Below are positions 1-64,000 of a stretch of 64,000 bases of DNA, one piece after another. The notes under the pieces were generated by a model. That model was not told the origin of the DNA, searched no databases, and saw only the letters and a program-made list of their open reading frames with translations. The position numbers were made by a program, and so were the translations under genes. The first letter of the stretch is position 1. Each line of letters begins with the position of its first letter. This stretch comes from Aedes albopictus (Eukaryota; Arthropoda; Insecta; Diptera; Culicidae), in NCBI RefSeq assembly GCF_035046485.1, contig NC_085138.1, positions 368,655,238-368,719,237 on the forward strand, given 5' to 3'.

Positions 1-125
1 AGATGAATCTGAAATCCTTTTGAACCCATCGTTTTATAGAAGCTCCGAAGCCTGGAACCTCCTCCTCAAACCCTTCTCTGTAACCCCCTTCGAAATCCCC
101 TGACATTCTCCTGAAGCCCTCTTAA
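1..125. repeat. Possible edge of 12-bp-period degenerate repeat
   Basis: From about position 50 the sequence falls into successive 12-base units that share a CCTCCT/CCCTTC/CCCTGA core, in the same register as the larger blocks between 4.9 and 25 kb. Only about six units are readable, so this is a weak call. Confidence 0.35.
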
Positions 126-181
126 TTATTTGGGGCCTGATTTTTTTCCAAGCGTTAGTATACCGTTTCGTAGATGTAATT

Positions 182-430
182 CTATAATTTTGATATCCGA
201 AAACATACATACATACATTTACATATTTGCTCAACGTCACATTTAAGACAAGACATAATCATCAATAGTACGCTACAATACTCGGTTTGTGGCTGCCGTT
301 CTCTATCTTCGGTCGCGACCAATGCTCGCCAGGTCACGCTCCACCTGGTCCGCCCATCGTACTCTCTGCGCTCCACGCCTTCTTGTGCGAGCTTTACAGG
401 GTTGTTATCCGGCATTCTTGCAACATACAC
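182..430 (-). pseudogene. RTE C-terminal piece and 3' end
   Basis: The minus-strand translation starts with VARMPDNNPVKLA. This matches the HVARMPD region that closes RTE-type ORFs, followed by degraded residues resembling the GTRRRGAQRARW segment. A stop and the tetranucleotide tail follow. It belongs with the body at 834-2985, from which it is separated by sequence that is not coding in this family. Confidence 0.6.
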
Positions 431-439
431 TGTCCACTA

Positions 440-920
440 GACATGTTTACATTTAAGGAAATGTCTCGAATCCCACTGGTCAAGTAAATATCATAATTCT
501 CATGCCAAAATGAACTTCTGGTCAAACTTTCAGCTAGATTGATAAAGATTTCGATGTGCTTCAAGTCGATTTGGTAATTTTAGGCTTTTCTACACTTTAA
601 AAAATCATAACTTTCGAACGAAAAAACATACAGTTAGGATTACAGCTCGAAATCAAAGCTTGTTATGTCCCACAAAAGTCGTCCATACATACTTGTACAA
701 TTCTTGCAAGTTATGTCAGTAATAAATTGAGTTTTGTTCTAAGTGGTACCGAAAAATCTGTTATCTTGTAGTCGAAATGGCCTGGGAAGCATGGAATGAT
801 GAAATTTTGGGAGTTGAAATACCCAGGAGATAGTCATGTCATATCTCTCAAGACGAACCCCGTTCGAGATAATTCAGCAGCTTTTTGAAATAAATTATTA
901 AAAATGCTGGAAGCCGTGCC
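440..920. other. Unrecognised AT-rich insert inside the RTE copy
   Basis: This stretch lies between the ELYGQ segment of the RTE C-terminal region and the VARMPD segment, which are normally nearly adjacent. It has no coding potential in either frame of the element. It may be an insertion, but no terminal inverted repeats or target duplication were found. Confidence 0.35.
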
Positions 921-1259
921 ACACGTATCCTTCCGGCATTGGCCGTAAAGTTCAGCGAGCTCGTGGTTCATCCTTCTCCGCCACACACCGTTCTCCTGCA
1001 CACCGCCGAAGATCGTCCTTAGCACGCGTCGCTCGAAAACTCCGAGTGCTTGCAGGTCCTCCTCGAGCATGGTCCATGTCTCGTGCCCGTAGAGAATCAC
1101 CGGTCTTATTAGCGTTTTGTACATGGTGCATTTGCTGCGTGGGTGAATCTTTTTCGACCGCAGTTTCTTCTGGAGCCCGTAGTAGGCCCGACTTCCGCTG
1201 ATGGTTCGCCTCCGAATTTCACGGCTCACGTTGTTGTCAGCCGTCAGTAAGGATCCGAG
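834..1259 (-). pseudogene. RTE reverse transcriptase C-terminal (thumb/connection) region
   Basis: The minus-strand reading contains SREIRRRTISGSRAYYGLQK, LYGHETWTMLEEDLQALGVF and GVWRRRMNHELAELYGQ, a well-known order in insect RTE-type ORFs. The upstream codon at 1260-1262 is TAG where the family has tyrosine (EEFVYLGS), so this part is cut from the catalytic core by a nonsense change. The final 40 or so residues diverge into the unrelated insert at 440-920. Confidence 0.75.
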
Positions 1260-2030
1260 CTAGACGAATTCCTCCACCACCTCGAAAGTATCCCCGTCTA
1301 TCGTAACATTACTACCCAGACGGATCCGGTCGTGTTCGGTTCCACCTACCAGCATGTACTTTGTTTTTGAGGCATTCATCACCAGTCCTCTGCTGCTTCG
1401 CGTTTCAGGCGGGTGTACAGCTCTACCACCGTTCCAAATGTTCTGGCGATAATGTCCATGTCGTCCGCAAAGCACACAAATTGATCGGATTTTGTGAAAA
1501 TCGTTCCCCGGGTTTTGAGCCCGGCTCCTCGCATCACACCTTCCAGAGCGATGTTGAAGAGCAGGCATGAGCGTCCGTCACTTTGTCGCAGTCTCCGGCG
1601 AGATTCGAATGAATTGGATAGTTCACTCGAAACCCTTACGCAGTTTTGCACACCGTCCATCGTTGCTTTAATCAGTCTAGTCAGCTTCCCAGGAAAGCCG
1701 TTTTCGTCCATGATTCTCCATAGCTCTGCGTGGTCGATACTGTCGTATGCCGCCTTGAAGTCGATGAACAGGTGATGCGTTGGGACCTGGTATTCACGGA
1801 TCTGGAGGATTTGCCGTACGGTAAAGATCTGGTCCGTTGTCGACCGGCCGTCGATGAAGCCGGCTTGATAACTTCCCACGAATTTATTTGTTTTAGGTGA
1901 CAGACGACGGAAGATGATCTGGGATAGCACTTTGTAGGCAGCATTCAAAATAGTGATGGCCCTGAAGTTCTCACATTCCAAATGGTCGCCTTTCTTGTGA
2001 ATGGGGCAGATTACCCTTCCTTCCACTCCT
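1260..2030 (-). pseudogene. RTE reverse transcriptase core
   Basis: The minus-strand translation shows the polymerase blocks: CPIHKKGDHLECENFRAITI, then FIDFKAAYDSID (motif A with its aspartate), LRQSDG (motif B, with serine where RQGDG is usual) and FADDMD (motif C, both aspartates kept). The frame shifts near 1380 and continues as MNASKTKYMLVGGTE to the stop at 1260-1262. The enzyme would copy element RNA at a nicked target, but this copy cannot make it. Confidence 0.82.
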
Positions 2031-2985
2031 CCGGTAGCTGTTCGCGGTTTCCCAGATCCTGACTTTCAGCCGATGCAGACAGGTGACCAACTTTTCTGGG
2101 CCCATCTTGATGAGTTCAACTGCGATACCATCCTTACCAGCTGCTTTGTTGGTTTTGAGCTGGTGAATGGCATCCTTGACGAAGCACGAAGCCGTTGGAG
2201 GATGCATTGAGATTCTGATAGAGCTACCTTGTTTCTTGGAAACGGCTTCCATTTCTTCGCACTCCGCTTCTTCCAGGCGGCGCTTTTTCCCCCGAAAGAG
2301 ACGGGTCTGCTGTTTCCGTTTCTGTTTGTAACGTTCCACGTTCTCTCGAGTCCCTTGCTTCAGCATTACCGCCCGCGCTGCATTCTTCTCCTCCAAGATC
2401 GTTCTGTACTCTTCGTCGAACCAGTCATTTCGTCGATTCCGTTCCACGTACCCGATAGTGCTCTCGGCTGCGTCGTTGATAACTGCTTTCACGGTACTCC
2501 AGCAGTCCTCTAGAGGGGCCTTATCGAGCTCACCCTCGTCTGGCAACGCGGCCTCGAGATTCTGCGCATATGCTGAGGCGACATCCGGTTGTTTTAGTCG
2601 CTCTAAAAAAGGGCGCAGTTTGAACATCACTAGGTAGTGGTCGGAGTCGATGTTGGCGCCACAATAAGTCCTGACGTCGTTAATGTCGGAGAAGTGCTGT
2701 CCGTCAATCAGAACGTAATCGATTTGCGATTCCGTTTGCTGTGGTGATCTCCAAGTGTAACGATACGGGAGGCTGTGCTGAAAGAAGGTGCTATGAATGG
2801 CCGTTCTTGGAGGCGGCGAAATCGATGAGGCGTAGGCCATTTTCGTTCGTCAGCTGGTGGGCGCTGAACTTTCCAATCGTCGGTCTGAATTCCTCCTCCT
2901 GGCCTACCTGAGCGTTTAGATCCCCTATGATGATTTTGACGTAGCCTTTACCACGCCGGTTACCGAAAGTATCGTTTGTTTCTTC
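1971..2985 (-). pseudogene. RTE endonuclease C-terminal half, linker and start of RT
   Basis: The reading begins upstream of the first methionine with KIIIGDLNAQVG and GKFSAHQLTNENGLRLIDFA, an APE-type endonuclease core. It continues with QIDYVLIDGQ and NIDSDHYLVMFK, where SDH carries the conserved catalytic aspartate and histidine. A basic linker (RNDWFDEEYRTILEEKNAAR) follows, then LKTNKAAGKDGIAVELIKMG, the RT0/fingers entry. The frame is lost near 2030. The N-terminal part of the endonuclease is missing, as in 5'-truncated insertions. Confidence 0.82.
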
Positions 2986-4900
2986 TTCTTAATGTTTCGT
3001 AATGATTGAAAAGTTCAGCCTTATGCCTTCAATTTCAGTTAGATACCGGAACAGATGCTCTATGGTATGAGCCACTCCACCTTGGTGAAGATATGCTTGG
3101 GACACCATGGGACCATTTGGCAGCTATATACTAAACTACCAATCAGCTAAACTAAATGCCTTACCCAACAAAGAATTGCGCGTTATTTTACTAAAAAAAA
3201 TCTTTACCATAGGTTATTATATGAATTATGTCATAAGTGCTTCCAGAGGCTCTGCAAATTTACAATCGATCTCAGATTTTAGTCAAGATCAAGGGGGTGA
3301 TCAAGGGGGTTATGTTTAAACAATCCTACACATCATACACAAATTTCAAGAGTTTCAATCAACTATCTTAGAAGAATCAAAAGGGTGATGAAAATCGTAA
3401 AGATTGTCTAGTAGAACGCAGTAAATGGATATTCCCTTGACAATGCTCATCCTTATTATCTCAACTGTGTACTTGGCGCGTGCGCGCCAGTTTTTGTAAC
3501 ATCCGACACCATCACGCACTCCGATTCCCATGACCATAATCGACATCCAACATATTGCAACCTATTGCACTGCTAAGTGCTAGGCACGCGTCCTCCTTTC
3601 GAGTTCCTTCATTATCCCATTATTTTCCCCGTTTCGGGGCGATGTAACGAAGGTAGAAGGCACACTATTACATTAAAGTCACCCATACAATCCATGTGGT
3701 TGCCGACCCGTGTCAACCATCTTCGCCCAATATGTGGCATAGCATAGCAAGCAGAGCAGGGACTCATGCTTCCTGTCCTGACATTATTCGTGAAGGTAAT
3801 TTCGTGGTAATGGTGTTTCGTTGTAAGTAAGCCAGCCAGCGGCGCATGAAACTCGAGGCACGTGACTTTCCGTTACAAATTGCACCCTTGCGTTTTGGTG
3901 CGCAATGCGCGGGGAGTTTACGGCTTGACTCTCATTATTCGACCACCGGTTCAGAAACCATCTCGGTGAATGTTTGAAGGGGATGATTTTTTTTTTCAGT
4001 TATGCTTCGGTGGATCTCTCCCTCAATTGATGTGGCACTTTTTGGATAGATGATTTGAAAGGGTGTCGTTTTTTTTTCAAGCACGTAAGAGAATCCAGAC
4101 TTAGGAATCATGGTTGGGCCGGGGTTGAATCCGGACGAGTTTGGTGAAGAGGGTGCAAAGCATGTGTTGATGGTGACTAGTTTTTGATTGCTGTTCAGAG
4201 AAGCCATTTTGATTTTGGTATAGGGGGAATTAAATTTACCATAATGTTGGGAATGCTTGTGAGAGAGAAGCCATGTCACTGAAATTTGCAGTATTTTTGG
4301 AGAATAATATTCAGTAGAAGAATTCATAAAAAGTCGCTCAATTTCATGAAACATAACACAAACTTTGAGCATTCTGACAGTGCTATTTCTCATTGAATTT
4401 CTTGTCAAACTTCAGATCAGATTTGACGAATCTACGGAGAAACTTCTAAAACCCACAGAAAGAGCTCTTTGTTGTATTTTACTCTTTATAAAAAAATGTA
4501 TACAAAATTTAAAAAAGGAAACGAAAAAAGTTTTTCGAAATCTTTTTAGGAATTCAAATAAAAGTTATTTCATTACCCCTTAGAAAAAAAAAAATCAGGA
4601 CGCATATTTAGACAACACATAAATTAGAAGTTGCACAATCTTATTATAGCAATTCTCGAAAAGCATGTCTTGTTGCGGATCTGTAGGAATGATCACTTAT
4701 TGCCTCATATTGTAGAGATTGGAACACAATAACGACTAAAAAATGTGAAGGATATTTTTTCAGATGAGCTAGATCATCCAAACTATTCTTGAGTGCTTCG
4801 ACAGATTACTGACCGACTAGATGTGTGATAAATTATTTCAGTGCTGTCACGGTAAAATCAGAGCTAGTAAGTCAAGGTTTCCAGTCAAGGTTTCAGCGCC
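2986..4900. other. No recognised gene; mixed unique or decayed sequence
   Basis: Short open frames occur (for example 3935-4408 minus, 157 codons), but none shows a recognisable domain or motif and they lie in low-complexity T- and A-rich sequence. A CpG-containing stretch at 3580-3930 may be single-copy sequence. Nothing here supports a feature call. Confidence 0.4.
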
Positions 4901-4904
4901 CCTT

Positions 4905-7130
4905 CACTGGTACATTCCCATGGATGAATTCCTCTAGGAAGCTCTGAAGGAACCACTTGATCAGTTCCTGAAGGAACTGCTGGAACAACTACTAAACGAA
5001 TCCATAAAACAGCTTTTGAAGAAATCTCTGCTGAAATTTCTGAAGTAATTTGAGGAATATTGAAGAAGTTTCTAAAGATATTATCTTTAGAATATATTAG
5101 ATATTATTGTAGAAAAATTTCTGAAGGAATCCTTGGATGGCGCAATTGAGAAAGAAGAATGTCTAAAAAGAATATCCAAAGAAATGTGAAGAAATTTTGG
5201 AAATTTCCTTGAAAATCTCTTGTGGAATTTCTTAAGAAATCCTTGGAAAAAAACTTTGGAAAGCTTCTGAGATTTTTTTAAGAGTCATTATTATTATTAG
5301 TTTATTAAAGACACTTCACAAAGAGTTATGAATTTCTTATTTCTAATGTGTCCGTAAATAATTTTCATTAAAGAAAATCCTCCATTTTTGAGAAAATTTA
5401 TGGAACGTTTTCTGGATAAATGCTTTGAAAAATTTCTGAAGGAATCTCTATGCAAACAAATCTGAACAAATTTGAAGATGAATTTCTGGAACAATCTATG
5501 GAAGATTTTTGAAAGAAATTCTTGAAACATTTTCTAAAGGAATCCATGCAACATTTTTAGAAGCTACCCGTGCAAGACTTTCTTATGGAGTTCTTGGAGG
5601 AATTTCGTGCGAAAATTCATTAAGTCTAGAAGAATCCCTAGGAGATTTGCTGAAAGAATTTCCGACTGAATTTGTTTAGGATTTCCTGGGTGATTTTTTA
5701 AAATAAATCTTCGGGAAGTTTCCAAAGGAGTCCCTAAAAGAATTTCTATAAGAATCTCTGCGAGATTGTTAGCAGGAGCTCGTGAAAGATTTTCCAAATG
5801 AATCCTTGGATGGATTTCGGCAAGTGTCCATGAAAGAATTATCAAAAAATCTGTTGAAGTTTTTTTTTAATAATCCTTGAAGAAACTTGTAAAAAACCTG
5901 AGGAATCCAGATTTTCAGAAGATATTTCTGAAAAAGTTATTAGTCGAATCTAGAATAAAAACCATCAGAGATGTTCTGAAAATGTTTTGAAGGAACCCCA
6001 GTCAACCAGTGATCGTGTAAAATGTTGCATGAGACGATAAAGTGGAGGCGGTATGCGTACATTTTACATGCGCCTAAATGGACGCATATAGTCTCCACTT
6101 TATCATCTTATGCAACATCTTAAAGGATCATTGGTTTCTGGGACCCCTGGGGCAGTTTCTACAAGAATCCTTGCAGAAAATTCTCAAATGGATCTCACTT
6201 TTTTTTAACAATCCTTGGAGGAATTTCTAAAGAAATTCCAGGAAAACTTTCTAACAGAAGTTCAGATTTTCAAAAAAAAATACTTGTAGCAATTTCTAAA
6301 GAATTTCCAAGCAAAAGTTTAGGAATAAATTCTTGGAAGATCGTTTGAGAGAATATTCCAAAGAAATTTCCGAATGATTTTTGCGACAAAAACCAGAGTA
6401 AATCACTGATGGATTTTCTAAAGAAACCCCTGGAGGAATTCCTGCAGAAACTCATACTCCACTTTCTTAAACAACTCTTTGTGAAACTTCTGGATTTCTG
6501 GAGAAATTAGAAGTTGCTGTGGGAATTTCTGGTGAAATCCTTGGAAGAATTGCCAAAGTAACCGCAACACAAATTTATGAAGGAACTTTTGAATCATTTT
6601 CAAAAAAACAGCATTGGAATAGTTTCTGAAAGTCTTTAATAAAACTTCAGAATCTCTGGAGAAGTTTCTGAATAAATTCTCTGAGGAATTTTTGCTCAAA
6701 TTCATGGATTTTTTTTTGGAAAAAATGGAGTAATATCAGTAGTAAATCATGCAAGATACTTTGAAAGAATTATTTATGGAATTTGCAGAATAGCAGGAAT
6801 TTCTTAACAAATCCCTGAAGAAAACTTTTAAATGAATCCACGGAAGATTTTTTGAAAGAATCCGCGAGGGAATTTCTGGCCGAATACTCGGCAATTTCCT
6901 AATGATGTTATAAGAAAGATTTTTAAGATGAATTTAATTTATTTTATTATCAGTTATTATCTATAGAAATCCAAAAGATCTCCAAACGAATGCCAAGAGA
7001 AATTTCTGAATAAGCATCTAGAGGAAATTCTGAAGTAATCCCTGGGTGAATTTGTCAAACAATCTATGAAATGATTTGTGAAAAACCGTGGAGAAATTGG
7101 TAAAGCAATTCATGCCCGATTTCGTGTTGG
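4905..7130 (+). repeat. Degenerate 12-bp-period satellite block, subfamily A
   Basis: The sequence can be cut into successive 12-base units close to GAAnTTCTGAAG. For example, eleven units from about 4925 keep exact register with no indel. Because 12 is divisible by three, one frame reads as a four-residue pattern (E-F-L-K-like), which creates long meaningless open frames on both strands. A foldback element (5998-6142) and some shorter unrelated patches interrupt the block. Confidence 0.75.
5998..6142. mobile_element. Foldback MITE (145 bp)
   Basis: Two arms of about 60 bases are near-perfect reverse complements around a short loop at about 6060-6080. The left arm carries AACCAGTGATC, ATGTTGCATGAG and GATAAAGTGGAG; the right arm carries their complements. 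Ends read CCCAGTCAACC and the complement of CCCAGAAACC. It encodes nothing. No target duplication was resolved because it sits in repetitive sequence. Confidence 0.75.
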
Positions 7131-7385
7131 AAGTTAGGTAGCGTTGAACGCTCGGATAGCGTCGAACCATCAGGTACGTGAACAGCCGTCTAGTTTGATG
7201 GAAGGTGTCTTGCGTTCTTTTTATTTATTGTTAAGAAACGGTCTCCGATGGGGATAGCCTGGCTATAGCCTTCGTGGTCATGGTGGACTGGCCTCCAACA
7301 TTTCGTAATAAAATTTTTTGTGACACTTCTGGAAGAACATATGCAAGATTTTCTTATAAAAGCTGTTACAAAATGATTTGATTTG
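7131..7385. other. Unassigned sequence
   Basis: No coding motif, inverted repeat or known repeat was recognised between the satellite block and the short retroposed insert at 7398. Confidence 0.3.
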
Positions 7386-7463
7386 GGAAGTTTTCTTAAT
7401 TTTTGGTTTTTATTTCTGTGTATTTTAACTAATGCTAATTCTACACTTAGAGGAAGTTTTCTT
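7386..7463 (-). mobile_element. Tail-only retroposed insert, 54 bp, with 12-bp target duplication
   Basis: The 12-mer GGAAGTTTTCTT occurs at 7386-7397 and again at 7452-7463. Between them lie 54 bases that on the minus strand read TCTAAGTGTAGAATTAGC and then an A-rich tail (AATAAAAACCAAAAATT). The same AGTGTAGAATTAGCATT core appears in the insert at 32385-32442, and a related AGAATTAGCCTAAGT tail in the SINE at 20572-20776. This looks like target-primed insertion of only the 3' end of a retroelement. Confidence 0.75.
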
Positions 7464-10100
7464 CAGAGACCGTTGTAATAAAGTTGAAAACTCTGGGTTC
7501 ACTTACTTTTATTTAACACCGCAATATTGCAACAAAAGGTGATCGAGCATATAGCGGTACAAACCTACCCTAATCGTACAGAGAGATCGTTCGGCAAATA
7601 CAGCACAACCAGTAACCACGCTCTTACAAGTGCTTGTCACTTATCTCTAAATTTCCGAAGGAACTCCTGGAGGAAGTTCTGAAGCAGTTCTTAAGGGAAC
7701 TCCAGGGTAAATACATCCTCGGAGGAAATGACAAATTATTATAAACAATATCTTTGAACCCCTATCCGTTACAAATGGTAGTGAAAAATTGATTTCAAAT
7801 TCTCCCTAGCTCGTCGTAAACCTACTTTCAAAATCTATCCAAAACTATTCCAATGAACACGTGCATCAAAATAATGCCAACTCCAGTCCGCTATCATCGG
7901 TCTCATCTTTTCCAATTTCCCACCGAAACATTCAAGCAGGACATCAAACCCTCACCCCACTAGCTCTAGTCAATCAGCTTTAGGCGGTGGAAAGTGGTTG
8001 GATGATGGCGGCGGCACTCTCGGAAAAAAAGCCGTTGACTCCCAACGCCGCACCGTTTGAACCTGAGCTGAGGGTTTCCAAGCGCTGAACTTCCCCTCTC
8101 TCCATAGCCACATAGTCACCTATCTTCAAAACCCCACGTACCACTGCGCTGCCGTACCTTTGGTGGATGAGTATCGTAAGTTATGTACGCAGACGATGCC
8201 GGTGACGACGACGACAACGACCGGTGTTAGTCTGGCTACGATTCATAATAATATGCGGTACCCTCATCCGAGGGCGAAAAAAAACGAATTTAAACCAGAA
8301 AAGAAAAAAAAAACAACAACGACAACAACAAAACTTCACATCACACAAATCAGCTCATCCATCCTCGGTCCGAGCCGTTGAACCGCGTGCGTAGAATGAA
8401 ATTAAAGTTGAGTTTTTTTTTTTATTACAAAATACGTTGAAGCACCAGCAGGCACCCCTGCTCGAATGAAGTCGTTGGCATCGCATTAATTTTTACCTTT
8501 TCCATGAACGTGAAGAATTTTTGCTATCAGTTCATTGAACAACAGACTGCTGCTATTAATCAGAATGTTCAGGGTTGGGTAAATGGATGGCATACCAATT
8601 CAGCATTGCTTAATCGATTGCCATCATATGTCAAGAGTTAGTTTGGTATTTTGGGAAACCTATAAACAATTTCGAAAGAAAAATTAGAAGTTCCGTAAGT
8701 CGTTTGCTTTATCCTTAATCTGATCAAATCTTTACCAACACCTATAAAAAAAAGGTGTAAAGTCTTGCAATTTAAGAATAGTATTGCTTTTTATTATTTT
8801 TTGAACAAAATATTATCATGTCCATGTTCTGTTTTATCAAAATGTTTTATTATGCTAATAATGTAAACTATGAAAAGTTTCATAAAATAAAAAGTTGCTA
8901 TTTAGTAAAAATCAGAACTCTCGTTTGTTAGTTATTTCGACTTTGAAAAGCTCTATAATTCAGAATCAAACTTATCGAAATTTTAAATAAAATCCATAAC
9001 AAGTTCTTTATAAGGTTTCATATGAGCTTCAATCCCACACAATCCTATCGATGGTTAAACCCGGTCTCCATTTTGCAATAAATCACAACCAATCACACGC
9101 CTGCCTACAACAGATGTAAATAGCTAGATAAATAAAGAGAGAATAACATTGCCCTCCGACTGGCATTCCAACACTCGGCACTTATTCAGTCCATCAATAT
9201 ACAAAGCCAGTTCCAACGGTCAAACCCGTATTTCATACGCTCTCTGTCATCCCCACTATAGCTGAATGGCAGAGTAATGAATGATTGGGTTATCTAGTTC
9301 ATAGTCCATCACCCCCCAGAAGACTGATGTTCACTAGCCAAGGAAGGTGAACGTCGAATAAATAAGGAGAACTTATAAAGTACGTTGTTAATATCGAACG
9401 AATTTGAGAGAAATGTGAGCAACTCATCAATTGCTCCGCCCTCTTTTCGTTTCTATTCGTTCAGGTGAGAGCGTTACCTATGTACTGAGAGCGTGAACTG
9501 GATAAGCAAGAGAGTAAAAGAGACTGAACAATGCAGAGCACGAGATTTACTGCGGAGTGAGAGAGTGGAATGAACATCAACAAAAGCGTTCATTTCAGTT
9601 GTTCATGCTTATCAATCACGATAAATTAGCAATTTGAAAAGTAATTCACTAACGCGCACCCAAATTCTACCACAATCATGAACGAATATAACCGATGAAA
9701 TTTAAACGGAGATCTTTGTACCAAAAAGGCAAAAAAGTTAACAGTCTATTAATTAGGAAACTTTCAGAAAATTCTAATTCTTACAATATAATAATAGCGT
9801 GGACCGAACTCACCAATTTATATGCATTTATCCATACCCTTTTATCCAAATCCTCAATTTTAGACATGAGCCATTAAAGACCAAGGAAATTCCATAAACT
9901 GTTTATTATGTATACTAGGATCCAACGATTCCGCATTTTCCGGGTCATGTTTGGGATACGTGTTGACACTTTTCAAATTTGCCTGGAACCCGACCATTTA
10001 TTGGCATCGGGGAAGGTAGGCCAATAAGCACCATCTAACGTCTGTCAAATCCAACTTGAAGGCACAGGCACCATCTCTATATTTAATAGTTATTTATGTG
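7464..10100. other. No recognised gene; possible single-copy sequence
   Basis: This 2.6-kb stretch has a short patch of the 12-bp repeat at 7650-7715, a GC-rich part with (ACG)n and (ACA)n runs at 8190-8340, and otherwise mixed sequence. No open frame has a recognisable domain. The 73-codon frame at 8160-8381 is driven by the trinucleotide runs. Confidence 0.4.
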
Positions 10101-10210
10101 ACGAGTTGCAAAAAGTTGATTTTTTCAGCACGAGTCGTACATTTATCCAACGAGGCTTGCCGAGTTGGATAAATACGAAGAGTGCTGAAAAAAGCGAGTT
10201 TTGCAACGAG
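10101..10210. repeat. Palindromic foldback repeat
   Basis: An ACGAGTTGCAAAA arm at the left and its near complement ending GCAACGAGT at the right enclose further matching blocks (TTTTTTCAGCAC with GTGCTGAAAAAA, and TTTATCCAAC with GTTGGATAAA). This gives a long hairpin-capable unit. It is probably a small MITE, but no target duplication is clear. Confidence 0.6.
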
Positions 10211-10227
10211 TTTCATACAAAATTTTA

Positions 10228-10360
10228 TGCAATGATTTTTTCATAATGCAACTCATTCGAGTTGCATAATGTTCATAATGCAACTCAAATGGGTTGCATT
10301 ATGAACATTATACAATTATTTTTCATTGTACAACTCATTTCAGTTGAATAATGAATCAGT
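10228..10360. repeat. Cluster of short inverted TGCAACTC repeats
   Basis: The motif CATAATGCAACTC and its complement GAGTTGCATAATG or GGTTGCATTATG recur four to five times on alternating strands. They form overlapping small palindromes next to the foldback at 10101-10210. Confidence 0.5.
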
Positions 10361-10519
10361 TCGGAAAAAATGGCCATAATGATACAAAAATGAGTTAGAT
10401 AAAATATAAATTATGATACTGAATTGCATAAATATTTTTATGTAATTTAAATATATGTAGAAAATCAAACGAATTCCAATTTTCAAAACCCTAACAGCAT
10501 TTTTTTTTTATTTTATCTG

Positions 10520-10870
10520 CAACTCTTTAGAGAATTCTTCCGGAAATTTGTCTTGGAAATCTTGTGGCACTTCCTCTGGAAATTTCTTCAGCATTTTTTT
10601 TGTAATTTTTTGGATACGTTTCCATTTTTCCAGCAATTCTCTCACCGATTTTGTTCGATGATTGCTCTAGAAATTCCAACAGCCATTCCTTTTTGGGGTT
10701 CTAGCAAAAATTTCCTCGAAAACATTTTAGGCAATTTCTTTGGGAGTTCCTACCTTTTTTTTTGGTAATTTCTTTACATATCGTTAAGTTATTTCTCGGG
10801 TATTATTTTTGGAAATATCTTTGAAATACGTTTCAGCAACTCCTTCACAATTCCTTTGGAAACTCCTCTG
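10520..10870 (-). repeat. 12-bp-period satellite block
   Basis: Units resembling GGAAATTTCTTC and GGCAATTTCTTT follow each other at about 12-base spacing. The sequence bias is the reverse complement of the 4.9-7.1 kb block, so the block sits in the opposite orientation. Confidence 0.6.
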
Positions 10871-11101
10871 GTAATTCTCCGTTTCTGCAATGAAATTTTG
10901 CAAAAAGCGTAGGTATTATGGTTCCTTGCCTAATTTGATGTTGTTTGAGCAAAACTTTGGATAACTATGTTGTTCATTTTGAAAGAAATGGAGAAAACAA
11001 CAACACTGTTGGCCAAAGTTTTGCTCAAACAGCATCAAATTAGGGAAGGCAGCATAATACCCACGCTTTTTGCACTTTTCCATTACAGAAACGGAGAATT
11101 G
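10871..11101. mobile_element. Foldback MITE (about 231 bp)
   Basis: The two halves are near reverse complements over about 105 bases each. Left blocks AATTCTCCGTTTCTG, GCAAAAAGCGT, TTGTTTGAGCAAAACTTTGG all have complements in mirrored order on the right. The 131-codon minus-strand frame here and in the next element is a by-product of this palindrome and not a gene. No target duplication was resolved. Confidence 0.75.
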
Positions 11102-11126
11102 ACCTTCTCCTACCTTACCTTGATAC

Positions 11127-11680
11127 CTTGTTGGCAGGGTCGTGCAATTTCGAAAGGAAAACATGACGTACAACGACTGTAGCAAATCGTTTCCCATGCG
11201 AACGGACTGCTGTGATGCTTCATCTCTCACCCAGCAACACACTCGTTCGTTGCTGCTACATAAACAAGTGTGTATGAAACATGGGATGATACACTTGGAT
11301 TTTCGTTTCATTTATGAGTCATTGAAATACTTCAACATGCTAAAAACACTATTTAAACCACATTTTTAAATAGTGGTGCACGCCAATACAATGATAATTA
11401 TGTTTTATGAAAGAGGATAACAAATTCGACCACTTAAATCCAATTAACCGGCACCCGTAACCATTGAGAGACTAGCGCGCACCAGTGAGACACTAATGCT
11501 CTGACGGGTGAAGCACAAGCAACGCGACCGGGTGGGAGACTACCGAGTGCTACGATGAGTGGAAAAGTTTTTTTTAACGACCGAGTCATTAGAAAAATGT
11601 ATGAAACACTTGAAGTGACTCATTCAAATGTTGCATGAAAGTGTATCATTGAAACGAAATTGTACGCCCCTGCTTGTTGG
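11127..11680. mobile_element. hAT-like non-autonomous element, 538 bp, 8-bp target duplication
   Basis: The 8-mer CTTGTTGG is present at 11127-11134 and 11673-11680. The enclosed 11135-11672 starts CAGGGTCGTGCAATTTCG and ends with the complement of CAGGGGCGTACAATTTCG. An 8-bp duplication with CAGGG ends fits the hAT superfamily. There is no transposase; a hAT transposase encoded elsewhere would have moved it. Confidence 0.85.
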
Positions 11681-11974
11681 CTACAATGCAGTGACGGAAA
11701 TTGTCAAATTACGTTCGTCTGCACCGACGCCCAGCGGCGCCAGCGTCGTTGATTTGTTTTTGTTTTGATAGTCGCCTTGACAACCCGAGCGGCATTCTCA
11801 GAAATGTATGCTTTCGAAATTCTTTTGACCGCTGTCTGCTGAACTTCAACCACCTACTGATACTCAAAAGTCAGTATTTTCAATTTCAACTGATTCGTTT
11901 TAATTGAGCACGATGCAGAAGCAAAAATGCAGTTGTTTTGCAGCACTCATCAAAAGTTACTATAATGCATTCAA
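11681..11974. other. Unassigned sequence
   Basis: No motif, repeat or coding signature was recognised between the hAT-like element and the small TTAA-flanked element. Confidence 0.3.
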
Positions 11975-12075
11975 TTAACCGTTATGTGGCCGGCAAACTT
12001 CTTGCTTTTTTCTACACCGTGTATTTTAAATGGGTGCTGGGTACCCGGGTACCCTGCCGGCCACATAAGGGTTAA
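11975..12075. mobile_element. piggyBac-like MITE, 93 bp, TTAA-flanked
   Basis: TTAA occurs at 11975-11978 and 12072-12075. The enclosed 93 bases start CCGTTATGTGGCCGGCA and end with the complement of CCCTTATGTGGCCGGCA. TTAA duplication plus CCC-type ends is the piggyBac signature. The inside carries a GTACCCGGGTACCC palindrome. Its small size means it can only be mobilised in trans. Confidence 0.7.
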
Positions 12076-12339
12076 GGTAAGATATCGGTATTTGCATGAC
12101 TAAAACCATAATAAATCAATTCCAAATTGAAATATTCATATTCGAAATCATCGAGCTGAAGTTCAGCTGAACTGAACTTCAACTACAGTGAGTGACACCA
12201 CAAGACGCCGCTTTCATTGTCTCGTCTCTTCTTTGTCATGTTCATTCTCGACCTCGTGTCTATGGGTAACTATGTTTGTTTATTTGTGTTCGTTTTCGCA
12301 CAAATTTAACATCATTGTGCTGATTTTTTTCGACACTGG
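12076..12339. other. Unassigned sequence with a short palindrome
   Basis: A hairpin-capable TGAAGTTCAGCTGAACTGAACTTCA-type palindrome lies at about 12160-12182. Nothing else was recognised. Confidence 0.3.
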
Positions 12340-12353
12340 GCTACAATGTAACT

Positions 12354-12563
12354 TTAGTCCAACGCCGAGCGTACAGTAGAGCACTGAGTTCGCGGCCGCC
12401 CACGAAATCGCCTACCTCTACCGGATTCTCTGCTGAATATTGTTTTCGCTATTCTTTCATCCGACATTCGCACTACGTGTCCAGCCCACTGAAGTCCGCC
12501 GTATTTTATACGTTTCACAATATTCGCATCTTCGTACACTCGTGATTCATGCTTCTGCGCCAC
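12354..12563 (-). pseudogene. RTE C-terminal fragment
   Basis: The reading RIKYGGLQWAGHVVRMSDER followed by a basic GRGRRFRGRPRTQ segment is the normal C-terminal end of RTE-type ORF2. It is out of frame with the upstream fragment ending NHECTKMRIL, so a frameshift lies at about 12540. Confidence 0.7.
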
Positions 12564-13144
12564 ACTCCATTTTCTTGTTTCCCACCGAAAATTGTCCGCA
12601 GCACTTTGCGCTCAAAAACTCCAAAAGCTTTTCGGTCTACCTCTTTTAACGTCCACGCTTCGTGACCGTTGAAGGCAACCTGAAGAATAGGCGTCTTATA
12701 CAGAGCGAATTTTGTTTGCGTTTGCAAATTACGGGACCTAAACTGGCTAAGCAATCCGTAAAAGGCCCTATTCGCAGCTGCAATACGCCTTTTCACTTCA
12801 CGGGATACGTCATTGTCACATGTCACAAGTGTTCCAAGATAAACAAATTCTTCAACAACTTCAAACACATCCCCATCAATCACTACCTCAGCACTAACAC
12901 CACTAGGCCTGCTTCTGTCTCTACCCGCTATCATGTACTTCGTCTTGGTAGAGTTAATCGTCAAGCCTATCCTCGCTGTCTCTCTCTTCAGAGGAGCATA
13001 AGCTTCCTCCACTGCTCTACGATCGATGTCAATGAGATCAACATCGTCCGCAAAACCGAGGAGCATGTGCGACCGTGTGATGATCGAGCCATTCCTCTGC
13101 ACACCTGACCTCCTCATCGCTCCCTCGAGTGCAATGTTGAACAA
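12515..13144 (-). pseudogene. RTE reverse transcriptase, motif C to connection
   Basis: Residues 1-30 give MFNIALEGAMRRSGVQRNGS and then LLGFADDVDLI, polymerase motif C with both aspartates. STKTKYMIAGRDRSR and YLGTLVTCDNDVSREVKRRI follow, then a YGHETWT-type segment altered to FNGHEAWTLKEVDRKAFGVF. Motifs A and B lie just upstream (13145-13390) in another frame. The 209-residue piece is therefore the 3' half of a broken RT. Confidence 0.8.
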
Positions 13145-13388
13145 TAAATTTGAAAGAGCATCCCACTGCTACAATCTATCCAAGGTCACAAACGACGTAG
13201 ACAATTCGTCCACGATCCGAATAATTGATTTTGATCCATCCAGCGTTGCGCGTATCAGCCTAATTAGTTTCGCCGGAAAACCATGTTCTGACATTATCTG
13301 CCAGAGCTCTTCACTGAATCGTACGCTGCTTTAAAATCAATGAACAGATGGTGAGTCTGCAAGTTATATTCCCGAAATTTATCTAGGA

Positions 13389-13551
13389 TCATCCGCAGGA
13401 TAAACATTTGATCCGTCGTTGATCGGCCCTCACGAAAACCAGCCTAAATTCGCCGCCGAAGCACTCCTCAAGAGGTCGCAGTCTGTTGAACAGGACACGC
13501 GACAGTATCTTATACGCCGAATTTAAAAGGGTAATCCCTCTGTTATTGTCA
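13389..13551 (-). pseudogene. RTE reverse transcriptase fingers fragment
   Basis: The reading ECDNNRGITLLNSAYKILSR then VLFNRLRPLEECFGGEFRLV is the fingers region that precedes motif A. Its upstream continuation (CPIYKKG) lies at about 14700-14725 on the far side of the hAT-like insertion, which supports insertion into a once continuous ORF. Confidence 0.75.
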
Positions 13552-14696
13552 CACTCCAGCAAGGTTGTTAATCGATAAATTATCGCCGATAATTTAACGC
13601 CAACTATGACCTCGTTGACAGATTTTCGATAAACCGTCGTTAACGATAACAAGTACGTTACATTATCGTTATCGTTATCGTGTCTTCCATAATTTACCGA
13701 AAATTATCGAGTTAACTGTTGAATGCCAAGTAAAGAAATCGTTGGAGTGGTGATTTTCTTAACTTCAGTCAAATGTTTCCGTCCGTGTACATTACTTAAG
13801 TATGAACATGTTGGATCATTTTTGTAAAATCATAACCTTAAGGAAATTAATAGGCATCACAATCTGCTACATAGGGACCCTTTATAAACCACGGGGAGGG
13901 GGGGGGGCAGTCTAGCCGAAGTCTACGCTCCATAAAAATTTTAAAATGTTTGTATGGACAAAAGTCAACGAGGGGAAGGGGGAGGATCTGAGCTGGCCAA
14001 GTTTTGGTCTACGTGGTTTATTAATGTCAAAATGTAATCGCCCGGAATCAATATTTTGTTCAATACTGTGATCAACAGGAGCCGGTGGAGTTTCCGAAGG
14101 CATTTATACAAAAATGCTTTTAGGAATTCCAGATGAAACCTCTGAGAAAATTCCTTATGAAACCGTTAGAGAAATCGTTATGGTCCCTGGAAGAACTGCC
14201 GTTGAAATGCGAGGAATTCTTGCATAAATTCGTACCTAATTTCGCGATGAAATTCCTGACAAAATATTCGATGCCACCAGGTATTCGGATGGGATTTCCG
14301 AGGGAATCATCGAAAAAATTCCCGAAGAAGTCCCTGTGGACATTTTGATGAAATGACAAATTATCGTTGAAATGCCTGGCAAGATTCCCGATGGAATCCC
14401 TGGTGGATTTTTGACAGAATGACACGAAATGCCCAATAAAATCTCTGGCAGAATTTCCGATTGAACCCCAACACGTACAAGCACTTGTTCAAGCAGACTT
14501 ACAGTCGTCAAATGTTTTCGACCAAGATTGCTATGATCAAAACTTCCAAAGTTAACTTCAGTTAACTATCGTTGAATTATCGAACGACGATAAATCCTGC
14601 GATAATTTATCATCATCGCAGTGAGCGATAACGTTGAACACAATTATCGTTATCGGCGATAACGATAATTTATCGATTAACAACCTTGCACTCCAG
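13552..14696. mobile_element. hAT-like element, 1129 bp, 8-bp target duplication, ATCG-rich ends
   Basis: CACTCCAG flanks the element at 13552-13559 and 14689-14696. The element (13560-14688) begins CAAGGTTGTTAATCGATAAA and ends with its complement. The terminal 80-120 bases on both sides are built of GATAA/TTATCG subrepeats. It splits the RTE RT between KKG and the DNN segment exactly as expected. Inside, 14110-14470 is the 12-bp-period repeat, so the element carries or later received satellite sequence. No transposase is present. Confidence 0.85.
14110..14470 (+). repeat. 12-bp-period satellite inside a hAT-like element
   Basis: Units such as GAAATCCCTGGT and GAAATGCCTGGC follow at 12-base spacing. 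The 101- and 91-codon minus-strand frames with a P-G-I-P-S-G-I pattern are read-through of this repeat and not genes. Confidence 0.6.
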
Positions 14697-14725
14697 TCTG
14701 TGCCCTTTCTTGTAGATTGGGCACA

Positions 14726-15180
14726 TGGGCTGCAAAACATTGAGTCGATAAGGAGAGCGTCCAACATAGCTCTGTTCCTCACAAGTTCCTGCCTCATGCT
14801 TCCATGGGTCAAACGATGACAAAGACCGCCAGCTAAGAGTTGTGTGCTTAGCCGGTAGTGCAGCCTGGGCACTGTTGTTCTTCTGACTTCAGCTAGATCG
14901 AGGAGGTACGTACCGAGCGTCTGTTCACCAAGGAGGTGCGGCTCAAACAGCGTCTATTCTGGCATCCAGCGGCTGAGTATGAAATACTGTATCGCGTCAG
15001 CTATACCTAAGAAGGCCGCCCCTTCAACGCAATGTAGGCAGCGCGGCCCCGGTAAGGAAGCCTGCTGAAAACCTTCAAACACCCAGAAAAGCAATAGTAG
15101 AGAATTGACCTTCTCACCATACCTAAATTCAGCTCATTACTACAAATCTAGTACTTCACCGATCTGTCCTATTACTTCAG
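14726..15180. other. Unassigned repeat-like sequence upstream of the RTE fragment
   Basis: The sequence does not continue the RTE coding region. It could be the untranslated part of another LINE, but no motif confirms this. Confidence 0.3.
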
Positions 15181-15860
15181 CTTTTTCTTCAGAAATATCT
15201 TCAGAAATTTTTACGGAATTCTCCCAGCAATTCCTTCGATAATGCGTTTGACCATTTCGTCAACAATTCCTCTTAAGGTGAATATATGACGAAGCCACAA
15301 CTCGAATTTTCAAGAGCACAAATCTGAAGAACCGAATGTCGGTTTGCGCTGAAAAGTTGATCGATTGGTCACCACCAGCGGGTAACCAATCGATCAACTT
15401 TTCAGTTCAAACCGACATTCGGTTCTTCAGATTTGTGCTCTCGAAAATTCGAGGTGTGGCTTCGTTATATATTCACCTTAAGGGAGTTTTTGCAACAATT
15501 TATGAAGGAATGTTTCAAGCAATTACCTTGAGATTTTTTTGGCTATTTCTTTGAAGATTCTTAAAACAATTCCTTTGGGAATGTCTGCGGCTTTTTCTCC
15601 TCGATAGTTTCTTTGGGAATTTTTTCGGCAACTCATCAGGTGATATCGGGCATTTCTTCTGCAGTTTTTCATCGACGGGGGATATGGGGATTTCATCTGA
15701 AATTCTTCTGGGATTTTTTTCAACTGTTTTTTATGCATTTTAACGTATTTGCTAGTTTTGTACACGATTCTTTGAGAGTTTGGTAATGCTTTTGGAAATC
15801 CCATCAGAAAATCCTTCGGCTTCGGCAGAAACTCCTTTGGAAATTGGTTCAGCTAACCTT
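15180..15860 (-). repeat. 12-bp-period satellite block interrupted by a MITE
   Basis: Units resembling GGAATTCTCCCAGC or GGAATTTTTTCGGC at 12-base spacing run up to 15272 and resume after 15481. The MITE at 15277-15477 therefore landed inside the block. Confidence 0.6.
15273..15481. mobile_element. Palindromic TTAA-flanked MITE, 201 bp
   Basis: TTAA lies at 15273-15276 and 15478-15481. Between them two arms of about 95 bases are almost perfect complements, beginning GGTGAATATATGACGAAGCC and meeting at a short CACCAGCGGG-type loop near 15375. The TTAA flanks suggest a piggyBac-type target, although GGTGAA ends are not the classical piggyBac end, so the class is uncertain. Confidence 0.8.
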
Positions 15861-16009
15861 CCACTTATTGAGTTTAGTAACCGTTTACTTGTATGTATAT
15901 ATCTTATATTGGTATCAGTAGTTCACCGTGGAATATCTATTAAAAGATGTATATGTTCGATGCTTTATACAAGTTCCACTTAGGCATTCGTTCTACATCC
16001 TCAATAAAG

Positions 16010-16375
16010 CTTCGACATGACCTTTGGTAAATCCTTCAGGAATTCCATCAGTCCATGTTGGAAATTTATTCGCATTTTTTTTGAAAATTTCTTCGGTGAT
16101 TGCTTTGACTTTTACGTAGACAACATTCACGGCAATTCCGTCGGATATCCCTTGGGTTTTTTTTTCAGGATTTTCTTTAGACTTTTTTTAAGATTTCTTC
16201 CAGCAATATATGTTAAAATTTTCGACAGTTTATTTGCGATTTCTTCTGGTAATTCTTTTGAATTTTCATTCGGCAATTCCTTTGGAAATTATTTCTATAG
16301 TTTCTTCAAGAATTCTGGATTTTTAAAAATCTCTTCAACAATTCCTTTTAATATTGTTTCGAAATTCAACTAGAA
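16010..16375 (-). repeat. 12-bp-period satellite block
   Basis: TTC-rich units (GGAAATTTCTTC, GGCAATTCCTTT) repeat at 12-base spacing. The 118-codon frame at 16017-16373 with a G-N-S-F pattern is repeat read-through. Confidence 0.6.
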
Positions 16376-16600
16376 CTACATATTCGGAAGTACATCCTAA
16401 TGATAATAAAATAATGTAAAGTGAACGTGCAAGTGGGACAAGAGTACGATTTGTGGGTTTCAAGCTTAATTCAAATTATTTGACACACACTTACCACGTC
16501 GCGGTGTTGAATTACTTGAAAAAAAAATTATATTCAACTAAGGCGCTAAGGCTCTTCTATTTTTCCACCTAAATTACACTTCCGATAGCACTCACGAACA
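16376..16600. other. Unassigned sequence
   Basis: A short non-repetitive stretch between two satellite blocks. Nothing was recognised. Confidence 0.3.
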
Positions 16601-17330
16601 CTTTCGCAGGTACACAATACAAACTACTCCCGCAAGTGGTTGTAGAGGAACAATCCTGCAGGACCCCTTTCGCAGGAACTTCTTAAGGACGAGTCAAGAC
16701 ACTCCAGGAAGAACACTTGATAAGGAACATTAGCGTTTGTTTTGACTCCTGGAGTCACACTCATGAAAGAACTCTTGGAGCAACACTCAAGGAGTGTTCC
16801 GAAGGAACATACGAAAACTTAAGGTAGGAACGCTCCAAAAGTAAATTAAAAGATGCACTCAGGAGAGACGCTCAAAACGACAGCACTCCAGGAGGAAAAA
16901 AAACTCGTAGCATGGAGCACTCCCGAAAATGAAACTGGAGGAACATTTACAGAAGAACCTCTTAAGAAGCATTTCCGGTGGGACTCTCAAAGGAACATTT
17001 TCGGAGAAACTCCTGCAGACATTGCTGGAAGTATTTCTGGATGAGCACCTGGAGATGCATACTATGAAGAGCTTTTGAGGAAATCCCCGCGAAATACTCC
17101 TGTAGGGATACTCATGGAAGAACCTAGGAAAATAGAAGAACATTTTTGGAAAAACACTCCGAAAGTACTCCTGAATTTCCGGAACCTTCCCGAAGGAACT
17201 CACAGAGGAACTCACGGAGGAATTCCAGATGGGACCCTAGCTGATACTGCTGAAATCCTAAATGGAGCTTAGGAGAAATTTCTGGTGGAAATCCTGGAGG
17301 AACCCCAGATGGAACTTTTGGATTTCTGCA
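16600..17330 (+). repeat. 12-bp-period satellite block, GGAACNCTC subfamily
   Basis: Units close to GGAACACTCCNN and GGAACTCANAGA repeat with 12-base spacing (for example the run from 17190 to 17225). The consensus differs from the other blocks in its GGAAC start, so it is a separate subfamily. Confidence 0.6.
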
Positions 17331-17379
17331 GATGTTCCACCTCCCTCTCTATAATTCTGCCTGCATGGATTCCTCCTTG

Positions 17380-17880
17380 GGTTCTTACCAGGTTTCATCT
17401 TGTAATTCCTCCAGCAAATCCGGTAGAGACTTGTCCCATAATTTCTCCTGGTATTCGACTCAGGATTCGTCGTGGAATTCCTTCAAGCATTCTTCTCTAG
17501 GAATTCTTCCCGGGGTTTCTTCAGAGATTGCTCCTGAAATTCCTTCATTGATTTTGCCCGGGATTATCAGGGAGTCTTTTGGCATTTTCCACGGTATCCT
17601 TTTAACGATTCCTCCCGACATCCCTTTCGTGATTCTTTCCGGAATTCTTTTAGCAACTTCTCCTGCAATCAGGGTTGGGATCATTTATTTGCAGTCATTT
17701 GCTATTAAAATCATGCTATCAAACAACTGTGTATGAAAGACTTATGACTAGTAGTTTGCTAAATAACAAAAGTGTGCGTGTAGTAAAACGGTTTTTTTCA
17801 GGATTCCTACGTCAGGAATACCTCCCGGGATTTCTTCTTAGATTTCTTCTTGGGTTCCTTTAAGGGTTCCTCCCGAGATT
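17380..17880 (-). repeat. 12-bp-period satellite block, GGAATTCTTCCC subfamily
   Basis: Units GGAATTCTTCCC, GGGGTTTCTTCA, GAGATTGCTCCT, GAAATTCCTTCA and TTGATTTTGCCC follow directly from about 17500. Register is kept for at least ten units. An unrelated patch at about 17690-17795 breaks it. The 134-codon frame with isoleucine every fourth residue is a product of the repeat. Confidence 0.7.
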
Positions 17881-18084
17881 CAAACATACACACTTATTTC
17901 TGAATTGCCTGTTCGGTACTTTTTTGACGAGATTATAACAGCAGTACGATCTCGGTAGTTTCGGTAATCGATTTTACTGAGGTTCAGTAGAACAACTGTC
18001 AAAATCGTATGGAAACGAGTTCGGTGCTCAGCAGTTTTAATCTCGTCAAAAAATTACCGAACTCGGTAATCAAAATTAAGTGTG
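17881..18084. repeat. Inverted-repeat element with TTACCGA motifs
   Basis: ACACTTATTTCTGAATTGCC and GGTACTTTTTTGACGAGATT at the left have complementary partners (AATCTCGTCAAAAAATTACC and AAATTAAGTGTGT) at the right. This gives a foldback of roughly 200 bases within the satellite. Ends are approximate. Confidence 0.5.
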
Positions 18085-18905
18085 TAGATTTTCCCAGGGT
18101 TTTAATTTCTTCTGAGATTCCTTTATTGATTCTTCCTGGTTTTTTCAGGTATTTTTCCCCAAATTTATTTAGGGATACCTATTGGGGAGATGCTTTCAGG
18201 GATTCTTTCGAAAATCTCTCCCGCGGTTTCTTCAAGGGTCCTACCCGGTTTTTTTTTGGGAATTTATCTTGGGATTTCTTCAGAGACTCGCTCCGGAATT
18301 CTTTTATTGGTTTTTCCTCAGATTTCTCACAGTTTTCACCAGGAATTCCTTCCGCGACTCCTCCAGAGATTTCTCCCGGGCTTTTACGTTTATTGTGTTT
18401 GGGATTCAATGGTTCCTTTGGAACTCTTCTTAAGATCCCATCACGGGTTCCTCCAGGTTTCTTTCAGAGATCTTTCCCGGGATTTTTTGCAGGGGTTCCA
18501 CTAGGATATTCGAATTACTTCCTTTGGAATATTTTTCAGGGATTACTCCTAGATGGTTAAGGGATTCTTTCAGGGATTTCTCCCGGGCTTGCTCAACGGA
18601 TTCCTTCCGGAATTCATCAAAGATTTTTTTCCGAGATTCTTTTATTGATTCTCCTCAGCAGCGATGCCAGATGAATTTCTGTATCACTCGTTCAAAAATC
18701 TGTATTCCATACAAAATTTGGGTGAAAAATCTGTATCCTATACAATTGAAAAATCTGTATTCCATACAAACGCAATCTGTATAGATGTTAAAAAATCTGC
18801 ATAATACAGATAAATCTGTATATATGGCATCCCTGCTCCACAGGTTTCCTTTAGGGATTCCTCCAAAGATCCTTTCAATAATTCTCCTGGGATTTCTTAA
18901 CCGGC
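18085..18905 (-). repeat. 12-bp-period satellite block, interrupted by a hAT-like MITE
   Basis: Units such as GGGATTTCTTCA and GGAATTCTTTTA follow at 12-base spacing, producing the 183-codon frame at 18009-18560. The array resumes at about 18844 after the element at 18659-18835. Confidence 0.7.
18651..18843. mobile_element. hAT-like MITE, 177 bp, near-perfect 8-bp target duplication
   Basis: CTCCTCAG (18651-18658) and CTCCACAG (18836-18843) match at 7 of 8 positions. The element starts CAGCGATGCCA and ends with the complement of CAGGGATGCCA. Its interior repeats AAATCTGTATNNNATACA several times. Length and ends fit a hAT MITE. Confidence 0.75.
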
Positions 18906-18993
18906 CCCCAGACGATATCAATATATTGATGGATAGAAAAAAAAACACATCAATATATTGATGCTAATATATTGAGGGAAATCAGAAAAGTTT

Positions 18994-19162
18994 AGCGGGC
19001 CCCTCATGACCATCAATACTTCATCAATATCTGTACTTTTTGTTGGAATTTTCATCGAACCTTGAGCTCAATCGAAACATTTTTTCATACCATGAGTTTA
19101 ACGAAAATTCCGACAAAAAGTATTGATATTGATGAAGTGTTGATGCTCGTGTTGGGCCCACT
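18994..19162. mobile_element. Foldback MITE (about 169 bp)
   Basis: The left arm reads AGCGGGCCCCTCATGACC, then ATCAATACTTCATCAATATC; the right arm holds the complements, ending GGGCCCACT. A region before it (18905-18985) contains CATCAATATATTGATG palindromes. No target duplication was resolved. Confidence 0.65.
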
Positions 19163-19269
19163 GTTGAGTGGATCGACTCAGATTGGGTGACCCGGGTCGG
19201 ACTCGGTGAAAATATTATCGAGAATTATTGACTAGAACAATATTATCAATACTTCTGTCGTCTGGAGCC

Positions 19270-19615
19270 CGCTTTAGAAGATTTATTCCGCGATTCCTTC
19301 AAGCATTCCTCCCGATATTCGCCAAGAATTTGATTTGTCTTTATTTAAGAGACTTTCAGCCCTTGGCTGGTTCGTCTCTGGGTTTGCCAAGAATCCTGTC
19401 ACGGAACTCCTTTTGAGATTCTTTAAATGATTTCTCCAGTTTCTTTTAGGATTATTTCCTATACATATTCTGGATTTCCTTCCGAGATTCTTTGAGGGAT
19501 TCTTTCGGGATTCTCTAATCGACTCCTCTAGAGATAACTCCAAGATTCTTTCATGGATTACTTCTGGGTTTTTATTCGGAAATTTCTTCAGGGGTTCCTT
19601 CAAAGATTAGGGGAT
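19270..19615 (-). repeat. 12-bp-period satellite block
   Basis: Units such as GAGATTCTTTGA, GGGATTCTTTCG and GGGATTCTCTAA follow in register. An unrelated patch at about 19330-19390 breaks the series. Confidence 0.6.
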
Positions 19616-19714
19616 GGACATTTCTGAAACTATAATGTAATCTGACGACACTTCTTATACTATTTTTCAGTAGTTGTTATCTCTTTCACTCGTTTGTAAT
19701 TGTGTTTATACCGA

Positions 19715-20020
19715 TCAGAGTGTCACGATAGTATAAAATTTGTGCTGAAATAGAACTTGAGAAAACTGTCAGATGTGTAGGACCTATATTTATCCCTCTT
19801 CGAGCATTGGCTGACGCTCGCCCCGCTGACGTAGTGCACGTTTTGGGGTCATAATGACCCCCCTAATGCACGACTAGGACTTATGTATTTTAGAACTATG
19901 TACACCAGACTCCCATTTTTTTTTTTTTTGTGAAACCATGCATATTTTATTGAAATTTTACTGTTATTAGAAATTCTATAAAAAGATTCCAATTGTGAGA
20001 CACATTGAGCGGTAACGGGG
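19715..20020. repeat. Dispersed repeat, also present at 45125-45305
   Basis: ACGATAGTATAAAATTTGTG followed by AATAGAACTTGAG and CAATTGTGAGACACATTG are shared, in the same order and orientation, with 45125-45305. The right end contains GGTAACGGGGTAACC, similar to AACGGGTTAA in the other copy. A T-tract lies inside. It is probably a decayed MITE, but its ends are not fixed. Confidence 0.5.
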
Positions 20021-20205
20021 TAACCTGTGGTGGAACTTTAGGAGAAATCCCAAATGTAAGTTCTAGAGAAATCTCAGGTGAAGGATTTCTAGTCGGAACC
20101 TTTGGAAGAAACCAAACGGTAGTGCTATAGAATCCCAGGTGAGAATCCTACAGAAATCCTGAATAAATCTCTGAAGAAACTTCTGAAAAAGCCGCAGGTG
20201 GAACA
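20020..20205 (+). repeat. 12-bp-period satellite, 24-bp dimer subfamily
   Basis: Alternating units resembling GTGGAACTNNNG and GAGAAATCCCAG form 24-base dimers. The same dimer is seen at 21060-21416 and 22437-22910. Confidence 0.6.
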
Positions 20206-20219
20206 ATGATATATATGGC

Positions 20220-20412
20220 CCTTTACTGGCATTTTACCAGATTTGGTATGTCTTAAACATACTTTAAAAAACTTGTAATTAGAAGGCACGAAATGTTGCT
20301 AATTGACAAATTGAGAGATGAAATTTGTAAAAAATCGCATTCTGTTCGGATTCGAACCCACGACTCCGTATTCGCTAGACCGGCGCTTTAACCAACTAAG
20401 CCACAGAACAGG
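20220..20412 (-). mobile_element. tRNA-Thr-derived SINE
   Basis: Read on the minus strand, 20410-20340 gives TGTGGCTTAGTTGGTTAAAG (A box) and GGGTTCGAATCC (B box) in a tRNA-like layout resembling tRNA-Thr. The anticodon arm does not pair well, so it is not a functional tRNA. The sequence down to about 20220 would be the SINE body. It would be transcribed by RNA polymerase III and copied by a LINE enzyme. Confidence 0.65.
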
Positions 20413-20571
20413 TAATGATTCTGCGGAATGGAAAGCCAAAAATAGAAAAATTTTGGGGGAAACTCTTGAAAACAATCCAGGTGGAACCTCTCTTAGACAT
20501 TTACACCAATCTTCGACCTTGCAACCTCTACAGACTGAACAGCACTAACATTCGCCAACAGACAGCACATA

Positions 20572-20776
20572 TATTTTTTTTTATTTCTTTTTATTCGTGA
20601 ATTTTAACTTAGGCTAATTCTTCACACCAACCACATATTACACCCAGTGGCACAGTGAAGAATTTTCCGTTTGAAGAAAAGTTCTCCCCGACTGGAGCGG
20701 GAATCGAACCCACACTCCGAGGCTTACGAGTCACCTAGACAACTGACGCCGCAAACCGCTCGGTCACGAAGCCCAC
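20572..20776 (-). mobile_element. tRNA-derived SINE with AGAATTAGC tail
   Basis: The minus strand starts with CTTCGTGACCGAGCGGTTTG (A box) and has GTGGGTTCGATTCCCGC (B box) about 45 bases on. It ends GAAGAATTAGCCTAAGTTAA, CACGAATAAAAAG and an A-rich tail at about 20575. The same tail is found alone at 7398-7451, 32385-32442 and 38740-38775, so this SINE, or the LINE that shares its tail, is the likely source of those fragments. Confidence 0.75.
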
Positions 20777-21059
20777 GATGCTTACTTCTGATGAAACTCA
20801 GTTTGAACTACTGGAGGAATTTCAAACGGAACTGAGAAATGTCATAAAAATGTTGTTTTGATATTTGTTTATTTATCTGTCTCTAGTTTGAAAGCTTTAT
20901 CGACGACATAATTAATTATCTTTTGCTAATCATCATTAGGGATCGGTGATGTAAACGGACAAAAAATTACGTCGATAGTGATGGAAATTGAAAAATGTCA
21001 TGATATTTTCCCATAAAATTCCTTGACATTTCGCATCCTTTAATGCAGTAGTGGAATCT
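20777..21059. other. Unassigned sequence
   Basis: No repeat or coding signature was recognised between the SINE and the next satellite block. Confidence 0.3.
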
Positions 21060-21416
21060 TCTGGAGGACCACAAGCTGAAATGCCTGAATCCTGGAGAAA
21101 CCTCAGGTGGAATTCTTAGATGTATTTCAATTAAAATATCTGAAAGGATCCGAGGTAGAACTCCTAGGCAAATTGCAGGCGAAGCTTCTGGAGAAACTTC
21201 AGGTGGAATTTCCAGAGAAATCCTGGTTTTAACTCCTGAAGGAAGCCTAAGTTATACTTCTGAAGAAATGACAGGTGGAATTCCGGTATGAATCTAAGTT
21301 CAAATATCCAAAGAACTCCCAGGTGGAACTCCTGAAAGAATTCCTGGTGCAACTCGTGCAGGAATCCCAGCTGGAACTCGTGGATGAAGCCTAGGTGGTA
21401 TTGCTGAAGGAAGTTT
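21060..21416 (+). repeat. 12-bp-period satellite, 24-bp dimer subfamily
   Basis: Units GTGGAACTCCTG and AAAGAATTCCTG or CAGGAATCCCAG alternate in exact register for at least 18 units from about 21178. The array continues at 22437 on the other side of the R1-type insertion with the same phase and orientation. Confidence 0.75.
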
Positions 21417-22436
21417 TTTTTTTTTTTTTTATTATAGAATGAGAAAATCTGCAACAGATACCCAAGAGGTGGTTCCTCGGGTGATGTGGGGATCGACCCA
21501 CTAAAAACTCATTCTCTCTCTTCCTTACCTTCGCGGTACGCCCGTTAGGGATGACTTCGAGAAGGGGGGGACCGTACATGAGTACACTCTAATAGTAAGC
21601 GTTCCACCAGCTACCGCCTTAAGTTGTTCACTCTCCCCAAGAGGCTCGGGTCCTGGCTAGTACTTAGACTACCCGTTGAACTCAAGCTCCTGGATGGGGA
21701 AGGGGGGCCAACTCAACTAGCTGTTGTTCGGCTCGCCATTTACTCTGTAGTTCAAGTACGATTCGAGAAACCGTGGAAGTAACGGAGTCCCACTTGTCCG
21801 CCCCCATACACATCCTTTCAACAATGTTGTCAGGCGTGATATCTCTACCGCATACCTCCTGCATACTCGACCTTTGCTCCACGAAACGTGGACATTCAAA
21901 GAGCACATGCTCCGCGGTCTCGTCGCAGTCTGCACACTCCGGACATGCGGGGGAGCCTGCGTGTCCGAATCTGTGCAGATACCACCTAAAGCACCCATGG
22001 CCTGACAGAAATTGAGTCAAGTGAAAATTCACCTCGCCATGGGGCCTGCTCGTCCACTTGGACACGCTCGGTATGAGCCTGTGTGTCCATCTACCCTTGC
22101 TGGAGGAATCCCATTCGCTCTGCCACTTCAGCATAGACGAGGTTCTGGCGATACGCCTCGCGCCTCTTATGCCGCGTCGCTCGAAGCATTCTTCATCCTC
22201 TGCCACCACTAAAGCTATGGGCATCATGCCCGCTAGCACACATACCGCGTCCTTTGAGACCGTGCGGTATGCGCTCACCACCCTAAGGCACATCAGCCTG
22301 TGGGTACTCTCAAGTCGCTCCACGTTTCGGTTGACCACTAGCGCCTTCGACCATGCAGCGGCGCCATACCGTAGTATGGAGACCGCTACTGCCGCGAGCA
22401 GCTTACGCTTACTCGAGACTATTGCCGAGCTTAGGT
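21417..22436 (-). mobile_element. R1-clade non-LTR retrotransposon, 5'-truncated 3' part
   Basis: The element ends (minus strand) in an A-tract at 21417-21433, after about 280 bases of 3' untranslated sequence. It starts abruptly at about 22436 inside the C-terminal region of the RT ORF. It sits inside a 24-bp-dimer satellite array, which resumes on both sides. Severe 5' truncation by incomplete target-primed reverse transcription explains the start. Confidence 0.8.
21682..22436 (-). CDS. R1-type ORF2 C-terminal region (partial)
   Basis: The reading RKLLAAVAVSILRYGAAAW is the thumb-side YGAAxW segment of R1-clade reverse transcriptase. It is followed by a helical region (RLMCLRVVSAYRTVSKDAVC) and then a CCHC zinc finger, CPECADCDETAEHVLFECPR, typical of the R1 C-terminus. 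About 250 residues are open without interruption to the stop at 21682, so the insertion is relatively young. The polymerase motifs are absent because the 5' part is missing. The first 30 codons of the longer open frame upstream of 22436 belong to flanking satellite. Confidence 0.85.
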
Positions 22437-22910
22437 GGAAGTATTGGAAGAATTCTTGGAAAAAACTCAGGTAGAACCTCTGGTGAATACTCAAGTAAAA
22501 TTCCTTGAGAAATGTCAAGTGGAAATCCTACAGGCATTTCAGTTGGAGCACATGAAAAATCCTAGAGGGTACTGCTGAAAAAATCTCAGATTGAACTACT
22601 GGAGAAAATTCAGAAGGACCTCCATGAGAAAACCCATGTAGGTGGAGCGTTTTGGATAAATCCCCGATGAAAACCTTACGAAATACTTAGGTGGAACTCC
22701 TTGAGAACTCCCTGGCGTAACTCCTGAACAAATCCCAGGTAGAACTCCTACAGGAATCCCAGGTGAAACACGTGCAGTATTCATTATGGAACTCCAGGAG
22801 GAATTTCAGTGGAGAATTCTGGAACATTCCTGGGTTCGAATCTCCAGATGATTTTTGGAAATGTTATTCCAAACCACGAGTTATCTTCGGAATTTCGCGG
22901 AAATCTCTTA
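22437..22910 (+). repeat. 12-bp-period satellite, 24-bp dimer subfamily, continued
   Basis: Alternating GTNGAACNCCTG and AGAAATCNCAGG units continue from the array left of the R1-type element. Confidence 0.65.
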
Positions 22911-25040
22911 TATCTTCTGGAGTTAGCTTGTTTCAAAAGTTGAATATCGAATTTGAAGCAGACGCCGGTGGAAGCGAATAAAATTTGACCAATTTTTGGC
23001 GCTCTAAAAACACTTCTAAACCACACCGCTGAAAACGACCTTACGATACGGGATAATTTGGAAGTGGTTCATAAATTCGCCCACTTCTGTTTGAAGAAAT
23101 CAAAACGGACGCAAGTCTTGGATTCTTCTCGAGTACCATGCAGCTTTCGGTGCTATTTATCTTTTGGAGGAGACCTGAAGTTATAAGATGAAGAGCGTAA
23201 TGTGTTAAAGTGGTCACAAGTGCTCGGAAGGGTATATGTATTGGATTCACCTTGACCCAACACACAGTTTGGTGTCACACTTATGCACAATATTACCCGG
23301 GATGGCTGTAATGGATAATAGGTACTAATCTACATAAAGCAACTAATTTGATTCGAATATGACTAAAAAGAATTACAACATGACTGAAATTGGTCGGCCG
23401 CTCCTCCCAGCACCATCAGGCCAAAATAATTCAGGTCAAACGAAGCACGAATCTTCCCTTCCCGAAAGTGTTGTGACAGTGCGTGTCATGCTGACAACGA
23501 ACAATTTCCCCAGTGGCACACGCCCTTAAGCCAAACGAAAGCCCGTCAAGGGGTGCAATAAATTTTATTGTAAATCGCTTCCCGATTTCCGGATTCAACG
23601 AGGCTGCCTGATTACCTACTTGCAGACAGTCAGTGTGTCAGGTGAACAGCGCGAGCCGGTGAAGTGTATCAATTTCATCCTGAATTGGTGTTCTCTTAAC
23701 CCTTTCCAGACGAGCCGATGAAATTCCGTCCGGTTTCGAAATATTCAAAACGGTGTGCGACACTAATAAGATTACAGCTGAGGTGAAATGATCTTTTCAT
23801 TGTGCATAAGCAGGTATCCTTGAGGCGCTCGGACTCGGAGAAAGCGAGCTCTCTTGTAAGACCCAAGTGTAAGACGATCTCTCGTGCAGGCAAGAGGCGG
23901 CACGTGGACAAGCACGCGTCGCATGCAAGCCGTACCGAGTCGGAAACCGGCAGTTGGGAGGACAGGTGGATTTTATTCATGTAGCCTTGCATGCAGCGGG
24001 GTCTCTTTGGGATGACCGTTTTATTTTCTGTTTTTCTTCTGCTGCACCAATTCCTTCAATTTTATGGCTTTTCATTGTGGATGTTGCCTTATTTCTCTTC
24101 TCTTCCGTGCACCAAACTCAACTCGATCAGGTTAAGACCTACCCTCCCCCTTGCTGCATGGATCCCTTAATTCCGCTGCAATCTTAATTCCCGGTGCAAG
24201 CAAGAGGCTAAGAAGCAGTTGTGCCGCCACGACGCGGGTCTCTCCTCGGGATAACTTTGATGATATTTAATTTGCACCGAAAAGAAGCCACGATTCCCGG
24301 CTATTAACCTCGGTAGCACAAAACATTGCGCGTTGCTTCATATCTTGAATTCGCAATCAACAGACACATTTCCCAAATCCAAACAGACCAGTTTTGGTTC
24401 TGGAGCATTGAGCCCTCAGTCAGAGGCCAATGCTCTGCTCGATCGATCCGACCCATAACTCATCGATACTCATCTCGATTAATCAGGGTTCATCGCGATT
24501 CATCGCACCTTTCGCGTTTTGGTTGTAAACAAAAATATATGCGAACAACAACGAGAAAACCAAACCATCGGACCATGAACTGTAGATAGGTAGGTACCCA
24601 GACCAAGTGAGTGAAGTGGGAAGGCAAGCGAGGGCTTTCAAAAATTTATGGTACCTTGCGGCCCTTTTCGAACACGAACGCGTGCCGACCGGCGGCCGGC
24701 AGCACCTAACGCCTGACGCACGCCATCCGAGCGACGCGCGCGATCGGAAGGATCGGATCGTCGTCGGTCGTAGGAGCAGCAAAACCGGTTTGCGTTAGGG
24801 ATCTACCCCCATTCCAGTCAGGCGATCATAAAAAAGGATCCTACTCGCTTGCTACACGGTTCGGTGAGCACATTTTTCAAATATCTGTGCGTGCAGTGAT
24901 CCTTTTAGGTTAGATTGATCGAATCCGTTGGGAAGCGACTCGATTGTCAGTTGAGGATGTGGGAGGATATGCAAGAGCGTGGTACAAGATTTTATTTTAA
25001 AAAAATCTGTATTGCTACCACAGTTTTATTTTCTATGTTA
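22911..25040. other. No recognised gene; includes the most CpG-rich unique-looking sequence of the window
   Basis: No transposon motif was recognised. Between about 23480 and 24830 the base composition is richer in G+C, with a dense CpG cluster at 24660-24780. A TATA-like ATAAAAAAG lies at about 24828, followed 25-30 bases later by a possible initiator (TTCGGT). This could be a promoter or first non-coding exon, but there is no coding support. Confidence 0.35.
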
Positions 25041-25044
25041 GTTC

Positions 25045-25335
25045 CATGATGTGCGAATTTTTTAGGATGTTAGTTTTACAGGGGAGTTCCAGTGAGTTTC
25101 AGGGGGGCGTCAGAAAGATTCAGTGGCATTTCAGGTGGTTTCAAATGTCTTCAGAGACGTTTTTGGGGATCTTTGGGGGTTCCAGAGTGTCTCAGGGGTA
25201 TTTTAGGAGTTTCAGGGAGTTTTTTAAGAAGCGATTCAAGGAGAATGTAGGGCGTTTCAGGGGAATCGCAGAAGGATTGAGGGTGTTTCAAGAGTGTTTC
25301 ATGGGATCTCAGGAGGTTTCAAGAATGACAGAGGA
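25045..25335 (-). repeat. 12-bp-period satellite, TTTCAGG subfamily
   Basis: Units such as GAGTTTCAGGGG, GGCGTCAGAAAG, ATTCAGTGGCAT and TTCAGGTGGTTT follow at 12-base spacing. The consensus differs from the other blocks, but the period is the same. Confidence 0.6.
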
Positions 25336-25758
25336 CAGAGAGCGTACAGGTTGATAGGCATGTTAGTGCACATGAGAAGGCATGATGGCCAGATGAACAT
25401 CCCGAATGTGATGATCCACAATGCGTTCTAAGCATTTACACCGTGTCCAATAAGTTCTCATACAAAATACAAATTTAGAAAATATAATTTAATTTCACAG
25501 CTGTGATTCATATTTTCAAAATGAATGCATACATTGAAGAGCCACAAAAAAATAAAGCATACGGTGTAGAATAACGTTATTTTCTATTTGTTTTTATAAG
25601 CCTATCAATACACTTCCGTTTTCTGAAATCCGTTTGCTCCGGCATGCAAGAAAACTGTTCGAAAAGTTTCTCATTTTAAGATAGCTAAATAGAGTCCATA
25701 AGGTTAAATTTTGAGTTTTTATCTTAAGTATTGTACCAAATGGATATACAATTACTAA

Positions 25759-25847
25759 AATAATAAAACATTAGTGGCCCGACACGAATGCCCACTTTTG
25801 AGTAAAATGTCGTAAATAAATAATAATAGTAATAATAAAACATTAGT
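25759..25847 (+). mobile_element. Tail-only retroposed insert, 55 bp, with 17-bp target duplication
   Basis: AATAATAAAACATTAGT is at 25759-25775 and again at 25831-25847. Between them lie 55 bases starting GGCCCGACACGAATGCCC and ending GTAAATAAATAATAATAGT, which look like only the 3' tail of a LINE. Some of the A-rich end could belong to either the tail or the target. Confidence 0.7.
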
Positions 25848-25861
25848 ATCATTTGAAACCA

Positions 25862-26436
25862 AAGTTTTTGAAACTTTGGGTGTTTCTGTTGAAACAAACT
25901 TTGGTAAACATACTTTCATTGCGACCTACTTGCCTTTTCAATGCACTGGTCAGCAAATAGATTTTCTTAAATCTGATTTGCGAAAATTAATTCGCAACAG
26001 GACCAAATTTTTCATAATTGGTGATTTTAATGCGAAACAGCGTTCGTGGAATAATCTTCAGTCCAATTCAAACGGCAGGATTTTATTTGATGAATATTTT
26101 TCTATTCAATATCCTGATAGCCCCACTTGTTTTTCTTCTGCTAGAAATCCCTTAACAATTGATTTGGTCTTAACTGACTCAAGTCAGCATTGTAGCCAAT
26201 TGGTTACTCATGCTGACTTTGATTCTGACCATCTTCCTGTAACATTTCAAATTTCCCATGAAGCGATTTTTAATCCCATCAGCTCTACTTTCAATTATCA
26301 CAGAGCTGACTGGAATACATACAAAACATACATCGATAGCCATTTATATGTTAATATTTCATTGGAAACACAATTTGATATTGACAATGCCCTCGAAACT
26401 TTGACTAGTACTATAGTCAAAGCTAGAAGCGCATGA
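25862..26436 (+). pseudogene. Juan-like endonuclease domain
   Basis: The reading KVFETLGVSVETNFGKHTFI, then KFFIIGDFNAKQRSWNN, NPLTIDLVLTD and THADFDSDHLPVTFQIS, contains the APE-type endonuclease blocks with GDFNA and SDH intact. It ends at a stop at 26437 in a region where the family continues. The domain would nick target DNA, but the copy begins inside the domain and is not expected to be active. Confidence 0.82.
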
Positions 26437-26885
26437 ATACCAAAATGTGAAGTCAAATTCGACTCAGTTATTATTGACGACGATCTGAAACGTCTGATCC
26501 GTCTTAAAAACGTGAGAAGAATACAATTCCAACGAACTCGAGATCCTGCTTTGAAAGTAGTCTGGCAGGATCTTCAGAAGGAAATTAAAAAACGTTTCAC
26601 CGAACTGAGAAACAAAAATTTTGCAAAAAAAAGTTTCTCAATTAAACCCCGGCTCTAAGCCGTTTTGGAAATTGACAAAAAATTTCAAAAAAGCCTCAGA
26701 AGCCTATTCCTGCGCTGAAAGAGGATAACAAAATATTATTAACTAATTCTGAAAAAGCACAAAAACTTGCCAAACAGTTTGAAAGTGCGCATAATTTCAG
26801 TATAGGTCTCTCTAGTCCAATAGAACATCGGACTGCCCGCGAATCCGAAAACATTCTCAACCATGAGAACATTTTCGACAATTCA

Positions 26886-28028
26886 TTGGGCACTGATTTG
26901 GATGAAGTGAGATCTATTATAAAGAAGTTTAAGAATATGAAAGCGCCGGGTGATGACGGAATTTTCTATACTCTCATCAAAAAACTTCCAGAAAGTTGCT
27001 TATCATTTTTGGTTAATATATTTAACAAATGTTTTCAGTTAGCATATTTTCCTGAAAAATTGAATTTTTTGTTTATTATAGAGGTTTTAAACCATCTGGT
27101 TCATTCGCCTCTAAAAAATGGAAAGTTGTTCCTGACAAAAATCCTGCCGAAGCTTCTAGTTATCGTCCAATTAGCTTACTGTCATCTATCAGTATACTTT
27201 TTGAAAAAGCCAATGAGCAGTTCGGATTACGGGTAACGAATTTCATTCGTTCCAATAAATCTGAAGGTTACTCCACTGGCGCAGCACTTCTTGACATAGA
27301 AAAAGCATTCGATAGTGTTTGGCACGAAGGTTTGATCGTAAAATTGAATTTAATTTTCCTCTATGTATATAACATTATTCAAAACTATTTATCAGATCGA
27401 ACACTTCAGGTAAACTATCGAAATTCCAAGTCAGATAGATTACCTGTAAGAGCTGGTGTTCCACAAGGAAGCATGTGTCAAAAATCGTTATTTGCAGATG
27501 ACACAGGTATCTCAGTCAAGGGGCGAAGTTTGCGTTTCATTTGTAGTAGCTTGCAAAAAATTTTAGATATTTTTTCTTCTTATTTACAAAAACGGTAGAT
27601 TTCTCCATATAAGCCATAAGCCAAGAGCTCTTTATTTGAAACCCTCAAGTAGACATGTTGTCACTATGAGGGGAACTCCAATAAATTGGTCGGACGAAGT
27701 TAAGTATCTAGGGCTCTTACTAGATAAAAACTTAACTTTTAAAAATCACATAGAAAGTATTCAAACTAAGTGCAATAAATACATTAAGTGTTTATATCCA
27801 CTTATTAATAGAAAATCAAAACTTTGTCGCAAAAACAATTTTTTGATGTATAAGCAAATTTTCAGACCGGCCATGTTGTACGCTGTCCCAAAATGGTCAA
27901 GCTGTTGCAATACCAGAAAGAAGCAACTTCAGAGGATGAGACGAAATATCCATGAAATGACGTGCGTGCCAGCCGAAATGGACTTGCGACACATAAGCGA
28001 TCAGCAGAGAATGATAAAGGACAGTTAA
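26886..28028 (+). pseudogene. Juan-like reverse transcriptase, broken and internally deleted
   Basis: KFKNMKAPGDDGIFYTLIKK marks the RT entry. LDIEKAFDSVWHEGL at about 27293 is motif A. VRAGVPQGS is motif B but is followed almost at once by SLFADDTGISVK (motif C), so about 25 residues usual between them are gone. NWSDEVKYLGLLLDKNLTFK and PAMLYAVPKWSSCC are the thumb and connection region, ending in a frame of 130 codons. Frame changes occur near 27080, 27240 and 27600. Confidence 0.82.
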
Positions 28029-28190
28029 TTCCAAAACATATGCTGTATTTGCTCAGTGTTAGATGGCTTTTCAAAAAATAAATTTACCTTTGAAATCCTA
28101 ATTACAGATGTGAAATGAAATCAATTTGATTTTGTATGAGAACTTATTAGACACGGTGTAAGAAAAAACGAGGTCAAACTGATCAGAAGG

Positions 28191-28540
28191 CCGGCTCCAG
28201 AGGCACGTTATCCTCCATTTGGGACATTTGTGCCATCGCCAAAATAATAGCCTATTTTATCATCTACCTGAGGGAAAGGGAAGGAAAAAGGATTTGGATG
28301 GGGATAAGGACAGGTAGGGAAATAGGAAAAGTACCCTGGAAGAGGATACTAACGCATAAGCGTACCACAATGGGTTCAAACAGCGCCCTGAAAAGGGCAC
28401 TGAAATAACGCATAAAGCGAAAGAGAGCCTATAGCTCTTTACCACAGCGGGTTAAGAACAACAGAATATCCTGATTATTCAGGTCTCTGAAGTCAGTTTC
28501 ACTTAACAAGTGTTTACCGAATACTCGGAAACGCAGTTAG
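28191..28540 (-). mobile_element. LOA-type element 3' end, 5'-truncated
   Basis: On the minus strand LRFRVFGKHLLSETDFRDLN and then LFLTRCGKEL and a stop near 28430 give the C-terminal end of LOA-type ORF2. LRFRVF is the same segment as at about 31885 in the copy downstream. About 240 bases of 3' untranslated sequence follow. It directly abuts the separate LOA RT fragment ending at 28190, so two LOA-derived pieces lie head to tail. Confidence 0.7.
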
Positions 28541-28562
28541 CGTTAGCGTTAGCGTTAGCGTA
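28537..28562. repeat. Short (TTAGCG)n run at a LINE 5' junction
   Basis: Four tandem TTAGCG hexamers lie exactly where the 5'-truncated LOA fragment begins. The run may be filler made during insertion. It is too short and in the wrong place to be called telomeric. Confidence 0.6.
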
Positions 28563-28940
28563 GTTACGGTATACTTCGTAGATTGGATACTAACAACATT
28601 CATGTACCTTTTGCTAATCTTGCTCGGATTGCTTTTCGGAACAAAGCTGGGGAGTTAACTTCGCTCCAATCTTATGCAAGAATACCAAAAGCACAAATGT
28701 CACTATTCCCGGCCACGCCCATCTTTACCGTAACTTGGGATAGGGGAAGGAAATGTTGATGTAGCACTTATATAAGAGGCCTCCGACTCAGTGACACTCC
28801 CATAAGTACTACGGAGTAGGTGGTTGGGAGATGTATTATGTAGGTCAAGGATTCGCCTGAAAAGCTGACGATGGACCCATGGCATTGGTTGTTTAGTTGG
28901 TTAAAATTTAATCTTTTGAAAGCCGGCAATCAAAAGAGAT
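28563..28940. other. Repeat-like sequence without coding motif
   Basis: The stretch has the look of a LINE 3' untranslated region (for example TATATAAGAGGCCTCCGACT). No motif fixes its identity. Confidence 0.3.
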
Positions 28941-29430
28941 TTTTTTTTCTATTTATTGTTTAAATAATTATGTTTCTGCTCAGTAAGAGGCCCAAGCAGA
29001 ACCGATCCCTCCAGGGTCATCGGAACATTACAATAAATGTTTGAAACGCGTGAAAAAAAAATGGCGATCCGAGAAAAAAAAAACTCAATTTAAATAAAAA
29101 AAAAACGCGAAAACAACGAAAAAAACATCTCAATTTATTAAAAAACAAAAATTCGTAAAACGAAATGAAAAAAATAAAATGTAAAGATATTTTTTCTATT
29201 TATTGCATAAATAAGTATGTTCCAGCTAAGTGTGAGGCACAAGCAGAACCGATTAAAACGCAAGGAAAAAAAAATTGGTGACTCGAAAAAAAAATAACAA
29301 AATAAACAAAAAATCGCGTTACACAACAACAAAGAACATCTCAATTTATCTAAAAATAAAATAAATTAAGATCGCGAAAAACGAGTAAAAAACCATGATT
29401 GACAATCCGAAAAAAAAACAATTTTTCTAA
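28941..29430 (+). repeat. Two tandem copies of a unit of about 247 bp, A-rich
   Basis: CTATTTATTG, AATAATTATGTTTCTGCT and AAGCAGAACCGAT start at about 28949 and recur in the same order at about 29196. Both are followed by long A-rich tracts with CGAAAAA and CATCTCAATTTAT blocks. Divergence between the two units is considerable. Confidence 0.6.
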
Positions 29431-30126
29431 AAAAAACGCATCCACACCCGCGACATTACGACACAAGGCTCAAAGAAAAACGACGCGGACAACGTGGTCT
29501 ACCCGCCACCGAATGATATGGCGATCTCGACCCTTCAAAAAAAATAAGAAGGATGTTTCGCGTCCCGACTGCAGGGTTGCCCGCTTGTACATCTGAAATA
29601 GAAAATAGTATTAAATGGTGATAGTCTCACAACAGTTGCATAATTTTCGGAAACAAATCTCTCTTTACATAGACAAAAATTACCTGAATCCTCCTGAAAC
29701 AAATGGTTTATTAACAATGAAAAACATAATACAAAAAAAAGTAGAACAAATTATGATCTTGGAATTTTCCTGCATTTAAATTAACAAAGTTAAAAATTAC
29801 AAGATCAGAATTTGGTAAGGTGATCTACCCACGTTACGGGGCCACATCGTGATTTTCGCATTGTTTTACAACTGAAACACAACTCTGAGGTTTGCAAGAG
29901 TCTTATTTCGTCCAAATGCTTATGAATTCGATAATGTGGGTCGAAAATTTCAGCAGAAAAGCCGGAATATCAGCACACGCACGGCAAGCGATGTTTGTTT
30001 TATTGCTGTCATCGCCTGATATGCGTTTGTTGCGGAGCGCCTTTGTTACCAACAAGCATGGGAAAACTCATTCGCTCACCTGAATGCCGGCGATGCAAAC
30101 TAGCAAAAAGAACGCCAACAACCCAA
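29431..30126. other. Unassigned sequence
   Basis: No motif or inverted repeat was recognised. The right end flanks the MITE at 30129 and continues after it at 31036. Confidence 0.3.
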
Positions 30127-31035
30127 TAGGGGAGACTGAGGAGACTTGATCCCTGGGGAGACTTGTTCCCCCCATATTTGCTCGGAATCAAAAACATTTT
30201 TCTTCTAGCATAATTTTTCCGAAACTACTCCTGGACAAACGACTATGATTTGGCTACAAGTGATTTCGATTGTACATTGCATTATTTTTTAACGGCTCAT
30301 GGTTTGTTTTCAGTCCTTCAGAAATCTTTTAGGCGATTCCGAAAAATCTCAATAACTTTGTGAAAATTAAACCAAATCGTGTCAAAATTTTACAGCACAT
30401 AGTTTAAATAGAATACTTTCAAACTTATTTATCCAAATAAGGCTGTTGTTAACATATTTTAATAAATTCAGCTTAGTATACACAACAGTGACATGGGGAG
30501 ACTTGATCCCTCGAGGATTACACACACATTATACATGTGAAAAATAAAATTCTATTCGGAAGCCTCTATTTACTTGGAATTCTAGTCTATAAACCGTTAA
30601 AATGTGTCAGATAATTATAACTTTAGTACAAACCAAGAAAAGGGGGATCAAGTCTCCCCATTTTGAAAATACGGCATATCCTTAAACATTTAAGGAAATC
30701 TTACAATTTCAAACACTCCAAATTCATCGAAAATAAAAGGAAACTCGAAAAGAAAATGAATAGGAAGATTCTGGAATTATTTTCCCTTTAAATAAACCAT
30801 GTGCTCGAAGGGGGATCAAGTGTACCCCATTTTTGAAAAATACATCATAAGACATGCCTCCATAAAAACACAGTTTTGAGTACTTTAACAATAATTTAAA
30901 GGCCTTCTGTTGTGTATTAACTTGCAATAGATGTTTACTTGCCATTTTGCACGGAAATCGGATCAAGTTTTGTGTTTTTTCTTAAAGATTCAGGTAAATT
31001 TAGAAAAAGGGATCAAGTCTCCCCAGTCTCCCCTA
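30127..31035. mobile_element. TA-flanked MITE, 905 bp, GGGGAGACTTGATCCC family
   Basis: TA lies at 30127-30128 and 31034-31035. The left end starts GGGGAGACTGAGGAGACTTG and the right end is the complement of GGGGAGACTGGGGAGACTTG. The terminal motif GGGGAGACTTGATCCC recurs inside at about 30493, 30640, 30810 and 31005 in direct or inverted form. No protein is encoded. Confidence 0.85.
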
Positions 31036-31780
31036 CTGAGTGAGAGCACGGCGCACTAAGAACGAACGCAGCACGAACGGCTCGCCACCGACGCCAACGA
31101 AGCGAATCAGGAGAGAAACAAATAGAGAGCGAATTGAATCAGCTTGCATCGGTGTATACGAAAAGAACGTTCGCTTTCTCAACTACCGAGTGGCATTCAG
31201 CTGATTGAATCAAAACGCACTCACTGATTTAATTCCCAGTACTGAATGCTTCCACTGAACGCTAAATGAACGTTCCAAAACGAATGCTCTCGCACCCGAC
31301 TCAGAACGCAAACATTCGTTCAATCTTGGTTCGTTCGCCTTCGGTACTCAGATTCGGTAGCGATTCATTCGGCTGCCGTTGCTTGCGTCGCCCGGTGCTC
31401 GGCGATTAGAAAGAATGGGCAATGAAAGTGGAAAGATTCTGCTTGGCTGGGGGAGAAGCACACTCGCATCAGATTGTGCATGGATGTGAATGAGGGATAC
31501 GCAATATTTTCATGATTTTTTCCCATCCTTGGTTACCAACATGCACCGCTTAGGACAAAGCGTTTGTTTTTCGGCGTGATCCGTTTTTCGTACCCTGTTC
31601 ATCATAAGCTAATGCTTTATGCTTCATTGTTCCTGGAAAGCACCACCGCCAGTCGTAAAAATGCGTTTTTCGTCAAAATGCAAAAAAAAAAACTCAGCGA
31701 AGCTTTGCGAATCACCTGCGAATGCTTGTCAGCTTCGTTTGCTGACGAATAAAGAAGTGCGAATATTCTCGGGCCCCTGT
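31036..31780. other. Unassigned sequence, GAACG-rich
   Basis: The first half has recurring GAACG, CGTTC and ACTGAATG words with no clear period. No open frame carries a recognisable domain. Confidence 0.3.
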
Positions 31781-31783
31781 TGT

Positions 31784-32143
31784 TCACGAGTAGGTTTGTT
31801 TTGGTTTATGTCTATTCAGCTGCAATTCATCATTTTTCATCTCTGCATATAGCTTAAAATTTCGACTACCGAATGAACCGCTCAAGAATACTCGGAAACG
31901 CAGTTGCGCAAAAACTGAACAGTTACATATCAAATGATACGAAGTTCCATAATCGGATTCACAGCTATCACATACAAATGAATCAGCTTGCTGAATATTC
32001 GCCATGTGATAGCTAAGTCGGCAGTGGCCAGTCAATGCTTTGACCAGAATGCTGCAATTCTGCTTTGACAGATTTGTAAGATACTTCGCCACCCTTGGAG
32101 ATGGCTCAGTACAATACAATTTGGTTTGACGACATGACTCCAA
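31784..32143 (-). pseudogene. LOA ORF2 C-terminal cysteine-rich region
   Basis: The reading LVKALTGHCRLSYHMANIQQ then CDSCESDYGTSYHLICNC forms a C-x2-C ... H-x4-C type zinc finger that follows RNase H in LOA and I-type elements. It continues with FAQLRFRVFLSGSFGS and then diverges, so the true C-terminus (GKHLLSETDFRD in the fragment at 28430-28540) is lost. Confidence 0.75.
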
Positions 32144-32149
32144 ACTATG

Positions 32150-32946
32150 CCAGTATTGTCTGTGTCGAGTAGCAGCCCAGGTGTGAATCTGAAGCTTTAC
32201 TCAACACTTCGATATCGGAATTGCTGGCTCAGGGCCAATGAAGTCATGTGATGCTCCTGTGCGAGCTAACTCATCAGCCAATTCATTTCCAGTGACGGAA
32301 GAATGGCCAGGTACCCATACAAGGTAAACAGCGTTTGCTGAATTCAGCTCCTCGATTTGAGTTCGACAAGCGATAACTATCTTCTTTGAGTGTAGAATTA
32401 GCATTTAAGACACATTAATAAAAACTAAATAATAATAATAAAGATAACTATCTTCGACCTGGAGTTGGCCGAAGCAAGTGCTTCAATAGCAGCCTGGCTA
32501 TCTGAACAGAAGTATATTACTTTGCCCATTATGTGCTACTGAAGTGCTGATTGCACTCCGCACATGCACATGCAGTGTCTACCAAGTGAGTAAGACTGAT
32601 ACAGCCTTAGCTCACGAGAATAAACACCAGCACCTGCTCGACCTTCGAGAAGGGAGCCATCAGTGTAACAAACGATGCCGTCTGAAATACTTCTTTCCAG
32701 ATATCCAGATGTCCACTCTTCCCGGGAAGGGGATTTCATGGAAAATGTCCTATATGGAAAATTACAAGCAATTGTAAGATCACTTGGAGCAAGGACAATT
32801 TTGTCCCAATTCACCAAAAGTGGAAACAACGAGATGTGTGTTAATGTGCGGTTCACAGGAGTTTCCTCTAGTAGACCGAGTACCCATAGACGGTAAGTGC
32901 AAGAAAGTGCTTCTTGTGAGATGAATGTGTAGTGGAGCAACGTCAA
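32150..32946 (-). pseudogene. LOA RNase H domain, interrupted
   Basis: The upstream part contains DGIVCYTDGSLLEGRAGAGV, with the catalytic aspartate in TDGS. The downstream part contains LVWVPGHSSVTGNELADELA, with the GHSxxxGNExAD block that carries the late histidine and aspartate. A frame change lies near 32536, and a 58-bp retroposed insert at 32385-32442 cuts the region between them. The domain removes RNA from the RNA-DNA hybrid during integration. Confidence 0.82.
32372..32455 (+). mobile_element. Tail-only retroposed insert, 58 bp, with 13-bp target duplication
   Basis: GATAACTATCTTC is at 32372-32384 and 32443-32455. The 58 bases between read TTTGAGTGTAGAATTAGC, AAGACACATTAATAAAAAC and an (AAT)n end. 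Removing the insert and one duplicate restores the LOA RNase H frame across KIVIACRTQ. It shares the AGTGTAGAATTAGCATT core with the insert at 7398-7451. Confidence 0.85.
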
Positions 32947-33387
32947 AGAGAACTTCGAGCGCTGCCGTGGGAGTTGAAGAGAATGCTCCAGACATCGCCA
33001 TTAACCACATCCTTTGGAGATGGCCTAACTTTGATTGGACCGTTTCATTTCGCCCTTTTGCCACCACACAAGACATCCATAAGCCAATATTGGCCGAACA
33101 ACAGTTGTGTAGATCAATTTGATATACTTGGGTTTTAGACCCCAAGTTGTACCAAAGGTTCGCCGGCATTGCCCGAAGGCCATACAAGCTTTCATGATTC
33201 TGAACTCAATGTGAGGTGTCCAGGAAAGCTTGGAATCAAGAATGACTCCAACGTACTTCACCTGTTCAGTCACATAAATTTCAGAATCAAAAAGACGCAA
33301 AGGTCGAACGCCATTACGGTTTCGCCTTTCCGTAAAAAGAACAATGGATGTTTTACTCGGATTAACCGAAAGGCCACCAACCCTCAA
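32947..33387 (-). pseudogene. LOA RT thumb and connection
   Basis: LSVNPSKTSIVLFTERRN and QVKYVGVILDSKLSWTPHIE are the RT thumb region, and YTTVVRPILAYGCLVWW is the connection segment. A frameshift at about 33040 then gives KLGHLQRMWLMAMSGAFSST, LOA-type sequence between RT and RNase H. Confidence 0.8.
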
Positions 33388-34089
33388 CTACCTGAAGGGC
33401 GCTTTGCATCAGGTCGAAAAGGGTGGTGATACACATACCAACTAACAATGCTAGGTAGTCGTCGGCAAAACCATAAGTAGGAAAACCGCTATTATTGAGT
33501 TGCCTCAATAGCGTATCTGCTACGAGATTCCACAAAAGCGGTGACAAGACTCCCCCTTGGGGCATCCACAAACACTCAATTTCCTAATCCCTGCTAGACG
33601 CAATGTCGAGAAGAGATATCGATTTTTGAGCATTTGGTGAATTCAATTGGAAATCATTGGAGATATACCATGACTCCGTGCGACTTCCAATATGGCATCG
33701 AAAGGCACATTGTCAAAGGCACCCTCGATATCTAAGAATACACCCAAACAAGATTGCTTTTGAGCGAATGCTTTCTCGATATCGTAAACAACCTTGTGTA
33801 GAAGAGTCACAGTAGACTTACCAGATTGGTAGGCATGTTGGTTCACATGAAGAGGCACGTTGGCCAGATGAACATCACGGATGTGATGATCCACAATGCG
33901 TTCTAAGCATTTCAGAAGAAAAGAGGTCAAACTGATAGGTCTGGAACTCTTTGCTTCTTCATACGACGTACGACCCACTTTCGGAATAAACTTCACAGTA
34001 ATATTCCGCCAGGATTTGGGAATATACCCTGTAGCAAAACTGAAAACAAGTATTTTTTACAAAACATGTTTGAAATGATCAAATCCCTT
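33388..34089 (-). pseudogene. LOA reverse transcriptase core
   Basis: RPISLTSFLLKCLERIVD (fingers), FLDIEGAFDNVPF (motif A), PQGGVLSPLLWNLVADTLL (motif B) and TYGFADDYLALLV (motif C) all keep their catalytic residues. They lie in two frames because of a break near 33580-33640. This is the polymerase that primes on nicked target DNA. Confidence 0.85.
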
Positions 34090-34763
34090 CTAAAGCAAAA
34101 TAGGATAAATCCCATCTGCCCCAGGAGATTTGAAAGGAGCAAAGCTATTAAGTTCCCACTCAATTGATTCTATAGTTACAATACTCCGAGCCGAAGCCAG
34201 GGAATCGTAACTACAAGAAAAGACATCAAGTTCATCCGAAGATGTAATATCCACACATCCAGGGAAGTGTGTGCTGAATGAGCATTCCAGAACTTCCTCA
34301 TCAGAGGAAGTCAGATCGCCATTTGGCAAACGAAGTTCGTTCACTCGGAAATCCTTAGATTTTGCAAGGATTTTATTTAACCGACTGACTTCACTCAAAC
34401 TGGAAACATTTGTACAAAGGTTTTTCCAGCCGGATCGTTCAGCAGACCGGAGAGCTTTCCTGTAGGCCTTGCGAGCCGACCTGAAAGCCTCCGAACCAGC
34501 CGAACGTCGTCTGTTCCAACTCTTTCTACATTGTTTCCTGAGTTTCGCCAGATCAGAGTTCCACCAAGGGGTTCCTCTTGTGATCTTCACAGACCGTAGA
34601 GGGCATGCTTCTTCAAAAGCTTTGATGAAGGTCGTTGTAGTATCAACGACATCATCTAAATCACTTGGAGTGTCAATGGATGGTGAGTATCTATGAAATT
34701 CGGCCGCAACCAAATCAGTAAAAAGATCCCAGTTTGTTAACCGGGGATTCCTGAAACGCAATG
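34090..34763 (-). pseudogene. LOA ORF2 linker and RT entry
   Basis: GTPWWNSDLAKLRKQCRKSW and RKAYRKALRSAERSGWKNLC form the basic linker between endonuclease and RT. ELNSFAPFKSPGADGIYPIL is the RT entry. The segment is open for 223 codons and abuts the endonuclease frame without a gap. Confidence 0.82.
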
Positions 34764-35470
34764 TTAGCGATGGTCAGATAAAGATTCTTCATCTGACACA
34801 TGCCAATTGGTCAGCTCGTGACTAATTCTACTAGAGCAAAGCGTTATGTCTAACACGTCCTCTCTAGCAGATACCATGAAGGTTGGACGGTTGCCTATGT
34901 TAAGTAATGCAAGATCTGTACTACTTAAGTACTCCATCAAACTGGAGCCTCTCAAGTTAATGTCTGAGCTGCCCCAGATGATATGGTGAGCATTAGCATC
35001 ACTGCCAACAATTAGCGGAAGGCCTTTTGAAGTACAGTATGCGATGACTTGTTTGAAAGCATCCGTAGGGGATGGTTCATCATGCGGTAAATAAACCGAA
35101 CAATAGACGTATTTCCTGTTGAGGTTTCCAACAGATACATCAATTGTGATAGCACATACATCTCTGGTGGTTACTTCAGAGATGAGTGTAGCAACTATTG
35201 CGTTGTTGACAAGCACACAGGCTCGAGGCATGACACGTGAGTTTGCAATTTCATGTTTACTGAAAGTAGCAAACACCGGGTTCACAAGGTTTCCTAGACA
35301 GAAATTCCCCTTACGGAAGTAAGGTTCTTGGACCAAGGCCACTTGGGCACCTACAATTTCAACGATTCCAAATACTCGTTCCTTCAACAAATCGGCGAGT
35401 ATGCGGGTGCTCCTTTTGAAGTTGCAAGATCGGCACAGTTGAGCTTAGCAAGGCTTAGAGTCTTGGGCTT
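34764..35470 (-). pseudogene. LOA endonuclease domain
   Basis: The reading starts near 35465 as SLAKLNCADLATSKGA and passes a stop near 35391. It continues as GAQVALVQEPYF, PRACVLVNNAIVATLI, LIVGSDANAHHIIWGSSDIN and NWHVSDEESLSDHR. The DANAHH and SDH catalytic blocks are kept. This APE-type domain would make the first nick at the target. Confidence 0.85.
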
Positions 35471-36300
35471 GCAATAGCAACCCCTCCCACTTCGCTGTCA
35501 GTCTGCGCGGGGTAGGTTACCCGATTTTCTCTAAGGCTCCATCCTGCCAAATGCTATGATATCTTGCATCCAATTATGGTAATGTTAGATAAATGGGTTC
35601 GTTTTTTTATATGGATAATTGACTAAATGCTTTATCATTGCTCGAAATAACTCCAATTCAACGTAATACAATAATGACTTTTTCGAAGCCAATTTGTATC
35701 AAAAGATTTAATAAGGTTCATCAGAAAGTTTGATGTAATGATCATTCCCCATTACTGCATTTCTCGTGTCCTACATAATGACGGCGGATGGCTAGTGGCT
35801 ACCGCTGGGTTCGTGCTCGCATCATTTGCATTCTAATGAAGCGTAAGGTGTGAAAATTATCCCTATCGTGTTGCTGCAACCAAATGCACACTACCTGCTG
35901 CAGCAGTATGGCGGTGCTGAATGAAATTTGGAATTAATATGTGAACAAGATATGGAGCAAAATTTAATGGGCTTTTGAGCGACAACAAGCGAATAAAAAG
36001 CGAATAACAACATCGAAATTTGCCCCAAGGTAAATGTGCATGCGTCTGCTTTGCGTTCAATAATTATAATGCTTGCAAATGCTTCTGATTTTGGATATAA
36101 TCAGTGTTGGCGGCTGGTAAAATATTTCAGCTTGTTACATATGCAATGCACTCCGATGGTGTCTTGAGCTCGAATTACGTTAACGACACAACACCGAATG
36201 GGTAATTATGATATAGATATATTACTTATTAGTCTTTACCATGTTTTGTCAAATGCAATTGAGTCAAAACAAATTCTATCAAAATATATTTGTCCAACTG
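35471..36300. other. Unassigned sequence
   Basis: Possible decayed ORF1 remains lie just left of 35530, but no domain is readable. The rest shows no recognisable feature. Confidence 0.3.
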
Positions 36301-36460
36301 CCCAAGTAACACACTTGCCACAGAAGAGCCACGGCGGCGCAGGTTTTTGTTGCGCAGAAGTCACTGTAAGTATTTATTTGTTAGAAGTAAGTCACAGTAA
36401 CTTCTGCACAACGAAAACCTGCGCCGCCATGACTCTTCTATGACAAGTGTGTTACTTGGG
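36301..36460. mobile_element. Palindromic MITE, 160 bp
   Basis: Starts CCCAAGTAACACACTTG and ends with its complement. Arms of about 70 bases match almost perfectly (CAGAAGAGCCACGGCGGCGC against its complement) around a short central spacer. No clear target duplication was found. Confidence 0.8.
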
Positions 36461-36465
36461 TGAAT

Positions 36466-36730
36466 ATTTCAGGCCAAACATTTCAATAGGTCCTATCTGC
36501 ATTTGAGAGGCTCTCTGTGTTCACTTTCTCTTTCAATTATTGCAATGTAATGGTACACTTTTCAACTATTTTTTGCAGTACAAATTAAAAGACGACTGTT
36601 CTGACTATCGTTCAATGCAAGGAGACAATCATAAATACAAATAAACAGCTGAGATATTAACGAAAGAGAGGGAAACCAAAAAGAGCCTCTCTTCTGCAGA
36701 TTGGACCTTTAGACATGTTTGGCCTGATTT
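36466..36730. mobile_element. Inverted-repeat MITE, 257 bp, possible 4-bp duplication
   Basis: The ends read CAGGCCAAACATTTC and the complement of CAGGCCAAACATGTC. Matching continues through GGTCC, ATCTGCA and GAGAGGCTCT for about 55 bases. ATTT at 36466-36469 and 36727-36730 may be the target duplication. Confidence 0.65.
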
Positions 36731-36939
36731 GTCTGAAAGATTGAGCATGGCATGAGTAGTACCCTTCTTCAGTCCATGCCCCTAAACTTACTTACTTTCA
36801 TGCGTGATATCTTTGGGGGGTTTATTGGCATTTCAGTCTAATTTGGTCAATTAAAAACAACTATATGTTTTCTTAACCCGACGTTTCGGTCCTTATTGGA
36901 CCTTTTTCAAGGACTCGTGACCTGCGTGAGCAGGTTTTC

Positions 36940-37310
36940 TGGGATCCAGTCTAACGATTACTTACAGATTTCATTCCCATCCCTGTGTAGACTACGGCCG
37001 ACTCGCCCCCACTTTCGGTTCCGAATTTCTGTCGCTATAGGATTTTGATGACATCGACGATGGAGCTCCACGTTCAAGATCCAATTGTGAGGTCACCATA
37101 CACAAATTATATACCGTAGGCATCTATTGATGGAGACCTGCAGCCGTTGAGTGTTCTCCACTGATACACAACAGGTTTCACTAGCGTACAGCTGCAAGGA
37201 TTTCACGTTTGAGATGAAAATTCGGATTTTGCTGCGTTGACTAATCTGACCGTTTTTCCATACATTTCTTAATCTCGCAAAAGTAGCCCTCGCCATCTTG
37301 ATCCGCGTAC
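36940..37310 (-). pseudogene. LINE C-terminal region
   Basis: RIKMARATFARLRNVWKNGQ, SNVKSLQLYASETCCVS and QVSINRCLRYIICVW, then after a stop PHNWILNVELHRRCHQNPI and GRSLHRDGNEICK, follow the order of a known family of LINE ORF C-termini (YGCETW ... CLRxI ... RRDGNEICK). Cysteine and glycine of YGCETW are altered. A SINE has inserted at its 5' side, at 37312-37520. Confidence 0.75.
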
Positions 37311-37311
37311 T

Positions 37312-37525
37312 TAAAAAAAAGACACGGACACGTTCAATGCTTCCAGTGAGCTTTTCGCTCTTTGAAGGAAGCACGACACTAGACAAAGGACTAGCATGCA
37401 ACGTCCAGTGGCACAGCTGAAAACTTTTCCTGACAGCTGCGGCGGGAATTGAACCCGCGCTCCTCAGCACGATGCTACTAAGAGCTTGGTGACCCTAGCC
37501 GCACGACCACGGAGCCGCACCATAT
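37312..37525 (-). mobile_element. tRNA-derived SINE
   Basis: The minus strand begins GCGGCTCCGTGGTCGTGCGG (A box region), has GCGGGTTCAATTCCCGC (B box) about 50 bases on, and ends in an A-tract at about 37312-37319. It interrupts the LINE C-terminal region just before RIKMARATF. Confidence 0.75.
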
Positions 37526-37646
37526 ACTTATGTCGATTTAGTGCCACCATCGGTCGCCATTGGGCTAAAATGATTTTGGAAGCTTTCAACATTTTCCACT
37601 AGCTAGCTAGAAAAGCCTAGCTACCGTGAAGCTGGAAGGGTTGACC

Positions 37647-38718
37647 ATTTTAACTAGGGACAATGGAAATTCGCGGCAAATTTTCTTAAATTTCGCGGAC
37701 GGATATTGTGAAATTCGCGGAGATTTCGCGGCTCCATATTTTTGACCGTATTGTTTAAAAAACACCAATTTTAAAAGCAAATAGGATAATTTACTTGGAT
37801 TTTGTGAGACGTTATCATAAACCCCCCGAACAGGTATCAAATTTGATGAAAAATCAGAAAAAAAACATATGTAAATTGCATTAAACTTTTATTATGCTGG
37901 ATTCGAAATTGTCAATAACTTTACATTGAAAAGAGTTCTGGAGCTCGATTTGAATAGGTCGTATGTGCTTTCGTCGATTAAAAATTCGATCAGTTGGATT
38001 CGCTTATTGTAGCGAAAACCGTTGAAATTGAACAAAGTTGATACATACAGCAAAATCCTCACAAAATAAGCTTTCCATTCCATCATCAAAAGTCTCAAAA
38101 ATATCTTTCATATTGCTACAATAACTAAAATAAACTGATCGAATTTTATATCGACAAAAGCACATACGACCTATTCAAATCGAGCTCCAGAGTTATTTGC
38201 TTTTTATGTTTGAACATTTAAAATTAGTGGAATTTTACAATTGGGTTTTTAAATTAAGAAAAATGTATCGATTTTTTGATTTTATACGAAAGAGCACCGT
38301 TTTTTGAGCCACTATGATTTTTTCAGATTTTTAGAACTTTATTTTGATACCTAAAATCAATTTCAAAGAGATTTTTTGAAATCACCTTTTGACAGCTGGG
38401 TAACTGTTTGACAGCTCCACCCAGTACAAAATGCGACGAGGGGTGATTCGACAAATCGCTCCCATACAAACTTCAAATTGATTTTTAAATAGGTTCCCGG
38501 GTACCAAAATTCATGAAAATTTGGATTTCGGCTCAGTTTTGCATGCAGATTCAGAATATGGAATTATCTCAACACCGCTAAAGAAGCCAATTATTTTCAG
38601 AATTTTGTCAGATTTCGCGGCATTTCGCGGGATTTCTTAAATTTCGCGAGCATTGCCCAATTTCGCGGATTTCGCGGCTTCCGCGAAATCGCGAATTTCC
38701 ATTGTCCCTAATTTTAAC
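37647..38718. mobile_element. hAT-like element, 1056 bp, 8-bp target duplication
   Basis: ATTTTAAC is at 37647-37654 and 38711-38718. The element starts TAGGGACAATGGAAATTCGC and ends with its complement. Subterminal sequence is full of TTTCGCGG repeats on both sides. It contains a separate foldback element at 37938-38190. There is no transposase. Confidence 0.87.
37934..38194. mobile_element. Foldback MITE nested in the hAT-like element, 253 bp
   Basis: Starts CTGGAGCTCGATTTGAATAG and ends with the exact complement. Arms match for about 80 bases, through TCGTATGTGCTTT and AATTCGATCAGTT. AGTT at 37934-37937 and 38191-38194 is a possible 4-bp target duplication. Confidence 0.8.
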
Positions 38719-38737
38719 ATTCAATGATTCTGTGTAA

Positions 38738-38775
38738 AGAATTAGCCTAAGTAAAAATTCACGAAAAAAAAAAAC
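38738..38775 (+). repeat. Isolated AGAATTAGC retroposon tail
   Basis: AGAATTAGCCTAAGTAAAAA, TTCACG and an A-tract match the 3' tail of the SINE at 20572-20776 with no tRNA-like head. It lies in the old LINE beside the hAT-like element. No target duplication could be fixed. Confidence 0.6.
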
Positions 38776-38779
38776 ACCT

Positions 38780-39097
38780 TGTCTTGTTGACGATGATAAT
38801 AAGACCTGCTGCCGAGGAATCTAGGCTAGATCATCGAGCTTACTCTGCATATCCGAGCACCGTTGCGTCAGGAGAGCAACATCAACATCATCAGTCAGTT
38901 CGATGTTATTTAGGTGCTAGCCCAGTCAACACATGACCGCATATGATGTTGAATAGGATGCAAAAATGGAGGCGCTATTCAACGTCATATAAGACTGTGT
39001 TAACGGGGGGGCTGCCACAGCAACCCACGATTTGCTTCACGATCAATCTCACCTACCAGGATTCCATCGATTACGATGAGGAAAAGTAGCGGTGATG
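38780..39097 (-). pseudogene. LINE RT fragment, motifs around B-C, split by a small MITE
   Basis: 39097-39010 reads SPLLFLIVIDGILVGEID and then NRGLLWQP. 38930-38780 reads NIELTDDVDVALLTQRCSDM and then SKLDDLA. These correspond to the segments just before and at motif C (a FADD-type block altered to LTDD). The MITE at 38931-39006 lies between them. Confidence 0.72.
38931..39006. mobile_element. Small MITE, about 76 bp
   Basis: CCCAGTCAACACA at the left and the complement of CCCGTTAACACA at the right bracket ATATGATGTTGAATAG and its near complement. The element sits inside LINE coding sequence. The CCCAGTCAACC end of the MITE at 5998-6142 is similar. Confidence 0.65.
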
Positions 39098-39188
39098 GTA
39101 TACATACAGAGAAACAGACGAAACACTTAGAACAAATTTCATTAAAAAACATCGTCACAGAAACATAATCGCCCAATGCAAACGTACT

Positions 39189-40318
39189 GTGTATAGTAGC
39201 GTGGGACACAAAAAGACATTTTACTCCTGTACACTTTTTGAGTTCCATTTTGGCCCCATATCAACTGTACAAAATTTCAGCTCGATCGGAGAAACTATAT
39301 TTTAGCGCCAGCCGTTTTAAGTTTTCATACGATTTACTATGGGGAAAATCTCCTTTTCAAAGAAAAATCGCCACAGGTTGCCCCTTAATCCCTGAAAATA
39401 TATAGATGAACGATTTCTGTTGGAAATTTGACGAGGAACAAACCTTCTGAAGACCGCAAAGCGATCTAATGCACGTGGAAAAAGTTATTAACTGAAAACC
39501 GAATGGCATGCCAACGCTGTTTAACATGTAAGGAATAACAATAAATAATAAAATCTCGTCATTTTATCGATCGGGAAAAACTTTATAACTTTTTCCACGA
39601 ATGTCGCATCACTTTGTGGTCTTCGAAGGTCTGATTCCTCGTGAAGTTATCTACAGAAATTATTCAACGACTTATTTTTAGGGATCATTGGGTGAACTCA
39701 AGCGATTTTTCTTTGAAGAAGTAAATTTTCCCCATAGTAAATCGTATGAAAAACTAAGAATGGCTGGCGCTAAAATATAGTTTCTTCGATCGATCTGAAA
39801 TTTTGCACAGTTGATATGGGCAGTGCTGAAAAATTCATTTCGTCATATCTAAATTCAACCACCTACAGCTCATTTTTGAAGCTGAACCTGAGAATATGGT
39901 ATATGAAAAACTTGTGCGGCTAAACCAGTTCTGTAAAAAAGTCACGGAAAAACCGCTATTTTTCGAATATTGAGGGTAAATGTCACGGACTACCTTCGAA
40001 AAATGCAAATGATATTCACGGTGAATATCATTTAGCATTTTTCAAAGGTAGTCCGTGACATTTACCTTAAATATTCGAAAAATAGCGGTTTTTCCATGAC
40101 TTTCTTACAGAACTGGTTTAGGCGCACAAGTTTTTCATATACCATATTCTCAGGTTCAGCTTCAAAAATGAGCTGTAGGTGGTTGAATTTAGATATGACG
40201 AAATGAAATTTTCAGCACTGGATATGGGACCAAAATGAAACACAAAAAGTATACAGGAGTTGAAGTTTTCCATTTTTTATATTTTCCCATATAAACCGTG
40301 TACCAGGCTAGTGTATAG
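39189..40318. mobile_element. hAT-like element G, 8-bp duplication, nested in F
   Basis: GTGTATAG lies at 39189-39196 and 40311-40318. Ends read TAGCGTGGGACAC and the complement of TAGCCTGGTACAC. Long inner arms (CATTTTGGCCCCATATCAAC and GATTTACTATGGGGAAAAT blocks) are inverted copies. The net length without the palindrome P is about 706 bp. No transposase is present. Confidence 0.87.
39813..40228. mobile_element. Near-perfect 400-bp palindrome P, 8-bp duplication, innermost
   Basis: GATATGGG is at 39813-39820 and 40221-40228. The 400 bases between (39821-40220) are a nearly perfect palindrome centred at about 40020, with at most one unpaired base at the centre (GATATTCAC against GTGAATATC). 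Ends start CAGTGCTGAAAA. CAGTG ends with an 8-bp duplication fit hAT. It is the youngest of the four. Confidence 0.92.
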
Positions 40319-40715
40319 ATAGTAGAGTAAACATAGATCCGCGGACACCGCTGACTAAAATGTTTCAAACGTGTAAGTAGTAATTTTCAAGAGTGTGACG
40401 GTTGAACATGACGTCATGCGCTCCATTGATGTTGTCCAAATCGTGACGTCATGCTCGTTTGGATACAGATTTTGACAGTTCCTTTGGATACAACGGATTC
40501 ATCAACACGGATCACTGTTTACTCTACTATCTATAGTACTGTGTATGGCCCGGCCCCTAGATGGCGGTAGTGAGCAAACGTCAAACAGGAGCAAAAATGA
40601 TACCAGCGTCGTGAGGGGTAGATCGACCAAATACTGTATATTTGAATCAACCGTTGAAAAGGGAATCGATGGGAAGCAATGAGAGTGTGACGTCTGTTTC
40701 TCTGTGGTATACATC

Positions 40716-40860
40716 CAGCAACGAACCGCATGGGATCGGACAAGACACCGGTGTGCAGTACTCTGCACGAAAATGCCCTGTACTATGCTTCAATGAGGCC
40801 GATGATTTTGTCAGTGACATCCTTGCGCTTGTTGGGAATACTCATTTGCAATAGTTATAC
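40716..40860 (-). pseudogene. LINE RT fragment upstream of MITE E
   Basis: KIIGLIEA, a stop, YRAFSCRVLHTG then VLSDPMRFVAGCIP lead directly, across the MITE E insertion, into SPLLFLIVID at 39097. That is the motif B region (GVRQGCILSP in relatives) with glutamine and glycine lost. Confidence 0.7.
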
Positions 40861-40919
40861 TCACTTGCTTTTATCTCCGTTCAGAGGCATGCTATCAAAA
40901 AACGATGTATGAAGGACAT

Positions 40920-41728
40920 TTAACTCCTAAACTACCAAGGGTCCAAAAAAAGTCGGAAGTCCAACTTTGACAAGGCATTTCTCGGCCGTTTTTCAACCGA
41001 TTTCAAAACTTTTTTTTTGCGATGGAACCGGACAGGTTTCAAGAACAGCGTCCATTTAAAAGATTTCAAAATAGATGCGTCTACCCAAAGTTATTAAACA
41101 AAAGGCACTTCCTAGTTTTTTTTGAGAACGCCTTTTTTGCACACTTTGACCAATAAAATAAAATTTAAAGCGATGACATATGATTTTTCGACCCTAAATC
41201 ATGCGTACAGCCGGAATGAACATGTTTATGCAAAATAAGTGATTTTTCAGTACACTGATATTTTAATTTACTGAAAAACTTGCTAAAATACCCTATTTTT
41301 CACATAAAATAAGCAATAAATCAAAATTTAAAGCGATGACATATAGTTTTTTTGACTTAAATTGTTCGTAGGATTATACTGGACATTTTTGATTAACTAT
41401 AAAAATGTTTTAATTACACTCTTATTTTGTTTTACCCGAAGAACTACGAAAATTCCATATTTTTTACAAAAAGTAGTCAACAAAACTAAAATTAAAACGA
41501 TAACTTGTAGTTTTTTAGCCTTGAATTGTTCTTAGTAATTTGGGGGACATACTTGAAGAATAATAGTGGACGCTGTTCTTGAAACCTGTCCGGTTCCATC
41601 GCAAAAAAAAGTTTTGAAATCGGTTGAAAAACGGCCGAGAAATGCCTTGTCAAAGTTGGACTTACGACTTTTTTTGGACCCTTGGTAGTTCGCGGGAGTT
41701 TTTACCCCCTCAGTAGTTTAAGTGTTAA
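40920..41728. mobile_element. piggyBac-like MITE, 801 bp, TTAA-flanked
   Basis: TTAA lies at 40920-40923 and 41725-41728. Long inverted ends of about 130 bases contain GGGTCCAAAAAAAGTCGGAA, GCGATGGAACCGGACAGG and their complements. The left end lacks 28 bases between two ACTACC words that the right end and the copy at 61502 keep. The core holds two and a half tandem units of about 164 bp. TTAA indicates a piggyBac-type transposase. Confidence 0.85.
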
Positions 41729-41738
41729 ATTGCAATGT

Positions 41739-41914
41739 TATCTAAAATTTTATCGAATAAAGTAAGCGTCGCACACGCATACCAAAGTCGTGAGAGAGCT
41801 ATGAGCACGAGGTGAGAAAAATGAGTATAATTTAGACTCTCCTCGTGCTCGCAGCTCTCTAATGAATCCTGTATACGTGTGTGACATCTACTTTATTCGG
41901 CAAACTTTTAGATA
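41739..41914. mobile_element. TA-flanked MITE, 172 bp
   Basis: TA lies at 41739-41740 and 41913-41914. Ends read TCTAAAATTTTATCGAATAA and the complement of TCTAAAAGTTTGCCGAATAA. Further inner blocks pair (GTCGCACACG, GAGCACGAGG). It adjoins the TTAA element by only ten bases. Confidence 0.75.
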
Positions 41915-42282
41915 CGGTAGAGTCTTTTACATCTGGTGCGTTAAGATGTAGCGCAATATTTTCTTCAGCAAAGATTTTGGGCTTGAACTTTTCTGCCATT
42001 TAAAACTTTGGTTCATATGATTAGTAGGTAACTTGGCTGCTAGAGGCGCTTTGATGCTGACAAGCACAGTGCCTAGCACTTTCTTCGTAGAGATAGTGCT
42101 GCGATTTGTCTCTTGCACAGTCACGTATGCTCTCACATATACATCGCTGTCTATCGGCAAACACAGGTGTTCAGAGCACTTGAGGATGTGGGAAGCACTG
42201 GTTTTTTTTCGCACTGCTCATTGCATACCGACAATCCCTGCTACCTAGTCGCTGTATGCATGCACTCAATACTTTGGACATT
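41915..42282. other. Unassigned sequence
   Basis: No coding signature or inverted repeat was found. This flanks the TA MITE at 42285. Confidence 0.3.
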
Positions 42283-42954
42283 TAGGGTCAAGTGGGGTAA
42301 AATGCCATTTTTCAAACTTTCATCGTTTTCAATGATAGATAGTCTCATTTGTTAGACTTTCAAAGTGGTAACAGCAACTAGACAATATTTGCTCGATACT
42401 TCAACAAAACTATTCACTAAACTATTGCATTTTCATCGATATTTAGCAACTTCGTAAAACGGAAGTGGTGCAAAACGACCTTCTGCCATGGGGTAAGATG
42501 CCACTTCATGAAAACATTCAAAAATTACGTCCATCAGTTTTCGGGCATTTCCGACTCCTTTTCCCCCCTCTGTCCCACTTTTTTCGTATACTCAATAGAT
42601 GGAGTGTTACCCCCCTCCCCGCAAAACGATGATCGTAATATTTGAATGACCCCTAACATGGAAAGCTTAGACATCAACAAACATGCGTCTCCATGTGTGC
42701 CGTTGGAAACACTTGGCTGGTATTAAAATCACCAAAAAACCTTAATTGCAAGCACGAAAAACCGGAAGCTGCCAATTTTCACTGGGAAATCAAAAGGTTT
42801 TTCATGGGTTTGGTGGCCTAGCTTCTAGAAGAATGTTCGATGCAAACATATCTTGAAACCATTCACCTATAGTAATGATCAAGTCCCATTCAGGAATGAT
42901 TTTATGAGTTGGGCCATTTTACCCCATCTTGGCATTTTGGGCTTTGTTCCCCTA
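42283..42954. mobile_element. TA-flanked MITE, 668 bp, GGGGTAAAATGCC family, copy 1
   Basis: TA is at 42283-42284 and 42953-42954. Ends read GGGTCAAGTGGGGTAAAATG and the complement of GGGGAACAAAGCCCAAAATG. The motif GGGGTAAGATGCCACTT recurs inside at about 42490, and CATTTTACCCCATCTTGGCA near the right end. The second copy is at 56565-57236 in the same orientation, 672 bp. Confidence 0.85.
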
Positions 42955-43129
42955 TTACCACGCGTCGAGGTCAAACGCCGCGACTCAACATCGAGCGGTT
43001 GCGTAACGTTGAAGTGACTCAAGACTACGAGTAGGAGTTGACAGTGGCCCTACCAACGGAAGATCAGCTTTGTGCAGCTACACTTGAACACCATACCTCA
43101 GCTGCAGCACTAGGCTTCGCGACTGGGAC

Positions 43130-43310
43130 ACAGAAACGACTGGTATGATGGCGAATGTGAACAGTTGAATAACGAGAAGAAGAGCCGTACTGCGCTAAGG
43201 ACACACGGAAGTTCTACGAGAAGCTCGCGCAGAGGCATTGTGCCACAAGCCGACATGTGCCGAGACTATGACGGGAATCTTCTAACGAGCGAGCGTGAAG
43301 TGGTCCAGAG
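43130..43310 (+). pseudogene. RTE linker fragment
   Basis: RNDWYDGECEQLNNEKKSRT resembles the RNDWFDEE linker of RTE ORF2. It continues to CRDYDGNLLTSEREVVQS, where the MITE at 43311 interrupts. Sequence after the MITE (from about 43543) resumes as the RRHYDEHLNG region in another frame. Confidence 0.7.
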
Positions 43311-43542
43311 TATAGACACTATAGATTCCATAGACTCGCGGAGGCGAAGACAACTGTAGCCAAACGAACTGTCAGTTCGTGTAGCCAAACGAGCATGACG
43401 TCACGATTTGAAAAGCGACAATGGATTGCGTGACGTCATATTCGCTCGGTACACTCTAAATTCGTGGTAAAACACACTAAAGTCGTCTTGCTCAACCATG
43501 TCTTCGCGAGTCTATGGAATCTATAGTGTCTATAGTCGAGAG
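43303..43542. mobile_element. MITE, 224 bp, relative of element F
   Basis: GTCCAGAG (43303-43310) and GTCGAGAG (43535-43542) match at 7 of 8 positions. Ends read TATAGACACTATAGATTCCA and its complement. The inner GAGCATGACGTCACGATTT block is shared with element F at 40319-40535. Confidence 0.82.
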
Positions 43543-43688
43543 GTGACGGCGTCATTACGATGAGCACCTCAATGGCGATGTTGAAAGCACCAAAGACGTC
43601 GTGGTAACAGATCTAGGAGTACCTACGTGCGCATGATGAAAGATTTCCAGCCTCTAATCTAGAAGAGATTGAGCAGGAGGTTGGCCGG

Positions 43689-44289
43689 TTGAAAAACAAC
43701 AAAGGCGCTGGAGCAGATCAACTACCAAGCGAGCTTTTAAAATACGGTGGAGAAGCACTGGTGAGAGCACTACACTGGGTAATACCCAAGATTTGGGAGC
43801 AGGAAGTACTACCAGAGGAATGGATGGAAGATATCGTGTGTCCCATCTACAAAAAGGGCGACAAGTTGGATTGCAGGAATTATCGCGTGATCACACTACT
43901 GAGCGCTGCATACAAGATACTCTATCAAATGTTATGCCGACGTCTATCACCGATTGCAAGATAGTTCGAGTGGCAATATCATCCTAGATTCATGGGTGAA
44001 CGGAGCAGATGTTCGCCATCCGCCAGGTGTTGCAGAAATGTCGCGAATACAACGTGCCCTGCCCACACATCACTTGTTCATCGGTTTTAAATCGACGTAT
44101 AACGCAATCGATCGAGACCAGCAGGTTATGCACGAATACGAATTTCCGGATACACTGATACGATTGATCAAGGCGATGATGGATCGAGTGATGTGCGTAG
44201 CTCGAGTATTAGGGACACTCTCGAGTCCCTTCGAATCTCGCAGAGGGTTACGGCAAGGTGATGGTCTTTTGTGCTTGCTGTTTAGTTGA
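43689..44289 (+). pseudogene. RTE reverse transcriptase, fingers to motif B
   Basis: LKNNKGAGADQLPSELLKYG and EDIVCPIYKKGDKLDCRNYR open the RT. A frame change at about 43965 follows, then FIGFKSTYNAIDRDQQVMHE (motif A with D replaced by G at the first position of FID) and GLRQGDGLLCLLFS (motif B intact) before a stop at 44287. FIGF instead of FIDF removes a catalytic aspartate. Confidence 0.8.
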
Positions 44290-45080
44290 ACGATTTTCAC
44301 AGAAGTTCGTTCAGCTTTGAGACGATGGCGGAAACGTACATCCGACTAAAGAGTGAAGCCAGGCGAATCGGATTAGCCGTTAATGTGTCGAAGACAGAGT
44401 ACTTGATGGCAAGGGCTCCAGGGAGGCATAAACGCGCCCGCCACCCCAAATTTCTATCGACGGTGGTGAAATCGAGGCGGTTGAAGAATTCGTGTAATTG
44501 GGTTCACTAGAGAGACCGCCGACAACGACACCAGCAGAGAAATTCAGAGACGCACTGTGGTGGCAAATCGAGCTTATTTTGAACTCCTCAGAACTCTACG
44601 ATCGAATAAAGGTCGCCGTCACACGAAGTTAACTATCTGCAATACGCTTATTAGACCGGTAGTCCTCTATGGGCACGAAGCATGGACGCGCAGAGGATCA
44701 ACGCGCCCTTGGAGTTTTCGAACGCAAAGTGTTGCGTAACATCTACGGCAGAGTGCAGGTGGAAGACGGGACTTGGAGAAGGCGAATGAACCACGAGCTG
44801 CATCAGCTGCTGAGAGAACCAACCATCGTCCATACCGTGAAAATCGGGAGGCTACGGTGGGCGGGTTACGTCATCAGGATGTTGGATAGCAACCCGACTC
44901 AAATGGTTCTCGAGAGTCATCCGATCGGTACAAGAAGACGTGAGGCGCAGCGAGCTAGGTGGGTCAAGTGGAGAAGAATTTGCGGATCCTTGGAAGAGTG
45001 CGGAACTGGAGACGCACAGCCATAGACCGAGTCGAATGGAGACGGCTCCTACGTACAGCAAAGGATACTCAGGCCTTAGT
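44290..45080 (+). pseudogene. RTE reverse transcriptase C-terminal half
   Basis: Motif C (FADD) is missing: the sequence jumps to TMAETYIRLKSEARRIGLAV and SKTEYLMA. NRAYFELLRTLRSNKGRRHT, LYGHEAWT, then in a new frame GVFERKVLRNIYGRVQ and GRLRWAGYVIRMLDSNPTQM follow. A deletion of about 40 residues at 44287 accounts for the lost catalytic block. Confidence 0.8.
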
Positions 45081-45124
45081 CTGACCGGTAAGGTAAGTTG
45101 TATCTATATGGATCAGAATACAAC

Positions 45125-45305
45125 GATAGTATAAAAGTTGTGCTAAAATAGAGCTTGAAGAAATGATCAGATGTTGAGGTCCTACATTGATGAATATTTT
45201 GGAAACTTTTCCAATTTTTTCGTGTGAACTTTTTATTTTATTGGTACTTGACTGTTGATAACAGATGAAAATTACAATTGTGAGACCTTGGACGTTAACG
45301 GGTTA
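45125..45305. repeat. Dispersed repeat, second copy of 19715-20020
   Basis: ACGATAGTATAAAAGTTGTG, AATAGAGCTTGA, GAGGTCCTACAT and CAATTGTGAGACC match the other copy in order. The right end reads GTTAACGGGTTAATG. Confidence 0.5.
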
Positions 45306-46572
45306 ATGAAAACTTTCCATTCCCTAACCGAAACGAAAAACCCCGAGGACACCTTCATATTCAGTTGGCAGACGCCACAGTACTCTCCATGTCCTCTTAG
45401 CCATCTAATAGATACCACCATCCTCCCAGGCTTCGGCAATCACATAATGACATCTCGTTGTCTTATCGGCGCCGATGTATCTCCGTTCGAAGCAATTATC
45501 TCATTACAAACGACAAACGAATGTGCAGCATGCAGCAGCGCAAGCTGGACTGGGGTTCGCTAAACCAGCGTAGCGCCGCCAGTGCAACGCGCAGCAGGCT
45601 TGGCACCCAACAAGGATCATCGCACAGCTTTCGTCACGCTTTATGTGTGTCCTGCTGGCTGCTGGCGGGCTGGCTGGGGGCACACGCTCCAATAAATGAC
45701 TCCTCCGGGAGAAAAATGGGAGACACGAGGCCTACGTGTGGGGAGAGCGTGATGAAATGGTTCACTTAGATGGTACGGACTCAAATACATTATCAACTGA
45801 ACAATCGTAGGGCACATTCCACACCGAGTCTCCCCAAAGGACTCCACTGACTGTGCGCAATCACCTTTCCCATTTCGAAGGCACAAGGAAATTCGTCGTC
45901 ATGTTTAAGGGCGGCTGGCTGTGCGTAAATCTTCACCCGGTCAAAAGGTAAGGAAGCAAGTGAGCGAGCAAACGGCAGCCAGCTAGCCACACAGCTTCAG
46001 CATCAATAACATAAAATTAAGGCAGGTGCTGGATGGCCTCTGGTCCCGTGTGGTGTGGTGGTGAGTGATGGAGACAACTGGGTTGGATGCAGTTAAGAAG
46101 GGGGTTTTCCTACCGGATCGCAAGAGCCAGGAACGAAATCTTTAATTTATCTACTGGTGTACCATAAAATTGCACGACAGCCAAATGTATGTAGTGCGTT
46201 CTGGTGATGGGTTGGAATCGGAGAAATTATTGCCCGACATAAATTAGGGAAAGGATTGGTAGATTGTGATTAATTCGAGGTGAGAGGTGAAACATGCAAT
46301 TAGCTTTTAAGGGTTATACGTTTTGACATTTTTGAGATTTACATCAACTTATAAATTGGAAATACTACGTCCTATGTCCTTGTGTACCACCATCGTCGTT
46401 TTGGAAGGGAAATAATTAGGCCATATGAATAGAGCTGAGTAAATATAATCTTTACTACATTACTGTGAAGCCTTGGATATTAGTTATTAGAGAGCAAGCA
46501 AGTTTTTGAATTGTGGTCGCACTTGCGAACTTTCCGTCTTTAAAGCTAATACACTAGTATACCAATTTATAT
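45306..46572. other. No recognised gene; possible single-copy sequence
   Basis: A moderately CpG-containing stretch at 45500-45960 with overlapping open frames of 60-100 codons on both strands. None has a recognisable domain or a convincing codon pattern. Confidence 0.35.
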
Positions 46573-46573
46573 G

Positions 46574-47486
46574 TAGAGTGAGGTGGGGCAAAAGTTCGAC
46601 CTTAGTTGAAAATTCAACTTTTTTCAAGAAATCGAAACAGATAAAAATAAATGAATACCGTGTGGTGATTCTACCATCCATGAGCTAAAACTTTGCTGAA
46701 CAAAGTTACACCAAATGTCTTTTCAATTTTGAGTTACAACACTTTTTGTAAGTGTGTGTCTAATTCGAACTCTTGCCCCACCACTGGGGCAAAAGTTCGA
46801 ATCTGGTGTTTGAGGAATTTCACTAACCGTAGCACACTATTTTGACACTTTGGTAATCTGAATACCTAAAACCAATTGATAATTGATGTGGGAACTGAAA
46901 TACACTTTAAAGTTCGATCTGGATTTTACCCAAATCAGGGCTAAATTTACTACACCAAAAATTAGTAGTTTTCCGCCAAATTCAGATGAAACAACATTTT
47001 TTTCAACTTTGATCGAATTTTCTCACTAATTCCATTATTTTTAGAGATAATATGTACATTTTGCGGAATTTTAGGTTTTTACCTAAAGTTGCTATATGAC
47101 TCGAACTCTTGCCCCACAATTCGAACTTTTGCCCCGCTATGTGTAAAATATGATTTCCAAATCTTTTTTGCAAAATGTTATACATGCTAAAGCATCTTCA
47201 AAACATACCAAGTTACGCCCCAAAATTAAATATCGAACTCGATTTCATTACAATCCCATTCCATGCGTTAGAAGGACCATCGCATATTACAATTTTTTGA
47301 TCAAAAACCAACATTTTGTCATAACTTTTCGAAATATTGATTAATTTTCATAATTTTTGGAGTGAAAGACTCTTTTTCAAAAAGGCTTCGAACAACCTTG
47401 ACACCCGAAAGAAATAATTTGAATTGAGCTCAAAAACTTCAAAAGAAACTCTTGCCCCACTCGAACTTTTGCCCCACTTTACTCTA
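46574..47486 (+). mobile_element. TA-flanked MITE, 909 bp, GGGGCAAAAGTTCGA family, copy 1
   Basis: TA is at 46574-46575 and 47485-47486. Ends read GAGTGAGGTGGGGCAAAAGT and the complement of GAGTAAAGTGGGGCAAAAGT. GGGGCAAAAGTTCGA or its complement recurs inside at about 46793, 47105, 47130 and 47445. The inverted second copy at 59566-60474 has exactly the same length and only isolated differences. Confidence 0.9.
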
Positions 47487-47925
47487 TTCAAGGTTTTGAC
47501 CTCTAGACGGACGAAGACCTTAAAGCACTGGAAAGTTCACATTTCTTTTTTTTTTTGTCTGTCTGGTCAACATAGCAAGAACCTTTGGAAGTATCCTCCC
47601 TCCTGCATATACTTGGGGTGGTTATCCTTCTTCATTGTTCCCTGTTTTCCACATCACTGACTAGACAACACGTCAGAAAACAGCCACGCAACAGAATTAA
47701 ATACATCCAAGTCAGTCTTGTTCTTCTTTATATTCAACCACATCGAATGCAACGTGCATTTTTTCCGTATTCTTTCCGTATTTTGGTGGCCTACCTACCA
47801 CATGTGGCGCGCGATCAAATGATCGTTCGCGTGTATTTTTCGACCGAGGGTGAAGAAACACCCTCAGCTGGAGGATCTTGATCGGGATTTCCTCTCGCAC
47901 ATTTTTTTATAAGGTAAATGCATTC
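47487..47925. other. Unassigned sequence
   Basis: A T-tract at about 47550 and otherwise mixed sequence. Nothing was recognised. Confidence 0.3.
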
Positions 47926-50391
47926 TTAGACCAAGCCCACTCATGGGCTCAATCAAGCGTTTTAACGTTAAGTAGAGCCTCGAACAAAGAAGCGAACCGC
48001 ACCGGTCGCTGCTAAGTAGGGCTCGAAAGCGAAAAGTTTACGTACGGTTCGTAGCAGGGCTTAGAATATAGAGACACGCAAAGTACGGTCTCTATCCATA
48101 GGCTCGTGCGCTCTCTCGCGTTTAGCTCTCTGGGTAGCGTAAAGAGGAGACGAAAGAACATGAGTATGGATTTGTTGCCCGGTATATAGTTTCTAGAGAA
48201 TGATTTTCTTGTTTTGTATAGGTAGGAATTTATTTTAGTTTGCATCAAATATTTGAAATTTTAACCAATTAATATCATAGATCGTTACACGAATAACACA
48301 ACAAATTGTCTGACATAGAATTGTGATAGAGTGACAATACAAACGCAGAAAAATAATAGGTTTAAATTGACAAGCTTTGCTTAAGTATGTTATGAATAAA
48401 GATTTCGCTTCTTCGCCAATTTTAGGATCATGCATATCGAAAACGTATTGATTTTCTCTTAAAAATAGTTACGATTGCTCATAATCGCACCGTTAGTTTT
48501 TGATTCGGCCGATCGTTTCGAAACTAATATTTGAAGAAATGTATAGTGATTCAGTGAGTTTTGCTGTTTCAACACGTACATGTCTGCGCCGGGTTTTCTA
48601 CGCAGCAAGTAAAGCTTAGTTTCGCACATTTAGAAAAATGTCCAAATAAATAACTCGCGAAGTTCGTTCCGACAAGTTTCAAAATTATCGTCATCCGATG
48701 CAGATTCCGGTGAGAAGATGTGCGTATTTTCTAACCCGAAAAGAAACTATTTGACGATAATAAGTGACCACAAGGTTTTCTTTCTTCACTTTCCGGGCTG
48801 AGATCCTCCGCTTTGAAAGTGTTGTGCCTCGCGTTTCGTTTTGTAGTGTATATTTCAAGAAGGCAAAAGAGTTTTGGTTTGATTGCTGTTCTTGAAAATG
48901 GTGGTCGTCAGTGGGTGGTTTATTAAATATAAATTTAAAAATATAAATTAAATAAACGAGACATTAGGAAGAAAGTGTGCGAAATGAGTAACTTCACCGT
49001 CCACGCATCCTTCCTCCCCTGTAAATTCGAAAAGAACCTTGCCGAAATAAAATATTCTGTACTCCAAGTATTTCGAAGAATCATCTTTGCGTGTAAATAC
49101 AACGCAGTAGACCAGGCCGCTTTGATGCATGTGTCATATCTCTGATATGCTGCAAGCATCAGTATTGACAAGAAAAGTAACACGATTGCTTTCCAGGGTG
49201 ATTCCGCGTATGTATGAGATTAGATAAGAGTAGTTACGATTTTTCAAAGATGCATTGACTGTACCTAACTCAACTCAGTTATCATAGAAACACTACAGTT
49301 ATTTCTTTTTGTAAAAACTAAATCATACCGATAAAAATCTTAAAAAATGTAGTCGAGCTGCCAAGTTTCACCAATTAAAATAGGCGGTGTGCAGGACTGA
49401 AATATTGTAGGTTCTTCATTATAGAAAAAGCAAGGCGTTGGATGTTAAAATACAACAATTGTTGTATGAAGTGCCAAAAAGGAGAGTGGGCTCATTATGT
49501 ACTTTGACAAATACGCAGTCTACTTCAAGTGCATAGAATCTGCTTCCAACAAAATATTCATATACCAGCATCCAAAAGATCACAATATATATTAAGATTT
49601 GCGAGTGATGCTTTGTAACTAAAAGGTTGTGACTGAGTATAGAATTATCTGATGTTAAAATACACGTTAATGAAAAAGGTTGCGCAAACTTATCGCAGAC
49701 TGTTAGAAGACAGCTTCTACTATGACCAGGATTCAAGAATCTTGACCTACGCAAAGTTGTAAAGGCGACAACTACGTTATAAATGTGTTGGAAATGCAAG
49801 GGATGTAATTATTCAATAAACCTAATTATTAAAAAAGATGCTCATAATCTCAAATTCAGATAAATTTCTTGCGAGAAAGGCAACATGAATATTGAAGAGA
49901 TGGATATTATTTTAGATAAAAATTCAACCTACAAGTCATACAGTAAGCAACAAACATATAATTTAAAAAAAGATTGCTTGAATTCCGGGATTAAATATAA
50001 TCATAAATTATTGAGAATATGATATCTTTAAACGCACCAAAACTGGTACAAATCTCCAAGGGAATTATTTATTTGAATTCAATTTTTACTAACAGTTTTC
50101 AGTCTTATCCAAAACCCCATCTTTCATAATATGAGCACAAATTATTATACTGAATAAGATTTGCAATAAACCCATAGAAATACAAAAAATATTGCGATGA
50201 TTTACAGAAGTGCAAAAAAACCGATGGTACGGAGAGAATAGAGACCACCGGTGCGCAAAGGCGACCGATCATTATTTTACTCACATGGAAACGAACGACC
50301 GGTGCGAAAATGGGTTGATAACGAAATTAAAAATCGTTAACGACGTGCTGTTGCGTGTGTAGTATTAAGCCCATGGGTGGGCTTGGTCTTA
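47926..50391. mobile_element. Large non-autonomous element, 2460 bp, TTA duplication (Harbinger-like?)
   Basis: TTA is at 47926-47928 and 50389-50391. Ends read GACCAAGCCCACTCATGGGC and the complement of GACCAAGCCCACCCATGGGC. A 3-bp TTA duplication is the PIF/Harbinger signature. The 2.4-kb interior has no open frame over 130 codons and no DDE transposase or Myb-like motif. Its GC-richer left part (48000-48160) and AT-rich remainder are not repeated elsewhere in the window. Confidence 0.75.
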
Positions 50392-50665
50392 GTGAGGGTT
50401 CTGTCTATTCTTCTTCTTCTTTTTCTTTTTCTTTGTGACTCTACGTTCCCACTGGAGCTTGGCCTAATTCTCTTCAACTTAGCATTATTTGTGCTCTTCC
50501 ACTGTTATCAATCGAAGCACTTTCTTTGCCTGTCATTGCATGAAATTGTATACATATTGTGAGGGAAGTACACTAGGATCCCTATTTTTTTTTTATTCCG
50601 TGTCGGGTATTTTCATCACTGCGACCATTGTTTTGATCTATTGTGATATATTCCCCATTTTGTTT

Positions 50666-50938
50666 TTAGCTTTGTCCATATGACATAGCACTATTGGAAG
50701 TGATTGTCAATGTTGGACTTATAGCATTACTCCAGCACGGTATTGCGTACTGAATGTATTGCACTACCGTACTGGGATTTGTTCTCCATATTTCAAAGGG
50801 TTCTAACAGCCCTTTGTCGAAGAACCTAATTCTAGTATTGAAAGTTGCCGGACAGTGGCATAATAAGTGTTCCGAGTCTTCTTTCTCTGCTTCACAGAAG
50901 CGACAAAAATCATCTTGAAGTTTTCCAATCAGCTTCAA
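50666..50938 (-). pseudogene. LOA ORF2 C-terminal zinc-finger region
   Basis: KLQDDFCRFCEAEKEDSEHL and LLCHCPATFNTRIRFF form a C-x2-C-x8-H-x4-C finger like that of other RNase H-bearing LINEs. The frame continues to a stop at 50666. It lies out of frame with the RNase H fragment because of the deletion near 50930. Confidence 0.8.
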
Positions 50939-51551
50939 ATGATATTAAATAATATAAATTGACTTGATTACGACAAGACAGTTTTTGAAGTGATTGAATA
51001 CAATCCCACACATGTTTAGATGTGCATGTCGTCGACCTCAAAGCATTCAGCGCTGCTTGACTGTCAGACATGATGCAGATATTTGAATGCCTGTAATTTC
51101 TGCGTAAGCATATTACAGTACATTCTAAAATTGCTTGAATTTCAGCTTGAAATACAGTGGGCCACTTGCCCATAGAAATCGATAGGTTTATCCCAGGACC
51201 AGTCACTCCTGCTCCTACTTGATCATTCAGTCTTGAACCATCTGTATAAAATACAATTGATCCTGAACGAAGATCTGGACCACCTAACTCCCACATTTCA
51301 CGGGATGTGTCAATCACTCGATATGAACAATTGAAATTGTATTTTTTCTCCATCCAATCTCCATTATTCAAAATCAAAGGATTAACGTTAAATTGTTTAA
51401 GAATACTGAGATGCCCAATAAGGTCACCTTCCAAGAGGTTCACAGATCTCTTGATCCTTAGCGCACTCTTTTCAGCTTCTAGTTGCAGAAATTGATGCAA
51501 TGGTAGCAAGCAAAGCAAAGCATCCAATGCTTTGGTTGGTGTACTCCTCAT
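50910..51551 (-). pseudogene. LOA RNase H, 3' part deleted
   Basis: The first 100 residues (STPTKALDALLCLLPLHQFL) are the RT to RNase H connection. SGSIVFYTDGSRLNDQVGAG carries the first catalytic aspartate, FQAEIQAILECTVIC the glutamate and CIMSDSQAALNAL the second aspartate. The final GHxxxxGNExAD block, present in the copy at 32201-32404, is missing: QVNLYYLISFEADWKTSR follows instead and the frame ends. The deletion removes the last catalytic residues. Confidence 0.85.
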
Positions 51552-51792
51552 TGCACCAGTTATTGAAAAAGTTGCTAATCTCTGAAGATTTTCTAGCTTT
51601 TTTGAGCCCCTTTTTCTTCAGTTTTTCTCCACCATACCAATGAAGCGTAGGTTACCCTGGGTCTCACAATTGCCGTATAGATCCAATGGATCATTTTTGG
51701 CTTTTATCCCCATTGCCTACCAAAAGTTCTTTTACTTATCCATAGATCATTTGTCGCTTTGGTGATTGTTTGCTCTAGATGAAAGTTCCAGC
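51552..51792 (-). pseudogene. LOA RT thumb and connection, frame-shifted
   Basis: The minus-strand reading in shifting frames gives SKLSWNFHLEQTITKATNDL, WISKRTFGRQWG, then WIYTAIVRPRVTYASLVWWR. This is the expected segment between the RT core and the RNase H connection. At least two frameshifts lie here; there is no inserted sequence. Confidence 0.65.
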
Positions 51793-53022
51793 TTAGCTTG
51801 CTGTCAAGGTATACCCCAAGGTATTTAACTGTGAAAGTTCCAGAAGTGTACCTTTCAATATAATATCTTTTATTACATATTTTCTCTTTCGTGTGAATGG
51901 TACAATAGTGGTTTTAGAAGGGTTTATGTTTAGTCCTTCCCTATCACACCACGAAGAGACAAAATTTAAAGCACTTTGCATTCTGCTAGTGACGATACAA
52001 TCATATTTGCCTCGAACTAATATGACTATATCGTCTGCGAAGCCAATAACTTCGAATCCCTGAGATTCTAAATTTTTTAGAAGATCATCAACTATTAAAG
52101 ACCACAATAGAGGTGATAGTACGCCTCCTTGTGGGCACCCTTTAACTGCTTTAATACTAATAAAAGAGTTTCCAAGGTTTGCTGATATCTCTCTCTTAGA
52201 TAACATCTCGCTAACCCAATCTATAATGCATTTGTCAAAATTACGATTTGTCATTGCAGATATCATTGAGTTATGAGATGAGTTGTCAAATGCTCCCTCA
52301 ATGTCAAGGAAAGCCGCAAGTGAAATTTCTTTTGCTCCCAAAGATCTTTCTAGTTTTGTAACAACTGCATGTAACGCTGTTACTGATGATTTGCCTTCCT
52401 GATATGCAAACTGATATTTGCTGAGAGCAATTTTGGCCATATATGATGATTTTACATATTCATCAATAATTTTTTCCATAGTTTTAAGCAGAACTGACGA
52501 TAAGCTTATCGGCCTGAAGGATTTTGGTGAGGTTTTATCCTTTTTATTTGCCTTTGGGATAAAAGTTACCCGCACTTTTCGCCAATCTTCTGGAATGTAG
52601 CCTAATGCTAAACTTGCTTGAAAAAGTTTTGTTAATATGGGTGTTAAAATCGCCTTACCCTTCTGCAGTAGTACAAGAAAAATTCCATCTCTACCTGGCG
52701 ATTTGAAGGGTTCAAAGGTGTCAATCGCCCATTCAACTTTATTCACATTGAAATTTTTTTCGGACAAGGTAGAGGCATTTGTCCTTGATCTTTCTTGCCC
52801 AGTCGTTTCAATCATTGTTGTATGACTGATCGTCCTGGTATTACAGATGCCAGTTCCTAATGCAGATGTACTTTGGTCTTCATTTGAATAAATAATAGAA
52901 CAGGGGAAGTGAGTTCTCATCATTAGTTCTAAAGTTTCATTAGCAGTTGTAGTGAAAGAACCATCTTCTTTCTTTAAAGTACCCAGCCCATTAGAGTGAT
53001 CTTTAGCAAGGATTTTTTGCAA
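51793..53022 (-). CDS. LOA reverse transcriptase, 409-codon open stretch
   Basis: An uninterrupted reading with all polymerase blocks: DTFEPFKSPGRDGIFLVLL (entry), KSFRPISLSSVLLKTMEKII (fingers), LAAFLDIEGAFDNSSH (motif A), GCPQGGVLSPLLWSLIVDDL (motif B), EVIGFADDIVILVRG (motif C) and LNINPSKTTIVPFTRKRKYV (thumb). All catalytic aspartates are kept. It is joined in another frame to the endonuclease part upstream by a break at about 52990-53020. As the copy lacks an intact RNase H and endonuclease it is not expected to move. Confidence 0.88.
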   Translation of the reverse strand: MQKILAKDHSNGLGTLKKEDGSFTTTANETLELMMRTHFPCSIIYSNEDQSTSALGTGICNTRTISHTTMIETTGQERSRTNASTLSEKNFNVNKVEWAIDTFEPFKSPGRDGIFLVLLQKGKAILTPILTKLFQASLALGYIPEDWRKVRVTFIPKANKKDKTSPKSFRPISLSSVLLKTMEKIIDEYVKSSYMAKIALSKYQFAYQEGKSSVTALHAVVTKLERSLGAKEISLAAFLDIEGAFDNSSHNSMISAMTNRNFDKCIIDWVSEMLSKREISANLGNSFISIKAVKGCPQGGVLSPLLWSLIVDDLLKNLESQGFEVIGFADDIVILVRGKYDCIVTSRMQSALNFVSSWCDREGLNINPSKTTIVPFTRKRKYVIKDIILKGTLLELSQLNTLGYTLTAS

Positions 53023-53913
53023 CCTTGCGGTTGCAGGAGTATTTTCAATGTTTTCACATGTATGCCTCCAGTGTATCCTTTGCGATCTTCGTATTTCTTT
53101 ATTATAAGAAGTGAGGGTTTCTTTATATTGAGCCCACTGTTGTGTTCGTTTCGCCCAGTCTTTTTACGAAGTTTTTGTAATTTGTTGTTCCACCATGGTA
53201 CATCTCTATTTGTAGACTGTTCCTTGACGGCGCAACTCTTATTAAATGCACGCATAATCAAATTTGAAAATTGTTTTGAGGTTTCCTCAAACGATTCAAT
53301 AGTGTTTGTGTTAATTGCTAACGTGTTATCCATTGCTGCTAGCTCTATTTTATACATATCCCAGATTGTCTTTCTGGGATCTCTAATGGTTTGTATGAGT
53401 TGTTGACCAGCATCATATACAAACAATATTTGCTTTTGATCAGATAACGATATTTCGTCTGACACATGCCAATTTTTGATCTTATCTGTGATAGTTGGAC
53501 TACACAAAGTTAAATCAAGAACTTCCTTTCTATTAATATTCATAAAAGTTGGGACATTTCCTCTGTTGCATATATCTATGTTATTGTTGGAGATATATTC
53601 TAAAAGGTACTCACCTCTGTAGTTGATGTCCGTGCTTCCCCATACAGTGTGATGGGCATTTGCATCACATCCTATTATAAATGCCTTATTTTGCCTTCTG
53701 CAGTGTTTGACAAACGCCGCTACTTCTGGTGGAGGCACCTCTCCCAGGTCTCCAGGAAAATATGCAGATGCAATGCAAATTTCTGTTTTCCCGTGAGTTG
53801 TTGGTACCTGCAACATAACTGCAACGATGTCCTTATTTATGAATTCTGTAATTGGAACTATTTTTAAATTTCCCTTTACTAAAATTGCAGCTCTTGGAAC
53901 GAGCTGCCCATTA
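52974..53913 (-). pseudogene. LOA endonuclease, C-terminal part and linker
   Basis: NGQLVPRAAILVKGNLKIVP starts at the edge of the 1.2-kb insertion. FIIGCDANAHHTVWGSTDIN keeps the DANAHH block. NWHVSDEISLSDQK has glutamine where the other LOA copy (and the family) has SDH, so a catalytic histidine is lost. DVPWWNNKLQKLRKKTG is the linker. The open frame extends upstream to 54065, but residues before NGQLV are inserted-element sequence. Confidence 0.85.
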
Positions 53914-55136
53914 CCCAGTAAACATTTTGGTCCGCATAATTTTTTATATACATCACGATATATGATCCAATTTACTCGTATAACATGCACAAAACTGCTA
54001 TATGCGTACCAAAGTGGAGGCCATATAGATACTTGGAGCGAATTTCGGCGACTTTTGAAAGACAATATAACGATGTCACACTGAGCGGGAGAATAAAAAA
54101 AAATAATACAAACCGGGTCTCCAGCATACGACCCTGAGATCCGCAGTACAATACCTTACCACTGCACCAAACTCACTCACTTGAAAAGACAATAAACCTT
54201 GGCCTACATGTTAATGATATTTTTAGTGCTGAACAATCTAGGATCGGCAATTTTCTCTAAGTATTAGCGATTCAGAACGATAGTGTTCTGACCTGATATA
54301 TGATCTGACCTATGATCTGTCAGTTTGTACCCGTCGTGAATTCAGTGAAAAATAAACAACCGCGCACCACACGCAGAATCGACATCGTATCGCGAAACTT
54401 TTATTTTATTTGCCGGCTAAATCTGGCTATTGGCGTGGTTAGTGAAATAATCTTTCGATCAAGGATATAATCATTCCAGCGTACCATAAAGTAAGTGTAG
54501 TGTAGTAAGTAAGTGAATCCAAAAGTTATCGCCAAATAACCGGCCCGGGGGGGAAAGTTCGGCTGCGCGGAGTGACGATTGTGTGTTATTGAGCGCGCAT
54601 GCAGAATAAATTAAGTGATAATTGAAGTGAATGGACCATTTGAACATAAGACGACATCGTACAGCGCTGTTTTTCAGGTTCCCGACATCAGGGCAAGGTA
54701 CCTCATAGAATAGTTATCAATGAAGATGTACACACGCCCCCACGCAGGGTTTGCCGTCCGAAAGACTAGTTTGGCTGTATCCGGAGACCTTTTACATCAA
54801 AGTTCGTTCGCACCTGTTGCTGGTGGAGAAGATTTTGTAAAGCAGCCTACATTCCTGCATAGTTTCCAAGGAAAAGCGTCATATATGATTAGTTTTAAAA
54901 CCTGGGAGTGTTGTGTTATTCTTTGGGAAGTTTAATTGACAAAGTGTTGTGAGTTTTTATTGCGCTACTTGCGACCTGCTGTTTGCAAACAATCGGTAGT
55001 CGTTAAGGCATCGCAGTTGTGATTTACATAGGAGTTGTTTTGTTGTTCATAAAGTGGGATGTACGATTGTGATATTGAATCAATGCAAATGCGATTTCAT
55101 ATTTACATCCTTTTACGATCCGTGGTTTACTGGGTA
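53912..55136. mobile_element. TA-flanked DNA element, 1221 bp, inside the LOA endonuclease
   Basis: TA is at 53912-53913 and 55135-55136. Ends read CCCAGTAAACATTTTGGTCC and the complement of CCCAGTAAACCACGGATCG. Removing the element and one TA joins KLICD to NGQLVPRAAILVKG in frame, which fixes both borders. Inside is a tRNA-like patch (about 54110-54180) and sequence of no known coding type. Confidence 0.85.
54085..54190 (-). repeat. Possible tRNA-derived SINE remnant
   Basis: On the minus strand TTGGTGCAGTGGTAAGGT resembles an A box and GGAGACCCGGTTTG a degraded B-box region, followed by a T- and A-rich end. The match to promoter consensus is incomplete. Confidence 0.35.
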
Positions 55137-55330
55137 TCGCAAATCAACTTACCGGAAGTTGTAGGAATTCCTAGTATCCTACTCTTATTTGCCCACGGCT
55201 CCTGGATGAAGGCAACATCCAGTTTGCTCTCAGTGAACCTTTTACAAAGTATGGCGGTTGCTCCCTTTGCATGGTGAAGGTTCACTTGGACGAATTTTAA
55301 ATTTTTTGGGTTGAATTTGATCTGGTTCAC
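55127..55330 (-). pseudogene. LOA ORF2 start (endonuclease N-terminus)
   Basis: Starts MNQIKFNPKNLKFVQVNLHH and continues KLDVAFIQEPWANKSRILG to TTSGKLICD, where the 1.2-kb TA element interrupts. QVNLHH and QEPW are the first two endonuclease blocks. The first methionine lies 89 bases upstream of the ORF1 stop, so the two ORFs overlap as in related elements. Confidence 0.85.
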
Positions 55331-56060
55331 CGCTTGGTCGGGGATTTAATGCTGCCCCAACATTGGTTCTTCGGCTACCTTTACTTGAACACTTCGCTCC
55401 TTGGATTTTCAGGTCTCTGTATCCTAGTGCTGATTCTTCGTTTTTCGTTGTGTTTGTATTTTTTTCGATACCGATACTTGTAGCGTGGCCAGAGTTTTTA
55501 GGGATGTTTTGTGCTCTCTTAACACCACTGGGTCCTGGGATTTGAGCTCTTTGATCTACGACCATTATGCCATCTCCAGTACTTGTATGGGTCTTGTGAG
55601 AATCACAACCATCCCGTAGCTCTGGTCTTTCACTACTGCCTTCCTCATTCCTCTTTTGATATTTTTTCCTGAGGTTAGCATATCCGAATTTGAAGTCCAA
55701 ACTAAAATCACTTTTTTTGATAGAGATCAGAGATCCTCTGTCAACTGTGAAAACTAATTCAACATGTTGGTTTTTAACGTTACGTTGGAGTACCCTCCAC
55801 GTATCGACAGCCAACCCATCATTTTGGCTCTCTAATAGAGCCAGAATCTCTTCGTTGGAGTCTTCTGCACTCAATGGAAAGAAACCAATAAGTATCTCTG
55901 GACGGGGAATATCCTTTTCTTCCACCGCTAAAAGCTCCGCCCCTGCCCAGGGATTAACTGAAGGAATAATGCTTTTTAACCAGTCTGCAGTTTCTTGATT
56001 TTTGCAAACGATGATTAAATAGCCTGATTTGAGCACACAAGGACCCCTATCTATAGCCAC
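55242..56060 (-). CDS. LOA ORF1 (partial, 5' end missing)
   Basis: A 272-codon reading with LKSGYLIIVCKNQETADWLK, NPWAGAELLAVEEKDIPRPE and ILIGFFPLSAEDSNEEIL. This order resembles a DUF4780-type domain found in some insect LINE ORF1 proteins, presumed to bind element RNA. The C-terminal half is polar and basic (RKKYQKRNEEGSSERPE) and ends GSNRHTL. No CCHC zinc knuckle is visible. The reading has no internal stop, but its N-terminus is cut by the SINE at 56066. Confidence 0.72.
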   Translation of the reverse strand: MAIDRGPCVLKSGYLIIVCKNQETADWLKSIIPSVNPWAGAELLAVEEKDIPRPEILIGFFPLSAEDSNEEILALLESQNDGLAVDTWRVLQRNVKNQHVELVFTVDRGSLISIKKSDFSLDFKFGYANLRKKYQKRNEEGSSERPELRDGCDSHKTHTSTGDGIMVVDQRAQIPGPSGVKRAQNIPKNSGHATSIGIEKNTNTTKNEESALGYRDLKIQGAKCSSKGSRRTNVGAALNPRPSGEPDQIQPKKFKIRPSEPSPCKGSNRHTL

Positions 56061-56065
56061 AGCTG

Positions 56066-56316
56066 TAAAAAGTGTGCGTATTCAGCATAACCATGCTAAG
56101 GGTGACGAGTTCGATCCCCGGTCGGTCCAGGAACTTTTCGTAAAGAAACTATCCTTGACTTCCTTGGGCATAGAGTATCTTCGTACATTATTACAAAATT
56201 ATCATTGGCAGAGGAAGCTCTCAGTTAATAACTGTCAAAGATTTCGTAGAACACTACACTGAGAAGTACGCTTTGTCCCATTTAAACCTTTCTTTAAAAA
56301 GAAGTAGAGAAGAAGG
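56066..56316 (+). mobile_element. Feilai-like tRNA SINE
   Basis: AGTGTGCGTATTCAGCATAA, then GACGAGTTCGATCCCCGGTC (B box) and TTGGGCATAGAGTATCTTCG, GGCAGAGGAAGCTCTCAGTT and a GAAGAAGG end match what is remembered of the abundant Aedes Feilai family. The A box is partly lost at the 5' end. It lies at the broken 5' edge of the LOA ORF1. Confidence 0.75.
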
Positions 56317-56401
56317 ACTTATTGAAGCAGCAAGAGTTTGATAAGTCTAACGCTCCATACAAACATTATCAGACTTTCATACAAAACATCTTACAATTGT
56401 G

Positions 56402-57260
56402 GAGCGGACCTGGTGTGATGGTTAGAACACTTGACTATCACGCCGAGGACCTGGGATCGAATCCCACTCCCGACAAACTCGCAAAATGTGCGTTCTTCCT
56501 TCGGAAGGGAAGTAAAGCGTGGGTCCCGAGATGAACGAGTCTAGGGCTAAAAATCTCGTTAATAGGGTCAAGTGGGGCAAACTTTCATCGTTTTCAATGA
56601 TAATTAGCCTCATTTGTTAGGCTTTCAAAGTGGTAACAGCAACTAGACAATATTTGCTCGATACTTCAGCAAAACTATTCACTAAACTATTGCATTTTCA
56701 TCGATTTTTAGAGATTTTAAAAACTGATTCGTAAAACGGAAGTGGTGCAAAAAGACCATCTGTCGTGGGGTAAGATGCCACTTCATGAAAACATTCAAAA
56801 ATTACGTCCACCAATTTTCGGGCATTTCCGACTCCTTTCCCCCCTCTGTCCACCTTTTTTCGTATACTCAATAAATGGAGTGGTACCCCCCTCCCCGCAA
56901 AACGATGATCGTAATATTTGAATGACCCCTAACATAAAAAGCGTAGACATCAACAACCATGCGTCTCCATTTGTGCCTCAATCTTGTTGGAAACACTTGG
57001 CTGGTAATAAAATCACTAGAAAACCTTAATTGCAAGCACAGAAAACCGGAAGTTGCCAGTTTTCATTGGGAAATCAAAAGATTTTTCGTGGGTTTGGTGG
57101 CCTAGCTTCTAGAAGAATGTTCGATGCAAATATATCTTGACACCATTCACCTATAGTAATGATCAAGTCCCTTTCAGGAATGAATTTATGAGTTGGGCCA
57201 TTTTACCCCATCTTGGCATTTTGGGCTTAGTTCCCCTACAGACAAATAAAATCTTACAGT
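56402..57260 (+). mobile_element. tRNA-derived SINE with a MITE in its tail
   Basis: ACCTGGTGTGATGGTTAGAA (A box, about 56411) and CTGGGATCGAATCCCACT (B box, about 56451) head a SINE. It continues CTTCGGAAGGGAAGTAAAGC and AAAATCTCGTTAATA, where the TA MITE at 56565-57236 interrupts. CAGACAAATAAAATC after the MITE is a plausible tail. Confidence 0.72.
56563..57238. mobile_element. TA-flanked MITE, 672 bp, GGGGTAAAATGCC family, copy 2
   Basis: TA is at 56563-56564 and 57237-57238. The sequence matches 42285-42952 along its whole length with scattered substitutions and a few small indels, including a short loss in the left end (GTGGGGCAAACTTTC). Confidence 0.87.
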
Positions 57261-57420
57261 TAGGGAGGACGCAACAAATTCGCCAAAAAGAATAATCTTA
57301 AGCAAATGATGCACAGCCCCCTAAAGCTACCTTCTGTTGCATTTTAAGAACGACATTAAGCCTGAACAAATCTCATTTTCTTCTTGACTCGTCAAAGGGG
57401 GGGGTGAAAAATAATAAAAA

Positions 57421-57935
57421 CACAGAGAAACAGACGTAACACTTAGAACAAATTTCATAGAAAAAACATCGTCACGAAAACGTAATCACCCAATGCTAAA
57501 TGTACTGTGTTTGGCTGGGTCACCACTAGGTGGCGGTAGTGAGCAACCGTCAAACAGGAGCAAAAACGATGCCAGCGCCGCCAGCGGTCAATTAAACAAC
57601 TACTGAATATTTGGGTCTCCCGTTAGCCTAGTGGTTAAGGCTATGGATCGCCAATCCGGATTCCCGTTCCGTTCGGGAAAATTTTCTCGACTCCCTGGGC
57701 ATAGCGTATCATTGTACTTGCCTCACAATATACAAATTCATGCAATGGCAGACAAAGAAAGCCCTTCAATTGATAACTGTGGAAGTGCTCAAAGAACACT
57801 AAGTTGAAGCGAGGCAGACCAAGTCCCAGTGAGGACGTCGAGCCATAAAGAAGAAGAAGAAGAAGAATATTTGAACCAACCGTTATAAAGGTGATCGATG
57901 TAAAGCGATCAGAGTGTGACGTCTGTTTCTCTGTG
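57421..57935. mobile_element. MITE E, second copy, split by a SINE
   Basis: Ends read CACAGAGAAACAGACGTAAC and the complement of CACAGAGAAACAGACGTCAC. TAGGTGGCGGTAGTGAGCAA and AACAGGAGCAAAAACGATGC match the copy at 39106-40706. Without the SINE and one of its duplications the length is 258 bp. The flanks show ATAAAA on both sides, an imprecise target duplication. Confidence 0.85.
57605..57870 (+). mobile_element. Feilai-like tRNA SINE, 248 bp, 9-bp target duplication
   Basis: GAATATTTG is at 57605-57613 and 57862-57870. The SINE starts GGTCTCCCGTTAGCCTAGTG (tRNA-like A box) and lacks most of the B-box arm. It continues CTGGGCATAGCGTATCATTG, GCGAGGCAGACCAAGTCCCA and ends in (GAA)n. Confidence 0.82.
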
Positions 57936-58410
57936 ATAAAAGTATTTGATAAAAAAAATACTTAAACAATTGGGCAAAATCATTAAACTCATCGGATTTG
58001 TTAAGAAATTTTCTGGGCAAATCAAATAGAATATAACCTTAATTTTTTAAAATTTCTTGAATTATTTCGACAATGATTTTTCTTAACGGCCAAATTGACT
58101 TGATCGATTTCTCATCGTCGACTATCTCTTTCGCTAGTAACTTGATCAAAACAAACATAATCATTATCCTTTTTTGTTTCTAGAGCAAGATATAGTCGTC
58201 GTCTTCGCATTTCAACCAAAAAATCTTTGGAAAACCTAATACACTTTCCGTAATAACACAAAAAAAGGATCGATGAAGAGAAATCGAAATTTCAAAATTT
58301 AAATGTCAGTTAGGCCCTAATCAAGAATTAGTGTCGATTTATTTATGCCTCCCCCTTGGTCTAACCTCAAAATGGTCAAAATGTTATGAATACAATATAT
58401 GAAGACTGAC
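57936..58410. other. Unassigned AT-rich sequence
   Basis: No coding signature or inverted repeat was found. Confidence 0.3.
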
Positions 58411-58411
58411 C

Positions 58412-58540
58412 AGGGGGGTGACACTAGTTTTGCCAAACCGAAATTTAAAAAAAAGCCGAAAAAAGACGAAAAAAGCCGGTAAAACCCGCAAAAGTTTTTT
58501 GGGATATTTCGGCTTAGGAAAACTAGTGTCGACCCCCTCC
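58412..58540. mobile_element. Foldback MITE, about 129 bp
   Basis: GGGGGTGACACTAGTTTTGC at the left and the complement of GGGGGTCGACACTAGTTTTC at the right enclose AAAAAAGCCG subrepeats. ACTGACC occurs just outside both ends and may be part of the target duplication. Confidence 0.6.
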
Positions 58541-58707
58541 CCTCTATATACTGACCAACATTTTCCAGGAAGGGGGGAGGGAGTGACATAAGAGAAACGC
58601 GAAATTTGTGTCAGCCTTAGCGACAGGATAAGAATGCGAGAAACTGAAACTCCTGCGTTGTGACCTTACAGACTATGTAGTGAACGGGCATTGTCGGACT
58701 ACCATCT

Positions 58708-60896
58708 TGTGCATGGAGCAAAAGTTCGCACGGGGCAAAAGTTCGCAGTCGGTCTTTTTCTGAGCACGAGTTCAAAACCCAAACAAATCTGTATGGGTTC
58801 GACACATAATCAGGTCAGTTACTCTTCAATAAAAATTGGAACGATTTCGTTATGGTTTGGCAGAGTTATGCAAAAAAAAATTGTTTCTAGATGTTTTGAT
58901 AAAATTTTTGGACCTTTTGGAATAAGAATTTGTAGTAACAGGAAAAAGAAAAATCTCATAACCTCTTGATATCGGAGAATCGTTGTTCCATAGGAGTTCG
59001 CGAGGTGCACTCGAATAAACAATAAACTACTAGTGCTTTTTGTAGAAAGGGACATTGCTAAAACCTCGACAGTGGGGCAAAAGTTCGCACTAGATTTCTG
59101 AATCTTGTACATCAAAATAATTACAGAATCGTTGGAGCAATGGTGATTTCGTATAGAAACTACTGTATATGTATAATATATGTAGTATGCACCCTGAAAT
59201 CGTTACGGCAGAGAGTTTGAACTTAGTTTTGTAAGAAGATTGATAGTAAGGCAAACATTATGTTCACCCATTTAAATCAAGAAATAAAGAATGACTAAAA
59301 ACACTTTTAAAACATTCTCTTCGTCATCCTCGTCGTGTCATTTCGTATGTTTCTGAAGGTCTTTTGTTCATCTACTCTACCGGGGTCTTTCATAGCTTAG
59401 TTTATAAATTCTCAGTTATAATTTATCCCCATACTAACGGGGATAGGATTCGATTACGGCCCCGTTCAACAGTTTTGCTGTATATTTGATTTTTTTTTTC
59501 ATATATTTTGTGCAACAATGTATTTTGACAACTTCAGTAACGCTGGAAAGGGCAGCTCTTAGTTAGAGTAAAGTGGGGCAAAAGTTCGAGTGGGGCAAGA
59601 GTTTCTTTTGAAGTTTTTGAGCTCAATTCAAATTATTTCTTTCGGGTGTCAAGGTTGTTCGAAGCCTTTTTGAAAAAGAGTCTTTCACTCCAAAAATTAT
59701 GAAAATTAATCAATATTTCGAAAAGTTATGACAAAATGTTGGTTTTTGATCAAAAAATTGTAATATGCGATGGTCCTTCTAACGGATGGAATGGGATTGT
59801 AATGAAATCGAGTTCGATATTTAATTTTGGGGCGTAACTTGGTATGTTTTGAAGATGCTTTAGCATGTATAACATTTTGCAAAAAAGATTTGGAAATCAT
59901 ATTTTACACATAGCGGGGCAAAAGTTCGAATTGTGGGGCAAGAGTTCGAGTCATATAGCAACTTTAGGTAAAAACCTAAAATTCCGCAAAATGTACATAT
60001 TATCTCTAAAAATAATGGAATTAGTGAGAAAATTCGATCAAAGTTGAAAAAAATGTTGTTTCATCTGAATTTGGCGGAAAACTACTAATTTTTGGTGTAG
60101 TAAATTTAGCCCTGATTTGGGTAAAATCCAGATCGAACTTTAAAGTGTATTTCAGTTCCCACATCAACTATCAATTGGTTTTAGGTATTCAGATTACCAA
60201 AGTGTCAAAATAGTGTGCTACGGTTAGTGAAATTCCTCAAACACCAGATTCGAACTTTTGCCCCAGTGGTGGGGCAAGAGTTCGAATTAGACACACACTT
60301 ACAAAAAGTGTTGTAACTCAAAATTGAAAAGACATTTGGTGTAACTTTGTTCAGCAAAGTTTTAGCTCATGGATGGTAGAATCACCACACGGTATTCATT
60401 CATTTTTATCTGTTTCGATTTCTTGAAAAAAGTTGAATTTTCAACTAAGGTCGAACTTTTGCCCCACCTCACTCTAATAGTTGTGGAAGTCTATATAAAA
60501 CACATTCTATACAAAAGCTGAACATCAGGTCATATTCCAGTTGGGCCGTAATGATAAGAACAAAAAGAAACAGATTTCATGGCTAGAGTGAAAAGACGAA
60601 CATGAATTAACATGGAATAAATGAACATCACACCAATAAACTACCCCTGTACAAGGTACGAACTTTTGGCCCCGCATAATGCGAACTTTTGCCCCCACTA
60701 TAGGGCAAAATTTCGCACATGTATTGAAAATTGTATTACTAAAACTACAAAAGGAATGCGAAAAAATCTAGTACTACTTTTTGAAAGAAACATGATAAGG
60801 ACTCGTTTAACGAAGAAAAACGATAATATTTTCTTTTCGTTTAATAGTTATTTTGTGAAGTCTGTAAGGTGCTAACTTTTGCTCCGCTTTACTCTA
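58708..60896. mobile_element. GGGGCAAAAGTTCGCAC-type MITE, invaded by a 909-bp relative
   Basis: GGAGCAAAAGTTCGCACGGG starts near 58714. The motif recurs at about 59075 and, inverted, at 60665 and 60690. The right end is the complement of GAGTAAAGCGGAGCAAAAGT with TA at 60895-60896. The left terminus is not clearly TA-flanked. The 909-bp element at 59566-60474, which has the related motif GGGGCAAAAGTTCGA, lies inside it. Confidence 0.65.
59564..60476 (-). mobile_element. TA-flanked MITE, 909 bp, GGGGCAAAAGTTCGA family, copy 2
   Basis: TA is at 59564-59565 and 60475-60476. The sequence is the reverse complement of 46576-47484, with equal length and very few differences (one is a G/A change at about 60401). 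Such similarity means recent transposition. It lies in a MITE of related design. Confidence 0.9.
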
Positions 60897-61497
60897 TGCT
60901 TCGCCCAATTCATGAAGCGCAACCGGTGCTGCTGAAGGAAATGCATTATTTTGCGGAAGTGCATCGCTCGTGCGACTGTCGTCGTTCGTTGTTATAATAA
61001 AATAGGTAACGCATGCCGGCTGTCATGTGTAAAAACTTCACGCCACGAGTGGGTGAATGAGTCGGTGGTTTTTCCACTTTGATCGGAAGACTGCTGGCGT
61101 AGTATATAGGGTCAGATGGTGGATGAATCTCGTTTTGGAAATTTGGCGTGTTAACCAGGGGGCCAGCAAAAGGCAAAATCACCGTAGCTCACAACAAAAA
61201 CACGTTCAAAATTGTTTGTTCTGAAAATTTATGCATTACACAATTTCTTACTGATTTATTTGCTATCTTCGCGTTGTCGTGTAATTTCGAACGATTGCAC
61301 GCCAAAATTTTGGTAACCTTTTGCTAGTTTTACACGTTTTACTTAAGTAATAACTTATGGTAATGACTAATTCGCAAAAGTCGTACACATCCCAGAACTG
61401 TCAGAGTGCCCAAAAGTGTCAATTTCCCAAACATGTCAAATTCATGTGGACTACGGCACATCTATTCGTGGTTGACGTCCGCGCTGCCCCGCTGGTG
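60897..61497. other. Unassigned sequence
   Basis: No motif was recognised between the MITE nest and the TTAA-flanked element. Confidence 0.3.
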
Positions 61498-61799
61498 TTA
61501 ACACTTAAACTACCGAGGGGGTAAAAACTCCCGCGAACTACCAAGGGTCCAAAAAAAGTCGGAAGTCCAACTTGGACAAGGCATTTCTCGACCGTTTCTC
61601 AACCGATTTCAAAACTTTTTTTTGCGATGGAACCGGACAGGTTTCAAGATCATCGTCCATTTAAAAAAATATAAAATAGATGCGTCTACCCAAAGTTATT
61701 AAGCAAAAGGCACTTCCTAGTTTTTTTGAAAGCGCATTTTTTGCGCACATTGATCAATAAAACAAAATTTAAAGCGATGACATATGGTTTTTTCGACTC

Positions 61800-62037
61800 T
61801 ACACTCAGAAATAAAAGTATACACGGAATTATTATTATTTACGCATTTTGTATCCGCATCTCTCTCACTCTCTTTCTGTTTTCATGCTATCTGGTGCTTC
61901 GCCTGGGTTGACAAAACACTTCTCTTCAACCCAGGCTAAACGGCAGATAGCATGAAAACAGAATGAGAGTGAGAGAGATGCGGATACAAAATGCATAAAT
62001 AATAGTAATTCCGTGTATACTTTTATTTCTGAGTGTA
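61800..62037. mobile_element. TA-flanked MITE, 234 bp, nested
   Basis: TA is at 61800-61801 and 62036-62037. Ends read CACTCAGAAATAAAAGTATA and its complement, with arms over 100 bases long that include GATGCGGATACAAAATG. It interrupts the word GACTCTA-CATCATGCG of the host element. Confidence 0.88.
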
Positions 62038-62046
62038 CATCATGCG

Positions 62047-62547
62047 TACACGCTAACCCTCAGTTACCCAGATTGATGTCAAAGCGACCCAGACTGAGCA
62101 AAACTGCAGTTACTCTAAACTGAGTAAAGGCACCCTTACTCAAATCTGGGTTACCGATGTTGGTGGCAAAATCTGTGTAAACGATACCCAGCTCCTCCGG
62201 GGCCTTGATTTTGTTAATTTATTTCCAATTTAGATTTTAAATACAAAGCTCTTAATTTCCATGTGCTGTTCACTTACCTGATGCTGGAAAACAGTTCTCC
62301 GGAATAATTCCACTGTTTTCCCGTCATTTATCGGCATATTTTTCGCGAAAACATTCATAGTTTTCAGCGTTCTCCTGACCGCTGCCATATTCTCAAGCCG
62401 AAAAGTGACAAAGTGTCGATTACCCAGATCTTTACCCAAATTCAACGAATCTGGGTTTTCGGGTTACCCGAATGATGACAACTGCTAACAACATGAAAAT
62501 CCGGGTCGAATCGACCCAGTCGATGGGTAGTTTCAGGTTAGCGTGTA
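62047..62547. mobile_element. TA-flanked MITE, 497 bp, nested
   Basis: TA is at 62047-62048 and 62546-62547. Ends read CACGCTAACCCTCAGTTACC and the complement of CACGCTAACCTGAAACTACC. GGGTTACC-type words recur inside. Removing it restores ATGCGTACAGCTGGAGTGAA, which matches the other copy of the host. Confidence 0.87.
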
Positions 62548-62559
62548 CAGCTGGAGTGA

Positions 62560-63830
62560 ACATGTTTATGCAAAATTAGTGATTTTTCAGTACACTGATA
62601 TTTTACCTTACTCAAAAAACTGCTAAAATACCCTATTTTTCTCATAAAATAAGCAATACATCAAAATTCAAAGCGATGACATATAGTTTTTTTGGTCTTA
62701 AATTGTTCGTAGGATTGTACTCGACATTTTTGATGAACAATGAAAATGTTCTAATTACACTCTTATTTTGTTTTACCCAGAAATCTACGAAAATTCCATA
62801 CTTTTTACACAAAATAGTCAACAAAACTAAATTTAAAACGATAACATGTAGTTTTTTAGCCTTGAAATGTTCGTAGGAGTTTGGGGGACATACTTGAAGA
62901 ATAATAGTGATGTTTTCATTACACTCAAATTTTGATTCACTCAAAAATCAACGAAAGTACCACATTTTTCACGCAAAGTGGTTAACAAAAATAATGGCTT
63001 ACAGTGCAAAGTAATTTTTTACCTTTAAATTATTCGTGAAAGCGTACTGGACGTTCTTGATGAGTAAAAGTGACGTTTTCATGACACACTTAATTTATTT
63101 TACTCGAAAAGCTACAAAAATACCATAATTTTCATACAAAACAGTCAATAAAACAAAATTTAAAGCCATAACATGTAGTTGTATGGCCTTAAATTTTCCG
63201 TTACAATGTACTGGTCCTGTTTTAGATAAAATGTTGATGTTCACATTACACTAATATTTTGTTTTATAAAAAAATGTACGAAAATACCACAGAAAAAGCG
63301 AATAAGCCAAAATTTAGATATGTATGTATGATATGTAGTTTTTCAACTTTGAATTTATCGTAGTAGTTTAGTGGATTCATTTGAACAACCCTAGTGATGG
63401 TTTTATTACACTCAAATTTTATTTCACTCGGAATACTAGGAAAATACCACATTTTTTACACAAAGTAGCCAACAAATAAAAATATAATGCAATGCATTCT
63501 GGTTTTTTTGCCTTATATTTTTTCGTGAAATGATGAACATTGAACAACAATACCACCTTCATGACACTTAATTTATTTTACCAAACAAGTTTTTAAAATA
63601 CCATAATTGTCTTACAAAATAGTCAATAAAACAAAATTTCAAGCAATGACATGTAGTTGTTAGTCTTAAAATTTTCCGTTAGAATGTACTAGACATGTAT
63701 TTGATTATATTTTTATGTTCACATCACATCCACATTTTGTTTTACTAAAAAATCACGAATGTGCCATATTTTTCACACAAAATAGCCAATAACACAAAAT
63801 TCAAAACAAACACATGCAGATTTCTATTAC
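62560..63830 (+). repeat. Tandem array, unit about 160-165 bp, about eight units
   Basis: The marker AAAATACCATATTTTTCAC (and variants) occurs at about 62624, 62788, 62952, 63118, 63281, 63441, 63596 and 63757, giving spacings of 155-166 bases. Each unit also has a TAAAGCGATGACATGTAGTT-like and a TTACACTCTTATTTTGTTTT-like block. The copy of the host MITE at 40924-41724 has only about two and a half units. Confidence 0.82.
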
Positions 63831-64000
63831 TGATTTTTTTGTACCAGTTTCAGGTTATCTAGGTACTACCTGAAAAAAACAAGGCAAACCGAAAATCCAC
63901 CAGGGGTTTTTTATTTGTTTTTATTTGAGTCCATTTGCGTCTCATGAACATGCAGTAGCAATCACCAAAAAATAAACGGAAATCCCGTGAAAATGAAAAA
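63831..64000. other. Unassigned end of window
   Basis: No repeat unit or inverted arm of the preceding element is seen here. Confidence 0.3.

Follow-up and report, generated by a model that had tools for sequence, protein, structure and literature searches.

Structure of the locus

The window analyzed here is a stretch of 64,000 nucleotides of Aedes albopictus DNA (contig NC_085138.1, positions 368,655,238 to 368,719,237 of assembly GCF_035046485.1), numbered from its first base. Between positions 39098 and 40714 it contains four insertions, termed E, F, G, and P from the outermost to the innermost, that are nested one inside the next within an old LINE reverse-transcriptase (RT) fragment. 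A boundary check identified matching direct duplications at each level, bearing out the nested arrangement that a preliminary description of the sequence had proposed. The features are listed below in window coordinates.

38990..39104, minus strand (coding sense): left flank, old LINE RT fragment including the left copy of the E duplication (joined-flank reading VAGCIPSPLLFLIVIDGIL; L063 alignment)
39098..39104, unstranded: E duplication GTATACA, 7 bp, left copy (length from the family duplications)
39105..40706, plus strand: E, MITE with CACAGAGAAACAGACG-type ends (first base C>T here), 250 bp net, broken by F after 39191 (27 genome copies; free copy at 57421-57935)
39184..39191, unstranded: F duplication GTACTGTG, 8 bp, left copy; single in other E copies
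39192..40535, plus strand: F, MITE with TATAGATAGTAGAGTAAACA ends, 222 bp net, with G inside its left end (29 other loci; free relative at 43311-43534)
39189..39196, unstranded: G duplication GTGTATAG, 8 bp, left copy, made up of 3 bp of the F duplication and the first 5 bp of F
39197..40310, plus strand: G, foldback-like MITE with TAGCGTGG...CCAGGCTA ends, 706 bp net, long imperfect inverted arms, broken by P (genome copies)
39813..39820, unstranded: P duplication GATATGGG, 8 bp, left copy; single (once as GATTTGGG) in 10 of 10 inspected G copies
39821..40220, plus strand: P, palindromic MITE, 400 bp, CAGTGCTGAAAA ends, 189-bp arms 96% complementary, 22 nt between the arms (genome copies)
40221..40228, unstranded: P duplication GATATGGG, right copy
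40311..40318, unstranded: G duplication GTGTATAG, right copy
40536..40543, unstranded: F duplication GTACTGTG, right copy
40707..40713, unstranded: E duplication GTATACA, right copy
40714..40850, minus strand: right flank, LINE RT fragment continued (joined-flank reading; L063 alignment)

Once the inner insertions are removed, E measures 250 bp, F 222 bp, G 706 bp, and P, a near-perfect palindrome, 400 bp. The duplication pairs begin at 39098 and 40707 for E (GTATACA(T)), 39184 and 40536 for F (GTACTGTG), 39189 and 40311 for G (GTGTATAG), and 39813 and 40221 for P (GATATGGG). At the local base composition, an exact 8-mer at fixed ends is expected by chance with a probability of about 2e-5 and a 7-mer with 8e-5; the stack is therefore no accident of reading. 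F entered E at base 87 of 250 and P entered G at base 624 of 706, while G lies 5 bp inside the left end of F, its duplication overlapping that of F by 3 bp.

All four elements display the features of MITEs, being short, non-coding, and bounded by inverted ends with a target duplication on both sides, and having many near-identical copies at unrelated sites. The end sequences listed comprise CAGTGCTGAAAA for P and TAGCGTGG for G, together with TATAGATAGTAG. No open reading frame of 120 or more amino acids in the window ORF list overlaps 39098-40714, the window holds no Rfam match at gathering score, and a scan of viral contigs returned 0 matches to the P end.

Several other repeats were recorded in the window. 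An element at 37655-38710, about 390 bp to the left of the nest, has an 8-bp duplication (ATTTTAAC) and TAGGGACAATGGAA ends. Exact 8-bp duplications also bound 13560-14688 (CACTCCAG, ends CAAGGTTGTTAATC) and 30053-31531 (GTTACCAA, ends CAAG[CG]ATGGGAAAA). Related, internally repeated blocks of 68-98% identity are located to the right of the nest (40930-41914) and near the end of the window (61498-63826).

Family copies and duplication lengths

Each family was compared across the 1.344-Gb genome that contains the window. A first look yielded 2321 candidates for P, 2010 for E, 1132 for F, and 2676 for G, and 40 were scored per family, these being the copies most similar to those in the window. 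The E sample was selected on the right 163 bp of the element; 30 loci were fetched, one of them the window itself, and 27 of the 29 others had both ends in range (the exceptions being L035 and L056). At L053 the matched copy is interrupted, and a neighboring E copy was scored in the duplication count instead.

In the E family, exact 7-bp duplications are found in 25 of these 27 copies and duplications with at most one mismatch in all 27, while an exact 8-bp duplication is found in none (0/27). E begins with C in each of the 28 other aligned copies (the free copy and 27 loci) but with T in the nest, and hence the duplication of the nested copy looks one base longer. The same 27 copies rule out both an 8-bp reading of the E duplication and a 9-bp reading (GGTATACAT, with symmetric ACAG/CTGT ends). 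In the free E copy at 57421-57935 the duplication is ATAAAAA/ATAAAAG, with one mismatch, and the element is 255 bp long after removal of a SINE-like insert, compared with 250 bp for the nested E. That insert (57614-57864), as read by eye, is of tRNA type, with a tRNA-like head and an AAG-repeat tail, and has the 9-bp sequence GAATATTTG on both sides.

The F family is the most uniform in this respect. Each of the 29 other loci measures 222 bp, and an exact 8-bp duplication is present in 28; a free relative at 43311-43534 measures 224 bp against the nested 222 bp, with duplications GTCCAGAG/GTCGAGAG that differ by one mismatch. For P, 22 of 27 other loci have an exact 8-bp duplication and one further locus has a single mismatch, the duplications thus being inexact at 5 of 27 loci. 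For G, ten copies were inspected as short pieces, namely the first ten plus-strand places among the 39 other scored ones, of which 7 have an exact 8-bp duplication and 3 an inexact one.

These counts revise the preliminary description in part. Its exact 8-bp duplication at every level holds for F, G, and P but not for E, where the duplication is the 7-bp GTATACA, and its view that four families share one duplication length falls with the 7 bp of the E family. The sizes it gave for F and its relative (222 and 224 bp, the latter at 43311) stand, and those for E are corrected from 249 and 258 bp to 250 and 255 bp.

At L051, four members of the E family are packed into 1.8 kb, and three of these share about 74% identity with the window E. 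L022 and L023 hold two P copies separated by about 2.4 kb, whose flanks match in inverted orientation and whose duplications are crossed, which points to a rearrangement.

The LINE host

When the flanks of E are joined, the minus strand yields an RT-like reading of 57 codons that continues through the junction (...LSDPMRFVAGCIPSPLLFLIVIDGIL...). This 57-residue piece matches an RT-like flank at locus L063 at 23 of 34 positions (68%, E 3e-11), and the neighboring stretch of that flank has, in a different reading frame, a Pfam match to RVT_1 (E 1.7e-7). Searches of Pfam and PDB with the joined 57-aa piece alone gave no match, nor did a Pfam search with the L063 piece that spans its F site. The window fragment is missing four motif residues beside the junction relative to L063 and has stops on both sides, and it is therefore a decayed piece of a LINE. 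The earlier statement that removal of E restores an RT reading thus applies to a short stretch of 57 codons only, given the motif gap relative to L063 and the stops on either side.

Empty sites and insertion order

A search for empty sites at each level, proposed with the preliminary description, found them for three of the four levels (P in G, G in F, and F in E), all of them paralogous, that is, located in other copies of the host element. Ten of 10 G copies have one GAT[AT]TGGG and lack P. Where G sits in the nest, near the left end of F, none of the 29 other F loci has an insertion, each being 222 bp in length. The free E copy and other E copies (selected at 230-275 bp) run through the F site, whose sequence is matched with at most 6 edits in 26 of 27 E copies, L046 being without a match.

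The nesting itself implies insertion in the order E, F, G, P. Compared with its family consensus, E differs at 16 of 249 positions plus 5 gap columns and F at 5 of 222 (2.3%). P differs at 12 of 400 (3.0%) from a consensus built from matches chosen for their likeness to the window copy, a figure that is inflated if the source copy of P already differed. For G, the closest of the scored copies, at C1:228970335-228970958, reaches 1108 of the 1126 bits over 624 bp (99%), and other scored G copies are at 94-96%. By these sequence comparisons E is the most diverged, and F, G, and P are inseparable: the divergence of P is slightly greater than that of F though P must be younger, a difference within counting error. 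Duplications of 7 to 8 bp that have stayed free of mutation at such divergence are no surprise, the probability calculated for E still being about 0.4.

Relationship to hAT elements and other known systems

Two properties of hAT elements, an 8-bp target duplication and the target pattern nTnnnnAn, are found in F, G, and P. In F, T occupies position 2 in 22 of 28 duplications and A position 7 in 20 of 28; the corresponding counts are 16 and 14 of 22 for P, and 7 and 6 of 7 for G. E does not have the 8-bp duplication of hAT elements (0 of 27 copies), and its duplications, counted in 24 copies under an end filter stricter than that of the 27-copy count, have T at position 2 in 13 of 24 and A at position 6 in 17 of 24 (pattern nTnnnAn). 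The ends of hAT elements follow the terminal pattern YARNG, which is fitted by those of P (CAGTG) and G (TAGCG) but not by those of F (TATAG, in full TATAGA) or E (CACAGAG). F, G, and P are thus probably hAT-type elements, an assignment supported by the length of their duplications and the bases preferred within them. The preliminary description had suggested one hAT-type transposase group as a possible source of a site preference; the hAT-type character is supported for F, G, and P (8 bp, T2/A7) and may or may not extend to E, with its 7-bp duplication. The pattern nTnnnnAn is stated for Hermes (PMC2803484), and another paper notes that it did not investigate which targets its Tip group prefers (PMC3942097).

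F, G, and P resemble hAT-type MITEs in being short, non-coding, and of high copy number, and in having inverted ends and 8-bp duplications with an nTnnnnAn bias. Foldback or palindromic MITEs are a known class, to which the 400-bp palindrome of P, with its 189-bp arms, and the long imperfect arms of G are alike. MITEs with 7-bp duplications are likewise a known class, and E is similar to them in its 7-bp duplication, CACAG...CTGTG ends, and length of about 250 bp; its target pattern nTnnnAn resembles the hAT pattern minus one base. A literature search for a transposon superfamily with 7-bp TSDs in mosquitoes found no paper. An 'm8bp MITE' entry is listed for Ae. aegypti (PMC3422177). Nested elements of distinct superfamilies have been reported from mosquitoes, in almost all species covered by one study, their share being greater in Ae. 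aegypti and in some Anopheles (PMC7728395). The nest described here is similar to those chimeras in its nesting, and is four deep with all duplications intact.

Origin of the nest

Given the observed boundaries, duplications, family memberships, and order, and the three levels of paralogous empty sites, the nest is best explained by four independent cut-and-paste insertions of MITEs, in the order E, F, G, P, each into its predecessor by chance, a reading to which we assign a probability of about 0.92. Family copies with the same ends at unrelated sites, together with the exact duplications, support this reading. The MITEs would have been mobilized by transposases encoded elsewhere: F, G, and P presumably by hAT-type transposases making an 8-bp staggered cut at nTnnnnAn targets, and E as a member of a family with a 7-bp cut and the similar but shorter pattern nTnnnAn. 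The hAT transposases are the likely agents, and landing would be random at this scale. MITEs have been reported to form 16% of the assembled Ae. aegypti genome (PMC3259105); where they may form about one-sixth of a genome, as in that case, a four-deep nest would need no special cause. Against chance nesting may be set the ends of F and E that depart from YARNG, the slight excess of P over F in divergence, the inexact duplications of 3 of 10 G copies and 5 of 27 P loci, the interruption of at least 2 of 29 other E loci, and a hint of recurring sites from L063.

Were one hAT transposase group to prefer certain sites strongly, several families could have been drawn to the locus, and F, P, and G do show a moderate hAT target bias; the G site GTGTATAG has T at position 2 and A at position 7, and E here and F at L063 are inserted at the same LINE RT codons with GTATACA(T). 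However, when the nest sites are scored with matrices derived from the same copies, random p is 0.48 for E (1 of 24 family copies scoring as low or lower), 0.095 for F (8 of 28), and 0.108 for P (5 of 22), and these three sites fit the preference of their own families moderately or poorly. In none of the exact sets (24 copies of E, 28 of F, and 22 of P) is the same duplication sequence seen twice, and the insertions occupy different positions within their hosts; the four families had been thought to choose the same spot, which is at odds with three different relative positions. A shared site preference strong enough to build the nest is accordingly very improbable. The probability is similarly slight that MITE interiors, or this locus, tolerate or attract insertions beyond other DNA, as an insertion sink would. 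Interrupted E copies are no rarity: of the 29 E loci outside the window, at least 2 (L035 and L053) are broken by an insertion, and L056 lacks a recognizable second end. An element with an 8-bp duplication lies nearby at 37655-38710. Yet the 56 other insertion sites (29 of F and 27 of P) include no case within E or G, nor any of F within P or of P within F, a count that covers nesting between families and is too small to exclude modest enrichment. Flanks resembling other fetched repeats or the window were seen at 28 of the 56 F and P sites. Neither a shared site preference nor a sink is needed for the nest.

That the duplicated sequences belong to the elements themselves, and are no target duplications at all, is extremely unlikely. 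The preliminary description had named such a finding as its own refutation, and it applies to one base at one of the four levels, the eighth base of the claimed E duplication being the first base of E itself; all remaining bases, in the duplications of F, G, and P and at seven positions in that of E, differ between family copies according to the flank.

Regarding interrupted E copies, the one at L035 (about 875-1455) is broken by an unrelated element that has the same CAAG[CG]ATGGGAAAA ends as window 30053-31531 and an 8-bp duplication, GTCACAAA. L041 was considered as a further interrupted copy and rejected, its apparent left end being an unrelated match.

A possible recurrent target in the LINE RT

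At L063 a copy of F with the duplication GTATACAT (locus positions 1493-1500 and 1723-1730) interrupts a diverged LINE RT at the very Cys-Ile codons into which E inserted in the window; two families have thus entered two LINE copies at one site, with GTATACA(T) used by E for a 7-bp and by F for an 8-bp duplication. The Cys-Ile codons of the C-I-x-S-P RT motif, with their near-palindromic GTATACA(T), could conceivably be a recurrent target of several unrelated MITE families, though this is unlikely. The case was found post hoc among the 56 flanks compared and the L063 site fits the F pattern well (random p 0.005), so that coincidence remains likely.

Significance

The nest provides a clean worked example in which family copies from the same genome fix the boundaries, give three levels of empty sites, and order four insertions in time. 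It also illustrates that a single mutation at the end of an element can make a 7-bp duplication look like one of 8 bp when one copy is read. Of all the observations, only the recurrence at L063 hints at something out of the ordinary, and it can be counted directly. If it is real, LINE RT motifs would offer permanent targets at which MITE nests begin and LINEs are put out of action, and the target choice of DNA transposons would be linked to LINE inactivation.
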